From Aestuariivivens insulae (lineage in GTDB: Bacteria > Bacteroidota > Bacteroidia > Flavobacteriales > Flavobacteriaceae), in the NCBI RefSeq assembly GCF_022662195.1, contig NZ_JAKMCS010000009.1, positions 62,001 through 126,000 of the forward strand: a stretch of DNA of 64,000 nt, given 5' to 3'. Below, piece after piece: positions 1 to 64,000 of this stretch; within the stretch, counting starts at the first letter, position 1, and each line of letters starts with the position of its first letter. A model generated the notes under the pieces. The model did not search any database and was not told where the DNA came from. It saw nothing but the letters and a program-made list of their open reading frames with translations. A program made the position numbers and the translations under genes.

Positions 1-1
1 A

Positions 2-775
2 ATAATAAGTCAAGTAGATCCCGATATCATTCTGATGGTCGAAACCTATGGATCGGGCAAAAAAATAGCCGATTCACTCGGGTATCATTTTCATTTAATT
101 GCACCAGAAGGAACTGCACTCGACAATAAAAATGTTAATTTGTCTATCTTTTCCAAATTTCCTTTTGGTAAACGTATAGATACAGAGCATCCTTTTTATT
201 TGGGAGGAAGAGAGGTCGTTATTAAAGACCAAACCATTAGACTTTTTTCAAATTGGTTTCATTATTTACCTTGGGATGATGCACCAGAAACCATGGGTAA
301 GACCTCAGAGGAATTGCTGGCTTGGGAACAGACAGGGCCTAAGTATGATATGATTCAAAAAGTACTGCCATATCTCAAAGAATATGCATCACAAACAGAT
401 AGCATTCCAATGATCTTTGGAGGAGATATGAACACACCATCGCATTTAGATTGGAAAGAAAGTACCATGGCTATACACAATAATTTAGTAGTGCCTTGGT
501 ATGCTACCAAAGTATTGGAAGACATGGGGCTGATAGATACTTATAGAACCCTAAACCCTGATGTGATGTCACATCCCGGAATAACTTGGGATACTAAAGG
601 CAAAAAAGATGAACATAGAATTGACTATATCTACTACAAAGGACCAAAATTGAAAGCTGTTAAGTCGGAATCCTATAAAGCACACTTAGGAGACCCTCTT
701 AAAATTAACGGTGTGGAAATTCCATATCCGTCAGACCATGGCTTTGTAGTGACCACATTCCAGTTTGTAGAGTAA
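2..775 (+). CDS. Endonuclease/exonuclease/phosphatase family protein, 5' truncated
   Basis: C-terminal part of an EEP-fold phosphoesterase (DNase I, sphingomyelinase and inositol phosphatase superfamily). The frame is open to the window edge and reads IISQVDPDIILMVET before the first ATG at 35. That matches the family block where a Glu binds the catalytic metal, so the real start lies outside the window. Later motifs are GGDMNTP (the GDxN block), DHRIDYIYY, and SDHGFVVTTF near the end (the SDH block with the catalytic His). The substrate cannot be read from sequence. The next gene starts about 160 bases downstream on the same strand and is unrelated. Family confidence is high; whether the protein is secreted cannot be judged without the N-terminus. 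Confidence 0.85.
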   Translation: MISQVDPDIILMVETYGSGKKIADSLGYHFHLIAPEGTALDNKNVNLSIFSKFPFGKRIDTEHPFYLGGREVVIKDQTIRLFSNWFHYLPWDDAPETMGKTSEELLAWEQTGPKYDMIQKVLPYLKEYASQTDSIPMIFGGDMNTPSHLDWKESTMAIHNNLVVPWYATKVLEDMGLIDTYRTLNPDVMSHPGITWDTKGKKDEHRIDYIYYKGPKLKAVKSESYKAHLGDPLKINGVEIPYPSDHGFVVTTFQFVE

Positions 776-933
776 TGCATTTGTTTATCTATTATAACTA
801 AACTAAAGTCCGTAATTAGGTATACATTATAATAAATTCATTAATTTCGAAACACGATACGGTTCTATTTCTAAAAACCTTAGAATTATTGTTTAAGAGC
901 CTAAACCAAACCGTGTTAAAGTTATTGAGTTTT

Positions 934-2025
934 ATGTATCCAACATTTAAAAACGTACACCTAAAATTTGAGTTAAACGGCAAATATTATTCTTATGAAG
1001 ATCTTAATGATGTTGCCTATAGTTTTATTAAAGAAGGGGAGCCATATCAGCAAGCATTAGGTGTTTTTTTACTCGATTGGTTAGACGGCAAAGATTATAT
1101 TGTTGTTCAAACTTCAGGCTCAACAGGAGCGCCAAAACCAATTAAGATAAAAAAGCAAGCTATGGTGAATTCGGCCATAGCTACAGGAGATTTTTTTAAT
1201 TTAAGACCAGGAGATACGGCCTTGCATTGTTTGCCCTCAAATTTTATAGCGGGCAAAATGATGCTTATACGAGCCATTATTTTAGGACTTAAATTAGATG
1301 TGGTTTCACCCAGTTCTAAACCACTTATAGATATAGGCAAGACGTATCAATTTTCGGCAATGACACCGTTTCAAGTTGAAAACTCCTTAGATGATATGGA
1401 TCTATTGAAAACTCTAATCATAGGCGGAGGACAGGTTAGTCAGTTTTTAAAAGAAAGGTTGAAACATAAACAAGTTCACGCTTTTGAAACCTATGGAATG
1501 ACTGAAACCGTAACCCATATCGCTATTAAAAAGTTGAATAATTTTTCAGCAGAAAAACAAGGCAAAACAGCTTTTTTTGAAACCCTGCCTCATGTTACCG
1601 TATCCCAAGATAAACGAAATTGCTTGGTTATAGATGCACCCAAACTTTCTGATAATAAAATAGTGACTAATGATGTTGTTGAATTGCATTCCAAAACGAC
1701 GTTTGAATGGCTTGGGCGTTACGATAACGTTATTAATTCAGGAGGGGTCAAACTGTTTCCAGAGCTCATAGAACAAAAACTTTCCGAAGTTATTAAGCAA
1801 CGTTTTTTTGTGACTTCCCTTCCAGACGATCAATTAGGGGAGCAGGTTATACTGGTCATTGAGCATGATGGTTTAGATACTGTTGAAGTTTCAAGTGCTA
1901 TCAAGAAACTTAAATCGCTTCATAAGTACGAAATACCAAAGCAAATTTTTACGCTTCCTAAATTTATAGAAACTAAAACGGGGAAAATTCAGCGTTCAAA
2001 AACATTGGCCTTATTAAATAGATAG
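934..2025 (+). CDS. menE: O-succinylbenzoate-CoA ligase-like AMP-binding enzyme
   Basis: Compact ANL-superfamily adenylating enzyme of about 363 residues. Members this short in Bacteroidota act as o-succinylbenzoate-CoA ligases in menaquinone synthesis. Visible motifs are the P-loop TSGSTGAPKPIKIKK, the ETYGMTETV adenine/Mg block, the hinge region WLGRYDNVINSGGVKLFP, and the C-terminal catalytic lysine in TKTGKIQRSK. The frame stays open upstream to a TTG at 889, but the ATG at 934 (MYPTFKNVHLKF) puts the N-terminus where short MenE proteins usually begin, so I prefer it. No other men genes lie nearby, so the assignment rests on family and length. A general acyl-CoA ligase is the alternative. 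Confidence 0.75.
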   Translation: MYPTFKNVHLKFELNGKYYSYEDLNDVAYSFIKEGEPYQQALGVFLLDWLDGKDYIVVQTSGSTGAPKPIKIKKQAMVNSAIATGDFFNLRPGDTALHCLPSNFIAGKMMLIRAIILGLKLDVVSPSSKPLIDIGKTYQFSAMTPFQVENSLDDMDLLKTLIIGGGQVSQFLKERLKHKQVHAFETYGMTETVTHIAIKKLNNFSAEKQGKTAFFETLPHVTVSQDKRNCLVIDAPKLSDNKIVTNDVVELHSKTTFEWLGRYDNVINSGGVKLFPELIEQKLSEVIKQRFFVTSLPDDQLGEQVILVIEHDGLDTVEVSSAIKKLKSLHKYEIPKQIFTLPKFIETKTGKIQRSKTLALLNR

Positions 2026-2117
2026 TTTTACTCAACAAAAAGGTTACTTTACTCATTGTAGGTTTTATATCATAATTGTAGGGTTTAGTTTTAAGCTAAA
2101 CTTTAAAATTATCAATT

Positions 2118-4439
2118 ATGAAATCACTACTCAACATGTTATTTGTATTCGCTTTTTTAATGCAAGCCCAAGCTCAAGAACGATTAATTGTAGGCAAGGT
2201 AACCGATGAGTCCGGACATCCGCTTCCAGGTGCCAATATTATGGTAAAAGGCTCAACTATAGGAACCCAAACGGACTTTGACGGTTTATACGAAATCAAA
2301 GCTGAAAATACTGATGTTTTAGTGTTTTCGTATGTAGGATATGTTACCGTAGAGCGCAAGGTGGGTAAGTTAAACACCATATCGGTAGCATTACAGGCAG
2401 ATGCTGCTCAATTAGAAGAAGTTGTGGTTGTAGGTTATTGCACCCAAAAACGAAGAGAGGTGGTTGGTGCTGTAACGGCTGTCTCTGCCTCTCAACTAAG
2501 GCGTCAAAAACAAAAAGCCTATCATAACCAATTAGCAAGTCAAATTCAGTCTACAACAACATCCAAAGCGTTACAAGGGAACGTAGCAGGGCTACAAGTA
2601 AGTGATGCAAATGTAGGAACCAGCTCCCGTATATTAATTCGCGGTGCTGCATCTATTTCTAACAAGAAAAAACCTTTAGTGGTTGTTGATGGCGTTTTGT
2701 CAAGTTTTGATGATATTGAACATTTAAATCCAAATGAAATAAAGGATGTTAATGTGCTAAAAGACAGCAATGCCATAGCTATTTATGGTAGTCGAGCCAG
2801 TAATGGTGTTATTCTTATATCAACAAATAACAATAAAAGCCAAGTAGATAAAGAGCCCTTGTATATAGTTGATGGTGTGCCCGTTAAAAAAGAGCATAAT
2901 CATGTTGTTAATAGCTTACCCAAAAAGGATATTGATAGTAAAACGGAATATGACGGCGCTGAAGCCAAGAAGAAGTTTGGGAGGATTGCCAAAAACGGCT
3001 GTATAGTAATTACCACGCACCACGGTAATTTTAGGATAGAGAATAACGAAAGTTATGCGGTTATAGAGGAAAATACTTTTGAAAGAACCACATTATCGCC
3101 GCTATCAACCTTTTCGATTGACGTTGATAAAGCTTCCTATAGTAATATTCGCCGTATGATCAATAACGGTATGGTGGTTGAACCAGATGCCGTTAAGATT
3201 GAAGAAATGATTAATTATTTCAACTATAATTATCCGCAACCTACTGGCGAACACCCATTTTCGATAACTACTGAAGTGTCCAAGACACCCTGGAATAAGG
3301 ACACTAAACTGGTTAGAATTGGGCTTCAGGGAAAAACATTCTTGAATGAAGAATTGCCAGCATCCAATCTAACCTTTTTAATAGATGTTTCCGGTTCAAT
3401 GGGTTCTCAAAATAAACTACCATTACTAAAGCAAGCATTTAAGTTGTTAGTTAATCAGCTTCGAGAAAAAGATAAGGTGTCCATTGTTGTTTATGCAGGA
3501 GCTGCCGGTGTTGTGTTAGAACCTACTTCTGGAAACCAAAAAGAGAAAATTATTGGCGCGTTGGATAATCTAAGTTCAGGAGGCTCAACAGCTGGTGGCG
3601 CTGGCATAACATTGGCTTATAAATTAGCGGAGAAGCACTTTAAAAAACATGGGAATAATAGGGTGATTTTAGCAACCGATGGCGATTTTAATGTTGGCGC
3701 TTCCAGCGATAAAGCGATGGAGCAACTCATTGAAGAAAAACGAAAATCTGGGGTGTTTCTTTCTGTTTTAGGGTTTGGATATGGCAATTATAAAGATTCG
3801 AAATTAGAAACGCTGGCAGACAAAGGTAACGGAAACCACGCTTATATAGACAACATGCAGGAAGCTCAAAAGGTATTTGGAAAAGAATTTGGAGGAACTC
3901 TATTTACTATAGCTAAAGACGTTAAAATCCAAATTGAATTCAATCCAAAAAAAGTACAAGCCTATCGATTAATAGGATATGAAAACAGAATGTTGGCCGA
4001 TGAAGATTTTGTGGATGATACCAAAGATGCAGGGGAATTAGGTAGCGGACATACGGTAACTGCTTTATACGAAGTAATCCCTGTTGGCGTTAAAAGTGAT
4101 TATTTAAAGGATGTAGCCGATTTAAAATATACTAAATCACAAACCAATTCCAATTTTTCGGACGAATTGTTTACGGTTAAATTTAGATATAAAAAGCCAA
4201 GTGAAGACCAAAGTATAGAAATGTTACATGTGCAAAAAGATGAAATGAGCCAAGCGTCACCAGATTTTAATTTTGCATCGGCAGTAGCATTGTTTGGTAT
4301 GCAATTGCGACAGTCAAGGTACTATAATAATGCAACATTGGAAGATGTTATAGACCTAGCAAACAAGGGAAGAGGAGAAGACCGGGAAGGCTACAGGGCA
4401 GAGTTTATTAGGTTGGTGTCTTCTTATCAGGGTTTGTAA
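2118..4439 (+). CDS. Secreted protein: carboxypeptidase-regulatory, TonB-plug and VWA (YfbK-type) domains
   Basis: A 773-residue exported protein. Signal peptide at residues 1-19 (cleavage after AQA). A carboxypeptidase-regulatory beta-sandwich follows at about 21-100 (GKVTDESGHPLPGANI, TQTDFDGLYEI). Next comes a SusC-type TonB plug at about 145-236 (LVVVDGVLSSFDD, AIYGSRASNGVILIS), then a second, degraded plug half at about 245-298 (EPLYIVDGVPVKK, RIAKNGCIVITT). No outer-membrane barrel follows. The C-terminal half is a YfbK-like block with a VWA domain whose MIDAS motif DVSGS lies near 422-426, ending in a DUF3520-like region (FASAVALFGMQLRQS, GYRAEFIRLV). The role is unknown; VWA domains usually bind metal and protein ligands. 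The plug duplication without a barrel suggests a receptor front end reused for surface or periplasmic protein contacts. Confidence 0.85.
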   Translation: MKSLLNMLFVFAFLMQAQAQERLIVGKVTDESGHPLPGANIMVKGSTIGTQTDFDGLYEIKAENTDVLVFSYVGYVTVERKVGKLNTISVALQADAAQLEEVVVVGYCTQKRREVVGAVTAVSASQLRRQKQKAYHNQLASQIQSTTTSKALQGNVAGLQVSDANVGTSSRILIRGAASISNKKKPLVVVDGVLSSFDDIEHLNPNEIKDVNVLKDSNAIAIYGSRASNGVILISTNNNKSQVDKEPLYIVDGVPVKKEHNHVVNSLPKKDIDSKTEYDGAEAKKKFGRIAKNGCIVITTHHGNFRIENNESYAVIEENTFERTTLSPLSTFSIDVDKASYSNIRRMINNGMVVEPDAVKIEEMINYFNYNYPQPTGEHPFSITTEVSKTPWNKDTKLVRIGLQGKTFLNEELPASNLTFLIDVSGSMGSQNKLPLLKQAFKLLVNQLREKDKVSIVVYAGAAGVVLEPTSGNQKEKIIGALDNLSSGGSTAGGAGITLAYKLAEKHFKKHGNNRVILATDGDFNVGASSDKAMEQLIEEKRKSGVFLSVLGFGYGNYKDSKLETLADKGNGNHAYIDNMQEAQKVFGKEFGGTLFTIAKDVKIQIEFNPKKVQAYRLIGYENRMLADEDFVDDTKDAGELGSGHTVTALYEVIPVGVKSDYLKDVADLKYTKSQTNSNFSDELFTVKFRYKKPSEDQSIEMLHVQKDEMSQASPDFNFASAVALFGMQLRQSRYYNNATLEDVIDLANKGRGEDREGYRAEFIRLVSSYQGL

Positions 4440-4512
4440 ATAATTTAACATAGAATTTAAAAAACTCATGTTTCAATCCATTATATTTATGAATTAACCA
4501 ATTGTTTATTTT

Positions 4513-5481
4513 ATGAAATTTAAGGCGTATCTGGTATTATGGATTTTAGGAATGCAATTAACTATGGCTCAGCAATCGAGTGAAAAATTTATCATAGAGC
4601 AACAGTATTTAAAATACCTACCAGAGGATTACGATACGAATACAGAAAAGAAATGGCCATTAATGATTTTTTTGCACGGTTCAGGTGAAAGAGGTGAAGA
4701 TTTAGAAAAAGTCAAGGTTCATGGTCCGACGATGTTGGTGGAACAAGGCAAAACGTTTCCTTTTATTATTATTTCACCTCAAGCCAAAAGAGGTTGGGAT
4801 GAAGATATTCTATACCAAATGATAAATGATGTTATAAGCAAACATAGGGTAGATACCGATAGAGTATATTTAACAGGTTTGAGTATGGGAGGCTATGGCA
4901 CCTGGAAACTGGCACAGAAATACCCAGAAATGTTTGCTGCTATTGTCCCTATTTGTGGAGGAGGAAACCCAAAAGAGGTTTGGAAGCTAAGGCATATGCC
5001 TGTATGGTGTTTTCATGGTAAGCTGGATGGTATTGTACCCATTTCTGCATCAGAAGCTATGATAAATGCATTGAAGCCAATTAATGATGAAGTAAAATTT
5101 ACCGTTTATCCAGAAACATACCACAATAGCTGGGTTCAAGCTTATAATGACCCCGAGTTGTATGAGTGGTTGCTAAACCAAACAAAACATAAGCATAAAG
5201 CCATTGAGTTATCTCTGGCAACCCTAGAACAATATGTAGGTAAATATAATTTAGAAATGGGCACTCGTAAAGATACTTGTACAGTGGCTATTGAAGATAA
5301 AAAACTAACCGTAACAGTAAATCAAGGCACTACTGTGCTTAAGCCTTCAAGTGAGGATACTTTTTTTATAGATGAAAATCAACCTGTAGAATTTCAGTTT
5401 CGTAAAAATAAAGACGGTATAGTAGATGAAATTATTCTCTATACAAATGAAAGACTAATAATTCCGAAAATTAAAGATTAA
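4513..5481 (+). CDS. Secreted alpha/beta hydrolase (esterase/dienelactone hydrolase type)
   Basis: 322 residues with a signal peptide (cleavage near MAQQ, about residue 20). The alpha/beta-hydrolase core has the oxyanion-hole segment MIFLHGSGERGED, the nucleophile elbow GLSMGGYGTW with Ser at about 123, a probable acid Asp near 171 (HGKLDGIVP) and a catalytic His near 203 (YHNSW). This pattern is typical of the phospholipase/carboxylesterase and feruloyl-esterase-like proteins that many Bacteroidota secrete. Residues from about 235 to the end form an extra beta-rich domain starting LEQYVGKYNLEMG, resembling the small lipocalin-like domains found after beta-lactamase-like or hydrolase cores. 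The gene follows the VWA protein by 73 bases on the same strand. The substrate is unknown. Confidence 0.8.
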   Translation: MKFKAYLVLWILGMQLTMAQQSSEKFIIEQQYLKYLPEDYDTNTEKKWPLMIFLHGSGERGEDLEKVKVHGPTMLVEQGKTFPFIIISPQAKRGWDEDILYQMINDVISKHRVDTDRVYLTGLSMGGYGTWKLAQKYPEMFAAIVPICGGGNPKEVWKLRHMPVWCFHGKLDGIVPISASEAMINALKPINDEVKFTVYPETYHNSWVQAYNDPELYEWLLNQTKHKHKAIELSLATLEQYVGKYNLEMGTRKDTCTVAIEDKKLTVTVNQGTTVLKPSSEDTFFIDENQPVEFQFRKNKDGIVDEIILYTNERLIIPKIKD

Positions 5482-5672
5482 AAAAATATTTTACCCACTA
5501 TAAAATAGGGGTTTTCAAAAGTATAAAAAACAATTAATCCGAACTTGTTCCGGGACATCGAGCATCTGGCTTTCAACAGGTATTAGTTTAGAAATAATAC
5601 TTCATTACGACTACTTCCCTGTGTGATAGTTCAGATTGATAAAAGGGTGACTTTTAAACGGCCCTTTGATTT

Positions 5673-6095
5673 TTACTGTTGCATTTTCAAATAATAGTCG
5701 GCAGAATGTCTACCAGAACCATAAAAAATAAAAAATACGGACACTAAAAAGGCTATGATTGCTAAAATTAAATTGTTTACAACCATTTCACCAGCAAAAT
5801 TAATAGCTATAGCACCAATTAAAATAGGTATTTGCGCTAATATGGCCCATCGGGTTAACAAACCAAAAGCAATTAAAGTACCGCCTATAAAATGAGCTGG
5901 AGCTACATAATGTACAATCAGCATCCCTCCGGCCAAACTATGTAGAGGTTTGAATAGCTCCATAAGCATTTCGCTATTGGACATAAAGTTAACGCCCTTT
6001 ATAAATAAAAAGACACCAAGAGCTATACGTAATAAATCTAAGGGCAAATTGGTATGTGCATTGGCCCATTTGTTTAATGATTTTATTGTTCCCAT
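5673..6095 (-). CDS. DoxX family membrane protein
   Basis: 140 residues with four predicted transmembrane helices (LLRIALGVFLFIKGV; GGMLIVHYVAPAHFIGGTLI; WAILAQIPILIGAIAI; LILAIIAFLVSVFFIFYG). This is the DoxX/DoxD layout: a short inner-membrane protein with a conserved polar region between helices one and two. Family members have been linked to redox or oxidative-stress partner proteins, but nothing here identifies a partner. It is transcribed divergently from nothing obvious and lies 57 bases downstream of the acyl-CoA carboxylase gene on the same (minus) strand. Confidence is good for the family and low for any function. Confidence 0.75.
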   Translation of the reverse strand: MGTIKSLNKWANAHTNLPLDLLRIALGVFLFIKGVNFMSNSEMLMELFKPLHSLAGGMLIVHYVAPAHFIGGTLIAFGLLTRWAILAQIPILIGAIAINFAGEMVVNNLILAIIAFLVSVFFIFYGSGRHSADYYLKMQQ

Positions 6096-6152
6096 AATAG
6101 AAAGTGTTGGTTTACAATCTAAAAGGTACGAAAAATAGACGAGATTTTAAAA

Positions 6153-7796
6153 TTATACTTGCAAAACTCCTAAGTTAAAAGGCTTTTTAATTGGCGCGTG
6201 ATTTGCTGCTTCAATCCCTAAGCTTAACCATTTTCTAGTATCTAACGGGTCGATAATGGCATCGGTCCAAATACGGGCAGCAGCATAATAGGGGGAAACC
6301 TGATTATCATAACGTGCTTTAATTTTATTGAATAGCGCTTCTTCTTTTTCGGGTGTAATTTTTTCGCCTTGTTTTTCGAGTGAGGCCTTTTCAATTTGTA
6401 ACAATACTTTGGCTGCACTATTACCACTCATAACAGCCAATTCGGCACTAGGCCAAGCTACGATAAGCCTAGGATCGTAGGCTTTGCCACACATGGCATA
6501 GTTGCCGGCACCATAACTATTGCCAATAATTACAGTAAACTTTGGGACTACAGAATTACTAACGGCATTCACCATTTTAGCGCCATCTTTAATAATGCCA
6601 CTATGCTCACTCTTACTGCCCACCATAAAACCGGTTACATCTTGCAAGAATACTAATGGTATTTTTTTCTGATTACAATTGGCAATAAAGCGAGTAGCCT
6701 TATCGGCACTGTCATTATAAATTACTCCGCCAAATTGCATTTCGCTGGATTTGGTTTTTGCGCCTTTAGTTTTTATAATTTTACGCTGATTGGCCACGAT
6801 GCCCACCGCCCAACCATCAATTCTGGCATAGCAGGTTATAATGGTTTGTCCATAGCCTGCTTTGTATTCTTCAAACTCTGAATCATCCACCAACCGTTTT
6901 ATAACATCATACATATCGTATTGATCGGCTCTGGATTTAGGGATGATACCATAAATATCTTCTGGGTTCTCTTTGGGCTTCTGTGGGGCAATCCTATTGA
7001 AACCGGCTTTATCATAATCACCAATTTTATCGACGATATTCTTTATAGTGTCTAAAGCATGTTTGTCATTTTTGGCTTTATAATCGGTAACCCCAGAAAC
7101 TTCACAGTGGGTGGTAGCACCTCCCAGGGTTTCGTTATCAATCGTCTCACCAATGGCCGCTTTCACCAAATAGCTTCCCGCTAAAAATATACTTCCCGTT
7201 TTATCAACGATCAAAGCCTCATCACTCATAATGGGTAAATAAGCTCCTCCTGCAACACAGCTTCCCATAACAGCAGCAATTTGGGTAATGCCCATACTGC
7301 TCATTATGGCATTGTTTCTAAAAATACGTCCAAAATGTTCCTTGTCCGGAAAAATTTCGTCCTGCATGGGCAAATACACGCCAGCAGAATCTACCAAATA
7401 AATAATAGGCAGTTTATTCTCAATAGCAATTTCTTGGGCTCTTAAATTCTTTTTCGCGGTAATAGGAAACCAAGCACCTGCTTTAACGGTAGCATCGTTG
7501 GCAACAACAATACACTGCTTGTCTTTAATGTAACCTATCTTTACAACAACACCTCCTGAAGGGCATCCGCCATGCTCTTTATACATATCCTCGCCAGCAA
7601 AAGCTGCAATTTCTATAGCTGGTTTTTTATCATCCAAAATATAGTCAATACGCTCCCTGGCAGTCATTTTTCCTTTAGACTGATGGCTTTTTATGCGGGA
7701 TTCTCCTCCGCCTAATTTCACCTTTAAGAGCCTTGACTTTAATTCGGATAGTAGTAGCTTATTATGATCTTCGTTTTTATTGAAGTTAATATCCAT
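6153..7796 (-). CDS. Acyl-CoA carboxylase, carboxyltransferase (beta) subunit
   Basis: 547 residues, the usual size for biotin-dependent acyl-CoA carboxylase carboxyltransferase subunits (methylcrotonyl-CoA or propionyl-CoA type). It moves the carboxyl group from carboxybiotin to the acyl-CoA. N-terminal features are the GKMTARERIDYILDD segment and HGGCPSGGVVV. The first crotonase-like half carries GSCVAGGAYLPIMSDEALIV, and the second carries GFMVGSKSEHSGIIKDGAKM and NSYGAGNYAMCGKAYDPR with the conserved glycines of the oxyanion hole. The overall match is closest to methylcrotonyl-CoA carboxylase beta (leucine degradation), but chain-length specificity cannot be settled by eye. The biotin carboxylase/carrier subunit is not next to it, so the partner is encoded elsewhere. 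Confidence 0.85.
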   Translation of the reverse strand: MDINFNKNEDHNKLLLSELKSRLLKVKLGGGESRIKSHQSKGKMTARERIDYILDDKKPAIEIAAFAGEDMYKEHGGCPSGGVVVKIGYIKDKQCIVVANDATVKAGAWFPITAKKNLRAQEIAIENKLPIIYLVDSAGVYLPMQDEIFPDKEHFGRIFRNNAIMSSMGITQIAAVMGSCVAGGAYLPIMSDEALIVDKTGSIFLAGSYLVKAAIGETIDNETLGGATTHCEVSGVTDYKAKNDKHALDTIKNIVDKIGDYDKAGFNRIAPQKPKENPEDIYGIIPKSRADQYDMYDVIKRLVDDSEFEEYKAGYGQTIITCYARIDGWAVGIVANQRKIIKTKGAKTKSSEMQFGGVIYNDSADKATRFIANCNQKKIPLVFLQDVTGFMVGSKSEHSGIIKDGAKMVNAVSNSVVPKFTVIIGNSYGAGNYAMCGKAYDPRLIVAWPSAELAVMSGNSAAKVLLQIEKASLEKQGEKITPEKEEALFNKIKARYDNQVSPYYAAARIWTDAIIDPLDTRKWLSLGIEAANHAPIKKPFNLGVLQV

Positions 7797-7883
7797 TCGA
7801 CTTTTGTTTGATGCTAAAGTACAAAAGTTTCAAAATTTCACGTCTACTATGTTAATGAAATCATAAATTATAATACATGGAAA

Positions 7884-7901
7884 TATATTCCTTGGAATAT
7901 A
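7884..7901. promoter_or_regulatory. Perfect palindrome overlapping the azoR -33 box (MarR operator candidate)
   Basis: TATATTCC-TT-GGAATATA has two perfect 8-base arms around a 2-base centre. The TTG of the -33 promoter element (7892-7894) lies in its centre. A second, overlapping GGAA-N5-TTCC repeat starts at 7879. Operators of this size and symmetry placed over a promoter are typical of MarR-family dimers, and a MarR gene is the third gene of the operon that this promoter drives. Binding is inferred, not shown. Confidence 0.6.
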
Positions 7902-7923
7902 AATTATTTTTTTCATATATTTG
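7892..7923 (+). promoter_or_regulatory. Bacteroidota-type promoter of the azoR operon
   Basis: TTG at 7892-7894, a 21-base spacer, then TATATTTG at 7916-7923. This fits the TTG/TAnnTTTG consensus for the Bacteroidota housekeeping sigma factor. It lies 23 bases before the azoR ATG, with a start site expected near 7930. Confidence 0.7.
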
Positions 7924-7946
7924 TACCATAATTAAAAACAGTTATT

Positions 7947-8534
7947 ATGAACATACTAAACATTAATTCAAGCAGCAATAGAATAGATTCCATATCAGAA
8001 TCCTATTCAACGAAGATTCTTGAGCAACTTCAAAATCTAAATCCGGATGCGACTGTTGTAAAACGATATACAACGTATTCAGACTTACCATTTTTAAATC
8101 AGGATATGTTAGGGGCATTATTTGTAAAAGGAGAAAGAACCCCCGAGCAAGAAAAGTTTTTGGAAAAATCGAACCAATTGGTAAAAGAGCTTAAGGAAGC
8201 CGATACTTTGGTTATCTCCACGCCAATCTATAATTTTGGAATTCCAGCATCATTAAAGGCGTATTTTGATTTGGTAGCCAGGGCAGGCGTAACTTTTAGG
8301 TATACTGAAAATGGTCCAGAAGGCCTATTGAAAAACAAGAAAGCCTATGTGGTTGTAAGTAGTGGCGGAACTGAGATTGGTAGCGATATCGATTTTGCCG
8401 GAAAATATATAAAACATTTTTTGGCATTTATTGGTATAACTAATGTAGAGATTGTTAAATTGGACCAGTTAATGTTTAAAAACAAAGAAAAACTGGAAGC
8501 AGCCGATGCGCAGATTGAAATTATCGAGGCGTAA
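7947..8534 (+). CDS. azoR: FMN-dependent NADH-azoreductase
   Basis: 195 residues with a flavodoxin-like fold. This family (AzoR/AcpD) uses FMN and NAD(P)H to reduce quinones and azo compounds by two electrons and is often induced by electrophiles. Motifs are the N-terminal phosphate-binding strand MNILNINSSSNR, the flavin-binding loop STPIYNFGIPASLKAYFD, and VVSSGGTEIG for the isoalloxazine contact. It is the first gene of a tight group with a second flavin reductase (32-base gap) and a MarR regulator (38-base gap). That arrangement suggests a quinone or electrophile detoxification operon under autoregulation. The start is the only ATG downstream of a good promoter. Confidence 0.88.
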   Translation: MNILNINSSSNRIDSISESYSTKILEQLQNLNPDATVVKRYTTYSDLPFLNQDMLGALFVKGERTPEQEKFLEKSNQLVKELKEADTLVISTPIYNFGIPASLKAYFDLVARAGVTFRYTENGPEGLLKNKKAYVVVSSGGTEIGSDIDFAGKYIKHFLAFIGITNVEIVKLDQLMFKNKEKLEAADAQIEIIEA

Positions 8535-8566
8535 CTGTTGGCTGGTTTTAAATAAATAGTAATAAT

Positions 8567-9118
8567 ATGAAATATGTCTTGGCATTTGCCGGTAGTAGTA
8601 GTAAACAATCCATAAACAAACAATTGGTGACTTATGCAGCAAGCTTAGTAGAACATGCTAAAGTTGAAGTTTTAGATTTAAACGATTACGAGTTGCCCTT
8701 ATTTAGCGTAGATAAGGAAGCAGCATTTGGACACCCAGAAAATGCCCATAAATTTTTAGAACAGATTAAATCTGCTGATGGTATCTTGGTTTCGCTTGCC
8801 GAGCATAATGGAGCATATACTGCCGTATTCAAAAATTTATTGGATTGGATGTCCAGAATTGAAGGCAAAACTTTTTTTGGTAAACCAATGCTTTTAATGG
8901 CAACATCAGATGGGAAGCGAGGCGCTAAATCGGTTTTGGGTATAGCCCAAGATAGGTTTCCAAGGCATAATGCCAATATTATAGACGTATTTTCATTGCC
9001 TTCGTTTACTGCTAATTTTTCAGACGGTAAAATTATTAATGATGAATTAGATGCGGAGTTAAAATCGAAAGTAGAGAAATTTCAAGAAGCGCTTCAAGCA
9101 ATTTCTAGGGCCAGTTAA
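8567..9118 (+). CDS. NAD(P)H-dependent FMN reductase (quinone reductase-like)
   Basis: 183 residues of the NADPH-dependent FMN reductase family (ChrR/YieF/SsuE group, flavodoxin-like). The N-terminus LAFAGSSSKQSINKQL is the FMN phosphate loop, and LAEHNGAYTAVFKNLLDW corresponds to the family's PEYNxSxPxxLKNxxDW loop, with the central residues changed (HNGAYTAV). It probably reduces quinones or other small acceptors with FMN as cofactor. It lies between azoR and the MarR gene, likely in one transcript. The loop change from PEYN to AEHN is the only unusual point. Confidence 0.82.
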   Translation: MKYVLAFAGSSSKQSINKQLVTYAASLVEHAKVEVLDLNDYELPLFSVDKEAAFGHPENAHKFLEQIKSADGILVSLAEHNGAYTAVFKNLLDWMSRIEGKTFFGKPMLLMATSDGKRGAKSVLGIAQDRFPRHNANIIDVFSLPSFTANFSDGKIINDELDAELKSKVEKFQEALQAISRAS

Positions 9119-9156
9119 TGATTATTTCTATTTAAAAACGGAGAAAAACAGAGTAT

Positions 9157-9594
9157 ATGGGAGATATTTCAAAAGATATTAATTCAGCATTTCCAAACAA
9201 CAAGGTAAAGGCCATGATTAATATTATTTATACTGCCAATTGGATAAATAGCTTGCAAAATGATTTTTTTAAGTCGTTTGGTATTTCACCACAACAATTT
9301 AACATTCTTAGAATTTTAAAAGGTGCGGGAAAGCCAATTAAAGTACAAACCATAAAAGAGCGGATGATTGAGCGGTCTCCCAATGCAACAAGGTTAATGG
9401 ACAAACTTTGTGCTAAACAATTAATAGGTAGATTGGCTTGTCCAGACGATAGGCGGGTAGTGCACATTGAAATTACACCGCAAGGATTGGAACTTTTAGA
9501 TAGCATAGCTAAAGATTTAAAAGACGATTTATTGGAAAACCTAACCGAAGAAGAAGCTTCAAAGCTAAGTGACCTACTAGATAAAATAAGATAG
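9157..9594 (+). CDS. MarR family transcriptional regulator
   Basis: 145 residues with the MarR winged-helix layout. An N-terminal dimerization helix precedes QQFNILRILKGAG, the recognition region IERSPNATRLMDKLCAK, and the wing CPDDRRVVHIEITPQG, followed by C-terminal dimer helices. It is the last gene of the azoR operon, so it most likely represses that operon in response to an electrophile, quinone or phenolic ligand. The 18-base palindrome over the azoR promoter is its best candidate site. There is only one cysteine (LCAK), so a two-cysteine redox switch is unlikely, although a single-Cys mechanism of the OhrR type is possible. Confidence 0.87.
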   Translation: MGDISKDINSAFPNNKVKAMINIIYTANWINSLQNDFFKSFGISPQQFNILRILKGAGKPIKVQTIKERMIERSPNATRLMDKLCAKQLIGRLACPDDRRVVHIEITPQGLELLDSIAKDLKDDLLENLTEEEASKLSDLLDKIR

Positions 9595-9603
9595 TAGTAA
9601 CAT

Positions 9604-9640
9604 TGTTCAGTATTCAGTGTTCAGTGTTCAGATTGCAGTA
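9604..9640. repeat. Orphan heptad repeat array (RTTCAGT units)
   Basis: Five consecutive degenerate 7-base units (GTTCAGT, ATTCAGT, GTTCAGT, GTTCAGA, TTGCAGT) follow the MarR stop codon. Same 7-base period and CAGT core as the arrays beside the broken four-helix-bundle gene at 15.9-16.4 kb. Here no gene is associated. Confidence 0.75.
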
Positions 9641-9804
9641 TGTTGTGCTATTGTCTTTATAAAATTAATTAAGGGCAGAAGACTTAGGCACAATGTTAAA
9701 AACTATACATATAAGTATAATAAGATTAAAAAATTTGTGTATTCGTGGCTAGGTTAATAATCGCACTTAGCAAAATTAACAATTAGAGAAGAAAGGAAAT
9801 TAAG

Positions 9805-10527
9805 ATGAAAACAGTAGTTCACAAAGCAGAAACTAGAGGCTTTGCAAGCCATGGGTGGTTGCAGGCCAACCATTCATTTAGTTTTGCCGGTTTCTATGAT
9901 CCTGAGAAAATCCATTTCGGAGCATTACGGGTATTAAACGACGATGTTATTGCACCTAAAATGGGATTTGGAACCCATCCGCATGATAATATGGAAATTA
10001 TAACCATTCCGCTAAAAGGGGTTCTAAAACACAGGGATAATATGCACGAGGTGTGGCAACCAATTTTGCCAGGGGAAGTACAAGTAATGAGTGCAGGAAC
10101 CGGCATACAACATTCTGAAATTAATGGTTCGGAAACCGAGCATTTAAGTTTGTTTCAAATTTGGATAATACCCAGCAAACAGCATGTGTCGCCCAGATAC
10201 GATCAAAAAACATTTTCAGAAAGTGACAGAAAAAATAAGCTCCAAACATTGGTGACTTCAATGGAAGATAGTCATGAGGGCAGTTTAAAAATTCACCAGG
10301 ATGCTGTAATTTCCAGAATAGATATGGATGCTAATACCAATTTTGAATATGAGGTAAAGTATCCCAATTCAGGGGTTTACCTAATGAATATCCACGGTAA
10401 TGTTACAGTAGAAGATAATACTTTAAAAACACGGGATGCCATAGGTGTTTCAGAAACCGATACGTTTCAAATAAGTGCACAAGAAGATTCTGGTTTGCTA
10501 TTTATTGAAGTTCCCATGAGTTTTTAA
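9805..10527 (+). CDS. Pirin family protein (quercetinase-like cupin)
   Basis: 240 residues with two cupin domains. The metal-binding motif is visible as GFGTHPHDNMEIITIPLKG (two His plus Glu) and later MSAGTGIQHSEIN supplies another His. Family members such as YhhW have quercetin dioxygenase activity in vitro; their physiological role is generally unclear. The start is the ATG shortly after a purine-rich stretch (gagaagaaaggaaa). It follows the flavin reductase/MarR operon by 210 bases and might be part of the same stress response, but the gap contains repeats and no clear link. Confidence 0.85.
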   Translation: MKTVVHKAETRGFASHGWLQANHSFSFAGFYDPEKIHFGALRVLNDDVIAPKMGFGTHPHDNMEIITIPLKGVLKHRDNMHEVWQPILPGEVQVMSAGTGIQHSEINGSETEHLSLFQIWIIPSKQHVSPRYDQKTFSESDRKNKLQTLVTSMEDSHEGSLKIHQDAVISRIDMDANTNFEYEVKYPNSGVYLMNIHGNVTVEDNTLKTRDAIGVSETDTFQISAQEDSGLLFIEVPMSF

Positions 10528-10551
10528 ATATCATTTTTTTAATCGAATTAT

Positions 10552-10579
10552 AAACATCCCATAAACGGGATGTTTTTTT
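10552..10579 (+). terminator. Intrinsic terminator after pirin gene
   Basis: Stem AAACATCCC / GGGATGTTT with a 6-base loop followed by a T run. Confidence 0.8.
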
Positions 10580-10630
10580 GTTTAAAAATGCGATATTTGT
10601 CGTTATTTAAATAACCAAACGAAAAAGATT

Positions 10631-10813
10631 ATGGCAATGAATAAAAATACAGTTTTGGCTTGGGCCACATGGATAATGATTTTTGTAGGATTGGCATTGA
10701 TAGCCTTAGGGGCTTTTAGATATGACGATATAGCGGGCTGGGGATTTGCCTCGGTAGGAATTGGGTTTTTAGCCAATGCATGGGTGTTTAATGCTTTAAA
10801 AGGAAGAGTATAG
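10631..10813 (+). CDS. Small two-helix membrane protein (CAL67264-type)
   Basis: 60 residues with two hydrophobic helices: VLAWATWIMIFVGLALIALG and GWGFASVGIGFLANAWVFNAL. I recall a flavobacterial small membrane protein family with this sequence pattern (annotated as CAL67264 family) but of unknown function. The gene has its own terminator upstream and precedes ettA by 86 bases on the same strand. The short hydrophobic frame with sensible ends and good codon use supports a real gene. Confidence 0.65.
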   Translation: MAMNKNTVLAWATWIMIFVGLALIALGAFRYDDIAGWGFASVGIGFLANAWVFNALKGRV

Positions 10814-10899
10814 TTAATGAGGTAAAAGCGGTTCTCGAAGTTGCCTGTTCTTGATGAATAGTAATTTTGAGTACTTCAACTACAAAAAAATAAAAAATA

Positions 10900-12591
10900 A
10901 TGAGCGACGATAAGAAAGTAATTTTTTCAATGTCTGGTGTCACCAAGACATTTCAGAGTGCCAATACGCCCGTACTCAAAAACATTTATTTGAGTTTCTT
11001 CTACGGGGCAAAAATTGGTATTTTAGGACTTAACGGATCTGGTAAGTCCACATTATTAAAGATTATTGCAGGGGTAGAAAAAAATTATCAGGGCGATGTG
11101 GTTTTCGCACCCGGTTACACCGTTGGCTATTTAGAGCAGGAACCGCAACTGGATAGTGAGAAGACCGTTTTGGAAGTTGTTAGGGAAGGAGCGGCCGAAA
11201 CTGTTGCCATCCTTGACGAGTACAACAAAATTAATGACATGTTTGGATTGGAAGAGGTGTATTCAGATCCAGATAAGATGGAGAAATTAATGAACAGACA
11301 AGCAGAGCTTCAAGATCAAATAGATGCTGCTAATGCCTGGGAACTGGATACCAAACTGGAAATAGCTATGGATGCTTTGCGTACTCCAGATGGTGATAAA
11401 AAAATAGGTGTGCTTTCTGGAGGTGAACGCCGTAGGGTGGCTTTATGCCGTTTATTGCTTCAAGAACCAGATGTGCTATTGTTGGATGAGCCTACCAACC
11501 ATTTGGATGCCGAATCGGTACATTGGTTGGAACATCATTTAGCACAATATAAGGGAACGGTTATAGCTGTAACGCACGATAGGTATTTTTTAGATAATGT
11601 AGCGGGTTGGATTTTAGAGTTGGATAGAGGTGAAGGTATTCCTTGGAAAGGGAATTATTCGTCTTGGTTGGACCAAAAATCAAAACGATTGGCACAAGAA
11701 CAAAAGCAGGCTAGTAAGCGTCAAAAAACCTTAGAGCGTGAGTTGGAATGGGTACGTATGGCACCTAAAGGCCGCCAGGCTAAGCAGAAAGCGCGTTTAA
11801 GCAATTACGATAAACTATTAAGTCAGGATCAAAAGCAATTGGACGAAAAATTGGAGATATACATTCCTAACGGCCCTCGTTTAGGTACTAATGTTATTGA
11901 AGCTAAAGGTGTTAGCAAGGGTTATGAGGACAAGTTGTTATATGAGGATTTAAACTTTAAATTACCGCAAGCAGGAATAGTAGGGGTTATTGGTCCGAAC
12001 GGTGCTGGTAAAACCACGATTTTTAGAATGATTATGGGTGAGGAGACCCCAGATAAAGGGGAGTTTGTTGTTGGTGATACCGCTAAAATAGCTTATGTAG
12101 ACCAAAGCCATTCCAATATAGATCCCGAAAAAACCATTTGGCAAAACTTTAGTGATGAACAAGAGTTGATTATGATGGGAGGCCGACAAGTAAATTCCAG
12201 AGCTTATTTAAGCCGTTTTAATTTTTCGGGCAGTGAGCAAAACAAGAAGGTAAAACTGCTGTCTGGAGGAGAGCGTAACCGTTTGCATTTGGCAATGACA
12301 CTTAAAGAAGAAGGGAATGTATTGCTTTTAGATGAGCCTACAAACGATCTTGACGTGAATACGTTGCGGGCCTTAGAAGAAGGTTTGGAGAATTTTGCTG
12401 GATGTGCCGTTGTTATTAGTCACGACCGTTGGTTTTTGGATAGGATCTGTACCCATATCTTAGCATTTGAAGGCGATAGCCAAGTGTATTTCTTCGAAGG
12501 AAGTTTTAGCGATTATGAAGAAAACAAGAAGAAACGACTTGGAGGCGATTTAATGCCGAAACGTATAAAGTATAAAAAGTTAGTACGATAG
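10900..12591 (+). CDS. ettA: ABC-F protein, energy-dependent translational throttle EttA
   Basis: 563 residues, two ABC ATPase domains and no membrane segments: an ABC-F translation factor. Walker A motifs are GLNGSGKST near residue 43 and GPNGAGKTT near 364. The ABC signatures are LSGGERRRVALCRLL and LSGGERNRLHLAMTL, and both Walker B motifs end in DEPTN. The linker between the domains (about 240-320) is rich in Lys/Arg/Gln, as in the P-site tRNA interaction motif. Length and the N-terminal sequence KVIFSMSGVTKTFQ match EttA, which gates the first elongation step on the ribosome according to ATP/ADP status. A strong terminator follows directly. Confidence 0.9.
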   Translation: MSDDKKVIFSMSGVTKTFQSANTPVLKNIYLSFFYGAKIGILGLNGSGKSTLLKIIAGVEKNYQGDVVFAPGYTVGYLEQEPQLDSEKTVLEVVREGAAETVAILDEYNKINDMFGLEEVYSDPDKMEKLMNRQAELQDQIDAANAWELDTKLEIAMDALRTPDGDKKIGVLSGGERRRVALCRLLLQEPDVLLLDEPTNHLDAESVHWLEHHLAQYKGTVIAVTHDRYFLDNVAGWILELDRGEGIPWKGNYSSWLDQKSKRLAQEQKQASKRQKTLERELEWVRMAPKGRQAKQKARLSNYDKLLSQDQKQLDEKLEIYIPNGPRLGTNVIEAKGVSKGYEDKLLYEDLNFKLPQAGIVGVIGPNGAGKTTIFRMIMGEETPDKGEFVVGDTAKIAYVDQSHSNIDPEKTIWQNFSDEQELIMMGGRQVNSRAYLSRFNFSGSEQNKKVKLLSGGERNRLHLAMTLKEEGNVLLLDEPTNDLDVNTLRALEEGLENFAGCAVVISHDRWFLDRICTHILAFEGDSQVYFFEGSFSDYEENKKKRLGGDLMPKRIKYKKLVR

Positions 12592-12597
12592 ATTATT

Positions 12598-12630
12598 AAA
12601 AGGCGGGCTTTACTAAGGCCCGCTTTTTTT
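12598..12630 (+). terminator. Intrinsic terminator after ettA
   Basis: GC-rich stem GCGGGC / GCCCGC with a 9-base loop, then seven Ts. Confidence 0.88.
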
Positions 12631-12652
12631 ATTTATAGATGTCAAAAAATAA

Positions 12653-12832
12653 CTATTCGTAAAGATGCCCAGATCCTAATACGTAATTTTTTAGGGAGAG
12701 CTTCATGATAATGTCCCTATTTTTGTTAAACCGTTTTATTCCGTTTTTCCATTGGTAACCTAGTACTATTCTATAGTAAATTAATTCAACAAAAAAGGTG
12801 ATGATAAAAAATAATAAAACTTGTGAAGCCAT
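12653..12832 (-). CDS. Small hypothetical membrane protein
   Basis: A 59-residue frame (MASQVLLFFIITFFVELIYY...) with one N-terminal hydrophobic helix followed by a basic tail (QWKNGIKRFNKNRD). It begins 9 bases after the stop of the 78-residue membrane protein gene on the same strand, so the two could be co-transcribed. I do not recognise it. Support is limited to the uninterrupted frame, position and helix; it could be spurious. Confidence 0.4.
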   Translation of the reverse strand: MASQVLLFFIITFFVELIYYRIVLGYQWKNGIKRFNKNRDIIMKLSLKNYVLGSGHLYE

Positions 12833-12841
12833 AATAAAAGT

Positions 12842-13078
12842 TTAATTCTCTTTGTTTTGGTACATGTGCCCTTCAGTAAAGTCTTCATATTTGTCCTCCT
12901 TATTGGCTAAGTCATTGCTTAGTTTATCCAAACGTTCGTTCTCCTTTTTCAACTTATAGGATTTCCTAATCCCTAATAGTAAAAGAATTCCAAAAAAGAC
13001 CAACACGATAATCAGTATGGTAACAATATCGCTTTGGCTAATAAGAAGTATTGAAGGCAAATTAAACATCATTAGCAT
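12842..13078 (-). CDS. Small single-pass membrane protein with charged tail
   Basis: 78 residues: a hydrophobic helix (IVTILIIVLVFFGILLLLGI) followed by a strongly charged, probably helical tail (KSYKLKKENERLDKLSNDLANKEDKYEDF). The ATG pair at the start (MLMMF) leaves the exact start open by three codons. Not recognised. It lies between ettA and the coiled-coil cluster, reads away from the cluster, and has a second small membrane frame just downstream. Confidence 0.55.
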   Translation of the reverse strand: MLMMFNLPSILLISQSDIVTILIIVLVFFGILLLLGIRKSYKLKKENERLDKLSNDLANKEDKYEDFTEGHMYQNKEN

Positions 13079-13348
13079 TGGTTAATGTAATACATTCTTA
13101 CAAATATATAGTATTCTTACTGGTTAAGCAACTATATTATAGGCTTTGTTATAAAAATCATAAAGGTGTTTTTTCTAAAAAAGGGATATTGAAATGTAAC
13201 GTTTATACCATTATTTATACCTATTAAATAGAACGCTATATCTTGAAAGAAAAATCTAAAACTTACTATCTTTTTACTTTCAGAAATGATTTTTTTTATA
13301 GAAATTGCTTGTTTATAAAATTGTTCAACCTTAAAATAAAACCATACT

Positions 13349-14689
13349 ATGTCTGATGATTTTGATTTACTAGAAACAACTTCAAACGAAAAAACCGAAA
13401 AAGTAGATGTTAATTGGGGGAAAGCCATAGACACGATGAAGTCTAAACTGTCTCAAGAGGACGATCCAGAAGTACGTCAAAAAATATTAAATGCTACTCT
13501 AGACGATGTAGTGCAAATGGCAGAAAAAGACAGGACTACGCTTTTGGATGCCATTAAGGATCTCACCGATTATCAAGACGAGGTAGGTATTATTTTTGAA
13601 AAATTTTCATCCTTAAATGCCACAGAGCAAAAAGTTATTGACGATGCACAAAAAGCATTGGAGCGGGCAAGGATAGAATTAGAAGATGCCGAAGCAAAAC
13701 CAGATACTTGGTGGAATAACCTATGGGGACGAAAAAGCAAAATAAAAAATGCCCAAGAAGCTCTTAAAGTAGCAGAAAAAACCCGAGCAGCAGCCGATAA
13801 TAAGGCCAAAGCCATGTTCCAGGAACGTATAGAAAAGGCCGATGTGCAAACCCTTTTAAGTGAACTGTCCTATAAATCGCAAGCTGCGGTAACACGTTTA
13901 AAGGACCGTGAAGTTGAAATAAAGGAGGTTGAGGATAAATTACAGGATGCCATTGTAGAAGCGACCAAAAACCATACAAAAGCCTTAGAAAAGAAAAAAG
14001 AAGTAGAGGCCAAACTCGAAGAGCAGTATGCCTTGCTTAAACAGGCTAGACAAGAGTTGGAAGATATCGCCGATAAACAATCTACTGAATATGCCCAAGC
14101 CATTGGTAAGGTAACAGAGCTAGAACAGAAAGTGGAAGAATTAGAAGGACTTAAAAACGCCTATACCACATTGGCAGCAAGTAAAGATAGCTTTGTGCAC
14201 AAGCATAATTTAACTATTAAGGTTTTAACTTCCTTAAGAAGTAATTTGCAAACACACCGAGCTAAGTTGAAAAGTGATACCGAAGAACGTTTAAAATATT
14301 ACGACGGTTACGTAGTAGCTTTAAAAGCAAGGACAGATCAAGAATTTGCAGCCATTTTAGAGCATTTAGGTGTTAAAACCGATGAGCATATAGGTGAAAC
14401 ATTGGCCTCGATGCATACCGCAAGTGCTAAGGCACGTCAGGATATGATGGATAATATTCCAGTTCATGAAAAAGTAATGCAAGGGGTTTATAGTAGTTAT
14501 GCCGAAGCATTGCAGGAAATTAGGGCTAAGGATGGTGAAATACAAAAGAATTTTGCCGAACGTTACGGTATTGATATGAAAGAGCTTTTTGAAGATTATT
14601 ACAAAGCCGATGCCAGCAAACCATCGAATGATGGCGAACCAACAGGAAATCCTAAGCCAGAAGCTGGAGAAGACGATTTGTTGTCTTAA
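13349..14689 (+). CDS. Long soluble coiled-coil protein, first gene of the AAA/Nudix cluster
   Basis: 446 residues, no signal peptide or membrane segment. From about residue 85 to 270 it is almost entirely heptad-rich, charged coiled coil (KALERARIELEDAEAK, KEVEAKLEEQYALLKQARQE, KVTELEQKVEELEG). A short aromatic interruption, PDTWWNNLWGRKSK, lies at about 112-125. The N-terminal ~80 residues and a region after 280 (KHNLTIKVLTSLRSNL) look globular, and the tail is acidic and disordered, ending EAGEDDLLS. Overall plan and size recall the TelA/toxic-anion-resistance family, but I cannot confirm that. It heads a same-strand series with an AAA ATPase and membrane proteins, so a scaffold or ATPase substrate role is plausible. 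Function unknown. Confidence 0.75.
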   Translation: MSDDFDLLETTSNEKTEKVDVNWGKAIDTMKSKLSQEDDPEVRQKILNATLDDVVQMAEKDRTTLLDAIKDLTDYQDEVGIIFEKFSSLNATEQKVIDDAQKALERARIELEDAEAKPDTWWNNLWGRKSKIKNAQEALKVAEKTRAAADNKAKAMFQERIEKADVQTLLSELSYKSQAAVTRLKDREVEIKEVEDKLQDAIVEATKNHTKALEKKKEVEAKLEEQYALLKQARQELEDIADKQSTEYAQAIGKVTELEQKVEELEGLKNAYTTLAASKDSFVHKHNLTIKVLTSLRSNLQTHRAKLKSDTEERLKYYDGYVVALKARTDQEFAAILEHLGVKTDEHIGETLASMHTASAKARQDMMDNIPVHEKVMQGVYSSYAEALQEIRAKDGEIQKNFAERYGIDMKELFEDYYKADASKPSNDGEPTGNPKPEAGEDDLLS

Positions 14690-14697
14690 AATAATTG

Positions 14698-14861
14698 GGG
14701 CGTTTCCCTGACCTTTACCGTCAGGGTCAGGCTTTTCGCTAAATCTTTTTATAATGGATTTCTACCTTCACTTCGATACTTCGACTATGCTCAGCACAGG
14801 AAAGCTCAATGTGACACACAAGAATCCATTATAAAAAGGATATCGCTTCAATCCTTAACGC
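14698..14861. repeat. Dispersed palindromic element with a nested repeat (family 1, copy 1)
   Basis: On the minus strand it begins GCGTTAAGGATTGAAGCG and ends AACGCCCC; inverted GCGTT/AACGC ends enclose several hairpins. These are CCCTGAC/GTCAGGG (14706-14712 with 14720-14726) and a perfect 16-base stem, 14745-14760 with 14823-14838. The loop of that stem is a copy of the 'TCGATACTTCGACTATGCTC' sequence that also sits inside the repeats at 19.0 and 21.8 kb. The outer frame matches the element at 36856-36930. Confidence 0.75.
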
Positions 14862-14896
14862 AAATCAACCAACAATTGTTAATTATCAATTGAAAC

Positions 14897-15958
14897 ATGT
14901 CAATTAATCACATAGTAACACCATTAGATTCAGCCATACTCGATTCTAAAAAGCAATATATCTTTTACCATCGAATGATAGATTTTGCCTTAAAGGAATT
15001 GATAGTTATAGTACAAAGGCAGGGGTTGTGCAATCAGCAGGAAGTATTGTTGTTTAAGCAATATTGCGACCTGTTGTTGTATTCTATAGAAGCTATGCGC
15101 ATAAAATACATGTACGATGAAGAGGATAATATGAAAGTAGATTTAACAGATTCCGGTTTCCCCAACTATTTAGAGTTTAGATACTTGTTTAACGATTTAG
15201 AACTGCGAGAAGACTATTTACAAAAGCTTACGCCCATTGAGACGCTAAAGGAAGAGTTTTTGGACACATTAATGCATCATAAGCAACCCATTAAAAAGAG
15301 TAAACTGTTTCAGGCGGCATCCATTGTGTATTATACATCGGTTAAAAAGAACTATATATTTAATCGCTTTGTACAAGGAAAGATTCTAGCTGCTCCAAAA
15401 CATTCAGAAGAAGGGTATTTAACAAGTTGGAGCTTTTATGATGTGTCCCACAACCGGCCATTTATTTGTTATATGTATTTTGATTATGATGGAGATGAAA
15501 TAAACGATTATAAAGATAAAATTTACCAAGTTTTACAGACTGTAGCCGATAGGGATATGACCTTAGACACTATGGCTTATGCCATCGACAGACGGTTACC
15601 CAAAGTATCTCCAAAGTATCTAAAGCGTATCGATTTAGGCCCCATACACAATGTATTTGCAAAAGATGAAAACGAATTGACCCATGCCATTTTAGAAAGC
15701 ATAGGGAAAAAGGAAATTCCATTGGAGTCCTATGCTATTTCCTTAAAAATAGATGAGGTAAGATCTAGAGGTGAATTTAAAGAGGGTAGCTTTTTCAATA
15801 AGCAAACGCTTCAAAAATGGGATGACGTTTTAAAACAAGACTACGTATTGGCCCCACACAGGATTATTCAGTTATTTTATAATAAAATCCCAGAGCTTAT
15901 GAATAGGTTGGCTAAGCCCCCGATAGAAGTAAGCAGTTTGCAGTCAAGAAAAAATTAA
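14897..15958 (+). CDS. Hypothetical protein, AAA/Nudix cluster
   Basis: 353 residues, soluble, no signal peptide. I do not recognise the family. The N-terminal third is helical and rich in hydrophobics (YHRMIDFALKELIVIVQRQG). The middle has an acidic loop (YFDYDGDEINDYKDK), and the C-terminal half holds basic patches. Its last codons overlap the left heptad repeat array of the adjoining four-helix-bundle module: AGCAGTTTGCAGTCA encodes SLQS near the end. The original C-terminus may therefore have been replaced when that module arrived. It lies between the coiled-coil gene and the AAA ATPase in the same orientation. Confidence 0.65.
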   Translation: MSINHIVTPLDSAILDSKKQYIFYHRMIDFALKELIVIVQRQGLCNQQEVLLFKQYCDLLLYSIEAMRIKYMYDEEDNMKVDLTDSGFPNYLEFRYLFNDLELREDYLQKLTPIETLKEEFLDTLMHHKQPIKKSKLFQAASIVYYTSVKKNYIFNRFVQGKILAAPKHSEEGYLTSWSFYDVSHNRPFICYMYFDYDGDEINDYKDKIYQVLQTVADRDMTLDTMAYAIDRRLPKVSPKYLKRIDLGPIHNVFAKDENELTHAILESIGKKEIPLESYAISLKIDEVRSRGEFKEGSFFNKQTLQKWDDVLKQDYVLAPHRIIQLFYNKIPELMNRLAKPPIEVSSLQSRKN

Positions 15959-15962
15959 ATAA

Positions 15963-16414
15963 ATGTCATTTAAAACATTATTAGCTTACAAAAAGGGGTT
16001 TGATTTAGTAATTGAAATTTTTCATTTAACTAAAGATTTTCCAAAGTCCGAAATGTTTGGCTTAACGTCTCAAATGGTTCGCTCGAGTAGAACGACATGT
16101 TCAGCGATAGCTGAAAGTTACAGAAAGAGGCAATATGAAATGCCCGTTTACAAAAGTTGTAAACCCAACCGATATGTGATAATTAGGGCATCGCATCTGA
16201 CCTCTAAAAACAATAAATATTAACAGATGAAAAACATTTTAAAAGTAAACTGTCTGATGCTGATAGTGAAAACTCCGAAACGCAACTTTGGTTAGATTTT
16301 GCTTTAGCATGCAAATATATTTCTGAAGAGAAACTTGTAGAATTGCAGAATAAAAGTAAGGAAATAGGGAAACTCATCAATTATATGATGAACAACCCTG
16401 ATAAATTTAAATAA
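15963..16414 (+). pseudogene. Four-helix-bundle (S23/IVS-type) protein, broken by a 92-bp insertion
   Basis: The first 59 codons (MSFKTLLAYKKGFDLVIEIF..., MVRSSRTTCSAIAESYRKRQY) match the four-helix-bundle protein family first seen in 23S rRNA intervening sequences. The frame then diverges. Joining 16138 directly to 16231 restores a continuous frame (RKRQYEKHFKSKLSDADSEN, then WLDFALACKYISEE) down to TAA at 16412-16414. The restored protein would be about 119 residues, the family's normal length. The break is a 92-base insertion bounded by ATGA on both sides. The remaining 86-residue frame ends in insertion-derived sequence and is probably non-functional. Intact relatives bind partner proteins or RNA; the Avd protein of diversity-generating retroelements has this fold. 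Confidence 0.85.
16139..16230. mobile_element. 92-bp hairpin insertion inside the four-helix-bundle gene
   Basis: Insertion flanked by a 4-base direct repeat ATGA (16135-16138 and 16227-16230). Near its left end lies a perfect hairpin GTTTACAA-AAG-TTGTAAAC (16146-16164), enclosed by ATGCCC (16140-16145) and GGGCAT (16186-16191). No coding capacity. Size, hairpin and duplicated target suggest a MITE- or REP-like non-autonomous element. Confidence 0.7.
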
Positions 16415-16417
16415 TAC

Positions 16418-16453
16418 ATCAGACTGCTAACTGCATACTGATGACTGAATACT
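16418..16453. repeat. Right heptad array of broken four-helix-bundle module
   Basis: Units AGACTGC, TAACTGC, ATACTGA, TGACTGA, ATACTA with period 7. These are the complement of the CAGT heptads (AAGCAGT, TTGCAGT) at 15936-15949 just left of the gene, so the module is bounded by inverted heptad arrays. Confidence 0.75.
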
Positions 16454-16459
16454 AAATAA

Positions 16460-18427
16460 ATGGAACACAATTCAACATTTCCCATAAAATTATCTGAACT
16501 CGATGTACTTCGCGACGAAGCCACCTCCTATTTAAAAAGCATACAGTGGGAGCAGGGGGCAAGAGCAAAAAACAGAGATAAAAGCAATGGTAAGGATGAA
16601 TCTATATTATTGTATTTGTCAAGAGCAAACAATGGCTCCAATACAGGTGAAGTCACATCAGTTTCTAAAACCATCCTGGCCTTAAAGAAGCGTTTATTGC
16701 CAGATTCGGTAGCCATTCCCATTAATTTAAATCAGACCCTTTATGCAGTACAAGAAGGTATCACACTAGGTATTTGGATAAAGGATAGTTACTATGATGC
16801 ATCAGGTTTATCGAATTTAAATGAGAATAAATCGGCGTTGGATAATAATGGCAAGCGCGAGTTTGAAAGCAAAATGCATACCGCAACAGCTTTTATGTTG
16901 TTTGCTACAGCATATAAAATTTTAAATGATTTAAAGCCGCATGCATCCGATGATTTAAGTGTAATGAAACAAAAGTTTGCAGGCATTCCAGAGTTGTCAT
17001 TGCTATCGCCTATAAAGGGTATTTCATGTGCTTTGTTTTATTACGATAAATATTTAGGACATCCAGATATTGTTAAATCAGATAAAGATGTTGTAGACTT
17101 TACGGTGGTGTATTTTGAAGCATTGATTGATGAAATACAGCTACGAAAAAGCACGCTTGAATATACCGAAACCATTGAAGATAGAACCTATAAGTTAGAA
17201 AAGTCCGAGTTTGCCATTTCGGGCTGGAACAATGTATTTCAGGGCGCAGCCAAAAGTGTAGAGTTCAATAAAATTAAATTCGAACAAATAGTTGGAAACC
17301 GCGATGCCAAACACTTTGCACGACGCTTGACCGAACGTTTGTTGAGTTATGATTTTACGGCAAAAAAGAATCCGTTTCAAGAATTGGGAGGTTTTATGCC
17401 CGTATTTATGGGGTATGGTATACCAGGTACGGGAAAAAGTATGCTTATTGCGGCCATTGCCACGCGATTAAAAGAACATTGCGATACTTTAGATATCCCT
17501 TTTTTGTTTCACCCTATGCCAGATACATTAATATCGACCTTTCAAGGGGGGTCGGCAGAAAAAATGGTAGAATGGATGAAACCTTTGCAAGATCCTACAA
17601 AATTAATTTTTGCACCTATTGATGATGCCGAAAACAATTTGCAAGAGCGAACAGCTCAAGGTGTTTCTGCTGGTGTTAAGGAAGTAATAGGAGTGTTTTT
17701 AAGATACACCGAAGGCGCCTATGCCGTTAATTATGGCAACAGTTCTATAGGGCTGTTTACCAACCTTCCCGAAATGTTAGATAAGGCCGTAATTTCTAGG
17801 GTACAGGGTCGCTTTAAAATAGATGGAGCCAAAACAGAACACGACTTTTTGGACCAAGATTATTTGTGGTGGCGAAAAATTGATGACACCATGCCAGATT
17901 TTGTAAACATGCAAGGACCAGAAAATTATAGCTATTTGCAAGATCAAGGCTTGGCAAAAAATATGGGAGAGATTTTAAATGCCACCAATAAACCGGTTGA
18001 AGTTCGTGTCCATGAGATATATGACAAGGTAGAACAACAATTTAAAACCAACCAGCATTTGTTCTATGCCCAATTATATAAGGACATGCAACAAGCATTT
18101 CCATTCTTTTCATCACGCGATGTTAGGAATATCCAAAGTGCTGTATCCTTGCGATTAACCGATTTTGATTTGGAAGAAGATTGGTTTGAAAACCCAGAAA
18201 TATATTTTAAGAAAGACTACGATACGAAGTTTAACATGCTTCAGGAATTGATGCGTACCAATATGAAAGGATTGGATTTTTCAGAAATTCGCCGTCAAGA
18301 GGTCGTTCGTTATTTAGATAATGTAGCGACCATTGCAGATACCGATTTTAAACGCAAGGTCGATGTTCGGGTGAATCAATTGCATATAGAAACAGAGGCA
18401 AGACAACAATTTGAGAATGGAAAATAA
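16460..18427 (+). CDS. AAA family ATPase
   Basis: 655 residues. The N-terminal ~300 residues are a mostly helical region I do not recognise. The AAA core follows: Walker A GIPGTGKSML near residue 320, Walker B KLIFAPIDDAE near 381-391 (Asp-Asp in place of the common Asp-Glu), sensor-1-like GLFTNLPE near 431, and probable arginine fingers in ISRVQGRF near 445. The C-terminal ~150 residues are helical and charged. Single-core AAA proteins of this kind usually act as hexameric remodellers of proteins or membranes. It overlaps the next (Nudix) gene by 11 bases, so these two are translationally coupled. Neighbours are the coiled-coil protein upstream and membrane proteins downstream. The target is unknown. 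Confidence 0.8.
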   Translation: MEHNSTFPIKLSELDVLRDEATSYLKSIQWEQGARAKNRDKSNGKDESILLYLSRANNGSNTGEVTSVSKTILALKKRLLPDSVAIPINLNQTLYAVQEGITLGIWIKDSYYDASGLSNLNENKSALDNNGKREFESKMHTATAFMLFATAYKILNDLKPHASDDLSVMKQKFAGIPELSLLSPIKGISCALFYYDKYLGHPDIVKSDKDVVDFTVVYFEALIDEIQLRKSTLEYTETIEDRTYKLEKSEFAISGWNNVFQGAAKSVEFNKIKFEQIVGNRDAKHFARRLTERLLSYDFTAKKNPFQELGGFMPVFMGYGIPGTGKSMLIAAIATRLKEHCDTLDIPFLFHPMPDTLISTFQGGSAEKMVEWMKPLQDPTKLIFAPIDDAENNLQERTAQGVSAGVKEVIGVFLRYTEGAYAVNYGNSSIGLFTNLPEMLDKAVISRVQGRFKIDGAKTEHDFLDQDYLWWRKIDDTMPDFVNMQGPENYSYLQDQGLAKNMGEILNATNKPVEVRVHEIYDKVEQQFKTNQHLFYAQLYKDMQQAFPFFSSRDVRNIQSAVSLRLTDFDLEEDWFENPEIYFKKDYDTKFNMLQELMRTNMKGLDFSEIRRQEVVRYLDNVATIADTDFKRKVDVRVNQLHIETEARQQFENGK

Positions 18428-19007
18428 GCGCATTAAAAATGTAGTGTCGAATGTAATATCCCATGTTTGGGGTAAGTTGGAACGTATCGACTTCGATTAT
18501 AAATTTAAGAAGGGAGGCTGGAAACGTTTATCGCATGAAGCATACGGTAAGAGTGATGGTGTAGCCCTATTGTTGTACAATCCAGAATCGAAGCATGTTG
18601 TTCTGTCCAAACAATTTAGAATACCTGTGTATATAACAGGTGGGTCTAACGGTTATTCCATAGAGGTCTGTGGAGGAGCTGTCGACGATGGAGAATCACC
18701 AGAAGCCAGTGTTTTACGTGAGGCAAAGGAAGAACTTGGATATCATGTGGCCCGACTAAAACACATAAGTACGGTGTTCTTATCTCCGGGCATAGTTAGG
18801 GAGCGTGTTCACCTTTTTATAGCGACATATTCAGATTCCGATAAAATTAGTGATACAGGGGGTGGACTGGAAGCTGAAAACGAAGAAATAGAAGTGTTGG
18901 AACTACCATTTAATGAAGCGCTTCAAATGGTTGAAGATAACAGAATCATTGATGCAAGAACCATTATGTTATTGCAGTATATTAAGATTCATAAATTATT
19001 AGAATAA
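18417..19007 (+). CDS. Nudix hydrolase (NudK/ADP-ribose pyrophosphatase-like)
   Basis: 196 residues. The Nudix box is complete: GAVDDGESPEASVLREAKEE followed by LGY, matching GX5EX7REUXEEXGU, near residues 86-108. Upstream strands (GVALLLYNPESKHVVLSKQF, then RIPVY) and the long N-terminal beta region resemble the NudK/YffH and ADP-ribose pyrophosphatase group that cleaves nucleotide sugars or ADP-ribose. I place the start at the ATG at 18417; a TTG two codons upstream is also in frame. The start overlaps the end of the AAA gene, so both proteins are probably made together. A Nudix enzyme beside an AAA protein might handle a nucleotide-sugar or ADP-ribose-type signal; that is inference. Confidence 0.85.
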   Translation: MENKRIKNVVSNVISHVWGKLERIDFDYKFKKGGWKRLSHEAYGKSDGVALLLYNPESKHVVLSKQFRIPVYITGGSNGYSIEVCGGAVDDGESPEASVLREAKEELGYHVARLKHISTVFLSPGIVRERVHLFIATYSDSDKISDTGGGLEAENEEIEVLELPFNEALQMVEDNRIIDARTIMLLQYIKIHKLLE

Positions 19008-19011
19008 TATT

Positions 19012-19212
19012 GTCATTCCTGCGTGGCACACTGAGTTTTCCTGTGCTGAGCATAGTCGAAGTATCGAAGTGAAGGCAGGAATCTAATTTAAAATGAAAGG
19101 TGAGGATTTAGATAGAGTAATTGAAATTCTTAATTGAATTTTTTAACTCATTAATAATAAGATAGTAACATATTATAAATAAATAATGAGATTCCTGCCT
19201 TTGCAGGAATGA
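19012..19212. repeat. Composite inverted repeat (family 2, copy 1)
   Basis: Begins GTCATTCCTGCG, contains the TGCTGAGCATAGTCGAAGTA core, then AAGGCAGGAATC, a variable AT-rich spacer, and the inverted end GATTCCTGCC-TTT-GCAGGAATGA. Same layout and orientation as the copy at 21746-21871. The second hairpin supplies the first ATG of the next reading frame, so the true start there is probably the following ATG. Confidence 0.75.
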
Positions 19213-19217
19213 TAAAA

Positions 19218-20453
19218 ATGGACAAACTAAAAGTAGCCAATTTATACAGAAGTGAACTTATTCCCGTAAGCGGGAAATTGGTTGAGCGTTATAACAAATG
19301 CTTGGTGAAACTTGGTTTTTCGGAAACCAAACTGAATACTTTCCATATAGACGGCATAGGTTGGAGCCCAGAAGTGGCAGAAGAAAAAGATAATTTGTTC
19401 TACCTCAATAACGGTGAAGCTAATCCGCATGGAATTATTATTTCCCCATTGCAACAAGGAAAACCAGTGTATTTCTCTTTCCATAGCTTCGATAGGGACA
19501 TCATGAAGTTCATATTTAAGGTCCATGGAGAGAAAATAAAGGATATTACTCGCGATTGTGCCATTTGTTTGGATTTCGACCAAGGCATAGATGCATTTTA
19601 TGAGCCATTGGATGTTTTAAAATATAATGTCATTACGATTCATTTCCATTTGATAAATGGTTTGGTCAACATTCAAAAAGAACAACTGGAATTGGTAGAT
19701 GCCTTTAATAGAGACCATAATTTTATTGATGAAAGCCTGCATCAGCAATTGTTGGATTCGGCTAAGAAGCATGGCGATTTAAGGCATCGCGATTTAGATT
19801 TGCATGAATTGCAACATACAACAGATTCTTTTTATACAAAGGCTTTTGGAGGGGTTTATGTGTTGCGTGATTTTATTACGCCAATCGTGGTTTTTGAAGA
19901 CGAAAAATGGTATAAGGAGGCCATAAAAGATACGAGTCATGAGGTGCTTATTTACCATATACAACAGCCAGAGCTCATGGACAAATTACGGGACCACCTT
20001 ATTATTGAGTATAATTTGGATCTAGTCGTGAAGACAGAACGGTACGAACGCATCAAGAAATATGAAATGGCACAGTGCCTAAAAGACACACAACACCCCA
20101 TAAAAGAAATTCTAAACGACCCTATACTATATAAAAGCTATCTTAACAAACTGGATATGGCGTCAAGAAAAAGGGTAATGGGCGTAGAACGCTATTTGGA
20201 AAAATCTGAAATGAGCAACGAATATAAAATTGCTGATATAGTCGATTTTAAATTTTTCGAAGCCCTTCACCAACCCCATTCATCCTTAGATGCTAAACAT
20301 CAAGATTTAATTTGGAAGTTGTTAGTTAATGTTTCACCAAAAGATATACTGTATTGGTATTGGTACGATAAAGAAGCTTTTTATAAGAGCTTTGAAACTT
20401 GGGACGATTCTTTTAAGGACTGGGTGGTTGAGACTATATGTAATAATATATAG
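19218..20453 (+). CDS. Conserved hypothetical protein (DUF6638-like?), AAA/Nudix cluster
   Basis: About 411 residues, soluble, no signal peptide. I believe it belongs to an uncharacterised Bacteroidota family (DUF6638), from memory only. Visible features are a compact N-terminal domain (NLYRSELIPVSGKLVERYNK), a possible metal or catalytic cluster HHRD-like segment (KHGDLRHRDLDLHELQHTT, near 195-215), and a charged helical C-terminus. I start it at the ATG at 19218, because the in-frame ATG at 19209 lies in the preceding repeat hairpin. It is the fifth gene of the same-strand series and is followed by a 7-base repeat array starting about 10 bases after its stop. Confidence 0.65.
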   Translation: MDKLKVANLYRSELIPVSGKLVERYNKCLVKLGFSETKLNTFHIDGIGWSPEVAEEKDNLFYLNNGEANPHGIIISPLQQGKPVYFSFHSFDRDIMKFIFKVHGEKIKDITRDCAICLDFDQGIDAFYEPLDVLKYNVITIHFHLINGLVNIQKEQLELVDAFNRDHNFIDESLHQQLLDSAKKHGDLRHRDLDLHELQHTTDSFYTKAFGGVYVLRDFITPIVVFEDEKWYKEAIKDTSHEVLIYHIQQPELMDKLRDHLIIEYNLDLVVKTERYERIKKYEMAQCLKDTQHPIKEILNDPILYKSYLNKLDMASRKRVMGVERYLEKSEMSNEYKIADIVDFKFFEALHQPHSSLDAKHQDLIWKLLVNVSPKDILYWYWYDKEAFYKSFETWDDSFKDWVVETICNNI

Positions 20454-20462
20454 ATTGAGGTT

Positions 20463-20698
20463 TGGAGTATGAAGCAGGAAGCATGGAGTATGGAGCAGGA
20501 AGCGTGAAGTGTGAAGCTTGGAGCATGAAGCTTGGAGCATGAAGCATGGAGTATGAAGTATGGAGCGTGAAGTATGAAGCATGGAGCATGGAGCATGGAG
20601 CATGAAGTATGGAGTATGAAGTATGAAGTATGGAGTATGAAGTATGGAGTATGGAGTATGAAGCATGGAGTATGGAGAGTGCGATGATAGAGTATGAA
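20463..20698. repeat. Heptad tandem array (GRAGYAT units), left of intact four-helix-bundle gene
   Basis: About 33 degenerate copies of a 7-base unit, mostly GAAGTAT, GGAGTAT, GAAGCAT and GGAGCAT. Read in reverse it gives a spurious Leu-His-Ser/Ala-Pro/Thr repeat frame. No signs of translation. It resembles the heptanucleotide short tandem repeats known from cyanobacteria. Confidence 0.9.
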
Positions 20699-20737
20699 GA
20701 TTAACTTAACCTATAAAAGAAATTAAAATTTAAACAG

Positions 20738-21091
20738 ATGAAATTTAAATTTGAAGATTTGATTATTTGGCAAAAAGCTATGGATTTGGGAGAAGATATG
20801 AATGTGTTGGCATCAAAGTTACCTAAAGAAGAGCTTTATAATTTATCTTCACAATTGAGAAGAGCAGCAGATTCTATTGCACTAAATATTTCAGAAGGCT
20901 CCATTTTACAATCAGTTGCAGAAAACAGAAAGTTCCTGGGATATGCCATTCGTTCAATAGCCGAAGTTGTTACATGTCTTCATAAAGCCAAAAGAAGAAA
21001 CTATATACCAAAAGAGGAATTCTTTAAGTACTATAACGATTGTTTTGATATTATGAATATGACCATTGCATTTAGAAATAAAGTTAAATAA
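20738..21091 (+). CDS. Four-helix-bundle protein (S23/IVS, Avd-like fold)
   Basis: 117 residues, the normal family length. Motifs are FEDLIIWQKAMDLGEDMN at the start, YNLSSQLRRAADSIALNISEG in helix two, and a helical C-terminus. The family includes proteins encoded in 23S rRNA intervening sequences and the Avd accessory protein of diversity-generating retroelements; most chromosomal copies have no known role. This copy is intact and flanked by heptad arrays that are complementary on the two sides (GAAG-type left, CTTC-type right). The ATG lies 39 bases after the left array. No reverse transcriptase lies in the window, so a DGR is not supported. Confidence 0.85.
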   Translation: MKFKFEDLIIWQKAMDLGEDMNVLASKLPKEELYNLSSQLRRAADSIALNISEGSILQSVAENRKFLGYAIRSIAEVVTCLHKAKRRNYIPKEEFFKYYNDCFDIMNMTIAFRNKVK

Positions 21092-21228
21092 TTAAAAAGT
21101 ACTTCATGCTTCCTGCTTCGTGCTTCAAACCAAAAAACTATAAGAATATGACCATTACATTTAGAAATAAAGTCACATTGTTAAATCGTACTTCAAGCTT
21201 CAGGCTTCGTACTTAAAACCAATAACTA
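21055..21228. repeat. Tandem duplication of the four-helix gene 3' end plus right heptad array
   Basis: The segment from GAATATGACCATT through ACCAAAAAACTATAA (21055-21143) is repeated with changes at 21144-21228, an offset of 89 bases. Each copy carries a heptad array in the CTTC orientation (21101-21128 ACTTCAT/GCTTCCT/GCTTCGT/GCTTCAA; 21189-21213), which is the complement of the left array at 20463-20698. Confidence 0.8.
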
Positions 21229-21743
21229 TGACACTAGAACTCATCATTTTTATTGCTTCCATACTTTTTGGAGCATTAATATACTGGCGTGAATCGCAAG
21301 GCAATCGCTTATATCGCTTTTTTAATAAGCTAATGTATTCAAAAGATCTACAAATGAAACCAACCGATAAAACAGGGTTTGTTTATCAGCAAAAATTCAT
21401 CATGAGGTTGGTTTTTATTGGATTTCTATTTCTGATTGGGATTCTCGTTACGCGGTTTTTAATTCCCATAGACTTAGCGACTATTTCCATTTTTGCTTCA
21501 ATGGTAGTGGGAACATTGGTAGGGACTTACTTGGCAAATTTCATTTTTAAGTCTAGTGAGGTTATTGAGGAAAAAACCGAATCATTAGAAGATATAGTTC
21601 ACGATACCATCGAAAAAGGAAAAGATTTGATTGAGGACTTAAAAAAAGAGGATAAAGAAGCTATTGAGGCACCAAAAGAAATGCCCAAGACAGAGGAGAA
21701 AAGTGCTCGTGAAAGGCTAAAGGACAAAGGATATTTGAAATGA
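21228..21743 (+). CDS. Membrane protein with charged cytoplasmic tail, AAA/Nudix cluster
   Basis: 171 residues with three probable transmembrane helices: LELIIFIASILFGALIYW, FIMRLVFIGFLFLIGILVT and ATISIFASMVVGTLVGTYLA. A charged coiled-coil-like tail follows (EEKTESLEDIVHDTIEKGKD, then LIEDLKKEDKEAI), ending ARERLKDKGYLK. Not recognised. The duplicated four-helix 3' segment runs right up to its ATG, so any original promoter or leader has been altered. The long acidic/basic tail could be a docking site for the cytosolic coiled-coil or AAA protein; that is speculation. Confidence 0.65.
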   Translation: MTLELIIFIASILFGALIYWRESQGNRLYRFFNKLMYSKDLQMKPTDKTGFVYQQKFIMRLVFIGFLFLIGILVTRFLIPIDLATISIFASMVVGTLVGTYLANFIFKSSEVIEEKTESLEDIVHDTIEKGKDLIEDLKKEDKEAIEAPKEMPKTEEKSARERLKDKGYLK

Positions 21744-21745
21744 TT

Positions 21746-21871
21746 GTCATTCCTGCGTGTCACCCAGAGCTTTCCTGTGCTGAGCATAGTCGAAGTATCG
21801 AAGTGAAGGCAGGAATCCACATTAAAATTTGAACTAAAATTAATAAGATTCCCGCCTACGCGGGAATGACA
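21746..21871. repeat. Composite inverted repeat (family 2, copy 2)
   Basis: GTCATTCCTGCG, then the TGCTGAGCATAGTCGAAGTA core, then AAGGCAGGAATCC, a spacer, and the inverted arm GATTCCCGCC-TA-CGCGGGAATGACA. Same orientation as the copy at 19012-19212. It ends 8 bases before the next ATG. Confidence 0.8.
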
Positions 21872-21879
21872 GAAAGAAC

Positions 21880-23571
21880 ATGATTAAAAATTATTGGAAT
21901 AAAGGTAAAAAGCAAAAAAGAATAACCATAGTTATTGCTCTGGTTTTACTCATTGCATTATTTGTATTGCGCGACGATTATCAACCAGCATTATTGTTTG
22001 TTAGAAAATACATTTTTATCATTCTGCTTAGTCTTGTCGTTTTATATTTTGGTCTACGGAAATTTAGACGAACAGCCAGTACGACAGGAAGACTCGCTAT
22101 TTTGGGGCTTTTATTGCTTTTCTTTGGGGTGCTATATGGTGTTGGGTGGCACTTTAAAATGTACGATTATATGAAAACCTATAATGTATTCAATAATTTA
22201 AATAAAATTGAAATACATGAACTGCCATTAACGCAAAACGAGCGTATCCAACCATTACGCAATATTTTCTCCATGGCCAATGAAAGTGTAGGTGAAACTA
22301 AAGACGTGTCTTTACCACATTTGGTGAGAATAGGCAATGAAAATAAATGGACCATGGCCATTCAGCCCACCGAAAAGTATGTTTGGCAGGGTATGACCGA
22401 TAATACCGAAGAAGTGTTTGCCGTGTCCAGTACCACGCCATTTCCAAGGTTTTCAAGTGAAAATAGAATACCTGTAACCTTTTCCATAGGAGAATCTTTG
22501 AAGTTTAGCAGAAACACCTATAATGCCGTTGTACAACGATTTAACTTTTTTCAGTTATTCACTATGGAACCCAGTGATACCTATTACATGAAAAATGATG
22601 AAGGACAATGGGTTGAAGTGGTAAGCTTAATAAAATGGAAAGGTTTTTTATTTCCATATCCAACATTTGGGGGCGTTATGGTAATCGATAATGGAGAGCA
22701 TAGCTTTGTTGATTATATAGAACGCATTTTAATTGGGAAAGGCACCTATATAGCACCAGACCAAATGAAAAACCATAACTATTTAACGCGCCAAAATACC
22801 TTAGCAGAACAAGTGTCCCAACTTCAGGCGGAGTCCTTAAAGTTTTTGGGAGGCTTTAGTGATCCATTGCCATGGAATATGGAAACGGCAGTTAAAATCC
22901 CTGAAATGCCAAAGGACCAAAATCAACAGCCCTATGTTACTGATTTCGATTTCTCCACTACCGATGTAGAGGCCTATAGTGGTCTGTACCATTGGTTTGG
23001 GTTAGAACCTGTAGGCGAGGAGCGTACCAGCTTAAGTTTTAGTGTGTTTGTGCCTGCCGATGGAACGAACAAATTGTATTATTATAATCATGCAGCCAAA
23101 AAACAAGGCTATGCAGGGGTGTCGGCTATGCCATTAAAAGTGCAGGAGTCACGAAAGGAATACGATTGGTCTGCCAATACACCAGTAGAATTTAGGCCCT
23201 ATATAAATGATATAGCGGGCAAAAAGCGTCTGTTTTTTATGGGAACCATTTCTTCAATAAGCGATAGAAATGCGCAACAATTTGATGGTTCAGCCACACC
23301 AGATTTAGTACTGATTGATAGTGAATACCGCGACGTAGTCTGGATTGATGTAAAGCGGCCTAGTGGTTGGGATAAAACGGTTTACGATCAATTGAATGAG
23401 GCGTGGCGGGCAAGTGAGGGCATAGGAGATTACTTTGAAGAAAACCCAAAAGAAATTGAGGTTGCGCCATCGGTTAAGGACACAATGGCCATTCCTATAG
23501 TTGATGACAAAACTTTGGAAATAAGACGTCTACAAAAGCAGATAGATTCTTTGAAGGCTATAGAAAATTAA
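21880..23571 (+). CDS. Large membrane-anchored protein of unknown function, AAA/Nudix cluster
   Basis: 563 residues. Three N-terminal transmembrane helices (ITIVIALVLLIALFVL, YIFIILLSLVVLYFGL, LAILGLLLLFFGVLYGVGW) are followed by about 470 residues that should lie outside the cytoplasm. That region has no recognisable domain. It is rich in aromatic and beta-type segments (ENKWTMAIQPTEKYVWQGM, LLFPYPTFGG-like FLFPYPTFGGVMVIDNGEHS, YSGLYHWFGLEPVGEE). The end is a short coiled coil (DDKTLEIRRLQKQIDSLKAI). As the largest membrane component of the series, it could be the envelope-facing partner of the AAA and coiled-coil proteins. No homolog comes to mind. Confidence 0.7.
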   Translation: MIKNYWNKGKKQKRITIVIALVLLIALFVLRDDYQPALLFVRKYIFIILLSLVVLYFGLRKFRRTASTTGRLAILGLLLLFFGVLYGVGWHFKMYDYMKTYNVFNNLNKIEIHELPLTQNERIQPLRNIFSMANESVGETKDVSLPHLVRIGNENKWTMAIQPTEKYVWQGMTDNTEEVFAVSSTTPFPRFSSENRIPVTFSIGESLKFSRNTYNAVVQRFNFFQLFTMEPSDTYYMKNDEGQWVEVVSLIKWKGFLFPYPTFGGVMVIDNGEHSFVDYIERILIGKGTYIAPDQMKNHNYLTRQNTLAEQVSQLQAESLKFLGGFSDPLPWNMETAVKIPEMPKDQNQQPYVTDFDFSTTDVEAYSGLYHWFGLEPVGEERTSLSFSVFVPADGTNKLYYYNHAAKKQGYAGVSAMPLKVQESRKEYDWSANTPVEFRPYINDIAGKKRLFFMGTISSISDRNAQQFDGSATPDLVLIDSEYRDVVWIDVKRPSGWDKTVYDQLNEAWRASEGIGDYFEENPKEIEVAPSVKDTMAIPIVDDKTLEIRRLQKQIDSLKAIEN

Positions 23572-23657
23572 TAATTTAAGTTACTTCTTCATTTATTAAA
23601 TTTTCACCCTGATAGTAACAATCCTTTTAAATATTAGACTTATTAATTAAAAGGATT

Positions 23658-24155
23658 ATGATGGGTTATATGGGATTCGGAATGCAAAGATGGATTTACT
23701 CTAGAAATCCAAAAAAGAAGCTTTATGAAAGAAAAAATCTAAAGCCTTTTACACCATTACAACATTACTCAAGGGTTTTTAAGTTACAGCCTAGCATAAC
23801 TGAAAACAAAAGGAGCCATGGTTTTTTAACAATTTTATTTGTTGTTATAGCATTGATAATGGTCTTTTTAGCGTTTCAAAACTTTACGAATTATTCAAAC
23901 CGTTATAATAGATTGGTTTATAACAAGACTATAATTGAAAACAATGCGGCTTTTAACTTTTTAATGAATTCTGGTAAGAATCGATTGCAAGGCAATAGGG
24001 TTTATGATGCTTATTCTGAATTTAAATTGGCACAGGTTATATATCCTAAAAATAAAGAGTTAAATCAATTGCTAATAGAAACCTTAAGTATACTTTGTGA
24101 AACAAATAATAATTACTGTGTAGAACTTGATGACTTGTTGTCCTCAAATTTTTAG
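23658..24155 (+). CDS. Small membrane-anchored hypothetical protein
   Basis: 165 residues. A basic N-terminal part (RNPKKKLYERKNLKPFTP) is followed by one transmembrane helix (FLTILFVVIALIMVFLAFQNF), then a helical C-terminal domain resembling one or two TPR-like repeats (NRLQGNRVYDAYSEFKLAQV, PKNKELNQLLIETLSILCE). It lies 86 bases after the 563-residue protein on the same strand and may be the last member of the cluster. Function unknown; the start could also be the second Met. Confidence 0.6.
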   Translation: MMGYMGFGMQRWIYSRNPKKKLYERKNLKPFTPLQHYSRVFKLQPSITENKRSHGFLTILFVVIALIMVFLAFQNFTNYSNRYNRLVYNKTIIENNAAFNFLMNSGKNRLQGNRVYDAYSEFKLAQVIYPKNKELNQLLIETLSILCETNNNYCVELDDLLSSNF

Positions 24156-24616
24156 AGTAGTAACCCCATTTTAATATCACTTCTTATATAAGGGCTATTA
24201 GTTTCTAAGGGTACTTCCATAAAACCATATTTTTTGTAGATATAAATAGCATTTTCCAGTTTGGTGTTAGAGTATAGGACTAGTTTTTTTAATCCCTTGG
24301 ATTTTGAAAAATCAATACAATGCTGCATTAATTTTTGCCCAATTTTGAATCCGCGATAATTTGGTGATACGGCCATTTTGGTCAATTCAAAATAACCAGT
24401 GGCTTCAAAGGGCATCAGGGCTACGGTTCCAACGACATCGTCATTAAGCTTTGCAAAGAAAATATGTCCGCCTTTTTCAATAATATACTTTTGGGGATTG
24501 CTTAAAACAGCTTCGTCGTAGGGCTCGACATAAAAATAGGTTTTAAGCCATTCTATATTCAAATCATAGAATGACGTACTGTACTTTTCTTCAAAAGAAA
24601 CAATATCAACGCTCAT
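24152..24616 (-). CDS. GNAT family N-acetyltransferase
   Basis: 154 residues with a complete GNAT core: strand GTVALMPFEATGYFELTKMA, acetyl-CoA loop VSPNYRGFKIGQKLMQHCI (Q/RxxGxG/A type), and the late helix AIYIYKKYGFMEVPL. The start overlaps the end of the upstream arginase-family gene by 11 bases, so the two are probably translated together. The acceptor substrate is unknown. Its stop codon overlaps the convergent hypothetical gene's end by 4 bases. Confidence 0.82.
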   Translation of the reverse strand: MSVDIVSFEEKYSTSFYDLNIEWLKTYFYVEPYDEAVLSNPQKYIIEKGGHIFFAKLNDDVVGTVALMPFEATGYFELTKMAVSPNYRGFKIGQKLMQHCIDFSKSKGLKKLVLYSNTKLENAIYIYKKYGFMEVPLETNSPYIRSDIKMGLLL

Positions 24617-25625
24617 GGGCTCTAATAAAGTCAGTAATTAAGTAAGTAATAAGTTTGCCTATTTGCGATTCTGTTTTTTTGGTTGGTGCCGCTTCACAAA
24701 TATGTAAGTAACACGCATTTTCATGATGGGCAAATAGGTTTAGAAACTCCCGGGTCCTATTCACACTAAAACCACTTGGGGTCATGGCACTACTGGGAAT
24801 GCCTTGAATGGCATCGCAATCAATTTCAATACCAAAGGCTTTGTCTTCTATATGACTTAAAGCACGTAAAGCTTCAGTTTTAAATTTTAGTTCTTTTCTA
24901 ATTTCAATAGCTTCGAAAGTGTTGAACTTAATAAACTTAAATTTTTTCAAGGATTTTAATAAAGTATCAGACGTATAATTTTCATGAAGCCCAAACACAA
25001 AATACTTTTCCAAAAACCCTTCGGCATAGGCATAGCTAAAGCCATTACCACTGTGCCTGCCTTCTTCCGGTCTAAAATCGGAATGGGCATCAAAGTTTAC
25101 AACGTTAAGTGCTTGTTTTAATGCTAACGAAGCCCCTTTAATATTACCATAGGCATTATTATGTCCTCCACCAATTATAATGGGCATTTTACCAGCCAAT
25201 ATGATTTGAAATACCAGATGGGACACATAGGTATCTATAATTTCTACAATGGAGCGGGCTATTTTTATATGTTTGTTTTTTGATTGTTCTAATTTAGAGA
25301 CTTGTTGCAATTCGTTACTAAAGTCTAAATGTCCTAAAATTAAAACGTCTTCCGCATGAGTATAAGCGTTACTCTGTATGTTTAATAAGGTTTTAAGCGC
25401 AGCTTCCCATGCCTTAGAAGTTCCTGTTTTACCATGATTGGCGAACACACCAATATCCTCTGGAATGCCAAAAATTACATACTTGACATCCAAACTTTTA
25501 AGTTGTTCGTATATATTGGAAATGTTAGGTAGTATTTGAACATGTTCACCAAACTTGGATTCACCAGAGCGTTTACTCAGTAGGTTGTTTTTTTGCTGGG
25601 TGTTAAATAAAATGAGTTTATCCAC
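24606..25625 (-). CDS. hutG: Arginase-family hydrolase, probable formimidoylglutamase
   Basis: 339 residues of the arginase/agmatinase/formiminoglutamase fold. Metal ligands are visible in GGGHNNAYGN (the GGDHS position), NFDAHSDFRP (DAHxD) and IEIDCDAIQG (SxDxD position). The long N-terminus (KLILFNTQQKNNLLSKRSGE) and FGIPEDIGVFANHGKTGTSK are typical of the formimidoylglutamase branch in flavobacteria. It would hydrolyse N-formimino-glutamate to glutamate and formamide, the last step of histidine degradation. HutI lies 1 kb away on the same strand, which supports this. HutU and HutH are not in the window. Confidence 0.8.
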   Translation of the reverse strand: MDKLILFNTQQKNNLLSKRSGESKFGEHVQILPNISNIYEQLKSLDVKYVIFGIPEDIGVFANHGKTGTSKAWEAALKTLLNIQSNAYTHAEDVLILGHLDFSNELQQVSKLEQSKNKHIKIARSIVEIIDTYVSHLVFQIILAGKMPIIIGGGHNNAYGNIKGASLALKQALNVVNFDAHSDFRPEEGRHSGNGFSYAYAEGFLEKYFVFGLHENYTSDTLLKSLKKFKFIKFNTFEAIEIRKELKFKTEALRALSHIEDKAFGIEIDCDAIQGIPSSAMTPSGFSVNRTREFLNLFAHHENACYLHICEAAPTKKTESQIGKLITYLITDFIRAHER

Positions 25626-25732
25626 AAATAATGGTTAATTAAATTTTTGAAAGAATAAAAATACATCAATTATTACTTATACATTACAACAAAAAAAGAA
25701 TTAACATTAATAAATTAAAAAACAAAGCAATT

Positions 25733-26617
25733 ATGGAAAGTAACAAAAGCAGTATGGGATTAAAAGTGGCTTTAGGTATAGCTTTAGTATTATTTTTAGG
25801 TACCGCGTTCTATACCATGAATCTTTACAAGAAGAGTAATGATACCCAAAAACAGTTAACCGAAGAGAAACAATTGGTTATGAACGATCTAAACGCCATG
25901 GCCAAACAGTACGACGAAGCTATTAGTGAAAATGAAATCGCTAATGCCGATTTAGTTGAAGCCAGAGCAAGAATTCAGGGATTGATAGACTCTTTAAAAA
26001 TATCTGAAACTAATGTAAAGAGTTTATGGAGATACAAAAGCAAATACTTATCGCTTCAAAAAGAAATGGATGTACTATTGGCTCAAAACGATTCGTTAAG
26101 AGTTGAAAATTCATATTTGGCCACGTCGCTTGATAGTACTCGGGTAAGACTTGAAGAACGTACTGTTTTTACAGATTCCCTATTGGTTCAAAACACAGCT
26201 TTGGCCGAAGTTGTTGAGAATGCCGCTGTTTTATCTACAGTGGGCTTAAAAGGATTTGGTGTTATTGAAAGAACATCAGGAAAATTAATCCCAACGGAAA
26301 GAGCAAGTCGTTCAGATAAAATTAGAGTATGCTTTACAGTTGCTAAGAATGCTTTGGTACAAGCTGGAGATCAAGAGTTATACATTCAAGTTATCGACCC
26401 TAAAAACAATACACTTGGTTTAAACGAACAGGTTCAGTTTGATGAAAAAACGCTTAATTATAGTATAGTAAGCAAGTTCAATTATGAAAATGCTAACCTT
26501 AATATCTGTGAATTTGTAGCTTCAAAAGGAGAAAACAAATTTGAAAAAGGTCGCTATGTTGTTAATGTTTTTAATGAGAAAGACTTAGTGTCTACAACAG
26601 AGTTTACACTAAAATAA
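25733..26617 (+). CDS. Membrane-anchored coiled-coil protein, hypothetical
   Basis: 294 residues: an N-terminal transmembrane anchor (VALGIALVLFLGTAFYTM), a coiled coil at about 30-150 (QKQLTEEKQLVMNDLNAMAK, LQKEMDVLLAQNDSLRVENS), then a beta-rich C-terminal domain (GFGVIERTSGKLIPTERASR, LYIQVIDPKNNTLG). Proteins of this plan are common and uncharacterised in Bacteroidota. It is embedded between hutG and hutI on the opposite strand, with a terminator shared with hutI. Its role is likely envelope-related; I cannot name it. Confidence 0.65.
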   Translation: MESNKSSMGLKVALGIALVLFLGTAFYTMNLYKKSNDTQKQLTEEKQLVMNDLNAMAKQYDEAISENEIANADLVEARARIQGLIDSLKISETNVKSLWRYKSKYLSLQKEMDVLLAQNDSLRVENSYLATSLDSTRVRLEERTVFTDSLLVQNTALAEVVENAAVLSTVGLKGFGVIERTSGKLIPTERASRSDKIRVCFTVAKNALVQAGDQELYIQVIDPKNNTLGLNEQVQFDEKTLNYSIVSKFNYENANLNICEFVASKGENKFEKGRYVVNVFNEKDLVSTTEFTLK

Positions 26618-26640
26618 TAATTTGAAATAGTTCATAAAAA

Positions 26641-26672
26641 AGTCCCAAACTTAATTAGTTTGGGACTTTTTT
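26641..26672. terminator. Bidirectional terminator between coiled-coil gene and hutI
   Basis: Perfect 10-base stem AGTCCCAAAC / GTTTGGGACT with A run on the left and T run on the right. Confidence 0.88.
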
Positions 26673-26673
26673 G

Positions 26674-27909
26674 TTAAATAACCTTTCCATTTATAATAAC
26701 CTGTTCTATGTGGTTATCGCCAAAAGCATAAGGTAAATGGTTATAGTTTGGTACTTCTTTGGTGATTATTAAATTGGCTTTTTTACCAGTGGTAATACTA
26801 CCGTAATCTTTTGAACTCCCCATAGCATAAGCTGCATTAATAGTAGCTGCATTAATAGCTTCTTCTGGGGTCATTTTCATTTTTATGCAGGCTGTACTCA
26901 CAACAAAGTTCATATTGCCACTAGGTGTAGATCCTGGGTTATAATCGGTTGCTAAAGCCAGAGGTAAGCCACTATCCATTATACGCCTAGCAGGTGTATA
27001 GGGTATGCTTAAAAAATAAGAGCAGGAGGGTAGGGCTACTGGCATAGTTTTAGAACCTTGTAGCGCTTCAAGGTCGTCGTCGTTCAATTCTTCGAGATGA
27101 TCTACAGAAAGCGCATTATATTTAACAGCAAGAGACACGCCGCCAAAAGCGTTAAACTGATTGACATGCACCTTAGCAGGTAGTCCGTATTCTTTTCCGG
27201 CTACCAATATGCGTTGCATATCGTCCAACGAAAAATAACCTTTTTCACAAAATACATCAATATAATCAGCTAAGTCTTCTTTAGCAACTAATGGAAGCAT
27301 GTCATTGATGACATGATCTATGTAGGCTTCTTTATTATTTTTAAATTTTTCAGGTAGGGCATGAGCTCCCAAAAAAGTAGCTTTTATTTCAATAGGTACA
27401 TGTGCCTTTATGCGTTTAATAACACGTAGCATTTTTAATTCAGATTCCAATGAAAGGCCGTACCCCGATTTAATTTCCAAAGCACCAGTTCCCATTTTTA
27501 TAACTTCGTTCACGCGTTTTATTGACTGCTCAAATAAGTCCGATTCACTAGTATTTTCTAAAGTTTTTGCCGAATTTAAAATACCACCACCTCGATTAGC
27601 AATCTCTTCATAACTTAAACCATTAATTCTATCTACAAACTCTTGTGCCCTACTACCTGCATAAACAATATGGCTGTGTGAATCGCACCAAGTAGGCAAT
27701 ACGAGCTTCCCGGTAGCGTCTATGGTTTTATCGGCTTTAATATTAATATGGTCTCCCATAAAGCCATAATCTATAATGCGGTCGTTCTCAATTAAAAGAT
27801 ATGCATTTTCTATGGTTGGTAGTATGTTCATATCTGTTCCGGATACCTTTTCAATATGCCTATCCCTAATCTGTAAAAGTGTTTTGATGTTGGTTATAAG
27901 TAATTTCAT
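26674..27909 (-). CDS. hutI: Imidazolonepropionase
   Basis: 411 residues of the amidohydrolase superfamily. Zn ligands are visible in the N-terminal HSHIVYAGSR motif, a central DHLEEL and the later ATDYNPGSTPSGNM. The residues KVHVNQFNAFGG and the length fit HutI, which opens the imidazolone ring to give N-formimino-glutamate, the substrate of HutG encoded 1 kb further along the same strand. A TTG is in frame three codons upstream, but the ATG at 27909 is the sensible start. It is divergent from the Crp-family regulator gene 210 bases away. Confidence 0.9.
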   Translation of the reverse strand: MKLLITNIKTLLQIRDRHIEKVSGTDMNILPTIENAYLLIENDRIIDYGFMGDHINIKADKTIDATGKLVLPTWCDSHSHIVYAGSRAQEFVDRINGLSYEEIANRGGGILNSAKTLENTSESDLFEQSIKRVNEVIKMGTGALEIKSGYGLSLESELKMLRVIKRIKAHVPIEIKATFLGAHALPEKFKNNKEAYIDHVINDMLPLVAKEDLADYIDVFCEKGYFSLDDMQRILVAGKEYGLPAKVHVNQFNAFGGVSLAVKYNALSVDHLEELNDDDLEALQGSKTMPVALPSCSYFLSIPYTPARRIMDSGLPLALATDYNPGSTPSGNMNFVVSTACIKMKMTPEEAINAATINAAYAMGSSKDYGSITTGKKANLIITKEVPNYNHLPYAFGDNHIEQVIINGKVI

Positions 27910-28119
27910 GTGTATCAATTTATTATTTTTTTAAAATAAAATATGCATAAAAACACCTTCTCGTTCGTCGATGTTTTTAGTTGTGGATATTTCATCTCAT
28001 CTAAAATTAAGAACAATAGTAGTATTTAATTTAGGAACAAAATAATTATTTCATTAACTTTAACTATTGTGTATACAAATGTGCTGTTTAGTGTTTGAAA
28101 ATACCTTTAAAAAGCACTC

Positions 28120-28698
28120 ATGACTGATAAAAGCTTAGATTTTTTAAATTCCATAACCGATATTTCTAAAGATACTTTTGAGATACTAAAAGGCATATCT
28201 GAATTTAAAAAAATTCCCGAAGGCACACAACTTGTTAAGCTTAATGAAGTCCCTTCTAAAATTTACATGCTAGTATCTGGTTTAATTCGTTGCTATTTAA
28301 CCACTGAAGCTGGCAAAGAGTTTAATAAAAGTTTTTATCTCCCCATAAGTTTTGTTGCTTCCTTGACTGCATTAATGAGAAAGAACCCATCTCTTTTTGT
28401 GTTTGAAACCTTAACTGATTGCAAATTGTATGAAATTGATTATGATAAGTTTATGGCGTTATGTAGTAAAAACATCCAGATGAACGCACTTTATACTAAG
28501 GTTTTAGAAGTTGTTTATACAAAATATGAAAAGCGTTTGGTAGAGCTTATATCATTAGATGCCAAAGGCCGTTATTTGGCATTACGAAAACAAATTCCAA
28601 ATGTTGATAAGATTATTCCTCAATACCATATAGCTTCTTTTTTAGGAATTACGGCAGTACAATTAAGCAGAATTAGAAAGAAAATAGACACCGATTAA
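28120..28698 (+). CDS. Crp/Fnr family transcriptional regulator
   Basis: 192 residues. The N-terminal cyclic-nucleotide-binding-like jelly roll (EGTQLVKLNEVPSKIYMLVS, then GLIRCYL) is followed by a helical linker and a C-terminal helix-turn-helix (YHIASFLGITAVQLSRIRKK). No Fnr-type cysteine cluster is present and the cAMP pocket arginine is not obvious, so the ligand is unclear. This short form is common in Bacteroidetes. Divergent from hutI across 210 bases, so regulation of histidine degradation is possible but unproven. Confidence 0.82.
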   Translation: MTDKSLDFLNSITDISKDTFEILKGISEFKKIPEGTQLVKLNEVPSKIYMLVSGLIRCYLTTEAGKEFNKSFYLPISFVASLTALMRKNPSLFVFETLTDCKLYEIDYDKFMALCSKNIQMNALYTKVLEVVYTKYEKRLVELISLDAKGRYLALRKQIPNVDKIIPQYHIASFLGITAVQLSRIRKKIDTD

Positions 28699-28783
28699 CA
28701 TTTGTTAACGAATATGTGTTTTTTAAATTCTAAATTTAACCCGATTTCTTTTTAGAACAAAAAGATTGATAGCTAACCAACCA

Positions 28784-28824
28784 AAAAAACAGGCAATAAT
28801 CAATTGGGATGATGCCTGTTTTTT
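28784..28824. terminator. Bidirectional terminator between Crp-type gene and fumC
   Basis: Stem AAAAAACAGGCA / TGCCTGTTTTTT with a 17-base loop, suited to both converging transcripts. Confidence 0.8.
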
Positions 28825-28841
28825 GTTTTTATAAGACCAAA

Positions 28842-30239
28842 TTATTTTAGGCTGCCTACCATATCCTCGGGCTTAACCCAAGCATCATATTCTTCTGCTG
28901 TAACATACCCTAAGTTAATGGCCTCTTCTTTTAGTGTCGTTCCATTTTTATGTGCCGTATTGGCAATCTCAGCAGCTTTATAATACCCAATTTTAGTATT
29001 CAAAGCGGTAACTAGCATCAAGGAATTATTAAGTAGTTTTTTAATAACCTCGTGGTTAGGTTCTATACCAACTGCGCAGTTAACATCGAAGCTAATGCAA
29101 GCATCACCTAATAATTGAGCCGATTGTAAAACGTTTGCAGCCATTACGGGTTTAAATACGTTTAATTCATAATGTCCTTGTAATCCCCCTACAGATACTG
29201 CAACGTCATTACCTATAACTTGCGCACAAACCATAGTTAATGCTTCACATTGAGTTGGGTTTACTTTTCCTGGCATGATAGAACTTCCTGGTTCATTGGC
29301 AGGAATGGTAATTTCACCTATACCAGAGCGTGGTCCAGAAGCCATTAAACGAATATCGTTAGCTATTTTATTTAGTGAAACGGCCAATTGTTTTAACGCT
29401 CCGTGGGTTTCTACTAGAGCATCGTGTGCGGCTAGGGCTTCAAATTTATTAGGAGCGGTCACAAATGGAAGATTAGTAAATTCTGCGATATACTCTGCTA
29501 CGCGTTTAGCATATCCATTTGGGGTATTTAGTCCCGTACCAACAGCAGTTCCACCTAATGCCAACTCACTTAAGTGAGGCAGGGTGTTTTCAAGAGCTTT
29601 AAGGCCATGGTCCAATTGGGCGACATATCCCGATAGTTCCTGTCCTAAGGTTAATGGAGTGGCATCCATTAAGTGTGTACGTCCTATTTTAACAACATCC
29701 TTAAAGGCTTCTGCTTTTTTATGTAATGTATTTCGCAATTGCTTTATTCCTGGTAGAGTAGTTTCTACAACTTTTTTATAAGCCGCGATATGCATACCTG
29801 TAGGGAAGGTGTCGTTAGACGATTGCGATTTATTCACATCGTCGTTGGGCTGTATCACTTTATCACCTTCACCAATAACTTTTCCTGCTAATTGTTGCGC
29901 TCTGTTAGCGATAACTTCATTCACGTTCATGTTACTTTGCGTTCCAGATCCTGTTTGCCATATTACTAGTGGAAATTGATCGTCGTGTTTGCCCTCTAAT
30001 ATTTCATCACAAACCTGTGCAATTAAATCACGTTTTTCAATAGGTAATACACCTAATTCACAATTGGTATAAGCTGCAGCCTTTTTTAAATAGGCAAACC
30101 CATAGACTATTTCTAATGGCATTGAAGCAGGTGCTCCAATTTTAAAATTATTTCTTGAGCGTTCTGTTTGTGCGCCCCAAAGCTTATCGGCAGGTACTTT
30201 TACCTCACCCATAGTATCTTTCTCTATTCTAAAACTCAT
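28842..30239 (-). CDS. fumC: Fumarate hydratase class II
   Basis: 465 residues, the usual length. The fumarase/aspartase signature [11 protein letters not shown] is complete. [20 protein letters not shown] and the [14 protein letters not shown] block ([15 protein letters not shown]) supply the other active-site residues. Class II fumarases are iron-independent and interconvert fumarate and malate in the TCA cycle. Single gene unit with a -7 element about 30 bases upstream and a terminator downstream. Confidence 0.96.
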
Positions 30240-30265
30240 TTTATGAATGCTTTAATTTTGAATTA

Positions 30266-30273
30266 CAAAGTTA
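30266..30273 (-). promoter_or_regulatory. -7 promoter element of fumC
   Basis: TAACTTTG on the minus strand matches TAnnTTTG. No clear TTG at the expected upstream spacing. Confidence 0.5.
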
Positions 30274-30417
30274 ATTGTTTTAAGATGTTTTATTTTATGA
30301 TAAAGGTTAGTTTTTTTGAGATGTTTTTAACACACAAATAACATGATATTCTTTTGAATATCCTTTTAAATAGATTAATTTAGTAGGAATTAAAAAATAA
30401 ACTTAAATTATCGTATT

Positions 30418-31059
30418 ATGGCAGCAATTAGATTAGGGGATGTCGCACCAAATTTTGATGCACAATCTACCGAAGGAGATATTAATTTCCACGAATGGCT
30501 AGGGGATAGCTGGGGCGTTTTATTTTCACACCCAGCAGACTACACACCTGTATGTACTACCGAACTTGGCACGGTAGCAAAGTACAAGGCAGAGTTTGAC
30601 AAAAGAAACGTTAAGGTTATAGCATTAAGTGTTGATGGTATTGAATCCCACAACGGGTGGATTAACGATATTAATGAAACACAACAAACTACGGTTAATT
30701 TTCCAATTATTGCCGATGAGGACAGAAAAGTATCGGTGCTTTATGATATGATTCACCCTAATGCCGATAGCCAGTTAACGGTACGTTCGGTATTCGTTAT
30801 TGCTCCAGACAAAACGGTGAAATTGATGATTACTTATCCTGCATCAACCGGAAGAAATTTTGATGAACTGTTACGGGTTATCGATTCATTACAATTAACG
30901 GCATACCATAAAGTGGCTACGCCTGCCAATTGGAACAATGGGGACGATTGTGTTGTGGTTCCCGCAGTAGAAACGGTAGATATACCTGCTTTATTCCCTA
31001 AGGGGTTCAAGGAAGTAAAACCATATTTACGCTTAACACCGCAACCTAATTTAAATTAG
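30418..31059 (+). CDS. Peroxiredoxin (1-Cys/Prx6 type)
   Basis: 213 residues. The peroxidatic cysteine lies in HPADYTPVCTTELG near residue 46, followed by VKVIALSVDGIESHNGW. The long C-terminal arm (DDCVVVPAVETVDIPALFPK, ending PYLRLTPQPN) marks the Prx6 subgroup, which dimerizes through this arm. It reduces hydrogen and alkyl peroxides. A second Cys sits near residue 177 in the arm, as in many archaeal and bacterial members. Divergent from fumC, with an AT-rich leader and a weak TAATTTAG box. Confidence 0.9.
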   Translation: MAAIRLGDVAPNFDAQSTEGDINFHEWLGDSWGVLFSHPADYTPVCTTELGTVAKYKAEFDKRNVKVIALSVDGIESHNGWINDINETQQTTVNFPIIADEDRKVSVLYDMIHPNADSQLTVRSVFVIAPDKTVKLMITYPASTGRNFDELLRVIDSLQLTAYHKVATPANWNNGDDCVVVPAVETVDIPALFPKGFKEVKPYLRLTPQPNLN

Positions 31060-31084
31060 TGAATAACCCTGTTAATCGAAAAGC

Positions 31085-31152
31085 ATTCCTCGACGCTTGC
31101 GTCGGGGTGTCCACTTAAATTGTCATTCCCGTAAGAACGGGAATTCTAAATA
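31085..31152. repeat. Two small palindromes downstream of peroxiredoxin gene
   Basis: CGACG-CTTG-CGTCG followed by ATTCCCG-TAAGAA-CGGGAAT preceded by GTC. The second matches the GTCATTCCCG-type arm of the family 2 repeats at 19.0 and 21.8 kb. Probably partial copies of that family. Confidence 0.6.
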
Positions 31153-31266
31153 AAAGAATTTCGATTTTTGGCCTTAAGGTCAAAATAAAAACAGTCAAAT
31201 GTTTCCTTGCCTTGCCTCGGGTATAGTAGGTATTAAGAAATACTTTTATTAAATTTCATTTTGATA

Positions 31267-31297
31267 TTGTGAAACACATTGCTTTGCATTATCTTTG
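31267..31297 (+). promoter_or_regulatory. Promoter of the small membrane-protein gene at 31323
   Basis: TTG at 31267-31269, a 20-base spacer, TATCTTTG at 31290-31297, then a start codon 25 bases later. Confidence 0.65.
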
Positions 31298-31322
31298 CGG
31301 CATATTTTAAAAGACACTAACC

Positions 31323-31502
31323 ATGATGTTTGAATTTGATCAATACTTAGGCTTTTTAGCATTCTTAACCATATTAACCATTGGATTTTGGTTAATGATT
31401 TTTTTGTTAACTTTTGTAATTCCTTATTGGATAGGAGGTTCTTTAATTGAAAGACTAAAAGAAATTAGAGAAGAAAAAAGGGCTAAGCGATTAAATGCTT
31501 AA
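31323..31502 (+). CDS. Small membrane protein, 59 residues
   Basis: Short frame MMFEFDQYLGFLAFLTILTI... with one or two hydrophobic helices (FLAFLTILTIGFWLMIFLLT, FVIPYWIGGSLI) and a charged C-terminal tail (ERLKEIREEKRAKRLNA). It has a good TTG/TAnnTTTG promoter and is followed directly by a perfect terminator, so it is a complete small transcription unit. The second Met could also be the start. Not recognised. Confidence 0.7.
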   Translation: MMFEFDQYLGFLAFLTILTIGFWLMIFLLTFVIPYWIGGSLIERLKEIREEKRAKRLNA

Positions 31503-31519
31503 ATCATTTTTCTATAAAA

Positions 31520-31556
31520 CAAAAAAAGGAAACTAAAATTTAGTTTCCTTTTTTTG
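31520..31556. terminator. Bidirectional terminator
   Basis: Sixteen-base perfect stem CAAAAAAAGGAAACTA / TAGTTTCCTTTTTTTG with a 5-base loop; serves the small gene and the converging receptor gene. Confidence 0.88.
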
Positions 31557-31580
31557 TTTGGTGCCTGCTTATTCTGCGTT

Positions 31581-34022
31581 TTACATTTCCATGTCTCCGC
31601 CTCTAAAATTACCAGACCTTTCTGGCTTCTTTTTTTGATTAAATCTATATGTAAACGATACGTTATAGGTGCGTCCGCCTCTAAATTGGATATCCTGTAG
31701 GGTTGTAAAAGAGTCGGTAGTGATTTCGTTTTGGAATCTTCTAGAATTCAATAAGTCCCTAATATTAAAAGCTAAAGAAGCCTTTTCTTTAAAAAAGTCC
31801 TTACTAAATGCTAAGTTGGCGGCATATCTTCCTTTACGGTTGTTTTGGGTGTCTTTGCTCGGTGCCCTATAATCCATATTGGTTTGCCAATCGATATTAC
31901 CAGGCAATGTAAGTTTGTTGGTTAATCGGGCCGACCAAGTAAAGTTATCGGCTCCAAAATCTTTGCCGTTAAATTCTCCATCACGTTTTAATTGGAAAAA
32001 GTTAAGGTCTGTATTAATACGCCATTTGCGAGTTGGACTATAGTTTAAATTCATTTCCAAGCCATAACGGTCGTCTGTAGCTAAGTTTACTGGACCGCGT
32101 TGTACTACTGGAGTTTCTTTATCTTTAATGGTAACAATTTCGCCAGTTTCCTTGCTAACAAATGTGATGACATTTTTAGAATGTTGGTAATATATTGCCG
32201 AGCTTAATGTAAAGTCTCCAAAGCGATTTAAGTACCCTAACTCAAATTTGCCGGAATAGGTAGGGTCTAAGTCTGGATTCCCTTGAAACACGTTGGTTAA
32301 ACTAGAACGAGAAGGGAATGGGTTTAGCATAAAACCACGAGGACGGCTTAGCCTACGATTGAACCCAAGGGTGATGCTTTCATCATCACTTATTTCGTAA
32401 TTCAAGTTTACGGTAGGAAACAGACCCGTTAAGTTTTTCTTTTTAAAATCACCACTAGTGGGCTGGTCCAAGGTTGTGCGGGTATTTTCTAATCGAAGCC
32501 CCAATAAATACGAAAACTTGCCATACTTGCTGCCATATTGTGTGTAAACGGCATGGATGTGTTGCTTAAAATCAAATACATTGGTTAGTCCTGCGTTAAC
32601 CTCAAACTCACCCGTATCTTCATTTAAAAGTTCTACGATATAATCGGTAACCCTGTTATTAAAATTACCGCGATACCCCATTTCAAATTGGGAATCTTCG
32701 CCTATGGGCAAAACGTAATCTGTCTGTAAAAGAATATTTTCTTGATCTTCATAGGTGGTTAGTATATCTGAGTCTATACCATCAGAATTTATTAAGGAAT
32801 AATCGTTTTCATCTGAATCCTCAAATTGAAAATCGAAAGTAAACTTATGGCCATCAGTTTTAAAGTCTTTAGTGAAATTTAAGGAATACTGTATCGTTTC
32901 CCCTTCTTCGTCTTCTGGGTCCAAACGGAGACTCGTGCTTGTTGTATTGTTTACCTTGTCGAATTGCACTATGTCGTTTACAGAATTATTCAAGTTATTG
33001 TTATTACTGTAAACAATAGCTGATGTTAATGACGCCGAATCGTTTACGTACCATTCAACACCAGCATTGGTTGTAAATCCTTTGCGGGTATCTTCCCAAT
33101 TGCGTTTCTCTGAAAGATCGGGTGTATTAACATCAAAATAGCTCACATCGTTATACCAATGTCCAATAGATTCTCTATAGTTATAAGACGTCGTATTAAA
33201 AAAATTAAGATCACCGGTTCTGTAATTAATATTGGCAGAAACTCCAGCCGAATTTGGGTGTCCAGCATTAACCGTTACGGCTCCATTTAGGCCTTGTAAT
33301 TTGCTGCGACGCAAAATAATGTTCAAAATACCAGCGGTTCCTTCGGCTTCGTAGCGTGCAGAAGGAGAGGTAATCACTTCTACTTTTTCGATGGATTCTG
33401 CAGGCAGTTGCCTTAAGGCTTCAGTAGAGTTTAAACCAACCAATCCAGAGGGTTTTCCATTGATAAGAATGCGAACATTACCATTACCTCTTAAGGCCAC
33501 GTTGCCTTCTGCGTCTACAGATACCGATGGTACATTATCCAACACATCGCTCACCGAGCCACCACTTACAGTAAGGTCCTTCCCAACATTGTAGATTTTC
33601 TTGTCTAGTTTTATTTCAACCGTAGTTCTTTCAGCAATAACCTCTACAGCATCTAATGCAGCTACGTCTAATTCTAAAGCAATCATGCCTAAGTTTAAAT
33701 CGGACTGAATGTTTTGGTTTTTTAATTGATAAGATTTATACGATATATATTCAACCTTAATGTCGTATATGTCCTTTGGTACTTTTATTTCAAATGCACC
33801 ATTTATATCGGTAATAGTGCCGTCAATAATTTTTTCTTCTTTATGACTGTAAAGGGAAATGGTAGCGTATTCCAGTGGCTGCCTTGTTTCGTTGTCAATT
33901 ACAGTACCAACAATAACTACTTTTTTAAGATTCGGCACAGTGTTTTCAGGGCCTTTAGGTTGGGCATTTAAGGTTACTAAACAAGTAATAAGAGCAATAA
34001 AGGCTAAGGAAAATTTGTGCAT
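31581..34022 (-). CDS. TonB-dependent receptor, outer-membrane beta-barrel family
   Basis: 813 residues. Signal peptide (cleavage near LNAQPKG), then a carboxypeptidase-regulatory domain (VIDNETRQPLEYATISLYSH, TDINGAFEIKV), a plug (VSDVLDNVPSVSVDAEGNVA, RNGN-type LRGNGNVRILINGKPSG, IEKVEVITSPSARYEAEGTA), and a beta-barrel of alternating strands to the end. The C-terminus has YNVSFTYRFNQKK, then a glycine-rich tail GNFRGGDMEM that is not an export CTD. The plug is of the OMP_b-brl_3 type rather than SusC, and no SusD gene is adjacent. The transported substrate is unknown. A TATTTTTG -7 box lies 26 bases upstream. Confidence 0.88.
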   Translation of the reverse strand: MHKFSLAFIALITCLVTLNAQPKGPENTVPNLKKVVIVGTVIDNETRQPLEYATISLYSHKEEKIIDGTITDINGAFEIKVPKDIYDIKVEYISYKSYQLKNQNIQSDLNLGMIALELDVAALDAVEVIAERTTVEIKLDKKIYNVGKDLTVSGGSVSDVLDNVPSVSVDAEGNVALRGNGNVRILINGKPSGLVGLNSTEALRQLPAESIEKVEVITSPSARYEAEGTAGILNIILRRSKLQGLNGAVTVNAGHPNSAGVSANINYRTGDLNFFNTTSYNYRESIGHWYNDVSYFDVNTPDLSEKRNWEDTRKGFTTNAGVEWYVNDSASLTSAIVYSNNNNLNNSVNDIVQFDKVNNTTSTSLRLDPEDEEGETIQYSLNFTKDFKTDGHKFTFDFQFEDSDENDYSLINSDGIDSDILTTYEDQENILLQTDYVLPIGEDSQFEMGYRGNFNNRVTDYIVELLNEDTGEFEVNAGLTNVFDFKQHIHAVYTQYGSKYGKFSYLLGLRLENTRTTLDQPTSGDFKKKNLTGLFPTVNLNYEISDDESITLGFNRRLSRPRGFMLNPFPSRSSLTNVFQGNPDLDPTYSGKFELGYLNRFGDFTLSSAIYYQHSKNVITFVSKETGEIVTIKDKETPVVQRGPVNLATDDRYGLEMNLNYSPTRKWRINTDLNFFQLKRDGEFNGKDFGADNFTWSARLTNKLTLPGNIDWQTNMDYRAPSKDTQNNRKGRYAANLAFSKDFFKEKASLAFNIRDLLNSRRFQNEITTDSFTTLQDIQFRGGRTYNVSFTYRFNQKKKPERSGNFRGGDMEM

Positions 34023-34047
34023 AATTAGGTTTTAACAAATTAGAATG

Positions 34048-34055
34048 CAAAAATA
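34048..34055 (-). promoter_or_regulatory. -7 element of the TonB-dependent receptor gene
   Basis: TATTTTTG on the minus strand, 26 bases before the ATG. Confidence 0.5.
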
Positions 34056-34114
34056 GCCTATGGTTTAAGGGGCATAGGTTAATAATTTGTTAAAAGATTC
34101 CAAGGAAGGCATCT

Positions 34115-34531
34115 TTATGCCTGTTGCTGTAGGATACTATCTATTACAGCTTTTTTATTAATTCGAATGAATGAGACTGTCTTAGAAATTTTATCGGCAA
34201 AATCAAGGATGTCTATGGCTTTTTTCAGCCAAACTTTTGCAGCTACTTTATCTTCTTCAATCTTAGTAAGCCCAATTTCTTTTATGTATTCAGATAAAAT
34301 TTCTAAGTGATCTGCTGTTAAGTTGAGGCTTCTTAAATAGTCTTCGGTTTCCTCTTTTGTTAAGGCCTTTAGTTTTTCGATATCTATATCGAGTTCATTT
34401 TGAAAACGCTGATTGGTTAGTTCAACCCCCCGAGAATCGCCTTTGGGCAATTTAAGAAAATCAGCCAGTATTTTAGCCAATACCTTTCCTAGCTGTTCTA
34501 CTTGGGCTTTTAATAAATCTCTACGTTCCAT
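34115..34531 (-). CDS. Hypothetical helical protein
   Basis: About 138 residues, all helical and charged (MERRDLLKAQVEQLGKVLAK, LTADHLEILSEYIKEIGLTK). Not recognised; the N-terminus recalls small DUF6483-like proteins but the match is loose. An ATG lies four codons upstream, but MERRDLL looks like the real start. It lies 60 bases downstream of arsC on the same strand and may be the last gene of that operon. No membrane segment or signal peptide. Confidence 0.6.
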   Translation of the reverse strand: MERRDLLKAQVEQLGKVLAKILADFLKLPKGDSRGVELTNQRFQNELDIDIEKLKALTKEETEDYLRSLNLTADHLEILSEYIKEIGLTKIEEDKVAAKVWLKKAIDILDFADKISKTVSFIRINKKAVIDSILQQQA

Positions 34532-34592
34532 ACAAACCATCAAAATGGGCGAGCATTATACCTTTGTGTTACGTATACCAGTAAAGTAAAAG

Positions 34593-34934
34593 CTAAATAA
34601 TCTCCAAAATGCGTTCCGGTGGCCTGCCCACAACGGCTTTGTTCCCGTTTACAACAATGGGGCGCTCAATAAGCTTAGGGTTTTCTACCATGGCATTAAT
34701 GATTTCGGCATCGGTTAGCGCTTTGCCCTTGTAGTTTTCTTTCCAAATGGCTTCATTCTTCCTAACCAAATCCATAGGTTTTATACCTAGTGTTTTAATA
34801 AGGGCTTCCAGTGCTTTAGCCGAAAGGGTTTCTTCTAAATATTTTACGGTTTCAAAAGATTTTCCAGAATCTTCCAGTATTTGCAAACCTTGTCTGGATT
34901 TAGTACAACGCGGATTGTGGTATATGGTTATCAT
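34593..34934 (-). CDS. arsC: ArsC family (arsenate reductase, glutaredoxin type)
   Basis: 113 residues of the ArsC/Spx thioredoxin-like family. The catalytic cysteine is in MITIYHNPRCTKSRQGLQIL at residue 10, and RPIVVNGNKAVVGRPPERIL holds the conserved Arg and cis-Pro region. The family reduces arsenate using glutaredoxin; some members have other roles. No arsenite pump or ArsR lies nearby, so arsenic resistance is not certain. It overlaps the HAD phosphatase gene by 4 bases (ATGA type), so the two are translationally coupled. Confidence 0.8.
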   Translation of the reverse strand: MITIYHNPRCTKSRQGLQILEDSGKSFETVKYLEETLSAKALEALIKTLGIKPMDLVRKNEAIWKENYKGKALTDAEIINAMVENPKLIERPIVVNGNKAVVGRPPERILEII

Positions 34935-35551
34935 GGTAATAGAATATTGTATTGTTTTAAATCGCTTTTTAACTGTTCGGCGGTTTTAAATTGTATGCTG
35001 TTAATGTTCAGGTTTTTAGCTGCTTGGATGTTTCTTTGGTTGTCATCTATAAACAAAGCATGCTGTGGCGTGATGCCAAACCTATCTAAGGTGAGGTTAT
35101 AAATCTCATCAAAAGGTTTTCTGGTATTTTCTTCACCTGAAACCACAATACCTTCAAACCAATGTAAAAACTCAAACTTTTTTAGAGCAATAGGAAAGGT
35201 TTCTGCACTCCAATTGGTCAATGCTACCACTTTGTAACTGCCCGAATCCAGCAATTCCTTTAAGATGTCCACAGTGCCTTCAATGGCATTGCCTAGCATG
35301 TCTACCCATCTACCATAGAACATTCGTATTTCGGGTTCATACTCTGGAAATAGTGCAATGCGCTCTTGGGTTGCTTTTGCCATAGGATAGCCTGCGTCTT
35401 GGTTTTCGTTCCAATCGCTGGTACAGATGTTATCGAAAAACCATTGCATTTTTTCCCGATCGTTATTAAACACATCAAGAAAAACATATTCCGGGTTCCA
35501 ATCTATAAGAACGCCACCTAGGTCGAATATAATCGTATCTATTTTGATCAT
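34931..35551 (-). CDS. HAD family phosphatase
   Basis: 206 residues with all four HAD motifs: motif I IIFDLGGVLIDW (nucleophile Asp at about 10, second position changed to Gly as in the HAD-IA3 group), motif II VVALTNWSAE, motif III Lys in TRKPFDEIY, and motif IV ALFIDDNQRNIQAAK. The helical cap after motif I fits the YihX/epoxide-hydrolase-like subgroup. It probably dephosphorylates small sugar phosphates or other phosphometabolites. It starts directly after prfB on the same strand (the stop of prfB and this ATG abut), so prfB, HAD and arsC likely form one transcript. Confidence 0.85.
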   Translation of the reverse strand: MIKIDTIIFDLGGVLIDWNPEYVFLDVFNNDREKMQWFFDNICTSDWNENQDAGYPMAKATQERIALFPEYEPEIRMFYGRWVDMLGNAIEGTVDILKELLDSGSYKVVALTNWSAETFPIALKKFEFLHWFEGIVVSGEENTRKPFDEIYNLTLDRFGITPQHALFIDDNQRNIQAAKNLNINSIQFKTAEQLKSDLKQYNILLP

Positions 35552-36662
35552 CTATAGGGTACTTGTATCTTCTTGTTTTTGTCCCATCATCATGAGATAG
35601 GCTTTTAAAAATGGGTTGATATCTCCATTCATGACGGCATCGACATTGCCTGTTTCGTAATTGGTCCTTACATCTTTAACCAGTTTGTAGGGATGCATCA
35701 CATAGTTGCGTATTTGGCTGCCCCATTCAATTTTCATTTTACCGGCTTCAATATCGTCGCGTTGCTCTAATTGTTTTTGCAATTCGATTTCATACAACTG
35801 CGATTTTAGCATTTGTAAGGCACGGGCCCTGTTGTCGTGTTGCGAGCGTGTTTCTGAGCAGGAAATTTGTATGCCAGTTGGTTTGTGCGTTAACTGCACT
35901 TTGGTTTCTACTTTATTTACGTTTTGTCCGCCAGCACCACTAGAGCGTGCTGTAGTGATTTCAATATCGGCTGGGTTGATTTCAATTTCAATAGTGTCAT
36001 CAACCAACGGATATACATAAACGGAAGCAAAACTTGTATGGCGTTTGGCATTACTATCAAAAGGGGAGATGCGCACCAGTCTGTGTACGCCATTTTCGCC
36101 TTTTAGCCAGCCAAAGGCAAAGTCGCCTTCAATTTCCAAGGTAACCGTTTTTATACCGGCTACGTCACCTTCCTGGAAGTTCAGCTCTTTAACTTTATAC
36201 CCACTTTTTTCGGCAAACATCAAGTACATGCGCATAAGCATACTGGCCCAATCACAACTTTCGGTACCACCGGCTCCAGCAGTAATTTGTAGTACGGCAC
36301 TTAAGCTATCTCCTTCGTCCGATAACATGTTTTTAAACTCAATATCTTCGAGCAGGGTTGATGTTTTTTCGAACTGTTGTTCTACTTCTTCGATACTGGA
36401 TTCTCCTTCTTTATAAAATTCATAAAGAACATCCAGGTCTTCGGCGAGTACTTTAACTGTATTGTAATCTTCCACCCATTTTTTCTTAACACGAAGTGAT
36501 TTCATAATGGCTTCGGCCGTTTTGGGATCGTCCCAGAAGTTGGGATCGAAGGTTTGCTCTTCTTCGTTTTGTATTTCTATAAGCTTGGCATCTATGTCAA
36601 AGATAGTGCCTTAGTTTGTCAAGGCGGGTATTGAGATCTTTAATTTGATCGGAGGTTATCAT
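35552..36662 (-). CDS. prfB: Peptide chain release factor 2, with programmed +1 frameshift
   Basis: RF2 reads UGA and UAA stop codons. The product is encoded in two frames. The first runs from ATG at 36662 for 21 codons ([20 protein letters not shown], then L) and meets an in-frame TGA at 36597-36599. Slipping +1 at CTT-TGA-C continues as [20 protein letters not shown] and on to the stop at 35552, about 369 residues in all. The RF2 anticodon tripeptide SPF (RISPFDSN) and the GGQ peptide-release loop ([11 protein letters not shown]) are both present. The CTTTGAC site is the classic autoregulatory one: low RF2 favours the shift. An AAGG lies 6 bases before the slip codon, weaker than the enterobacterial stimulator. 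A gene finder ignoring the shift would start at 36505. Confidence 0.97.
36596..36602 (-). promoter_or_regulatory. prfB: prfB programmed frameshift site CTTTGAC
   Basis: CTT codon followed by the in-frame TGA and C; +1 slippage puts GAC in frame. Confidence 0.95.
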
Positions 36663-36682
36663 AGTAGTATTTAATTTATGAA

Positions 36683-36720
36683 CAAAAGTACATGAATTTT
36701 TTTCATTTAAAAATTAACCA
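36683..36720 (-). promoter_or_regulatory. Promoter/operator block upstream of prfB shared with the gene at 49032
   Basis: On the minus strand a -7 box TACTTTTG (36690-36683) is preceded by ATGAA-N5-TTCAT dyad symmetry (36692-36706) and an AT-rich tract. Nearly the same 37-base block occurs at 49094-49130. Confidence 0.55.
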
Positions 36721-37139
36721 ATGCAAATGAAAAAAATTAGCTGAACCACTAATGAGATTGGTTGATTGTAAGCTATTAATCGTTTGGTGACGTCTTACTT
36801 GAGGCTATGTTTTGGCTTAATTGGTGAATTTTTTGGCTCGGCATGCACGTTCTTTGCGTTAGGGATTGAGGCATTGTTGGAGCTCCCTGCAAGGAGCGAC
36901 TGCCGAAAGCCCGGCCCTTAGGCAACGCCCAAATTTTTGAGCTATTGGCACTCTGTTTCAGGGTTGGTAGTGACATTAGCGCAAGTGCTTACAAGCGATA
37001 GTATGGATCAAAAAGAAGGATGGTGTTTTTTGTTATACACTAAGAAACTTAGTTTTTTCACAGAAGAAAAATAGGATTTATGCCTTTAGCAGAAAATAAT
37101 ATGCCATAATTTTATAGTTTTACCATTAAACAATTCATT
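36721..37139. other. Gene-free interval between prfB and threonine aldolase
   Basis: No credible coding frame. The main content is the palindromic repeat at 36856-36930. The sequence from about 36780 to 37000 is GC-richer than its surroundings, with phrases such as GGCACTCTGTTTCAGGGTTG; I see no RNA gene in it. A weak TATAGTTTTA-like -7 element lies 25 bases before the threonine aldolase ATG. Confidence 0.6.
36856..36930. repeat. Dispersed palindromic element (family 1, copy 2)
   Basis: Begins GCGTTAGGGATTGAGGC and ends CCCTTAGGCAACGCCC, with an internal hairpin GCTCC-N6-GGAGC and the conserved GCCGAAAGCCCGGCCC block. It aligns end to end with the outer parts of 14698-14861 read in the opposite orientation. 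I recall similar intergenic elements in flavobacterial genomes. Confidence 0.75.
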
Positions 37140-38162
37140 ATGATTATAGACCTTAGGAGCGATACGGTAACCAAGCCTTCCAAAGCCATGCTGGAAGCCA
37201 TGATGGAAGCTCAAGTTGGTGATGATGTTTTTAGGGAAGACCCCACGGTAAACCTGTTGGAAGAGCGTATAGCCCAGATGTTTGGTAAGGAACAGGCCTT
37301 GTTTTTTCCCAGTGGGACTATGGCCAACCAAACAGCGATTAAGCTACATACTGCCCCGGGGGAGCAAGTGATTTGCGATAAATACGCCCATATTTATAAT
37401 TATGAATCTGGCGGGGCTTCGTTTAATAGTGGTGTTTCCTGTAAATTGATTGATGGTAATAAAGGCACGTTTACGGCTCAGCAGGTCGTAGAGGCTATTA
37501 ACCCTCAAGAGTATTGGTATGCCAAGACGAGTTTGGTGGAAATTGAAAATACCACGAATAAAGGCGGCGGGGCTTGTTGGGATTTTAATGAGATTTTGAA
37601 TATTAAACGGGTATGTGATGAACACAACCTAAGGTTCCATCTTGATGGTGCACGTTTATGGAATGCTTTAGTGGCAAAAAATGAAACTGCAAAGCAGTAT
37701 GGCGAGGTTTTCGATACCATTTCGGTGTGTTTAAGTAAGGGCTTAGGCTGTCCTGTAGGTTCTGTTTTGATAGGAGATGCAGCTGTTATGGATAATGCCA
37801 TTAGAATACGAAAGGTCTTTGGGGGCAATATGCGACAAATAGGGTATTTGGCAGCAGCAGCTTTATATGCGCTGGACCATCATGTGGAAAGGTTAGCAGA
37901 GGACCATAAAAAAGCCAAGGAAATAGGAGAGGTGCTTACTAAATCGTCGGGCATAAAAAAGGTTGAGTCTATAGAAACCAATATTGTTATTTTTGAATTA
38001 AATGATGATGTCGACGACAAAGCTTTTTTTAATAATCTTGCTCAAAAAAATATCCATATTATTGGTATGGGCGGAGGCAAGCTCCGTATGGTAACCCATT
38101 TGGATTATACCGACGCTATGCACGAAACACTTCTGAAAGTTTTGCAAAGCATGCCTTTATAA
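37140..38162 (+). CDS. ltaE: Low-specificity L-threonine aldolase
   Basis: 340 residues, PLP-dependent fold type I. The N-terminus MIIDLRSDTVTKPSKAMLEA and EALFFPSGTMANQ-type motif (QALFFPSGTMANQTAI) are diagnostic. HLDGARLWNA holds the PLP-contact Asp, and the Schiff-base lysine is in SVCLSKGLGCPVGSV near residue 200. It cleaves threonine or allo-threonine to glycine and acetaldehyde. Monocistronic as far as visible. Confidence 0.92.
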   Translation: MIIDLRSDTVTKPSKAMLEAMMEAQVGDDVFREDPTVNLLEERIAQMFGKEQALFFPSGTMANQTAIKLHTAPGEQVICDKYAHIYNYESGGASFNSGVSCKLIDGNKGTFTAQQVVEAINPQEYWYAKTSLVEIENTTNKGGGACWDFNEILNIKRVCDEHNLRFHLDGARLWNALVAKNETAKQYGEVFDTISVCLSKGLGCPVGSVLIGDAAVMDNAIRIRKVFGGNMRQIGYLAAAALYALDHHVERLAEDHKKAKEIGEVLTKSSGIKKVESIETNIVIFELNDDVDDKAFFNNLAQKNIHIIGMGGGKLRMVTHLDYTDAMHETLLKVLQSMPL

Positions 38163-38424
38163 AAACATAATGTGTGGTTTGATTTTGGTTTGAAATTTAT
38201 TTTATGGGAATTGTAATCATCTTTTTTTAATACTCCATAGCTAAAGGCTAAATAGAATAGTTTTCCTTTAGTAGTAACAATGTCTATTGTAAGATTAGTT
38301 CAAGACTTTAAATTGAAGTAATATTTTTTAGTAAACTATGCAACCCTTCACTTTTTTGTTTGTCTATAGTAATAGATAAAAACCCAAAAGTATTTTTAAA
38401 ATTATTATAGCAAGCTAAATTTAA

Positions 38425-38964
38425 TTGGACCCCAACATCTTATATACCCATAGAGAGCTTATAGAAAACAGTAAGCTTGGCGATAAAACAGCCCAGTATA
38501 ATTTATATATAAAGTATGTTGATGCCATGTACAATATTGCTATGCGCATGGTAAAAATTAAAGAAGATGCTGAAGATGTGGTACAGGAAAGTTTTATAGA
38601 AGCCTTTAAAAACCTATCATCCTTTAGATACGAAAGTACATTTGGCTCTTGGTTAAAACGTATTGTGGTGAACAAAAGTATTAATCATTTAAAATTGAGG
38701 AAAATTCCAATTGTTCCTTTTGATAGCGAGACATTTTGCATTAAAGATAATGAGGTTTGTGAGGTTCCGGAAATGGATATAAAAAAAGTAATTAAGGGAA
38801 TTGGATTGTTGCCTGCAGGATTTCAGCAAATAATTAATTTGTACTTAATAGAAGGTTACGATCATGTAGAGATTGGAGAGATTTTAGGAATTTCGACATC
38901 TACTTCAAAGTCGCAATACCACAGAGGAAAGAAAAAATTAGTTGAAATAATAAATAGACTATAA
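38425..38964 (+). CDS. ECF-type RNA polymerase sigma factor
   Basis: 179 residues with region 2 (YNIAMRMVKIKEDAEDVVQE, SFIEAFKNLSSF) and region 4 (GFQQIINLYLIEGYDHVEIG, EILGISTSTSKSQYHRGKKK). The start must be the TTG at 38425: a TAA lies immediately before it in frame and the next Met is within region 2. Its stop overlaps the start of the next gene (TAATG), the usual coupling between an ECF sigma and its anti-sigma. It probably directs expression of its own operon, including the adhesin-like gene. Confidence 0.88.
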   Translation: MDPNILYTHRELIENSKLGDKTAQYNLYIKYVDAMYNIAMRMVKIKEDAEDVVQESFIEAFKNLSSFRYESTFGSWLKRIVVNKSINHLKLRKIPIVPFDSETFCIKDNEVCEVPEMDIKKVIKGIGLLPAGFQQIINLYLIEGYDHVEIGEILGISTSTSKSQYHRGKKKLVEIINRL

Positions 38965-39506
38965 TGGATGATTTTGAAAAAAGCATAAAAGAAAACCGGA
39001 TCCTTTTTGATGAGCATAAAGCAGACAAATTAAAGCTTTGGGCTAATATTAATGAGGCATTAGAAGCTCAAAAAAATCGTTCCAAAATAATAACGCTATG
39101 GAAGACATACACTTTTAAAGCGGTGGCAAGTCTTGTAATTGCTTTTGGGATATTTACTTCGATAGGCATTGTTAAAACGCATAGCAATCAGCAAAAAGTG
39201 GTTTTTAACCAAGAACTAACCGATATAGATAAGCATTATAAAGTATTGGTGGCCAATCAAATAAATCTTGTGAACAAATCCAATAAATTATCTGCACAAG
39301 AAAAAAAAGAATTCTTATCCTTTATGGATGAGTTAGATGAGGAATACCAAATGTTAAAATTGGAGTTATACAAAAATTTGGATTCTGAGCGTGTTTTAGA
39401 AGCTATAGTAATTAATTACAGAAAACGAATTGAGTTAATAGAGAACTTATTAAGGCAGATCAATAGTTCGACAAAAACAAACAATGACCATGAATATATT
39501 TTATAA
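38964..39506 (+). CDS. Membrane-anchored protein, probable anti-sigma factor
   Basis: 180 residues with one central transmembrane helix (KAVASLVIAFGIFTSIGIV) after a charged cytoplasmic domain of about 50 residues, then an extracytoplasmic coiled-coil domain. Size, topology and translational coupling to the ECF sigma gene indicate an anti-sigma factor or sigma-associated sensor. The anti-sigma domain itself is not one I recognise by motif. Its 3' end overlaps the next gene by 23 bases. Confidence 0.65.
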   Translation: MDDFEKSIKENRILFDEHKADKLKLWANINEALEAQKNRSKIITLWKTYTFKAVASLVIAFGIFTSIGIVKTHSNQQKVVFNQELTDIDKHYKVLVANQINLVNKSNKLSAQEKKEFLSFMDELDEEYQMLKLELYKNLDSERVLEAIVINYRKRIELIENLLRQINSSTKTNNDHEYIL

Positions 39507-40575
39507 AAAATCAATAGTGCTTTCTATGTTAATGGTGAACTTTTTAGTGTTTTCCCAAGAAACATTAACAAAAAAGATTGAGAAGAAATATGAAATATCA
39601 AAAACTGGTGAGTTATACTTAAATAATAAATATGGCAATATTAACATTAATGGATGGGATAAAAGCAATGTGGTAATTACTATAGACATAAAGGTAACAA
39701 GTAAAAAGAAAGATAATGCAAAAGCTCTTCTAGACCGTATAGAGCCTAAGTTTAGAGCAACCACTAACTATGTAAGTGTTATTTCAGAAATAACAGAAAA
39801 GCATACAAGCTTCCTGTCCAGGTACTTTAATTTGTTAAACCCCTTTGAATTAGATAAAACCAATATGGAAATAAACTATACGCTATATCTACCAAAAAGC
39901 ATGGACATTGTAGTGGAAAATAAATTTGGGGATGTTATTATAGAGCATTGGGCAGGTAAGTTAAAAGCCAATGTGGAGCATGGCGATTTATGGATTAGCG
40001 AGCCTATAATGAATATCTATGCAGATATGTTATTTGGGAAGCTTAGAGCAAAGTCTATAGCACACGGTGCCATAAATTTAAAAAACGGTAATATAGAAAT
40101 TGATGAATCCCAAGATTTGATATTAAAAACAAGTGGCACCAATATTAAAATAGACAAAGTGGAAAACCTAAAAATAGAGTCCAGTAAAGATGAAGTTGTA
40201 ATAGATTACTTAGAAAATATAGAAGGAGACGTTAATTTTTCTAATATGCAAATTAATGAAATGGATAACAATATTGACCTAAAAATGAAGGTTACAGATT
40301 TTAGGGTCTTAAAAATGAATCAACCAGATGCTACAGTAAATATAAATCAGGAATCATCAGATATAAGCATAAACGTATCTGGGCTTTCTTTTAAATTCAA
40401 TGCCACTTTAGAAGAAGGTTTACTAAGGCTTCCAAAAACCTTTAAAAAAATTAAAAGCAAAATGGTTATTGATAAAGGAACGCGAATTAGGAATATTAAG
40501 GCAACTTATGGGGTGCAACCTAAAAGTACATTTTCTTTTACGGGTAAAAAGGGCATTATAACCTTAAAAGAGTAG
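39484..40575 (+). CDS. Exported DUF4097-like beta-repeat protein
   Basis: 363 residues with a signal peptide (MNIFYKKSIVLSMLMVNFLV, cleavage near VFSQ). The rest is a right-handed beta-type repeat of alternating short strands (YGNININGWDKSNVVITIDI, FGDVIIEHWAGKLKANVEHG, INLKNGNIEIDESQDL) as in the DUF4097 adhesin-like family. It is the third gene of the sigma/anti-sigma operon. The ATG at 39484 or the next at 39490 could be the start; both overlap the preceding gene. Its role in envelope-stress sensing or surface attachment is inferred. Confidence 0.75.
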   Translation: MTMNIFYKKSIVLSMLMVNFLVFSQETLTKKIEKKYEISKTGELYLNNKYGNININGWDKSNVVITIDIKVTSKKKDNAKALLDRIEPKFRATTNYVSVISEITEKHTSFLSRYFNLLNPFELDKTNMEINYTLYLPKSMDIVVENKFGDVIIEHWAGKLKANVEHGDLWISEPIMNIYADMLFGKLRAKSIAHGAINLKNGNIEIDESQDLILKTSGTNIKIDKVENLKIESSKDEVVIDYLENIEGDVNFSNMQINEMDNNIDLKMKVTDFRVLKMNQPDATVNINQESSDISINVSGLSFKFNATLEEGLLRLPKTFKKIKSKMVIDKGTRIRNIKATYGVQPKSTFSFTGKKGIITLKE

Positions 40576-40737
40576 TGTGCCATATAACAAACTGCCCTGA
40601 GGCAAAACTTCAAAAGCGATTAAACTCTTATAGATTGCCCAGAAAAGAAATCAAAACATTTTTCAATATAATTTCAAATTAATGCAACCAATTAATTTTT
40701 GAGTTGTCTTTAGTAACATACAATCAAATCAAAAAAC

Positions 40738-41388
40738 ATGCATCAAATTAAAATCGTATTTATTTTATTTTTATTAGGCTTTATACCTTATGTTAAAGCA
40801 CAAGAACCTGAAGATTATATTGAGTTTAACGACCGTAAGAATACCGTTCATGGCGTGTATCTTGGGCTTTCCACTTATTATGGTAAAATTAAAAAAAAGG
40901 ATACCTATTCTGCTAGTTTAAAGATTGCCTATGTAGCCAATCAGCAATTTGAAATTGGTTTTGAGGGAATTACACTTTATTCAGATTTTAATAATCAAGG
41001 CCTTTCCGACAGCAATAATGATCTGGTAGCACTCTATGGAGGCTTACATTTAGAGCCCATTCTATTTAGCAAGTCTAAACTTAACTTATCATTCCCTTTA
41101 CTTGTAGGTGGTGGGGCAGCTGCCATATTAGAAGACCACACTAATGACTATATAATCGATCATGAGGATTGGGAGGCTGTTTTTGTTTTAGAACCAGGTG
41201 TTAATCTATTATTTAATTTGAATAGATATGTGCAATTAGAAGCAGGAGTTAAACACAGATTTTCCAGTAGGTTGAGTTTCAATAATTCTCCAATATCAAG
41301 AATCAACGGGTTTTCTGTAGGCCTAGGAGTAAAAGTAGGCGTGTTTAATATGGGTAGGAATAGATATAAAAAAAAGAATCATGTGTAA
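40738..41388 (+). CDS. Outer-membrane beta-barrel protein
   Basis: 216 residues with a signal peptide (IVFILFLLGFIPYVKA, cleavage near KAQE) and about eight amphipathic strands (VYLGLSTYYGKIKKKDTYSA, LVALYGGLHLEPILFSKSKL, NRYVQLEAGVKHRFSS). This is the small OmpA/OmpX-like barrel type. It may belong to the sigma factor regulon, but it is 162 bases downstream with its own leader. Specific function unknown. Its last codons overlap a possible small gene. Confidence 0.75.
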   Translation: MHQIKIVFILFLLGFIPYVKAQEPEDYIEFNDRKNTVHGVYLGLSTYYGKIKKKDTYSASLKIAYVANQQFEIGFEGITLYSDFNNQGLSDSNNDLVALYGGLHLEPILFSKSKLNLSFPLLVGGGAAAILEDHTNDYIIDHEDWEAVFVLEPGVNLLFNLNRYVQLEAGVKHRFSSRLSFNNSPISRINGFSVGLGVKVGVFNMGRNRYKKKNHV

Positions 41389-41545
41389 TAGACAAAAAAC
41401 AAAATTAAATGCACAGTTTGTGTTTTCCAATGACAATCAAGTCTTAATAAACTCTAGCAATAATAGAGAAGAATGGTATCCTATAAACTTTCAGTGGATA
41501 CCGGTAATAAAACTCCATGAAAGTATGGAAGATAACTGTTCTTAA
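41381..41545 (+). CDS. Possible small protein, 54 residues
   Basis: An ATG overlapping the end of the barrel gene by 8 bases opens a 54-residue frame (MCNRQKTKLNAQFVFSNDNQ...) ending ESMEDNCS. Good codon use, no hydrophobic segment. Not recognised; the ATGTGTAA overlap suggests translational coupling but the frame could be chance. Confidence 0.35.
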   Translation: MCNRQKTKLNAQFVFSNDNQVLINSSNNREEWYPINFQWIPVIKLHESMEDNCS

Positions 41546-41646
41546 TCAAAACAGTTTTTAAGCAAACGCTTCAACTTATTAAAAATCAATCAAAAACGAA
41601 CAAATGGCTTTATGTAATAGTTGGAGTGTTATTGTCTCGGCCATAT

Positions 41647-41683
41647 AAAATAAAAGTTCTCATGTTTTGAGAACTTTTATTTT
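41647..41683. terminator. Bidirectional terminator between barrel operon and ybaB
   Basis: Stem AAAATAAAAGTTCTCA / TGAGAACTTTTATTTT with a 5-base loop. Confidence 0.85.
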
Positions 41684-41698
41684 TCATGAATTTACCTG

Positions 41699-42022
41699 TT
41701 ACTTAAACATATCCATGCCAGGAATATTGGGTAGCCCTTCCTTGGCTACTGCTGCCAATTCTGCTTCATTGATCTTGGTTGCTTTTTCAATGGCCTTATT
41801 CAAGGTAAGGATCAAATAATCTTCAAGTTGTTCTTTGTCTTCCAATAAATCATCATCAATATCAATAGCTTTTATGGTTCTATTAGCGGTTAAGGTTATT
41901 TTAAGCTTACCATCGTTGCTCGCTTCATCAACTAAAACAGCGTCCAGGCGCTTTTTCGTAGCTTCTACTTTCTTTTGGGCTTCCTTAAGTTTACCCATCA
42001 TATTCATCATATCTCCAAACAT
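41699..42022 (-). CDS. ybaB: YbaB/EbfC family nucleoid-associated protein
   Basis: 107 residues, the family's usual length. The N-terminal helix [20 protein letters not shown], the beta-sheet [20 protein letters not shown] and the C-terminal [12 protein letters not shown] give a clear YbaB match. It binds DNA as a dimer and is often linked to recR and dnaX, but neither is present here. A TAAATTTG -7 element lies about 30 bases upstream. Divergent from the S9 peptidase gene. Confidence 0.9.
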
Positions 42023-42048
42023 ACATTCAAATTTTATCGTTAAAAAGG

Positions 42049-42056
42049 CAAATTTA
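42049..42056 (-). promoter_or_regulatory. -7 element of ybaB
   Basis: TAAATTTG on the minus strand, 27 bases upstream of the start codon. Confidence 0.5.
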
Positions 42057-42097
42057 TTATAATCCGAAAAGAAATTGGTTGTATTTTACAAGGAAAA

Positions 42098-44236
42098 ATG
42101 AAAAACAGCTTAATTATTCTGTCTCTAAGTTTTACTTTTGCCGTTTCCTGCAAAAAAGATAAACCTATGGATGAAAATATGATAGACATAAAAGCTCCGG
42201 TAGCTAAAAAAATTCCTGAGCAACTAAAGATTCATAATGACATTAGGATAGATAACTACTACTGGCTTAATGATAGAGAAAATGAAGATGTTATAGCCTA
42301 TTTGAATGCCGAAAACGACTATACCAAACGTATGATGCAGCATACCGAAGGGTTTCAAAAGGCACTTTTTGAGGAAATGAAAGGTAGAATTAAGGAAGAT
42401 GATACCACAGTGCCTTATAAATTAAATGGCTATTGGTATTTAACACGCTATGAAACAGGTAAGGATTATCCTGTTTATGTCCGTAAAAAAGACAGCCTAG
42501 AAGCTCCCGAAGAAATTCTTTTCGATTGTAATGTTATGGCCAAGGATCATGCCTATTTTAATTTGGGAGGTATTTCCATAAGTCCAGATAATACCATGGC
42601 GGCTTTTTCTACTGATATTGTTAGCAGGAGGCAGTACACTATTCAAATAAAAAATTTAATTACTGGAGAGTTGTATCCAGACAAGATTACAAACACTACA
42701 GGAAGCGCCACATGGGCAAACGATAACAAAACCCTGTTTTATTCTAGGAAAGATGAAGTGACATTAAGGTCCCATAAAATTTTCAAGCATACTTTAAATA
42801 CTAATGAGACAGAAGATGCAGAGGTTTATCATGAGGCAGATGAAACGTTTAACACGTTTGTTTATAAAACCAAATCGCGAAAATATATAGTTATTGGATC
42901 TTCAAGTACTTTAACTACAGAGTATCGTTTTCTTAATGCAGATATGCCTAATGGGGAATTTAAAGTATTTCAAGAGCGTACACGGGAATTGGACTATAGT
43001 ATATCTCACTATGGAGACCATTTTTATATTATAGCCAATAGTGATGGCGCCACCAATTTTAAGCTTTTAAAAACGAGTGAGCTACAAACCGAAAAAAAAT
43101 ATTGGGAGGAACTCATACCACATCGTGAAGATGTTTTAATTGAAGACATTGAAATTTTTAAGAATTATCTTGTAGTTAATGAGCGTGAAAATGGTTTAAA
43201 CCGATTACGCATTATAGGTTGGAACGGAGAAGAAGATTATTATATGCCCTTCAACAGCGAAACCTATACAGCATATATAGGCAATAACCCCGATTTTGAT
43301 AGTGAGGTATTGCGATATGGATTTAACTCTCTAACGACCCCGAGTGCGGTTATTGATTACAACTTAAAAACGAAAACAAGTGAAATTAAAAAAGAACAAG
43401 AAGTACTAGGAGGAACGTTTAAAAAAGAAAATTATGAATCCAAGCGTATTTGGGCCACTGCAAGGGATGGCGTTAAGATTCCTATATCGCTAGTGTATAG
43501 AAAAGGGATTAAGTTGGATGGAAATAATCCTTTGTTGCAATATGCCTATGGCTCTTATGGTTCTACAATAGACCCATCATTTTCCAGTATACGGTTAAGT
43601 CTATTGGATCGTGGTTTTATTTATGCCATAGCACATATTAGAGGTGGTGAGTATTTGGGGAGGCATTGGTACGAAAGTGGTAAGTTGTTAAGCAAGAAGA
43701 ATACATTTACAGACTTTATAGACTGCTCAAAATATTTAATTGAACAAGGATATACTTCAAAAGACCATTTGTATGCTTACGGTGGATCGGCGGGAGGATT
43801 GCTAGTGGGAGCTGTAATCAATATGAATCCAGAGTTGTATAAAGGCGTTTTGGCAGCAGTACCCTTTGTAGATGTAGTCACAACCATGTTAGACGACTCT
43901 ATACCATTAACCACCGGAGAATATGACGAATGGGGGAATCCAAATGATAAGGATTACTATCATTATTTGAAATCGTATTCCCCATACGACAATGTAGAAG
44001 CCAAAAATTACCCTAACATGTTGGTAACAACAGGGCTTCATGATTCCCAAGTGCAATACTGGGAGCCGGCCAAATGGGTAGCTAAATTACGAGAGCTAAA
44101 AACAGACAATAATAAGTTATTACTGCATACCGATATGGACTCTGGGCATGGAGGGGCTTCAGGGCGTTTTGAAAGCTTAAAAGAAGTGGCTTTGGAATAC
44201 GCATTTTTACTAGATTTAGAAGGAATTACCCACTAA
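42098..44236 (+). CDS. S9 prolyl oligopeptidase/oligopeptidase B-like lipoprotein
   Basis: 712 residues. The N-terminus LSFTFAVSCKKDKP contains a lipobox with Cys at 18, so it is probably a lipoprotein. An N-terminal beta-propeller (about 70-430) is followed by the alpha/beta-hydrolase peptidase domain: Ser in YGGSAGGLLVG near 563, Asp in GLHDSQVQYWEP near 649, and His in SGHGGASGR near 684. The HIRGGEYLGRHWYE motif is characteristic of the oligopeptidase B / prolyl oligopeptidase group. It cleaves short peptides, OpB-type members after basic residues. An envelope location fits peptide uptake by these bacteria. Confidence 0.88.
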   Translation: MKNSLIILSLSFTFAVSCKKDKPMDENMIDIKAPVAKKIPEQLKIHNDIRIDNYYWLNDRENEDVIAYLNAENDYTKRMMQHTEGFQKALFEEMKGRIKEDDTTVPYKLNGYWYLTRYETGKDYPVYVRKKDSLEAPEEILFDCNVMAKDHAYFNLGGISISPDNTMAAFSTDIVSRRQYTIQIKNLITGELYPDKITNTTGSATWANDNKTLFYSRKDEVTLRSHKIFKHTLNTNETEDAEVYHEADETFNTFVYKTKSRKYIVIGSSSTLTTEYRFLNADMPNGEFKVFQERTRELDYSISHYGDHFYIIANSDGATNFKLLKTSELQTEKKYWEELIPHREDVLIEDIEIFKNYLVVNERENGLNRLRIIGWNGEEDYYMPFNSETYTAYIGNNPDFDSEVLRYGFNSLTTPSAVIDYNLKTKTSEIKKEQEVLGGTFKKENYESKRIWATARDGVKIPISLVYRKGIKLDGNNPLLQYAYGSYGSTIDPSFSSIRLSLLDRGFIYAIAHIRGGEYLGRHWYESGKLLSKKNTFTDFIDCSKYLIEQGYTSKDHLYAYGGSAGGLLVGAVINMNPELYKGVLAAVPFVDVVTTMLDDSIPLTTGEYDEWGNPNDKDYYHYLKSYSPYDNVEAKNYPNMLVTTGLHDSQVQYWEPAKWVAKLRELKTDNNKLLLHTDMDSGHGGASGRFESLKEVALEYAFLLDLEGITH

Positions 44237-44251
44237 TAAAAAAAAATGTGC

Positions 44252-44259
44252 TATTTTTG
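44252..44259 (+). promoter_or_regulatory. -7 element of the cysteine-synthase-like gene
   Basis: TATTTTTG; no clear TTG at the expected spacing upstream. Confidence 0.5.
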
Positions 44260-44318
44260 CAAGGTTTTAAGGTTGTCGTAATTTTGCTTAGGATTATAGC
44301 GGCTATTAAAAGTAATCT

Positions 44319-45356
44319 ATGAAACATAAAAATCAAGTTTTTGATAATGTCTTAGATTTAGTAGGTCATACACCTCTTGTAAGACTTAATAAATTTACTG
44401 CAGACTTCAAGGGGAGTTATTTTGCAAAAGTTGAATCTTTTAACCCAGGTAACTCATCAAAAGACCGCATTGCTCTTTATATTATTGAACAGGCCGAAAA
44501 GCAAGGTATATTAAAACCTGGCGACACCATTATTGAAACTACCTCTGGTAATACGGGGTTTAGTATTGCAATGGTTAGCATTATTAAAGGTTACGATTGT
44601 GTATTGGCTGTAAGTTCAAAGTCTTCTGCAGATAAAATAGATATGCTAAAGACCATGGGGGCCAAAGTTTATGTGTGCCCAGCCCATGTAAGTGCCGACG
44701 ACCCGAGGTCCTATTATCAAGTGGCAAAACGCTTACATGAAGAAATAAAAGGCTCTGTCTATATCAATCAATACTTTAATAAATTAAATATTGATGCACA
44801 CTACAAAAGTACAGGTCCAGAAATATGGGAACAGACCAATGGTGAAATCACCCATTTAGTAGCCTGTAGTGGAACAGGAGGAACTATTTCTGGTACGGCA
44901 AGATATTTAAAAGAGCAAAATCCAAATATTAAGGTTATAGGTGTAGATGCTTTTGGTTCGGTTATTAAAAAATATCATGAAACTAAAGAGTTTGATGAAA
45001 ATGAGATTTATCCTTACAGGATAGAAGGTTTAGGGAAAAATTTAATTCCTACTGCTACAGATTTTGATATTATTGATGATTTTGTGAAAGTTACAGACGA
45101 AGATAGTGCACATACTGCCCGAGCTATTGCTAAAACAGAAGGCATGTTTGTGGGGTACACTTCGGGTGCTGCAATGCAAGCTATAAAACAGTTAAATGAA
45201 CAAGGTGAATTTAAAAAGGGTGATAAGGTAGTTGTTATTTTTCCCGATCATGGTTCACGTTACATGAGTAAGGTATACAGTGACAAATGGATGAATGAGC
45301 AAGGGTTTTTCGATAGTATCAACGAAGCTGCAGAGAGCATTCAGTATATAAAATAA
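44319..45356 (+). CDS. PLP-dependent cysteine synthase-like enzyme; candidate cysteate synthase
   Basis: 345 residues, fold type II PLP enzyme. The PLP lysine is in [14 protein letters not shown] near residue 48, the substrate loop is [13 protein letters not shown], and the phosphate loop is [10 protein letters not shown] near 188. Generic annotation would be cysteine synthase or cystathionine beta-synthase. The next gene is a serine-palmitoyltransferase-like enzyme; in published capnine (sulfonolipid) pathways of Bacteroidota, a cysteine-synthase-like enzyme makes L-cysteate for that condensing enzyme. So cysteate synthase is a reasonable proposal, though an ordinary cysteine synthase cannot be excluded by eye. 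Confidence 0.85.
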
Positions 45357-45377
45357 TTGAGATATTCAATTACCAGA

Positions 45378-45420
45378 AGAGGCAACATTTATTGTATCAG
45401 CAGTATGTTGCCTCTTTTTT
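45378..45420 (+). terminator. Intrinsic terminator after the cysteine-synthase-like gene
   Basis: Stem AGAGGCAACA / TGTTGCCTCT with an 18-base loop and a T run. It separates this gene from the next, so the two are not simply one operon. Confidence 0.85.
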
Positions 45421-45472
45421 GTTTTATCTGTAATTGTGTATTAAAAAATTATGCTCAAACCATTTAAATATT

Positions 45473-45544
45473 TAATTTTGCAAGCTGAACCAAGGTCTTA
45501 AGTTTTTTACTTACATCATAACGTTAAAAGTATTATTAGCTTTG
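45473..45544 (+). promoter_or_regulatory. Two candidate -7 boxes upstream of the acyltransferase gene
   Basis: TAATTTTG at 45473-45480 and TAGCTTTG at 45537-45544. Either could drive the gene starting at 45577. Confidence 0.4.
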
Positions 45545-45576
45545 CCTTAAATTAATAGCATTAACATTTAGAATAA

Positions 45577-46836
45577 ATGAGAGATTTATTTGATAAGATT
45601 TATAAAGATAAAGGGCCATTAGGAAAATGGGCTTCCCAAGCTGAAGGTTATTTTGTTTTTCCAAAATTAGAAGGAGAAATATCAAATCGCATGAAGTTTC
45701 AAGGAAAGGAAGTAATTACTTGGAGTATTAATGATTATTTAGGCTTGGCCAATCATCCTGAAGTACGAAAAGTTGATGCCGAAGCTGCCGCCCAATATGG
45801 TTCAGCTTATCCAATGGGTGCAAGAATGATGTCTGGTCACACAGACTTACATGAAAAGCTTCAGAACGAATTGGCTGCATTTGTTAATAAACAAGCTGCT
45901 TATCTTTTAAATTTTGGTTACCAAGGAATGGTGTCTACTATTGATGCTTTAGTAGCCAAAGACGATATTATTGTTTACGATGTTGATGCCCATGCCTGTA
46001 TTATTGATGGTGTGCGTTTACATATGGGCAAGCGTTTTACCTATAAGCATAATGATGTAGAAAGTTTAGAGAAAAATCTGGAGCGTGCCACTAAAATGGC
46101 AGAGCAAACAGGAGGAGGTATCTTAGTGATTTCTGAAGGGGTTTTTGGAATGCGAGGCGAACAAGGCCGATTAAAGGAAATCGCTGCACTTAAAAAGAAA
46201 TTTAATTTCAGGCTGTTTGTTGATGATGCCCATGGTTTTGGAACCCTAGGTGCTACTGGAGCTGGAACAGGAGAGGAGCAAGGTGTTCAAGACGAGATAG
46301 ATGTCTATTTCGCTACGTTCGCTAAATCTATGGCTAGTACAGGAGCATTTATTGCAGGAGACCAAGAAATTATAGATTATTTAAAATACAATTTGCGTTC
46401 ACAAATGTTCGCTAAATCATTGCAAATGCAGTTGGTTGTTGGTGCACTTAAACGTTTGGATATGTTAAAGACCATGCCATCGTTAAAGCAAAATCTTTGG
46501 ACAATTGTTAATGCTTTACAATCTGGATTAAAAGCAAGAGGTTTTGATATTGGAACAACACAAAGTTGTGTGACTCCAGTATATTTAAAAGGAAGTATTC
46601 CTGAGGCTATGGCCTTGGTAAAAGACCTTAGAGAGAATTATGGAATATTTTGTTCTATAGTGGTTTATCCAGTAATACCTAAAGGATTAATTCTATTGAG
46701 AATGATCCCTACAGCAACACATACGTTACAGGATGTAGAAGATACACTGGATGCTTTTGATGCCATTAGAGATCGTTTAGATAATGGTACCTATAAGCGT
46801 TTGTCTGCAGCAGTTATGGCTGCTATGGGTGAGTAA
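45577..46836 (+). CDS. Alpha-oxoamine synthase (serine palmitoyltransferase/CapB-like)
   Basis: 419 residues of the KBL/SPT/AONS family. MSGHTDLHEKLQNELAAF, the FVDDAHGFGTLG motif (PLP Asp and His) and the Schiff-base lysine in TFAKSMASTGAF near residue 249 are present. SPT condenses serine with an acyl thioester to start sphingolipids; the close relative CapB uses cysteate and makes 3-ketocapnine for sulfonolipids. The neighbouring cysteine-synthase-like gene favours the cysteate reaction here. Alternatives are a true SPT or glycine C-acetyltransferase. The protein is a soluble homodimer by family. Confidence 0.85.
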   Translation: MRDLFDKIYKDKGPLGKWASQAEGYFVFPKLEGEISNRMKFQGKEVITWSINDYLGLANHPEVRKVDAEAAAQYGSAYPMGARMMSGHTDLHEKLQNELAAFVNKQAAYLLNFGYQGMVSTIDALVAKDDIIVYDVDAHACIIDGVRLHMGKRFTYKHNDVESLEKNLERATKMAEQTGGGILVISEGVFGMRGEQGRLKEIAALKKKFNFRLFVDDAHGFGTLGATGAGTGEEQGVQDEIDVYFATFAKSMASTGAFIAGDQEIIDYLKYNLRSQMFAKSLQMQLVVGALKRLDMLKTMPSLKQNLWTIVNALQSGLKARGFDIGTTQSCVTPVYLKGSIPEAMALVKDLRENYGIFCSIVVYPVIPKGLILLRMIPTATHTLQDVEDTLDAFDAIRDRLDNGTYKRLSAAVMAAMGE

Positions 46837-46859
46837 TGAAAATTAAAAATATAGCTTAT

Positions 46860-46893
46860 AAAAAAAACCGATTCAAATTGAATCGGTTTTTTT
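46860..46893. terminator. Bidirectional terminator between acyltransferase and GNAT genes
   Basis: AAAAAACCGATTCAA / TTGAATCGGTTTTTT palindrome with flanking A and T runs. Confidence 0.85.
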
Positions 46894-46901
46894 ATTTTTT
46901 A

Positions 46902-48023
46902 TTAAGCAATATCTTTTCTATATGTTTTTCGGCGTTTATAAACCTTTGGCCCAAAATGCTTCCATATTTGTTGTATTGCTATATTGTCCTCCAACTCTGG
47001 GGTTCTATAGCAAGTTTGAATGCCTTTTTCGCTAAACACCTTGTAATATTCATTGAAAATAACGGCATGCACACCTTTATGTTGAAAATCTGGACGGATA
47101 CCAATTAAATAAAAAATAACATCCTTGCCATTTTTTTTGGCCTGTAAAATATGCTTAAAACCTAAAGGGAACAATTTTCCTTTAGCTTTCTGCAAGGCTT
47201 TAGAGAAACTAGGCATAACAATGGCAAAACCGATTAGGTTATCGTCTTTGTCCATTACAAATTTAATGTATTCCGGGTTAACAAAACTTATGAATTTCTC
47301 TTTGAAATAGGCTTTTTGGATATCGTTAATCGCCACAAAAGAAGATAGTGCTGCATAGGTTTCATTGAATAAATCGAACATTTTATCCACATATGGCATA
47401 ACATCTTCTGTCTTATTGAAGTTCAATGCTCTTAACTGATAGCGTTTTTTAATAAGTTCGTTGGCCTTGGCAAAAGTATCTGGATTTACATTCTTAAAAT
47501 CAAACTTACTCTCTATATATGATTTTTCCACCTTATAACTTGCAGTTTCATAGTGCTTAACATAGTAGGGGTGGTTGTACCAGGTTACCATCGGGCCTAC
47601 CTCGTCGAAACCTTCTGTTAGCACACCTACTTTATCTAAATTTGAGAATCCTACGGGACCTTCAATATACTCTAGATTGTTTTCTCTCCCTATTTCTTCC
47701 ACTTTGTTCAAAAGTGTTTGGGAAACTTCTGGATCATCGACAAAATCAAACCAGCCAAAGCGCATCTTTTTCTGATTTTGCTCTTTAACTTCAATCCAAT
47801 TAATAATAGCTACAATCCTGCCAACTATTTCGTTATTCCTGTAAGCTAAAAACAAACGTGCTTCAGCATCATTAAAAACTGGATTTTCCTTTTTGTCGAA
47901 AGTTTTCATTTCCTGGCTTATTATTGGAGGAACCCAGTATTTAGAGTTTTTATATAACTTAAACGGAAACTTAACAAATGCTTTTAAGTCCTTCTTATTG
48001 TTTACTTCTTTTAGTGTAATCAT
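46902..48023 (-). CDS. GNAT-like acyltransferase; candidate N-acyltransferase of lipid synthesis
   Basis: About 373 residues, twice a simple GNAT. The C-terminal half has the acetyl-CoA-type loop RPDFQHKGVHAVIFNEYY and an ending KHFGPKVYKRRKTYRKDI. The N-terminal half begins MITLKEVNNKKDLKAFVKFP and has EGPVGFSNLDKVGVLTEGFD. A TTG six codons upstream is in frame but overlaps the preceding gene; ATG at 48023 leaves a 10-base gap and is preferred. It converges on the SPT/CapB-like gene. GNAT-type proteins act as bacterial ceramide synthases in other phyla, so N-acylation of the capnine or sphingoid base is a possibility, but this is inference. Confidence 0.7.
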   Translation of the reverse strand: MITLKEVNNKKDLKAFVKFPFKLYKNSKYWVPPIISQEMKTFDKKENPVFNDAEARLFLAYRNNEIVGRIVAIINWIEVKEQNQKKMRFGWFDFVDDPEVSQTLLNKVEEIGRENNLEYIEGPVGFSNLDKVGVLTEGFDEVGPMVTWYNHPYYVKHYETASYKVEKSYIESKFDFKNVNPDTFAKANELIKKRYQLRALNFNKTEDVMPYVDKMFDLFNETYAALSSFVAINDIQKAYFKEKFISFVNPEYIKFVMDKDDNLIGFAIVMPSFSKALQKAKGKLFPLGFKHILQAKKNGKDVIFYLIGIRPDFQHKGVHAVIFNEYYKVFSEKGIQTCYRTPELEDNIAIQQIWKHFGPKVYKRRKTYRKDIA

Positions 48024-48033
48024 ATATGTTTGC

Positions 48034-49032
48034 CTAGTCAAAATCTACTGTATCTCTTTTTTGTCTTTTATTAGTAGATGTGGTGTTTTTAGTCTTATTT
48101 CGTCTGGCTTGCCTTTTGCCTTCTTCTTTTGCTGAACCTCCATTGTCTATGTGTTCTGATTCTTTATCCTGATGAAAGTCAAAACGATAGGAAGCTCCTA
48201 AATTAACACCAAATACAGCAGGAGTGTCTTTGGTGTTGAATGTTATTGCGGTATCCAATTGAAAATTTTTGCTCCACAGGTAGGCGCCTCCAAACCGAAA
48301 TAAATTATCGGCATAAAAGTCACTTTTAATGCCTTGGGTCTCACCAAAGACAACCCATTGTGGACTGAAGGAGTGCGTTAATGTGAGGATATATTGAAAA
48401 TCGGATTGATCCGTTCCTATTCTATCCTTGATCAAATTCATTACAAATACCCATCCGCCAGCAAAATTGTTTTGTGTGGCGATCATAATCTTTGGACTGA
48501 AACCTTCTATGCCTGCAGCAGTATACGGATTATTCTCAGTATCATAATTAACCCCTGCGTATACTGATACTGCTGGGATTAACGAGCTCCATTTAAACCT
48601 ATGGTTAGCCTTCCAGCTATAAAGGTTTGGCTTATCATCTGCATTTTTATAAGGATCATAAACTAAATATTTAGCTCCTAAAGCGACATGTTTAAAATTA
48701 GAACGATCTTCTTCAAAAGGAATACTGGAAAAATAGGTTTTGGTGTCGTTTTGGTAGGTTCCTTCTATATTAAGTTCCAATTCTTCCCATAGCAAACCAT
48801 AACGGGCTGCAAAATCAACACCAAACCCAGAAACTTCGGTTCTTAAGGCGGGTGTCCTTTTTTCGTTTATTAAGTATGGCCCCACCTCTAATTGCAACAC
48901 ATTGGTGCCTACCGAAAAAGCGCTTCTGGAAACACCGGGCCTATTCGAGTTTATAACATCTGTATATTGAGCGAAGGATAATGTGCTTATGGTCAAACAC
49001 ATGATCATAATAGTAGATTTGATAGGCTTCAT
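48034..49032 (-). CDS. Outer-membrane transporter-like protein (phenol degradation MetA type)
   Basis: 332 residues with a signal peptide (MIMCLTISTLSFAQYTDVI). NSNRPGVSRSAFSVGTNVLQ and repeated beta-strands (VSVYAGVNYDTENNPYTAAG, FGETQGIKSDFYADNLFRFG) match the barrel family annotated as transporter or MetA-pathway of phenol degradation. After the last strand (LGASYRFDF) comes an unusual 45-residue tail rich in Lys/Arg/Glu/Thr (KRQARRNKTKNTTSTNKRQK). It is followed by the GNAT gene after 10 bases, likely one operon. Its upstream region shares a promoter block with prfB. Confidence 0.75.
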   Translation of the reverse strand: MKPIKSTIMIMCLTISTLSFAQYTDVINSNRPGVSRSAFSVGTNVLQLEVGPYLINEKRTPALRTEVSGFGVDFAARYGLLWEELELNIEGTYQNDTKTYFSSIPFEEDRSNFKHVALGAKYLVYDPYKNADDKPNLYSWKANHRFKWSSLIPAVSVYAGVNYDTENNPYTAAGIEGFSPKIMIATQNNFAGGWVFVMNLIKDRIGTDQSDFQYILTLTHSFSPQWVVFGETQGIKSDFYADNLFRFGGAYLWSKNFQLDTAITFNTKDTPAVFGVNLGASYRFDFHQDKESEHIDNGGSAKEEGKRQARRNKTKNTTSTNKRQKRDTVDFD

Positions 49033-49093
49033 AATTAATATGTTAGATGATATCTTGCGGTATCTTGGTTAAATTTACTTAATAATAGGTTCT

Positions 49094-49130
49094 CAAAAGT
49101 ACATGAATTTTTTCATTTTGAAAATTAGCA
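49094..49130 (-). promoter_or_regulatory. Promoter/operator block, second copy of the prfB upstream motif
   Basis: TACTTTTG (minus strand, 49101-49094), dyad ATGAA-N4-TTCAT (49103-49116) and an AT-rich tract. Nearly identical to 36683-36720. Confidence 0.55.
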
Positions 49131-49234
49131 AAAGCCAAATAAAAAAATCTCTTAAACTAACCACAGGCATACCAAGGGCAGATATTTTATGGTTTTTTTA
49201 TCATTTATAAACGGTTTTTAAACCTACAGAATTG

Positions 49235-49242
49235 TATTTTTG
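49235..49242 (+). promoter_or_regulatory. -7 element of the DUF4834-like gene
   Basis: TATTTTTG, 14 bases before the ATG. Confidence 0.5.
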
Positions 49243-49256
49243 TAAAAAATAAGTTT

Positions 49257-49541
49257 ATGTTACAGCAAGCTTCTGCAACTGGATTAGTAAGGATGATACT
49301 TATTATTCTGCTTATCTATTTCGGAATAAAAATTATATCCCGCTTACTAAGTCCGTTTTTAATAAAGTATGTGTCCAAGAAAGCGGAACAACGCTTTGGT
49401 GAACAGTTTGGCCAATTCCAAAGAAATGCCCAGCAAGAAAAACCAAAAAAAGAAGGGGAGGTCACTATTGATAAGATGCCCAATACGAAAACATCCAATA
49501 AAGATGTAGGAGACTATGTGGATTACGAAGAAATTGATTAA
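49257..49541 (+). CDS. DUF4834-like small membrane protein
   Basis: 94 residues: one N-terminal helix (MILIILLIYFGIKIISRLL) followed by a hydrophilic tail (RFGEQFGQFQRNAQQEKPKK) and an acidic end (DVGDYVDYEEID). It resembles the DUF4834 family, usually found next to YfhO genes in Bacteroidota, as here (29-base gap). Function unknown. The tyrosine-containing acidic end is conserved in the relatives I recall. Confidence 0.65.
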   Translation: MLQQASATGLVRMILIILLIYFGIKIISRLLSPFLIKYVSKKAEQRFGEQFGQFQRNAQQEKPKKEGEVTIDKMPNTKTSNKDVGDYVDYEEID

Positions 49542-49570
49542 TTTCACGACCATAGTTTTAAAATACATCT

Positions 49571-51988
49571 ATGCCGTTATCTGTTAAAAAAAATCTTCCG
49601 CACTTATTTGTTATACTAGGTTTTATAATTGTTTCCCTGGCCTATTTTAACCCAGTTTTAAAGGGCAAGTCTATTTTTCAGAGCGATATCATGCAGTATA
49701 TTGGCATGTCTAAACAGCAAACTGAATTTAGGCAAGCGACAGGAGAAGAGACTTATTGGACCAATAGTGCCTTTGGTGGCATGCCTACCTATCAGCTAGG
49801 GGCAAAATACCCTCATAATTACATTAAAAAACTTGATTTAGCACTTCGGTTTTTACCGCGTCCGGCAGACTACTTATTTCTTTATCTGTTAGGATTTTAT
49901 GTCTTGATGCTCGTGCTGAAGGTGAACTATAGATTTGCTATACTGGGCGCATTGGCATTTGGTTTTTCAACCTATTTAATTATCATCTTGGGCGTAGGGC
50001 ACAACAGCAAGGCGCACGCTATAGCATACATGCCTATGGTGTTGAGTGGCATTATATTAACCTTTCGGCGAAAATATATATTAGGCTTTTTGTTGACCAC
50101 AATAGCGATGGGCTTGGAGTTGGTGGCTAACCATTTTCAAATGACCTATTACCTGTTGTTATTAGTTGTTGTTTTGGGCTTAGCTTATTTAGTTGATGCT
50201 TATAAAAAGCAAGTATTGCCAGATTATTTTAAGTCAATAGGTGTTTTAGCCATAGCAGTTACTTTGTCTGTAGCGCTAAATGCTACGGGAATTTTGGCCA
50301 CCCAAGAGTATGTTAAGGAAAGCTCTAGGGGTAAGAGTGAATTGACCATTGCCCCAGATGGTTCACCAAAAATCCCAACCAATGGCTTGGATAAGGACTA
50401 TATCACCCAATATAGCTATGGTTTTTTTGAATCGTTAAATTTATTTGTGCCAAGGCTTACAGGAGGTGGTAATGGCGAAAACTTAGGGAAGGATTCCAAT
50501 ACTTATGAAGCTTACAGAAAATTAGGGGCTTCTCCCAGTCAGGCATTAGAGGCATCAAGGCATGCGCCATTGTACTGGGGAGACCAGCCCATAGTGGAAG
50601 CTCCGGCTTATGTAGGAGCTGTTATTATCTTTTTGTTTGTGCTAGGCTTGTTTTTAGTAAAAGGACGATTAAAATGGTGGCTTGTTGGAGGAACTATAGT
50701 TTCATTATTATTGTCTTATGGTAAAAATCTAGAGTCTTTAACCAATTTCTTTATCGATTATGTGCCGTTGTACAATAAGTTTAGGGCCGTAACTTCAATT
50801 CAGGTTATATTAGAACTATGCATTCCTGTTTTAGGTATTTTGGGGCTAACGCGTTTATTTAATAATTCTGAAAAACAAGATGAAAAGCTAAAAGCAATAA
50901 AATATACTGCATTTATTACTGGTGGCGTAGCGGTTTTGTTATTATTGCTTAAATCGTCTTTTGATTTCGCTGGCGTTAATGATGCCTTTTACCGTCAAAA
51001 TTATGGACAAGCCTTTATTGATGCTATTAAAGCAGATAGAAAAGCTGTTTATACTACTGACGTTTTACGTTCTTTGATTTTGATTTTATTTTCAGCTGGC
51101 CTTGTTTTTGGCTATTTAAAAAATAAAGTGAAGGAAAAATGGGTAATTATTGGTTTTGGCGCACTTATTCTTTTTGATTTGGTAGGTGTTGACAGGCGTT
51201 ATGTGAATAATGCTGATTTTGTGCCGTCATTCCAGGTAAACAACCCTTACCAAATGAATGAGGCCGATAAAGCTATCGATAAAGACACAACCCACTTTAG
51301 GGTCTTTGATGTGGCTTCATCGGGGGCAAGGGCGTCTTATTTCCATAATTCACTAAATGGTTACCATGCGGCTAAACTCAGGCGTTACGAAGAAGTGTTC
51401 GATTTCTATATAACACAGAACAACAGAAATGTGTTGAACATGCTCAACACGAAGTATATTATTGCGCAGGATGAAAAAGGTAACGTCATTAACTACCTAA
51501 ATGAAGATGCTAATGGCAATGCCTGGTTTGTGAAATCTTTGGAACGACTAAATTCAGCAAACGATGAAATATTGGCATTGGATAGTTTGGACACTAAAAC
51601 CAAGGCGGTTTATACAGTTTCTAAGTTAGAAAAAACAAAAGACTATAGAAGTACTTTTGTTGTAGATTCTACAGCATCCATCAAGCTAACCGAACATCGT
51701 CCAAATTATTTAAAGTACCAAACCAATAACACCAACGACGGATTTGCGGTGTTTTCTGAGATCTATTATGGAAATGGTTGGAAAACGTTTATCGATGGGG
51801 AAGCATCTAATCATATTCGCGTGAATTATACTTTGCGGGGTATGGGAATTCCAGCAGGTAGCCATACTATAGAATTTAAGTTCGATCCGGATGTGGTTAA
51901 AACAGGAAGCAAAATCACTTTAGCTAGCTCTATTTTATTTTGTTTGTTGCTGTTAGGAGGCTTGTTTTATGAATTTAAAAGGAATTAA
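49571..51988 (+). CDS. YfhO family membrane protein (putative lipid-linked glycosylation)
   Basis: 805 residues with about 12-14 transmembrane helices in the first two thirds and a soluble extracytoplasmic C-terminal domain. The GT-C-like N-terminal signature is visible (FQSDIMQYIGMSKQQTEF). YfhO proteins are thought to transfer sugars from lipid carriers to envelope polymers. AHAIAYMPMVLSGIILTFRR, NHFQMTYYLLLLVVVL and the late TVPxN-like segments (NYLKYQTNNTNDGFAVFSEI, YYGNGW) support the family. A glycosyltransferase and flippase follow directly. Confidence 0.85.
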   Translation: MPLSVKKNLPHLFVILGFIIVSLAYFNPVLKGKSIFQSDIMQYIGMSKQQTEFRQATGEETYWTNSAFGGMPTYQLGAKYPHNYIKKLDLALRFLPRPADYLFLYLLGFYVLMLVLKVNYRFAILGALAFGFSTYLIIILGVGHNSKAHAIAYMPMVLSGIILTFRRKYILGFLLTTIAMGLELVANHFQMTYYLLLLVVVLGLAYLVDAYKKQVLPDYFKSIGVLAIAVTLSVALNATGILATQEYVKESSRGKSELTIAPDGSPKIPTNGLDKDYITQYSYGFFESLNLFVPRLTGGGNGENLGKDSNTYEAYRKLGASPSQALEASRHAPLYWGDQPIVEAPAYVGAVIIFLFVLGLFLVKGRLKWWLVGGTIVSLLLSYGKNLESLTNFFIDYVPLYNKFRAVTSIQVILELCIPVLGILGLTRLFNNSEKQDEKLKAIKYTAFITGGVAVLLLLLKSSFDFAGVNDAFYRQNYGQAFIDAIKADRKAVYTTDVLRSLILILFSAGLVFGYLKNKVKEKWVIIGFGALILFDLVGVDRRYVNNADFVPSFQVNNPYQMNEADKAIDKDTTHFRVFDVASSGARASYFHNSLNGYHAAKLRRYEEVFDFYITQNNRNVLNMLNTKYIIAQDEKGNVINYLNEDANGNAWFVKSLERLNSANDEILALDSLDTKTKAVYTVSKLEKTKDYRSTFVVDSTASIKLTEHRPNYLKYQTNNTNDGFAVFSEIYYGNGWKTFIDGEASNHIRVNYTLRGMGIPAGSHTIEFKFDPDVVKTGSKITLASSILFCLLLLGGLFYEFKRN

Positions 51989-52007
51989 TTTACGTTCCTC
52001 CAAACAG

Positions 52008-53288
52008 ATGGGTAAAAAAAAAGTTTTAATCATTACATACTATTGGCCACCAGCAGGTGGGCCTGGAGTACAACGTTGGTTGAAATTTGTAAAGTACCTG
52101 CCCGATTTTAATATAGAGCCCATTGTCTATATTCCTGAAAATCCAAGCTACCCGTTAATTGATGAAAGCTTGGCTTCAGAGGTTTCAAAAGATATAATTG
52201 TTTTATGCCAACCCATTAAAGAGCCTTATAGGTTAGCGGGAATCTTTTCCAAAAAAACATCCAAGACTATTAGCAAAGGCATTATATCTGAAAAAAAGAG
52301 GCAAGGTTTTATAGAAAAACTAATGCTCTATATTCGGGGTAATTATTTTATTCCAGATGCCAGGATAGGATGGGTAAAGCCTTCGGTTACATTCCTTTCA
52401 AAATATATACGGGACAATAATATAGAAACCATTATCACTACAGGGCCACCGCATAGCCTACACCTAATAGGGTTACAGTTAAAAAGAACAACAGGAGTGA
52501 GGTGGCTGGCCGATTTTAGGGACCCTTGGACGACTATAGGTTACCATAAGCACCTTCGGTTAACCAAAAGGGCACAGCTAAAGCATAAAGCTATGGAACG
52601 CGAAGTTTTAAATTCGGCAGACCAAATTATTGTAACGAGTGAAGTTACCAAGACGGAGTTTGGAAATATTAGTGATAAGCCCATTTCTGTTATCACCAAT
52701 GGCTATGATTATGAACCACTAACCGATTTTTCTTTAGACAAAAAGTTTACCTTGTCCCATATAGGGTCTTTATTATCAAAGCGAAACCCAAAAGTATTGT
52801 GGCAAGTTTTATTCGATATTTCCCAGGAAAACAAATCATTTGCCAACGACTTTCAATTAAATTTGGTTGGCGCTGTGAGTGACGATGTACTTAAATCAAT
52901 TGAAAATCATGGTTTAAGCGATTATATAAATAAAGTAGGTTATGTGTCGCATAAAGAATCTGTTAAGCGTCAGAAACAGTCTCAAGTTTTGTTGTTAATT
53001 GAAATAGATTCCGAAGACACTAAAAGCATTATTCCTGGGAAATTATTTGAATACATGGTTTCCAACAGGCCTATTATTGCTTTAGGTCCAAAAGGTTCGG
53101 ATGTAGAGCGCATCATCAAGAAAACCAATACAGGGCATTATATGTTATATACGGATTATGAAGCCTTAAAAACGGTTGTTTTAAATCATTACGAAGCTTA
53201 TAAAACAGGAAGTTTGCAATCTCATGCTATAGGCTTACAGCAATACAGCAGAAAATCCTTAACCGAAACGCTATCTAAATTACTATAA
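52008..53288 (+). CDS. Glycosyltransferase (GT4-like)
   Basis: About 426 residues. The N-terminal Rossmann start is KKVLIITYYWPPAGGPGVQR; the acceptor-domain part DFRDPWTTIGYHKHL and donor motifs TSEVTKTEFG, GSLLSKRNPK and PGKLFEYMVSNRPIIALGPK match GT4-type enzymes with an EX7E-like region. The frame is open from an ATG at 51969 that overlaps the YfhO gene, but the ATG at 52008 starts directly at the KKKVLII strand and is more likely. It is coupled to the flippase gene by a TAATG overlap. Donor sugar unknown. Confidence 0.85.
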   Translation: MGKKKVLIITYYWPPAGGPGVQRWLKFVKYLPDFNIEPIVYIPENPSYPLIDESLASEVSKDIIVLCQPIKEPYRLAGIFSKKTSKTISKGIISEKKRQGFIEKLMLYIRGNYFIPDARIGWVKPSVTFLSKYIRDNNIETIITTGPPHSLHLIGLQLKRTTGVRWLADFRDPWTTIGYHKHLRLTKRAQLKHKAMEREVLNSADQIIVTSEVTKTEFGNISDKPISVITNGYDYEPLTDFSLDKKFTLSHIGSLLSKRNPKVLWQVLFDISQENKSFANDFQLNLVGAVSDDVLKSIENHGLSDYINKVGYVSHKESVKRQKQSQVLLLIEIDSEDTKSIIPGKLFEYMVSNRPIIALGPKGSDVERIIKKTNTGHYMLYTDYEALKTVVLNHYEAYKTGSLQSHAIGLQQYSRKSLTETLSKLL

Positions 53289-54742
53289 TGGGAGTTGTTG
53301 TTTCACAGTCAATAAAAAATACCATCGCCACGTACATAGGCTTTTTGATAGGGGGGATTAATGTGCTGTTTTTATTCACCAACTTCTTAAGTGATGCTTA
53401 TTTCGGACTTATCCAATATATATTTTCAACAGCGGCCATTATGATGCCACTTATGGCGTTTGGTGTACATAATACCTTGGTTAAATTTTACTCGTTGTTT
53501 AAAACACGGCAATCCCAAAATAGTTTTTTAACCTTAATGTTAATTTTGCCGTTATTTATAGCCATACCCTTTGGGCTAATTGGATATATGTGTTTTAATA
53601 CCATTAGCGATTGGTTAACTTCTGAAAATGAGATTATTAAAGATTATATATGGTTAATCTATATTTCAGCTGTGTTTTTTGCTTACTTCGAAGTGTTTTA
53701 TGCTTGGAGTAAAGTACAAATGCGAAGTGTATTTGGCAACTTTATGAAAGAGATTTTCCATAGGCTAAGCACTACTGTTTTATTGTTTGCCTTATATTTT
53801 GAAATACTGACTGTTAACCAATTAATTTATGCTTTAGTTATGGTGTATTTTATACGCACGGCAGCTATGGCACTGTATGCTTTTAGCTTAAGGTTTCCTA
53901 AAATAAGCTTTAGAAGGCTATCCAATGTTTCTTCTATTTTGAAATATTCAGCACTAATTATTATAGCGGGATCTATAGCCAGTGTTATTTTGGAGATCGA
54001 TAAATTTATGATAGGGCATTATATTAAAATTGAAAATGTAGCCTATTATGCCGTTGCCATTTATATAGCTAGTGTTGTTGGGGTACCTTCACGTGCTATG
54101 CACCAAATAACATACCCTTTAACAGCTAAATTACTGAATGAAAAAAATAGTGTTGAACTGAAGTTGTTATACCAAAAAAGCTCTCTAACACTGCTAATCG
54201 TTAGTGGTTTGATATTCTTATTGATTGTATTGAATATTAATGAACTCTACTTTTTAATTCCTGAAAAGTTTAGAGGTGGTATTGTTGTTGTCTTTTTAAT
54301 TGGCTTGGCAAAACTTTTTGACAATGTATTAGGCAACAACAATGCGATACTATTTAATAGCGACCATTATAGAATGGTTTTGGTTTTAGGGGTGGGTCTA
54401 GTTATAATAACTGTAATATTAAATGCTATATTCATACCTAAATATGGCGCTATAGGTGCTGCCTATGCTACGTTTATATCAGTTATAACGTATAACATAT
54501 CTAAAGTGATTTTTGTGAATCATTGGTTTAATATATTACCTTTTACGATTAATACATTAAAGGTGTGTGTGCTTATAGCCTTGTTTTTTTGCTCATTTTA
54601 TTTTTGGGATTTTCCTTTTCATCCCATTATTAACATTCTTTTGAAGTCTGTAATTATAAGCACACTTTATATGCTTTTGGTATTGTATTTTAGACTTTCG
54701 GATGATATCACTTCCACTATGAAAAAAATCATCAAATTTTAA
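53288..54742 (+). CDS. Oligosaccharide flippase (MOP/Wzx-type)
   Basis: 484 residues with 12-14 transmembrane helices. ASVILEIDKFMIGHYI and AIYIASVVGVPSRAMHQITY match the polysaccharide-biosynthesis/MATE superfamily lineage. It would move lipid-linked oligosaccharides across the inner membrane. Together with YfhO and the GT4 enzyme it forms a three-gene surface-glycan unit. No polymerase or ligase is in the window. Confidence 0.85.
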   Translation: MGVVVSQSIKNTIATYIGFLIGGINVLFLFTNFLSDAYFGLIQYIFSTAAIMMPLMAFGVHNTLVKFYSLFKTRQSQNSFLTLMLILPLFIAIPFGLIGYMCFNTISDWLTSENEIIKDYIWLIYISAVFFAYFEVFYAWSKVQMRSVFGNFMKEIFHRLSTTVLLFALYFEILTVNQLIYALVMVYFIRTAAMALYAFSLRFPKISFRRLSNVSSILKYSALIIIAGSIASVILEIDKFMIGHYIKIENVAYYAVAIYIASVVGVPSRAMHQITYPLTAKLLNEKNSVELKLLYQKSSLTLLIVSGLIFLLIVLNINELYFLIPEKFRGGIVVVFLIGLAKLFDNVLGNNNAILFNSDHYRMVLVLGVGLVIITVILNAIFIPKYGAIGAAYATFISVITYNISKVIFVNHWFNILPFTINTLKVCVLIALFFCSFYFWDFPFHPIINILLKSVIISTLYMLLVLYFRLSDDITSTMKKIIKF

Positions 54743-54764
54743 GAGACTACAAGCAAAAAGAAAA

Positions 54765-54801
54765 CCCCACGATGTTGCTTTGAGGCAAACTTATCGCAGG
54801 G
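54765..54801 (-). terminator. Terminator of the basic secreted-protein gene
   Basis: On the minus strand CCCTGCGAT pairs with ATCGTGGGG (two G-U pairs) followed by TTTTC. Confidence 0.5.
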
Positions 54802-54826
54802 CTTTCCAACTAACCAACCAAAACGG

Positions 54827-56008
54827 TTATGATCTTCTATTGGTAGATCTTGTGCTTTTATTTCTAGAGCTATTTCTACTTTGTGTAGCTCTTGTATTAT
54901 TACTTTTAGTAGACCTGGAAACTGAAGGTCTAACAGTTTTAGACTTTCTTTGCGTTGATCTATTGGCAACTTGAGTACGCCTTGTATTCGAGTTACTACT
55001 AGTATATGTACGAGCGTTAGTGCTTTTTGGTTTACGAACTATAGCATTATTTTTAGACCTATTATTAACACTGGGTCGTGTTGTTCTTCTAACGTTATTA
55101 TTCGTACGTTTATTATGATTTACTTGTGTATTATTCCGTTTTAAATCGTTTCTGTAAACTGGCGTATTGCTTCTAGTTGCCCTATCAGTACTGCGCTTAG
55201 AAGTATAAGCTCTAGAGTTAGAGGCTACGTTTCGTCTTTCTGCCTTACCTCTGTTTATACTGTTATAATTTCTTCTGGATGTTGTGTTTCTATTAATAGT
55301 AGTTCTGTTTTTCGAACTCCTATTGGCCGTAGCATAGCTTCTGTTTCTTGTAATGGTACTACCACGTCTGCTAGCTACCGAAGTTCTTGGTCTGTAATTA
55401 TTATAATACGGTCTATTATAAACATAACGAACAGGAGTATAATATCTTCTATATGGCCTGTTGTAAACCACACAATAGTCATAAGCAGGAATGCTGTAAT
55501 AACGATGCCAAGGTCTATAAACATAATGTCTGTTATAAACATTAATGAATCCTGTACAATGGCTAAACCTATGACGGTTATTATAATGAACGTATAATCC
55601 ACCTACACGCGATATGTAACCAAAATTATTATAATAGATATTCACATTGCCTGCCTGAACAATACGTCCATAATGATCGTAATATATGGGCACGTTTTCT
55701 ATTTGAATTACAGCTCCGAATTCATCATATTGCACATAAGCATTATAATCGTATCCTGAATTAAAACTAATATTAACGTGAGGCGAACCAATAGACACAT
55801 TTAAATGCGAACGGTTTCTAAGCATGTTAAAATCGAATTGACCATCTGGAAACACCGAAAATTCTATACCGCCTTCAACGAAAATGAAAGAATTGCCATA
55901 ATCTCTATAATTTATGGTGGACAAATTTGTAGTTGAATTGCCCGTTTTGGCATTACTGACAAATCCCGTAAGAAGTAAAGCGGCAAATATGAATACTAAC
56001 TTTTTCAT
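54827..56008 (-). CDS. Secreted protein with FPDG domain and Arg/Asn/Ser/Thr-rich basic tail
   Basis: 393 residues. Signal peptide at 1-20 (cleavage near SNAKTG). Residues 40-150 form short beta repeats around aromatic and Tyr-rich units: EGGIEFSVFPDGQFDFN, VQYDEFGAVIQIENVPIYYD and HYGRIVQAGNVNIYYNNFG. Residues about 155-205 are Tyr/Arg-rich (YRPWHRYYSIPAYDY, RPYRRYYTPVRYVYNRPYYN). The last ~185 residues are low-complexity Arg, Asn, Ser, Thr and Lys with almost no hydrophobics, very basic. I know no characterised homolog. It resembles the next gene over its N-terminal 150 residues. The basic tail suggests binding to a polyanion (extracellular DNA, LPS or surface polysaccharide). Confidence 0.75.
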   Translation of the reverse strand: MKKLVFIFAALLLTGFVSNAKTGNSTTNLSTINYRDYGNSFIFVEGGIEFSVFPDGQFDFNMLRNRSHLNVSIGSPHVNISFNSGYDYNAYVQYDEFGAVIQIENVPIYYDHYGRIVQAGNVNIYYNNFGYISRVGGLYVHYNNRHRFSHCTGFINVYNRHYVYRPWHRYYSIPAYDYCVVYNRPYRRYYTPVRYVYNRPYYNNYRPRTSVASRRGSTITRNRSYATANRSSKNRTTINRNTTSRRNYNSINRGKAERRNVASNSRAYTSKRSTDRATRSNTPVYRNDLKRNNTQVNHNKRTNNNVRRTTRPSVNNRSKNNAIVRKPKSTNARTYTSSNSNTRRTQVANRSTQRKSKTVRPSVSRSTKSNNTRATQSRNSSRNKSTRSTNRRS

Positions 56009-56156
56009 AATATTTGTTTTAATGGTGAATACGCTTGATTAATTGCAAACAGCATGCCAAAACCTTAAATATTATTTAACTTACTGAAATATAGATTTTT
56101 AAATTAACATCCAAACGATGCTTATATAATTCAACATAGTGATAAAAAAAAACTAA

Positions 56157-56185
56157 CACCCAAGACATTTAAAATATCTTGGGTG
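56157..56185 (-). terminator. Terminator of the 229-residue paralog gene
   Basis: Stem CACCCAAGA / TCTTGGGTG, followed on the minus strand by a long T run. Confidence 0.75.
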
Positions 56186-56210
56186 CTTTCAATTTTAAGA
56201 GTAAAGTATT

Positions 56211-56900
56211 TTACCGCTTTATCCTTTTTTGTTTTTTTATTTTGCCATTTTTCTTGTAATAGTAATGGTCGTCATCATATTTGTTATTGTACCAATCGTC
56301 ATAATCATGTCTGTGGCCACCTAATTCATGATATACATTACATGATGTTACGCCACAAATATTACAGTAATTATTTTGGTTTACGTGCCCACGCAAGTTT
56401 ACGATTTCACCCCAACGGTTATAGTTAACCCTTAAACCTCCAACTTGTCTTACTGTTGCATGTCTGCCTCTACCATATTTAATAAAAACCGATCCAATAC
56501 GGGTTACTTTTCCCCTTCTATCGTAATTTATAAAGACATTACCCACGCGTCTTATATTTCCAAACCTATCTCTAGAGATATAAACACCTTTGTTTCTGTT
56601 AGAAGAATATCCTATGCTAAGATTTGGCCCTCTATAACTAATGTTCACGTGCTTTCGTTTAGAATTTGATTTATAATACATGTCATCATCAAAAGGGGCG
56701 TAGTTATGCGTGTCGAAATCAAAACTGCCGTCTGGGAAAACCAGAAATTCTATACCTCGCTCCATAAATATAATTGGCTCTGCATATCTATTATAGTTAT
56801 CATTATTTATTTTACTAATGCCATGATCCTGAATGTTCGTAGCTGATATTGCTGTTAACCCTATTAACAACATTGTAAAAAATAGTAGTGCTTTTTTCAT
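56211..56900 (-). CDS. Secreted FPDG-domain protein, paralog of the adjacent gene
   Basis: 229 residues with a signal peptide (LLFFTMLLIGLTAISA). It shares MERGIEFLVFPDGSFDFD (residues 46-63) and repeat units with its neighbour: ISRDRFGNIRRVGNVFINYD, RRGKVTRIGSVFIKYGRGRH and VRQVGGLRVNYNRWGEIVNL. Each unit of about 23 residues has an aromatic-D-x-x-G-x-I/V-x-R-V/I-G pattern that would form a beta-hairpin ladder. The end is basic (YKKNGKIKKQKRIKR). It lacks the long Arg/Asn/Ser tail. Both genes read in the same direction with separate terminators. Confidence 0.75.
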   Translation of the reverse strand: MKKALLFFTMLLIGLTAISATNIQDHGISKINNDNYNRYAEPIIFMERGIEFLVFPDGSFDFDTHNYAPFDDDMYYKSNSKRKHVNISYRGPNLSIGYSSNRNKGVYISRDRFGNIRRVGNVFINYDRRGKVTRIGSVFIKYGRGRHATVRQVGGLRVNYNRWGEIVNLRGHVNQNNYCNICGVTSCNVYHELGGHRHDYDDWYNNKYDDDHYYYKKNGKIKKQKRIKR

Positions 56901-57156
56901 AATTCATGTATTTTTTTTTCTACCTACTCTTTAAGCTTTTCGGTTTCCGCTATGCTCAATAAATTCCAAGATGCATGCCAAAAAAAATGTAGAAGCCCTA
57001 GGTTAACTAAATATTAACACATTATACTTGGTTAATATGCTGTATTTCAATTAGATATATAGCTTCTGTTTTTATTGAAATTATAATACACTTAAAAGTT
57101 AGTATAGTGGTAAGTAATAATTTTATATTTTTAATAGCGACTAGAGTTAACATGTA

Positions 57157-58203
57157 ATGAAAAGCCAACGAGAAACCTGTAAAAATTGTGAAAAGCAATT
57201 TAATGATGACTTTAACTTTTGTCCCTATTGTGGGCAGCAGGCTAAAGAAGACCTAACAGTAAGCGTATTATTTTATAACACGATAAGTAATTACTTTTCG
57301 TTTGATGCTCGATTTTTTAAAAGTTTCTTTCCGCTTGTTTTTAAACCTGGCTTGGTAGCTAAACGCTTTGTTGAAGGTAAACGGCTAAAGTATTTGCACC
57401 CAGCTCAGTATTATTTGTTCGTTTCGGTAATTTTCTTTTTTATCTTTTCGTTTAAAGTCAGGGAATATAATAGTAGTGCTGATAAGGTACTTAGCAAAGG
57501 GTTTGAAGTTTTGCAAAATGAAAATATCAATATGCCTAATTTAGATACTTTACAAACGGCATTAATCCCTGATTCAATTTTTAAGGATGGTAAGCTTAAC
57601 GATTTCAGAAAAGTTCCAAAAAGTAAAGTAGAGAAAGCCAAAGATTCTACAATATCTATTGATTTAGGCTTTGATTCTAAAGTATTGGATTCGTTAATTG
57701 CTGCTGGAGCTTCAGAGGAGGAACAACTTAGGTTTATTGGTTTAGATGACGATTCTGGATTTTTAAAACGTGCTTATGTAAAACAAGCCTTAAAATTTCA
57801 CAAACAGCGCGGGGGAGGTATTGTACAGGCATTTTTTGACAGTATTCCTATAGCACTTTTCTTTTTGTTGCCATTATTTGCGTTAATCCTTAAACTTTTT
57901 TATTGGAGACGCGGCAGATTTGCTCATCACTTGGTGTTTAGCTTTTATTATTTTTCGTTCCTCTTTATTGTTCTCGGATTTTTGATAACAGTAAATGAGT
58001 GGATTGTTGATTTGCCTGATGCTTTAGATTGGCTAATAATGCTATCAACTTTTGTATACCTATGGATCGGCTTAAAGCGTTTTTATAACCAGGGCTACAT
58101 GCTATCCTTGTTCAAAGCAGGAATGACAACGTTTCTATATACATCCTTAGTTATCCCAGCAGCATTGATTGTAATTATGGTTACATCGTTTTTGTTTTAT
58201 TGA
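57157..58203 (+). CDS. DUF3667 family membrane protein with zinc ribbon
   Basis: 348 residues. An N-terminal CxxC-x10-CxxC zinc ribbon (CKNCEKQFNDDFNFCPYCGQ, Cys 8, 11, 22, 25) is followed by VFKPGLVAKRFVEGKRLKYL and HPAQYYLFVSVIFFFIFSF, the DUF3667 core, then a hydrophilic insert (about 105-210) and three or four C-terminal transmembrane helices. The family is widespread in Bacteroidota and has no assigned function. Its 3' end is 30 bases from the converging uvrA gene. Confidence 0.85.
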   Translation: MKSQRETCKNCEKQFNDDFNFCPYCGQQAKEDLTVSVLFYNTISNYFSFDARFFKSFFPLVFKPGLVAKRFVEGKRLKYLHPAQYYLFVSVIFFFIFSFKVREYNSSADKVLSKGFEVLQNENINMPNLDTLQTALIPDSIFKDGKLNDFRKVPKSKVEKAKDSTISIDLGFDSKVLDSLIAAGASEEEQLRFIGLDDDSGFLKRAYVKQALKFHKQRGGGIVQAFFDSIPIALFFLLPLFALILKLFYWRRGRFAHHLVFSFYYFSFLFIVLGFLITVNEWIVDLPDALDWLIMLSTFVYLWIGLKRFYNQGYMLSLFKAGMTTFLYTSLVIPAALIVIMVTSFLFY

Positions 58204-58233
58204 ATAAGGTGTATTTAAGTGAAGGATAATTTA

Positions 58234-61020
58234 TTAACTAATTTTATCCTTTAAATATTTTCCGGTTTCAGATGATTCAACCTTAACAATTTCTTCAGGA
58301 GTGCCAGAAGCTATTATATTTCCTCCATGCTCACCACCCGTTGGTCCTAAATCAATAACATAATCGGCGCACTTAATCAATTCTAAATTGTGTTCAACCA
58401 CAATAATAGAGTGCCCTCTTTCAATAAGGGCATTAAAAGACTTCAATAGCTTCTGTATGTCATGAAAGTGTAATCCAGTTGTTGGCTCGTCAAAAATAAA
58501 AAGGGCTTTGTTGGTATTATTCCCTTTTCCTAAAAACGAAGCCAACTTAATACGTTGGGCTTCGCCGCCAGACAGGGTAGAGGAGCTTTGCCCTAAGGTA
58601 ACGTAGCCTAGCCCTACGTCTTGAAGAGGCTGTAGTTTGTTTTTAATTTTTGTTTGGTTGTGCGCTTCAAAAAAAGCAATAGCATCGTCTATGGTGAAGT
58701 TTAAAACATCATCAATATTTTTATTGGCAAAATTAACTTCAAGTACCTCTTTTTTAAAGCGTTTACCTTTACAGGTTTCACACTCTAAATGAACATCGGC
58801 CATAAACTGCATTTCAATAGTAACTTCGCCTTCGCCCTTACAGGTTTCACAACGTCCACCATCCACATTAAACGAAAAATGTTTGGCTTGGTAATTTCTA
58901 ATCTTACTTAATTTTTGATTGGCAAACAAAGCTCGTATATCGTCATAGGCTTTTATGTAGGTAACAGGATTGGAACGAGACGAACGCCCTATAGGGTTTT
59001 GGTCTACAAATTCAATATGCTTTATATTGCTAAAATTACCTTCCAAAGTAGTAAACTGACCTGGTCTATCACTAAAGTCGGTTAGTTTCTTTTGCAGTGC
59101 TGGGTGTAAAATCTTTTTAACAAGCGTGCTTTTACCACTTCCTGAAACACCGGTAATAACCGTTAGCATCCCAAGTGGAAATGTTACATCTATATTTTTA
59201 AGGTTATTTTCCCGAGCACCAATAATATCTACATGATATTTGGAGGTACGCCTTGTTTTAGGTACTTCAATCTTTAAACTTTCATTTAAATATTTAGCGG
59301 TTAACGAATTTGAATTCAGTATTGTATCAAAATCACCATGAGCAACAACGGTGCCGCCAAATGTTCCTGCTTCGGGGCCAATATCTATAATATTATCGGC
59401 TGCTTTCATGATATCTTCGTCGTGTTCTACAACAATAACAGTGTTACCTAGGTCACGCAAAGACTTTAATACAGAAATTAACCGTTCTGTATCTTTTGGG
59501 TGCAAGCCTATACTAGGTTCATCTAAGATATACATTGAACCTACTAAGCTACTCCCAAGAGAGGTTGCTAGGTTAATGCGCTGACTTTCACCACCGGATA
59601 GTGTATTCGATTTTCTGTTTAGCGTTAAATAATCCAATCCTACATTGCTTAAATAAAGCAGTCTGTTGTTGATTTCTTTTAGCAAACGACCAGCTACTTT
59701 CTTATCGTAGTCATTAAGCTCCAGTTGGTTGAAAAAATTAGTGAGCCTATCCAAAGGCATCTCTACCAAATCTGTAATGGTTGCGTCACCTATTTTTACA
59801 TAATTGGCTTCGGCGCGTAATCGCTTACCATTACAGGTTTTACATTTGGTTTTTCCTCGATAACGGGATAACATAACCCGGTTTTGGATTTTATATGCTT
59901 TGGCTTCCAGTTCAGCAAAAAAGGAGTTTAGACCTTCAAAGTGTTCGTTGCCATCCCAAATAAGCTGTTTTTGCGCTTCTGTAAGCTCAAAATAGGGCCT
60001 ATGTATAGGGAAATCAAATTTATGGGAGTTGTTTACCAATTGATCTTTGTACCAACTCATGCTCTCGCCACGCCAAGGAAAAATAGCTTCTTCAAATACA
60101 GACAGTCCAGTGTTGGGGATTACCAAATCTTCATCGATGCCTATAATATCGCCATAGCCTTCACATTTTGGACAAGCTCCATACGGATTATTAAAGCTAA
60201 ATAAATGCATGTTAGGCTCTAGAAAACTAATGCCATCAAGTTCAAATTTATTACTAAAATGGCGCTGGCTGCCGTCGCTTAACGATTCTATAATACATTC
60301 ACCTTTACCTTCAAAGAAAGCAGTCTGTAAGGCATCGGCCAATCTGTTATAAAAATCTTCCTCATTTTTAATAATAATTCGGTCAACAACTAATAAGATA
60401 TCATCTTGATCACTAATATCTGTAGCCTCATCAATCCTAACAACAGTATCGTTAGCCTTTATTCTAGCGTAGCCTTGTTGTTGTAATGTTTTTAATTTAT
60501 CTGAAATAGCTCTGCCATCTTCCAGGTGAATAGGGGCTAGAAGCAGCATTTTTTCTTTTTCTGAAAAAGATTTAATGTAGTTTATAACATCTGAAACAGT
60601 ATCCTTTTTGACTTCCAAGCCTGAAATAGGAGAGTAGGTTTTACCAACCCTAGCAAAAAGAAGTTTTAAATAATCATAAATCTCGGTGGTGGTACCAACT
60701 GTAGATCTTGGGTTTGTTGAATTTACTTTTTGCTCTATAGCTATAGCTGGGGCAATCCCTTTAATAAAATCTACTTTAGGCTTGTTTAATCGCCCTAAAA
60801 ACTGACGCGCATAACTGGATAGGCTTTCAACATAACGTCGCTGTCCTTCTGCATACAAGGTATCGAATGCCAAGCTAGACTTTCCTGAACCTGACAGCCC
60901 TGTAATAACTACTAATTTATTTCTTGGTATAACGACATCAATATTTTTTAAGTTATGCAATTTTGCACCTTTTATAATGATGTTTTGCTTTGGGTCTACA
61001 CTAGAAATATCGGTAATCAT
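58234..61020 (-). CDS. uvrA: Excinuclease ABC subunit A
   Basis: About 928 residues. Two ABC ATPase modules with Walker A GLSGSGKSS and GVSGSGKST, signature LSGGESQRINLA and LSGGEAQRIKLA, and two zinc-binding Cys sets (CKTCNGKRLRAE region and CETCKGEGEVTI ... CETCKGKRF). It recognises lesions in nucleotide excision repair together with UvrB. The frame opens at 61047, but a -7 box TATCTTTG spans 61052-61045 and leaves too little room; the ATG at 61020 (MITDISSVDPKQN) is the real start. A single gene unit, as usual for flavobacteria. Confidence 0.95.
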   Translation of the reverse strand: MITDISSVDPKQNIIIKGAKLHNLKNIDVVIPRNKLVVITGLSGSGKSSLAFDTLYAEGQRRYVESLSSYARQFLGRLNKPKVDFIKGIAPAIAIEQKVNSTNPRSTVGTTTEIYDYLKLLFARVGKTYSPISGLEVKKDTVSDVINYIKSFSEKEKMLLLAPIHLEDGRAISDKLKTLQQQGYARIKANDTVVRIDEATDISDQDDILLVVDRIIIKNEEDFYNRLADALQTAFFEGKGECIIESLSDGSQRHFSNKFELDGISFLEPNMHLFSFNNPYGACPKCEGYGDIIGIDEDLVIPNTGLSVFEEAIFPWRGESMSWYKDQLVNNSHKFDFPIHRPYFELTEAQKQLIWDGNEHFEGLNSFFAELEAKAYKIQNRVMLSRYRGKTKCKTCNGKRLRAEANYVKIGDATITDLVEMPLDRLTNFFNQLELNDYDKKVAGRLLKEINNRLLYLSNVGLDYLTLNRKSNTLSGGESQRINLATSLGSSLVGSMYILDEPSIGLHPKDTERLISVLKSLRDLGNTVIVVEHDEDIMKAADNIIDIGPEAGTFGGTVVAHGDFDTILNSNSLTAKYLNESLKIEVPKTRRTSKYHVDIIGARENNLKNIDVTFPLGMLTVITGVSGSGKSTLVKKILHPALQKKLTDFSDRPGQFTTLEGNFSNIKHIEFVDQNPIGRSSRSNPVTYIKAYDDIRALFANQKLSKIRNYQAKHFSFNVDGGRCETCKGEGEVTIEMQFMADVHLECETCKGKRFKKEVLEVNFANKNIDDVLNFTIDDAIAFFEAHNQTKIKNKLQPLQDVGLGYVTLGQSSSTLSGGEAQRIKLASFLGKGNNTNKALFIFDEPTTGLHFHDIQKLLKSFNALIERGHSIIVVEHNLELIKCADYVIDLGPTGGEHGGNIIASGTPEEIVKVESSETGKYLKDKIS

Positions 61021-61044
61021 ATGTTGATAAAGAAAATAATTTTG

Positions 61045-61052
61045 CAAAGATA
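61045..61052 (-). promoter_or_regulatory. -7 element of uvrA
   Basis: TATCTTTG on the minus strand, 24 bases before the preferred ATG. Confidence 0.6.
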
Positions 61053-61340
61053 CTATAAGTATTTCATCTGTTAATGGTTATTTGTTTTTTATGGTTAGGT
61101 GCAATTACTCATATCATCAATATTATTTTATTAATATGTTCATTAATCTTTGATTTCGCCAATTTATTATATTTGTTATAGTTCATTTTATAGGTTTAAA
61201 TTTTAATGATTGAAACTATTCCATTCTCTCATAAAAAAATGAAACCTTCTTTTTAGCTTTTTTTTATAAGTTTATGTTGTTCTTTTTTTCAATGAAACAT
61301 CTATAAAGCACAAAGAAAAATAAAAAAAAACAGGTATTTT
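61053..61340. other. AT-rich gene-free interval upstream of the sigma factor
   Basis: No credible protein-coding frame. It holds one orphan promoter-like TATATTTG (61168-61175), followed by a 16-codon frame (ATG at 61208) and poly-T/A tracts near 61260-61330. It may be only leader sequence of the sigma factor, or a small RNA gene. Confidence 0.5.
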
Positions 61341-61372
61341 TTGCTTTTTTGGACTGTTTCTTGCTATATTTG
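61341..61372 (+). promoter_or_regulatory. Promoter of the sigma-70 family gene
   Basis: TTG (61341-61343), 21-base spacer, TATATTTG (61365-61372). The start site falls near 61379, so translation cannot begin at the open frame's first ATG-like codon at 61349. Confidence 0.75.
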
Positions 61373-61480
61373 AAACATCTATTAATCAATTTTAAAGCAC
61401 TAGCCTATAGTATACTATTACTTTTCAATCAGTTAACCCCTAGCAAAGAAGCAAGCTTCCGAGCGTTAAAAGTAATAGTT

Positions 61481-62065
61481 ATGCAGCACGATATTATTCC
61501 AGATGCAATACTCGTTAACAACTACATTAATGGTAATGAGAATGCTTTAGAAATACTTATTACAAGACACAAGCAAAAAGTTTATAGTTTTATTTATTCC
61601 AAGGTCTACGACAGGGATGTCGCAGAAGATATTTTCCAGGACACTTTTATAAAAATTATCCGCACCCTTAAACGTAAGGCTTATAACGAGGAAGGTAAAT
61701 TTTTGCCTTGGGTAATGCGCATTGCCCATAATTTGGTTATTGATTACTTTAGAAAGAATAATAGAATGCCAAAGTTTGATAATAATAACGATTTTAGCAT
61801 TTTTTCTGTATTGAGTGATAATGACCTAAATGCTGAAAAACGTATTATAAAAGAACAAGTAGAAAGCGATCTTAGGCGTTTGATAGACGAGTTGCCAGGC
61901 GATCAAAAAGAGGTGCTCCTAATGCGTATTTACAAGGATATGAGCTTCAAAGAGATATCTGAAATAACAGGTGTTAGTATTAACACAGCATTAGGAAGAA
62001 TGCGTTATGCGCTAATTAACTTAAGAAAGGTTATAGATAAACACAATATAGTTTTAACCAATTAA
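61481..62065 (+). CDS. Sigma-70 family RNA polymerase sigma factor
   Basis: 194 residues, starting MQHDIIPDAILVNNYINGNE. Region 2 covers KVYSFIYSKVYDRDVAEDIF, QDTFIKIIRTLK and WVMRIAHNLVIDYFRKN; region 4 covers LPGDQKEVLLMRIYKDMSFK, EISEITGVSINTALGRMRYA. The mapped promoter shows that the 44 extra N-terminal codons of the open frame are not translated. The leader is therefore about 100 bases. This is the widely conserved flavobacterial sigma factor linked to uvrA/nth neighbours. Target regulon unknown. A small gene follows 57 bases later. Confidence 0.88.
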   Translation: MQHDIIPDAILVNNYINGNENALEILITRHKQKVYSFIYSKVYDRDVAEDIFQDTFIKIIRTLKRKAYNEEGKFLPWVMRIAHNLVIDYFRKNNRMPKFDNNNDFSIFSVLSDNDLNAEKRIIKEQVESDLRRLIDELPGDQKEVLLMRIYKDMSFKEISEITGVSINTALGRMRYALINLRKVIDKHNIVLTN

Positions 62066-62122
62066 TACAATAAAGTATTTAATGTTGCGTTATTAGTTTG
62101 GGTAACCCTTAAATTGATATTG

Positions 62123-62269
62123 ATGGCAAAAATTTACTTTAAAGAATCTATTGAAAACACCAATGATCTTAAACCGAAAGAAGAAACGGTTAATTTTCTT
62201 CTAAGTTATTCGAAAGCTTTAAGTGTTGTAAATTGTAGTAAGTTAAAATTTGAAGCATTTCTTAATTAA
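62123..62269 (+). CDS. Small protein following the sigma factor gene, 48 residues
   Basis: MAKIYFKESIENTNDLKPKE... ending LSYSKALSVVNCSKLKFEAFLN. A short soluble frame in the same operon position that I recall as a conserved small open frame in flavobacteria (the ETVNFLLSYSKAL pattern recurs). It is followed at once by a strong terminator, so it sits in the same transcript as the sigma factor. Possible role as an anti-sigma-like or regulatory peptide; unproven. Confidence 0.65.
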   Translation: MAKIYFKESIENTNDLKPKEETVNFLLSYSKALSVVNCSKLKFEAFLN

Positions 62270-62275
62270 ACTTTG

Positions 62276-62306
62276 AAAAAGTCCTGATGAACAATCAGGA
62301 CTTTTT
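62276..62306. terminator. Bidirectional terminator between small sigma-linked gene and nth
   Basis: Thirteen-base stem AAAAAGTCCTGAT / ATCAGGACTTTTT with a 5-base loop. Confidence 0.9.
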
Positions 62307-62954
62307 TAGTTTATAATAAGCATCGATAACAGATTTCCTGCCAATAGTCTTGGTTATAATATCCTTTTCCAGGTCCCAGCCCCTAGCAGGAGAGTATTCT
62401 CTACCGTACCAAATAATCTGCAAATGTAAATCGTTCCAAAGCTCTTTGGGAAACAGGCGTTTAGCGTCTTTTTCGGTTTGGGCAACACTTTTACCATTAC
62501 TTAAGTTCCATCGGTACATTAAACGATGTATATGGGTGTCTACGGGGAACGCTGGTATACCAAAAGCTTGGGACATTACCACGCTAGCAGTTTTGTGGCC
62601 CACGGCTGGCAAAGCCTCAAGGGCTTCAAAACTTACGGGAACCTGTCCATTATGTTTTTCTATAAGTATTTTGGATAAACCATGGATACCCTTGCTTTTC
62701 ATAGGGGACAAGCCAACCGGTTTTATAATATCCCGAATCTCTTCAACCGTTAATTTAACCATATCGTAAGGGTTGTCAGCCTTATCAAAGAGTAACGGTG
62801 TAATTTGGTTGACACGCACATCGGTACTCTGTGCAGATAAAAGCACAGCAATCAATAAGGTGTAAGGATCTTTATGGTCTAGAGGAATAGGAATTGTAGG
62901 ATAGAGTTCCTTTAGGGTTTTAATTACGAAGCTAACGCTTTCTTGTTTGGTCAT
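62295..62954 (-). CDS. nth: Endonuclease III homolog without cysteines
   Basis: 219 residues of the HhH-GPD family. The hairpin-helix-hairpin and active site are intact: LPAVGHKTASVVMSQAFG with catalytic Lys 121 and FPVDTHIHRLMYRWNLS with Asp 139. The family's C-terminal [4Fe-4S] motif (C-x6-C-x2-C-x5-C) is absent: the chain has no cysteine at all and ends WYGREYSPARGWDLEKDIIT. Cluster-less endonuclease III is a normal flavobacterial variant as far as I recall. It should still excise oxidised pyrimidines and nick AP sites. Divergent from bcp. Confidence 0.9.
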   Translation of the reverse strand: MTKQESVSFVIKTLKELYPTIPIPLDHKDPYTLLIAVLLSAQSTDVRVNQITPLLFDKADNPYDMVKLTVEEIRDIIKPVGLSPMKSKGIHGLSKILIEKHNGQVPVSFEALEALPAVGHKTASVVMSQAFGIPAFPVDTHIHRLMYRWNLSNGKSVAQTEKDAKRLFPKELWNDLHLQIIWYGREYSPARGWDLEKDIITKTIGRKSVIDAYYKLKKS

Positions 62955-62982
62955 TCAGTTGTATTTTAGCAATATTATTAGA

Positions 62983-63041
62983 GAGGCTGTCTAAAAAGTG
63001 GCATTCTGAAAAACAGAGTAAATCACTTTTTAAATAGCCTC
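62983..63041. repeat. Large imperfect hairpin between nth and bcp
   Basis: GAGGCTGTCTAAAAAGTG (62983-63000) pairs with CACTTTTTAAATAGCCTC (63024-63041) at 16 of 18 positions, with a smaller TTCTG/CAGAG-type hairpin inside. It lies in the bcp leader and could be a dispersed palindromic element. Confidence 0.6.
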
Positions 63042-63115
63042 TAATTTCAACATTAAACTTTGAGGAAGTCTCGATGACCTCTCAAAATATTGTTTCATTA
63101 ACAAAGGTAATAAAT

Positions 63116-63574
63116 ATGAACACATTAAAAGTAGGGGATAAAGCTCCTAATTTTGAAGCAAAAGACGAACAAGGCAATATTGTAAAACTATCAGATTACA
63201 AGGACAAAAAACTAGTGGTTTTCTTTTACCCCAAAGCAAATACACCAGGTTGCACCGTTGAAGCTTGTAATTTAAGAGACCATTACGCTGAGCTAAAAAA
63301 CAACGGCTATGAAATTTTAGGAGTAAGTGCAGACACGCAAAGGAAGCAGTCTAACTTTAAGAAAAAATACGATTTTCCTTATCCGTTATTGGCAGACGAA
63401 GATAAAGCTGTAATTAATGCATTTGGGGTTTGGGGCCCTAAGAAGTTTATGGGCAGGGAATTTGACGGCATACACCGCACCACATTTTTAATTAATGAAG
63501 CAGGTGTTATTGAGCGCGTTATCGATAAAGTGAAAACAAAACATCACGCTGACCAAATACTTAATGCTGACTAA
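63116..63574 (+). CDS. bcp: Thioredoxin-dependent thiol peroxidase (Bcp/PrxQ)
   Basis: 152 residues, start MNTLKVGDKAPNFEAKDEQG. The peroxidatic Cys is at 46 and the resolving Cys at 51 in PKANTPGCTVEACNLRDHY, the PrxQ two-cysteine alpha2-helix pattern. ATG at 63074 is in frame but adds 14 codons that do not fit the family. It reduces hydroperoxides with thioredoxin. Divergent from nth, a common neighbour pair in this group. Confidence 0.92.
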   Translation: MNTLKVGDKAPNFEAKDEQGNIVKLSDYKDKKLVVFFYPKANTPGCTVEACNLRDHYAELKNNGYEILGVSADTQRKQSNFKKKYDFPYPLLADEDKAVINAFGVWGPKKFMGREFDGIHRTTFLINEAGVIERVIDKVKTKHHADQILNAD

Positions 63575-63580
63575 AAAAAT

Positions 63581-63621
63581 AAAGGCAGTTATAATAATTT
63601 AAACTTATTGTAACTGCCTTT
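63581..63621. terminator. Bidirectional terminator after bcp
   Basis: AAAGGCAGTTA / TAACTGCCTTT stem continuing into TAATAA/TTATTG, with A and T runs on the two sides. Confidence 0.85.
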
Positions 63622-63671
63622 TTTAATCGAAAAGAATTCCTTGGAAAAGCTTGTTTCGAAAAATTCTTTAT

Positions 63672-64000
63672 TTAGTCCTTAAAGCGTTTTTTTATAGACA
63701 GAGGCTTTAGTGGCTTGCGGGTGTAGCCAAATAGGCGATAGTCTTTAATAAGATCGGCTGTTCCATCTGGAAGTTTATGCTCCCAACCTGTTTCCCCATT
63801 TTCTATCATATTTAGAATTTCCCTAGAGAATATATTCATGATACTTTCATCGTAATCCTCAATATCAATTACTTTGCCGTTATATTTAAAGAATTTGTAC
63901 AACTCTTTCATTCTTGGGTACACCTTTAGGTTGTTGCTGTTTAAAAGCTCTCCTGATTTTGGGTCTAGCATTGGGTAGAGGTAAACCTTTAGATCCTTGA
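63672..64000 (-). CDS. Protein of unknown function, N-terminus beyond window end
   Basis: The frame is open to the window edge: KDLKVYLYPMLDPKSGELLN is in frame before the first ATG at 63971, so the gene continues past 64000. The visible end includes KVYPRMKELYKFFKYNGKVI, EILNMIENGETGWEHKLPDG and DYRLFGYTRKPLKPL. I recall this C-terminal block from flavobacterial proteins annotated loosely as nicotinate-nucleotide adenylyltransferase-like, but I cannot confirm that here. No membrane segment visible. Confidence 0.6.
   Translation of the reverse strand, partial: KDLKVYLYPMLDPKSGELLNSNNLKVYPRMKELYKFFKYNGKVIDIEDYDESIMNIFSREILNMIENGETGWEHKLPDGTADLIKDYRLFGYTRKPLKPLSIKKRFKD

Follow-up and report, generated by a model that had tools for sequence, protein, structure and literature searches.

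Four-helix-bundle genes between complementary heptad arrays in Bacteroidota operons resemble the intervening sequences of 23S rRNA

In RAYT/REP and other inverted-repeat elements, one gene lies between inverted repeats and gene-less hairpins are found elsewhere. Tandem heptamers form the STRR arrays of cyanobacteria. Further heptamer arrays were reported from Beggiatoaceae (TAACTGA; PMC4679880) and from Xanthomonas and Nostoc (GGGAATC/GGGGATT; PMC4692102), in the available portions of both papers without a four-helix-bundle gene, and a term search of these two papers did not find the names of such genes. The intervening sequence (IVS) in the 23S rRNA of Coxiella is an insert of ~430 nt that is bounded by a 28-bp terminal stem, contains an S23p gene, and is cut by RNase III. 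The S23p ORF is directly preceded by tandem GACAGAT heptamers, two to three of them depending on the strain (PMC4990558). Genes of the same protein family (23S_rRNA_IVP) have also been described beside cas4/cas6 (PMC3936711).

We analyzed a window of 64,000 nucleotides from Aestuariivivens insulae, which contains two modules consisting of a four-helix-bundle gene between complementary arms of tandem 7-bp units. The genes belong to the S23p ORF family (TIGR02436/PF05635, 23S rRNA-intervening sequence protein), and both modules are located between protein genes, not in an rRNA gene. Module 2 (positions 20459–21220 of the window) has a left arm of ~30 GAAG/GGAG-type units (20459–20682; tandem-repeat rows 20463–20677), followed by an intact gene of 117 aa on the forward strand (20738–21091; 99.8 bits to TIGR02436 and 105.5 bits to PF05635). 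The best pairing of the left arm involved its outermost 32 nt (20459–20490), which start 5 nt past the upstream stop codon, and the first copy of the right arm (21100–21131), with a score of 24 compared to a maximum of 16 over 1000 shuffles (15 for this copy alone). A second right array (21189–21220), ending 7 nt before the next ORF, scored 18 (maximum of 13 over 1000 shuffles). The two right arrays are a single array that was copied along with the gene end by a tandem duplication of 89 bp (two copies, 21055–21229). In module 1 (15928–16439), the left arm comprises two CAGT-type units (15928–15945) within the last codons, at the 3′ end, of the upstream 353-aa ORF. The gene is broken, and its two parts on the forward strand (15963–16139 and 16227–16414, corresponding to TIGR02436 positions 2–52 and 50–107, respectively) are separated by an insertion of ~87 bp (16140–16226, as read from the sequence). 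A 5-bp direct repeat (ATGAA; 16135–16139 and 16227–16231) borders this insertion, and the stretch around it (16132–16245) has matches at several other places in the A. insulae genome and in a relative (genome G001). The left arm pairs with positions 16422–16439, the best-paired stretch of a right arm with more ACTG units up to ~16453, at a score of 14 (maximum of 11 over 1000 shuffles). A preceding sequence-only reading of the window had stated that the heptad unit differs between the two modules and is complementary within each, and both pairings, which exceeded all of the 1000 shuffles, bear this out.

The A. insulae genome yielded 14 TIGR02436 matches, which correspond to 13 genes because the broken gene of module 1 matches twice. 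All four genomes of the genus had matches, with four, three, and one gene in the three congeners. The family was also detected in 89 of 120 genomes of a family-level sample, in 223 of 296 Bacteroidota genomes, and in 99 of 101 Flavobacterium genomes. Our assessment of the arms relies on 201 loci (16 of them outside Bacteroidota), which are not a random sample: most are best HMM matches, scanning with alignment A2 contributed 80, and 53 lie between fadB and fadA (30 of these from the A2 scan). An in-frame stop was present in 15 of the 201 family matches. Left flanks were scored against the reverse complement of the right flanks for 200 loci, with L190 omitted due to its short flank and the broken window gene (L013/L014) scored separately by shuffling. 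At least the 95th percentile of 321 control genes (other genes of A. insulae) was reached by 138 of the 200 flank pairs and at least the 99th percentile by 102, and the locus's own flank pair exceeded 95% of 60 swapped flanks at 112 loci and all 60 at 64 loci. A clear majority of the family loci has paired arms, which agrees with the enrichment of complementary arrays around other family members that the sequence-only reading had anticipated. By the control-gene threshold, 62 of the 200 loci were weakly or not complementary, which counts against an IVS-like nature of the modules. Within A. insulae, complementary arms were recognized by eye at all 13 genes, with a unit that differs at nearly every locus; among the 12 genes besides module 1, 11 reached the 95th percentile of the controls and seven beat 95% of the swapped flanks.

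The repeat period was determined for 116 of the 201 loci. A lag of 7 was best in 86 left and 81 right arms and a lag of 8 in 21 left and 21 right arms, whereas each of these lags was best in only seven of 116 control stretches. Both arms of a locus shared a period of 7 at 76 and a period of 8 at 16 of the 116 loci. The 7-base unit that had been claimed for the modules holds for most arms and does not extend to the loci with 8-bp units or to one locus (L012) at which an apparent 10-bp unit was seen by eye. The 5′ arm contained more G than C at 118 of 127 strong loci, less at six, and an equal amount at three. Most of the eight loci on cyanobacterial plasmids also showed, by eye, a G-rich left and a C-rich right array (self scores of 12 to 39). 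Arrays on a single arm and without the gene exist as well. In scans of 400 kb, three 7/8-bp arrays were found in A. insulae, three in three other gene-bearing genomes, and none in three gene-less genomes, all of which are small numbers.

Both neighboring genes were co-directional with the family gene at 176 of 185 Bacteroidota loci (176 in the ++ arrangement vs one in the −− arrangement) and at nine of the 16 other loci. On the cyanobacterial plasmids, the gene opposed both neighbors at three of eight loci, which fits poorly with a need for the operon's promoter. Approximately 101 distinct sites were counted among the 201 loci, including fadB-fadA, carA-carB, an RND adaptor-permease pair, the gene before hisA, and a split metH. 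We verified fadB, fadA, carA, carB, the RND adaptor and permease, hisA, and metH on one example each, and the names of some other neighbors are our assumption. The carB gene beside a Xanthomonas family gene was assigned by reading the sequence of the locus. Family genes adjoin cas4/cas6 on two cyanobacterial plasmids (L233 and L235).

RNA folding was predicted for the 140 of the 201 loci with both neighbors co-directional and within 250 nt. The predicted left-right pairs numbered 21.8 for these modules vs 8.4 when the right flank was swapped, and at least 12 flank-flank pairs were predicted for 105 of the 140 modules as compared to 31% of the swaps. In these 105 modules, the median distance from the first base of the upstream stop codon to the beginning of the stem was 3 nt, and that from the end of the stem to the downstream start was 7 nt. 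Together with the flank scores, these predicted folds support the proposal that each module could form a stem with the gene in its loop. In an operon transcript, the predicted stem would close off an insert of ~460 nt and place the upstream stop ~10 nt from the downstream start, so that the host transcript would be little disturbed. An rRNA intervening sequence spares its host RNA in a like manner, by extending an existing helix.

If the arms were kept matched by selection for a stem in the sense RNA, G-U mismatches should outnumber A-C mismatches. The counts were opposite, with 222 G-U vs 274 A-C mismatches in the modules (36 vs 57 by locus, with 34 ties) and 27 vs 60 in gene-less hairpins. 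Sense-RNA selection is therefore not favored, and we rejected it, or at least lowered its standing, as the principal reason why the arms match. Arm types also change together where the gene is absent. In gene-less Flavobacterium hairpins, left arms of the GCAAG type occur with right arms of the CTTGC type and left ATAGA with right TCTAT, and chimeric arms occur as well. Hence, the gene is not required in cis, while the suggestion that the two arrays are rewritten together finds support in these hairpins. Based on the wobble counts and this joint change without the gene, we prefer slippage combined with DNA template switching and infer that the matching of the arms results from both: slippage would alter the unit in one arm, and template switching would copy the change to the other arm. 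Template switching creates and mends stems and is said to cause asymmetric base-pair frequencies (PMC8794818), an asymmetry that may bear on the G-rich 5′ arm. The arms that change together offer a natural case for testing template switching against RNA selection.

The fadB-fadA site of Flavobacterium varies: it holds a gene module at some loci, a heptad hairpin without the gene at others, and at still others only an empty gap of a few bases. We compared 70 loci from a search of the genus (30 best matches to a module-bearing query and 40 hand-picked loci) and seven module loci obtained earlier. The 70 loci comprised 38 hairpins, 13 empty gaps, nine modules, and ten other cases. Among the hairpins, L286 is a different, GC-rich kind of repeat, and two of the other cases (L289 and L305) start like the gene. 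These states were hardly clustered on a tree of ~800 nt, with 32 changes vs a shuffled mean of 35.6 (minimum of 31), a weak result from a tree with one misplaced row (L274). The hairpin arm types TAGAATA and GAAGCAA differ from the AGTATTAAG type of the local modules, so that the arms give no sign of an origin of the gene-less hairpins by gene loss at fadB-fadA. Among 30 genomes compared at window site 1, the gene was found in three and a short CAGT-type gap without the gene in six, and the others had no such units. When these six remnants were tested by shuffling, one was significant (L382, p = 0.005; p = 0.055 to 0.53 for the others). The relative G001 was rejected as an untouched empty copy of site 1, because its gap contains decayed CAGT units and relatives carry gene-less CAGT hairpins there. 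At window site 2, the gene was present in two of 30 genomes and a gene-less GAAG remnant in one, and the others had no array; this site looks empty in G001. Descent of the gene-less remnants by gene loss would be more plausible at the two window sites than at fadB-fadA, as the unit types agree there. The sequence-only reading had proposed gene plus arrays as a unit, and an indivisible unit of this kind is not supported. It had named arrays in relatives without the gene as the observation that would speak against it, and such arrays are present in the Flavobacterium hairpins and in the remnants at both window sites.

We assessed the modules as transposable elements by two hallmarks, one of which, a site that is occupied in some genomes and empty in others, was found at window site 2 and at fadB-fadA of Flavobacterium. 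The other hallmark, near-identical copies at different sites, was absent among the 40 closest gene pairs listed, of which 38 shared the same site and two had a neighbor that could not be matched; these pairs contained no recent transposition. On a protein tree with few columns and many unresolved forks, the fadB-fadA label requires eight changes, at least three of which are forced by well-supported branches, indicating that this site was entered more than once. Long vertical retention across genera was also observed at sites such as fadB-fadA and metH. The more similar two proteins were, the more their arms resembled each other, both at a shared site and, to a lesser degree, across sites (r = 0.227; permutation maximum of 0.096), and alike genes and arms were found at different sites in related genera (L137/L140 vs L150; L143 vs L154/L159). 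The number of sites, the repeated entry into one of them, and the similarity of arms and proteins between sites partly support the mobile unit of the sequence-only reading.

The protein of module 2 was modeled as four helices (pLDDT 94.9), with 2gsc as the closest solved fold, and it also has the fold of 2rld; both entries contain five chains. Foldseek matched the Avd chains 8ub7 and 4dwl at a TM-score of ~0.8, but with E values of 0.025–0.25 and a sequence identity of 8–9%. Purifying selection on the protein is strong (median dN/dS of 0.08 in 43 pairs). Since the gene is maintained by selection, the protein does something. One conceivable function is regulatory: the modules would be owned by the host and retained for regulation instead of being selfish, with a protein that attaches to the heptad stem of its module and adjusts the ratio of the neighboring genes or their timing. 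The purifying selection, the vertical retention at fadB-fadA and metH, and the tracking of protein similarity by the arms even between sites are all in keeping with such a role. It is harder to reconcile with sites that share no common theme, with the flipping of presence between close relatives, with hairpins that persist after gene loss, and with the uneven gene numbers in A. insulae and its congeners, and we regard it as rather unlikely.

Alternatively, the protein may be a mobility factor of a self-mobilizing unit, for example by assisting, in the manner of Avd, a reverse transcriptase that would carry copies of the looped RNA into further operons. The single orientation in Bacteroidota operons would be expected for insertion via RNA, and the fold near Avd, the repeated hits at fadB-fadA, and the alike genes and arms at different sites could be read in the same way. 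However, a genome-level scan detected reverse transcriptase (PF00078) in just 27 of the 89 gene-bearing genomes (and in six of the 31 genomes without the gene), and genome G010, which has 17 family genes, had no PF00078 match. Dependence on a reverse transcriptase was rejected on these grounds. A phage collection contained no match to one family member (the L044 protein), which also rules against a phage origin of the modules; plasmid matches amounted to 24 records, for the most part cyanobacterial. Considering also the lack of near-identical genes at different sites among the closest pairs listed, self-mobilization by this protein appears quite improbable. That the heptad arrays arose by chance through plain slippage in intergenic DNA and are merely tolerated by the genes is very unlikely, even though in many bacteria no tandem repeat is more common than the heptamer (PMC4679880 and PMC4692102, in their available portions) and gene-less single-arm arrays occur, because slippage yields no matching inverted partner across a gene, the swapped and random-gene controls were far lower, and the 400-kb scans, with their small numbers, recovered arrays from gene-bearing genomes only.

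On balance, we lean toward the interpretation that the modules are elements like the 23S rRNA intervening sequences, which live between co-directional genes rather than in rRNA. This link to the rRNA elements is based on the protein family, the anatomy, and PMC4990558, and the loci compared here are all non-23S. In each, an inverted repeat carries a small S23p/four-helix-bundle gene in its loop, and its arms are built from tandem 7-bp (or 8-bp) units that extend from the upstream stop codon almost to the start of the next gene, leaving a few bases. Judging from the site comparisons, the element would enter a site, its gene would be kept working by selection for a long time and sometimes be lost, and the gene-less hairpin would then go on changing or decay. 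These results point to family genes in the loops of heptad stems as a kind of inserted element that is widespread and has received little notice. A broader and more speculative idea, which we consider possible at best, is a general class of fold-neutral insertion elements, whose heptad stems would rejoin the sides of the insertion and make it silent in any transcript and would be matched by DNA copying, not by selection. The rRNA intervening sequences would then represent a small number of members that inserted into rRNA, the hairpins without a gene and perhaps numerous known arrays of heptamers would be remnants, and the S23/Avd-fold pentamer would be a dedicated factor and the source of the retroelement Avd. 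The family, which is annotated as 'four helix bundle protein' or 'S23 ribosomal protein' in thousands of genomes, gains a common anatomy, and operon gaps with a heptad stem become a testing ground for it.

Like RAYT/REP elements, the modules have a gene between inverted repeats and gene-less hairpins elsewhere, but they are without such a transposase and the sequence of their arms depends on the locus. They share with Avd of diversity-generating retroelements (4dwl and 8ub7) the fold, and the solved relatives of the family (2gsc and 2rld) are pentamers, but most gene-bearing genomes are without the reverse transcriptase of these systems and the sequence identity is low. Similar to the STRR, TAACTGA, and GGGAATC/GGGGATT arrays, the modules contain intergenic tandem heptamers, often between co-directional genes, with a unit that varies among genomes; those arrays, in contrast, are presented in the available portions of the reports as direct repeats with neither a four-helix-bundle gene nor a matching far arm. 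The genes described in PMC3936711 are of the same family and lie between co-directional cas genes, as do L233 and L235, but arrays go unmentioned in the available part of that paper. The IVS with an S23p ORF in the 23S rRNA of Leptospira and Coxiella has most in common with the modules: the protein family, a size of ~430–460 nt, a gene in the loop of a terminal inverted repeat, heptamers before the gene (in Coxiella), a sporadic distribution, and hairpin-only relatives (PMC4990558). The window modules likewise possess an S23p/23S_rRNA_IVP ORF and, according to the pairing and the predicted folds, a closing stem formed by a terminal inverted repeat. They differ by their location between operon genes, by many copies per genome at many sites, and by arms that are both locus-specific heptad or octad arrays. 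We class them as IVS-like, not as IVS, because location in rRNA defines the latter. A literature search, with subscription papers mostly outside its reach, retrieved no report that ties heptad arms to this family outside rRNA. The modules bring together rRNA intervening sequences, heptamer repeat arrays, and stand-alone relatives of Avd, which are treated apart in the papers cited here.

Within the broken four-helix-bundle gene, a short repeat (window positions 16132-16245) has several more matches across the genome carrying the window (G000) and the genome of a relative (G001), and is probably a miniature inserted element. Intergenic inverted repeats of the 'GTCATTCCTGCG' type are present in the window at 19009-19215 and 21744-21876, and portions of them recur at several further places in both genomes.

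Tandem arrays were also found where the four-helix-bundle gene is absent. A TTCAGTA array at window positions 9604-9641, located between two genes, occupies one side only and has neither such a gene nor a clear partner arm. Elsewhere in G000, long single arrays of 7-bp and 8-bp units lie between genes without an adjoining four-helix-bundle gene (L228:8581-8702 and L230:10471-10645). 

At locus L036, the first codons of the metH-like downstream ORF seem to be the right array itself, translated as NNQQPTTNNQ.

On two cyanobacterial plasmids, the four-helix-bundle gene runs opposite to both of its neighbours: in Nostoc (L232) it sits within an nrdB-nrdA pair, and in Calothrix (L237) two transport genes flank it.

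At the fadB-fadA site of Flavobacterium, entire gene-less hairpins are tandemly duplicated in L249, L252 and L294. In other species of the genus (L270, L273, L283 and L286), a different, GC-rich palindrome occupies this gap, which is thus receptive to several kinds of hairpin.
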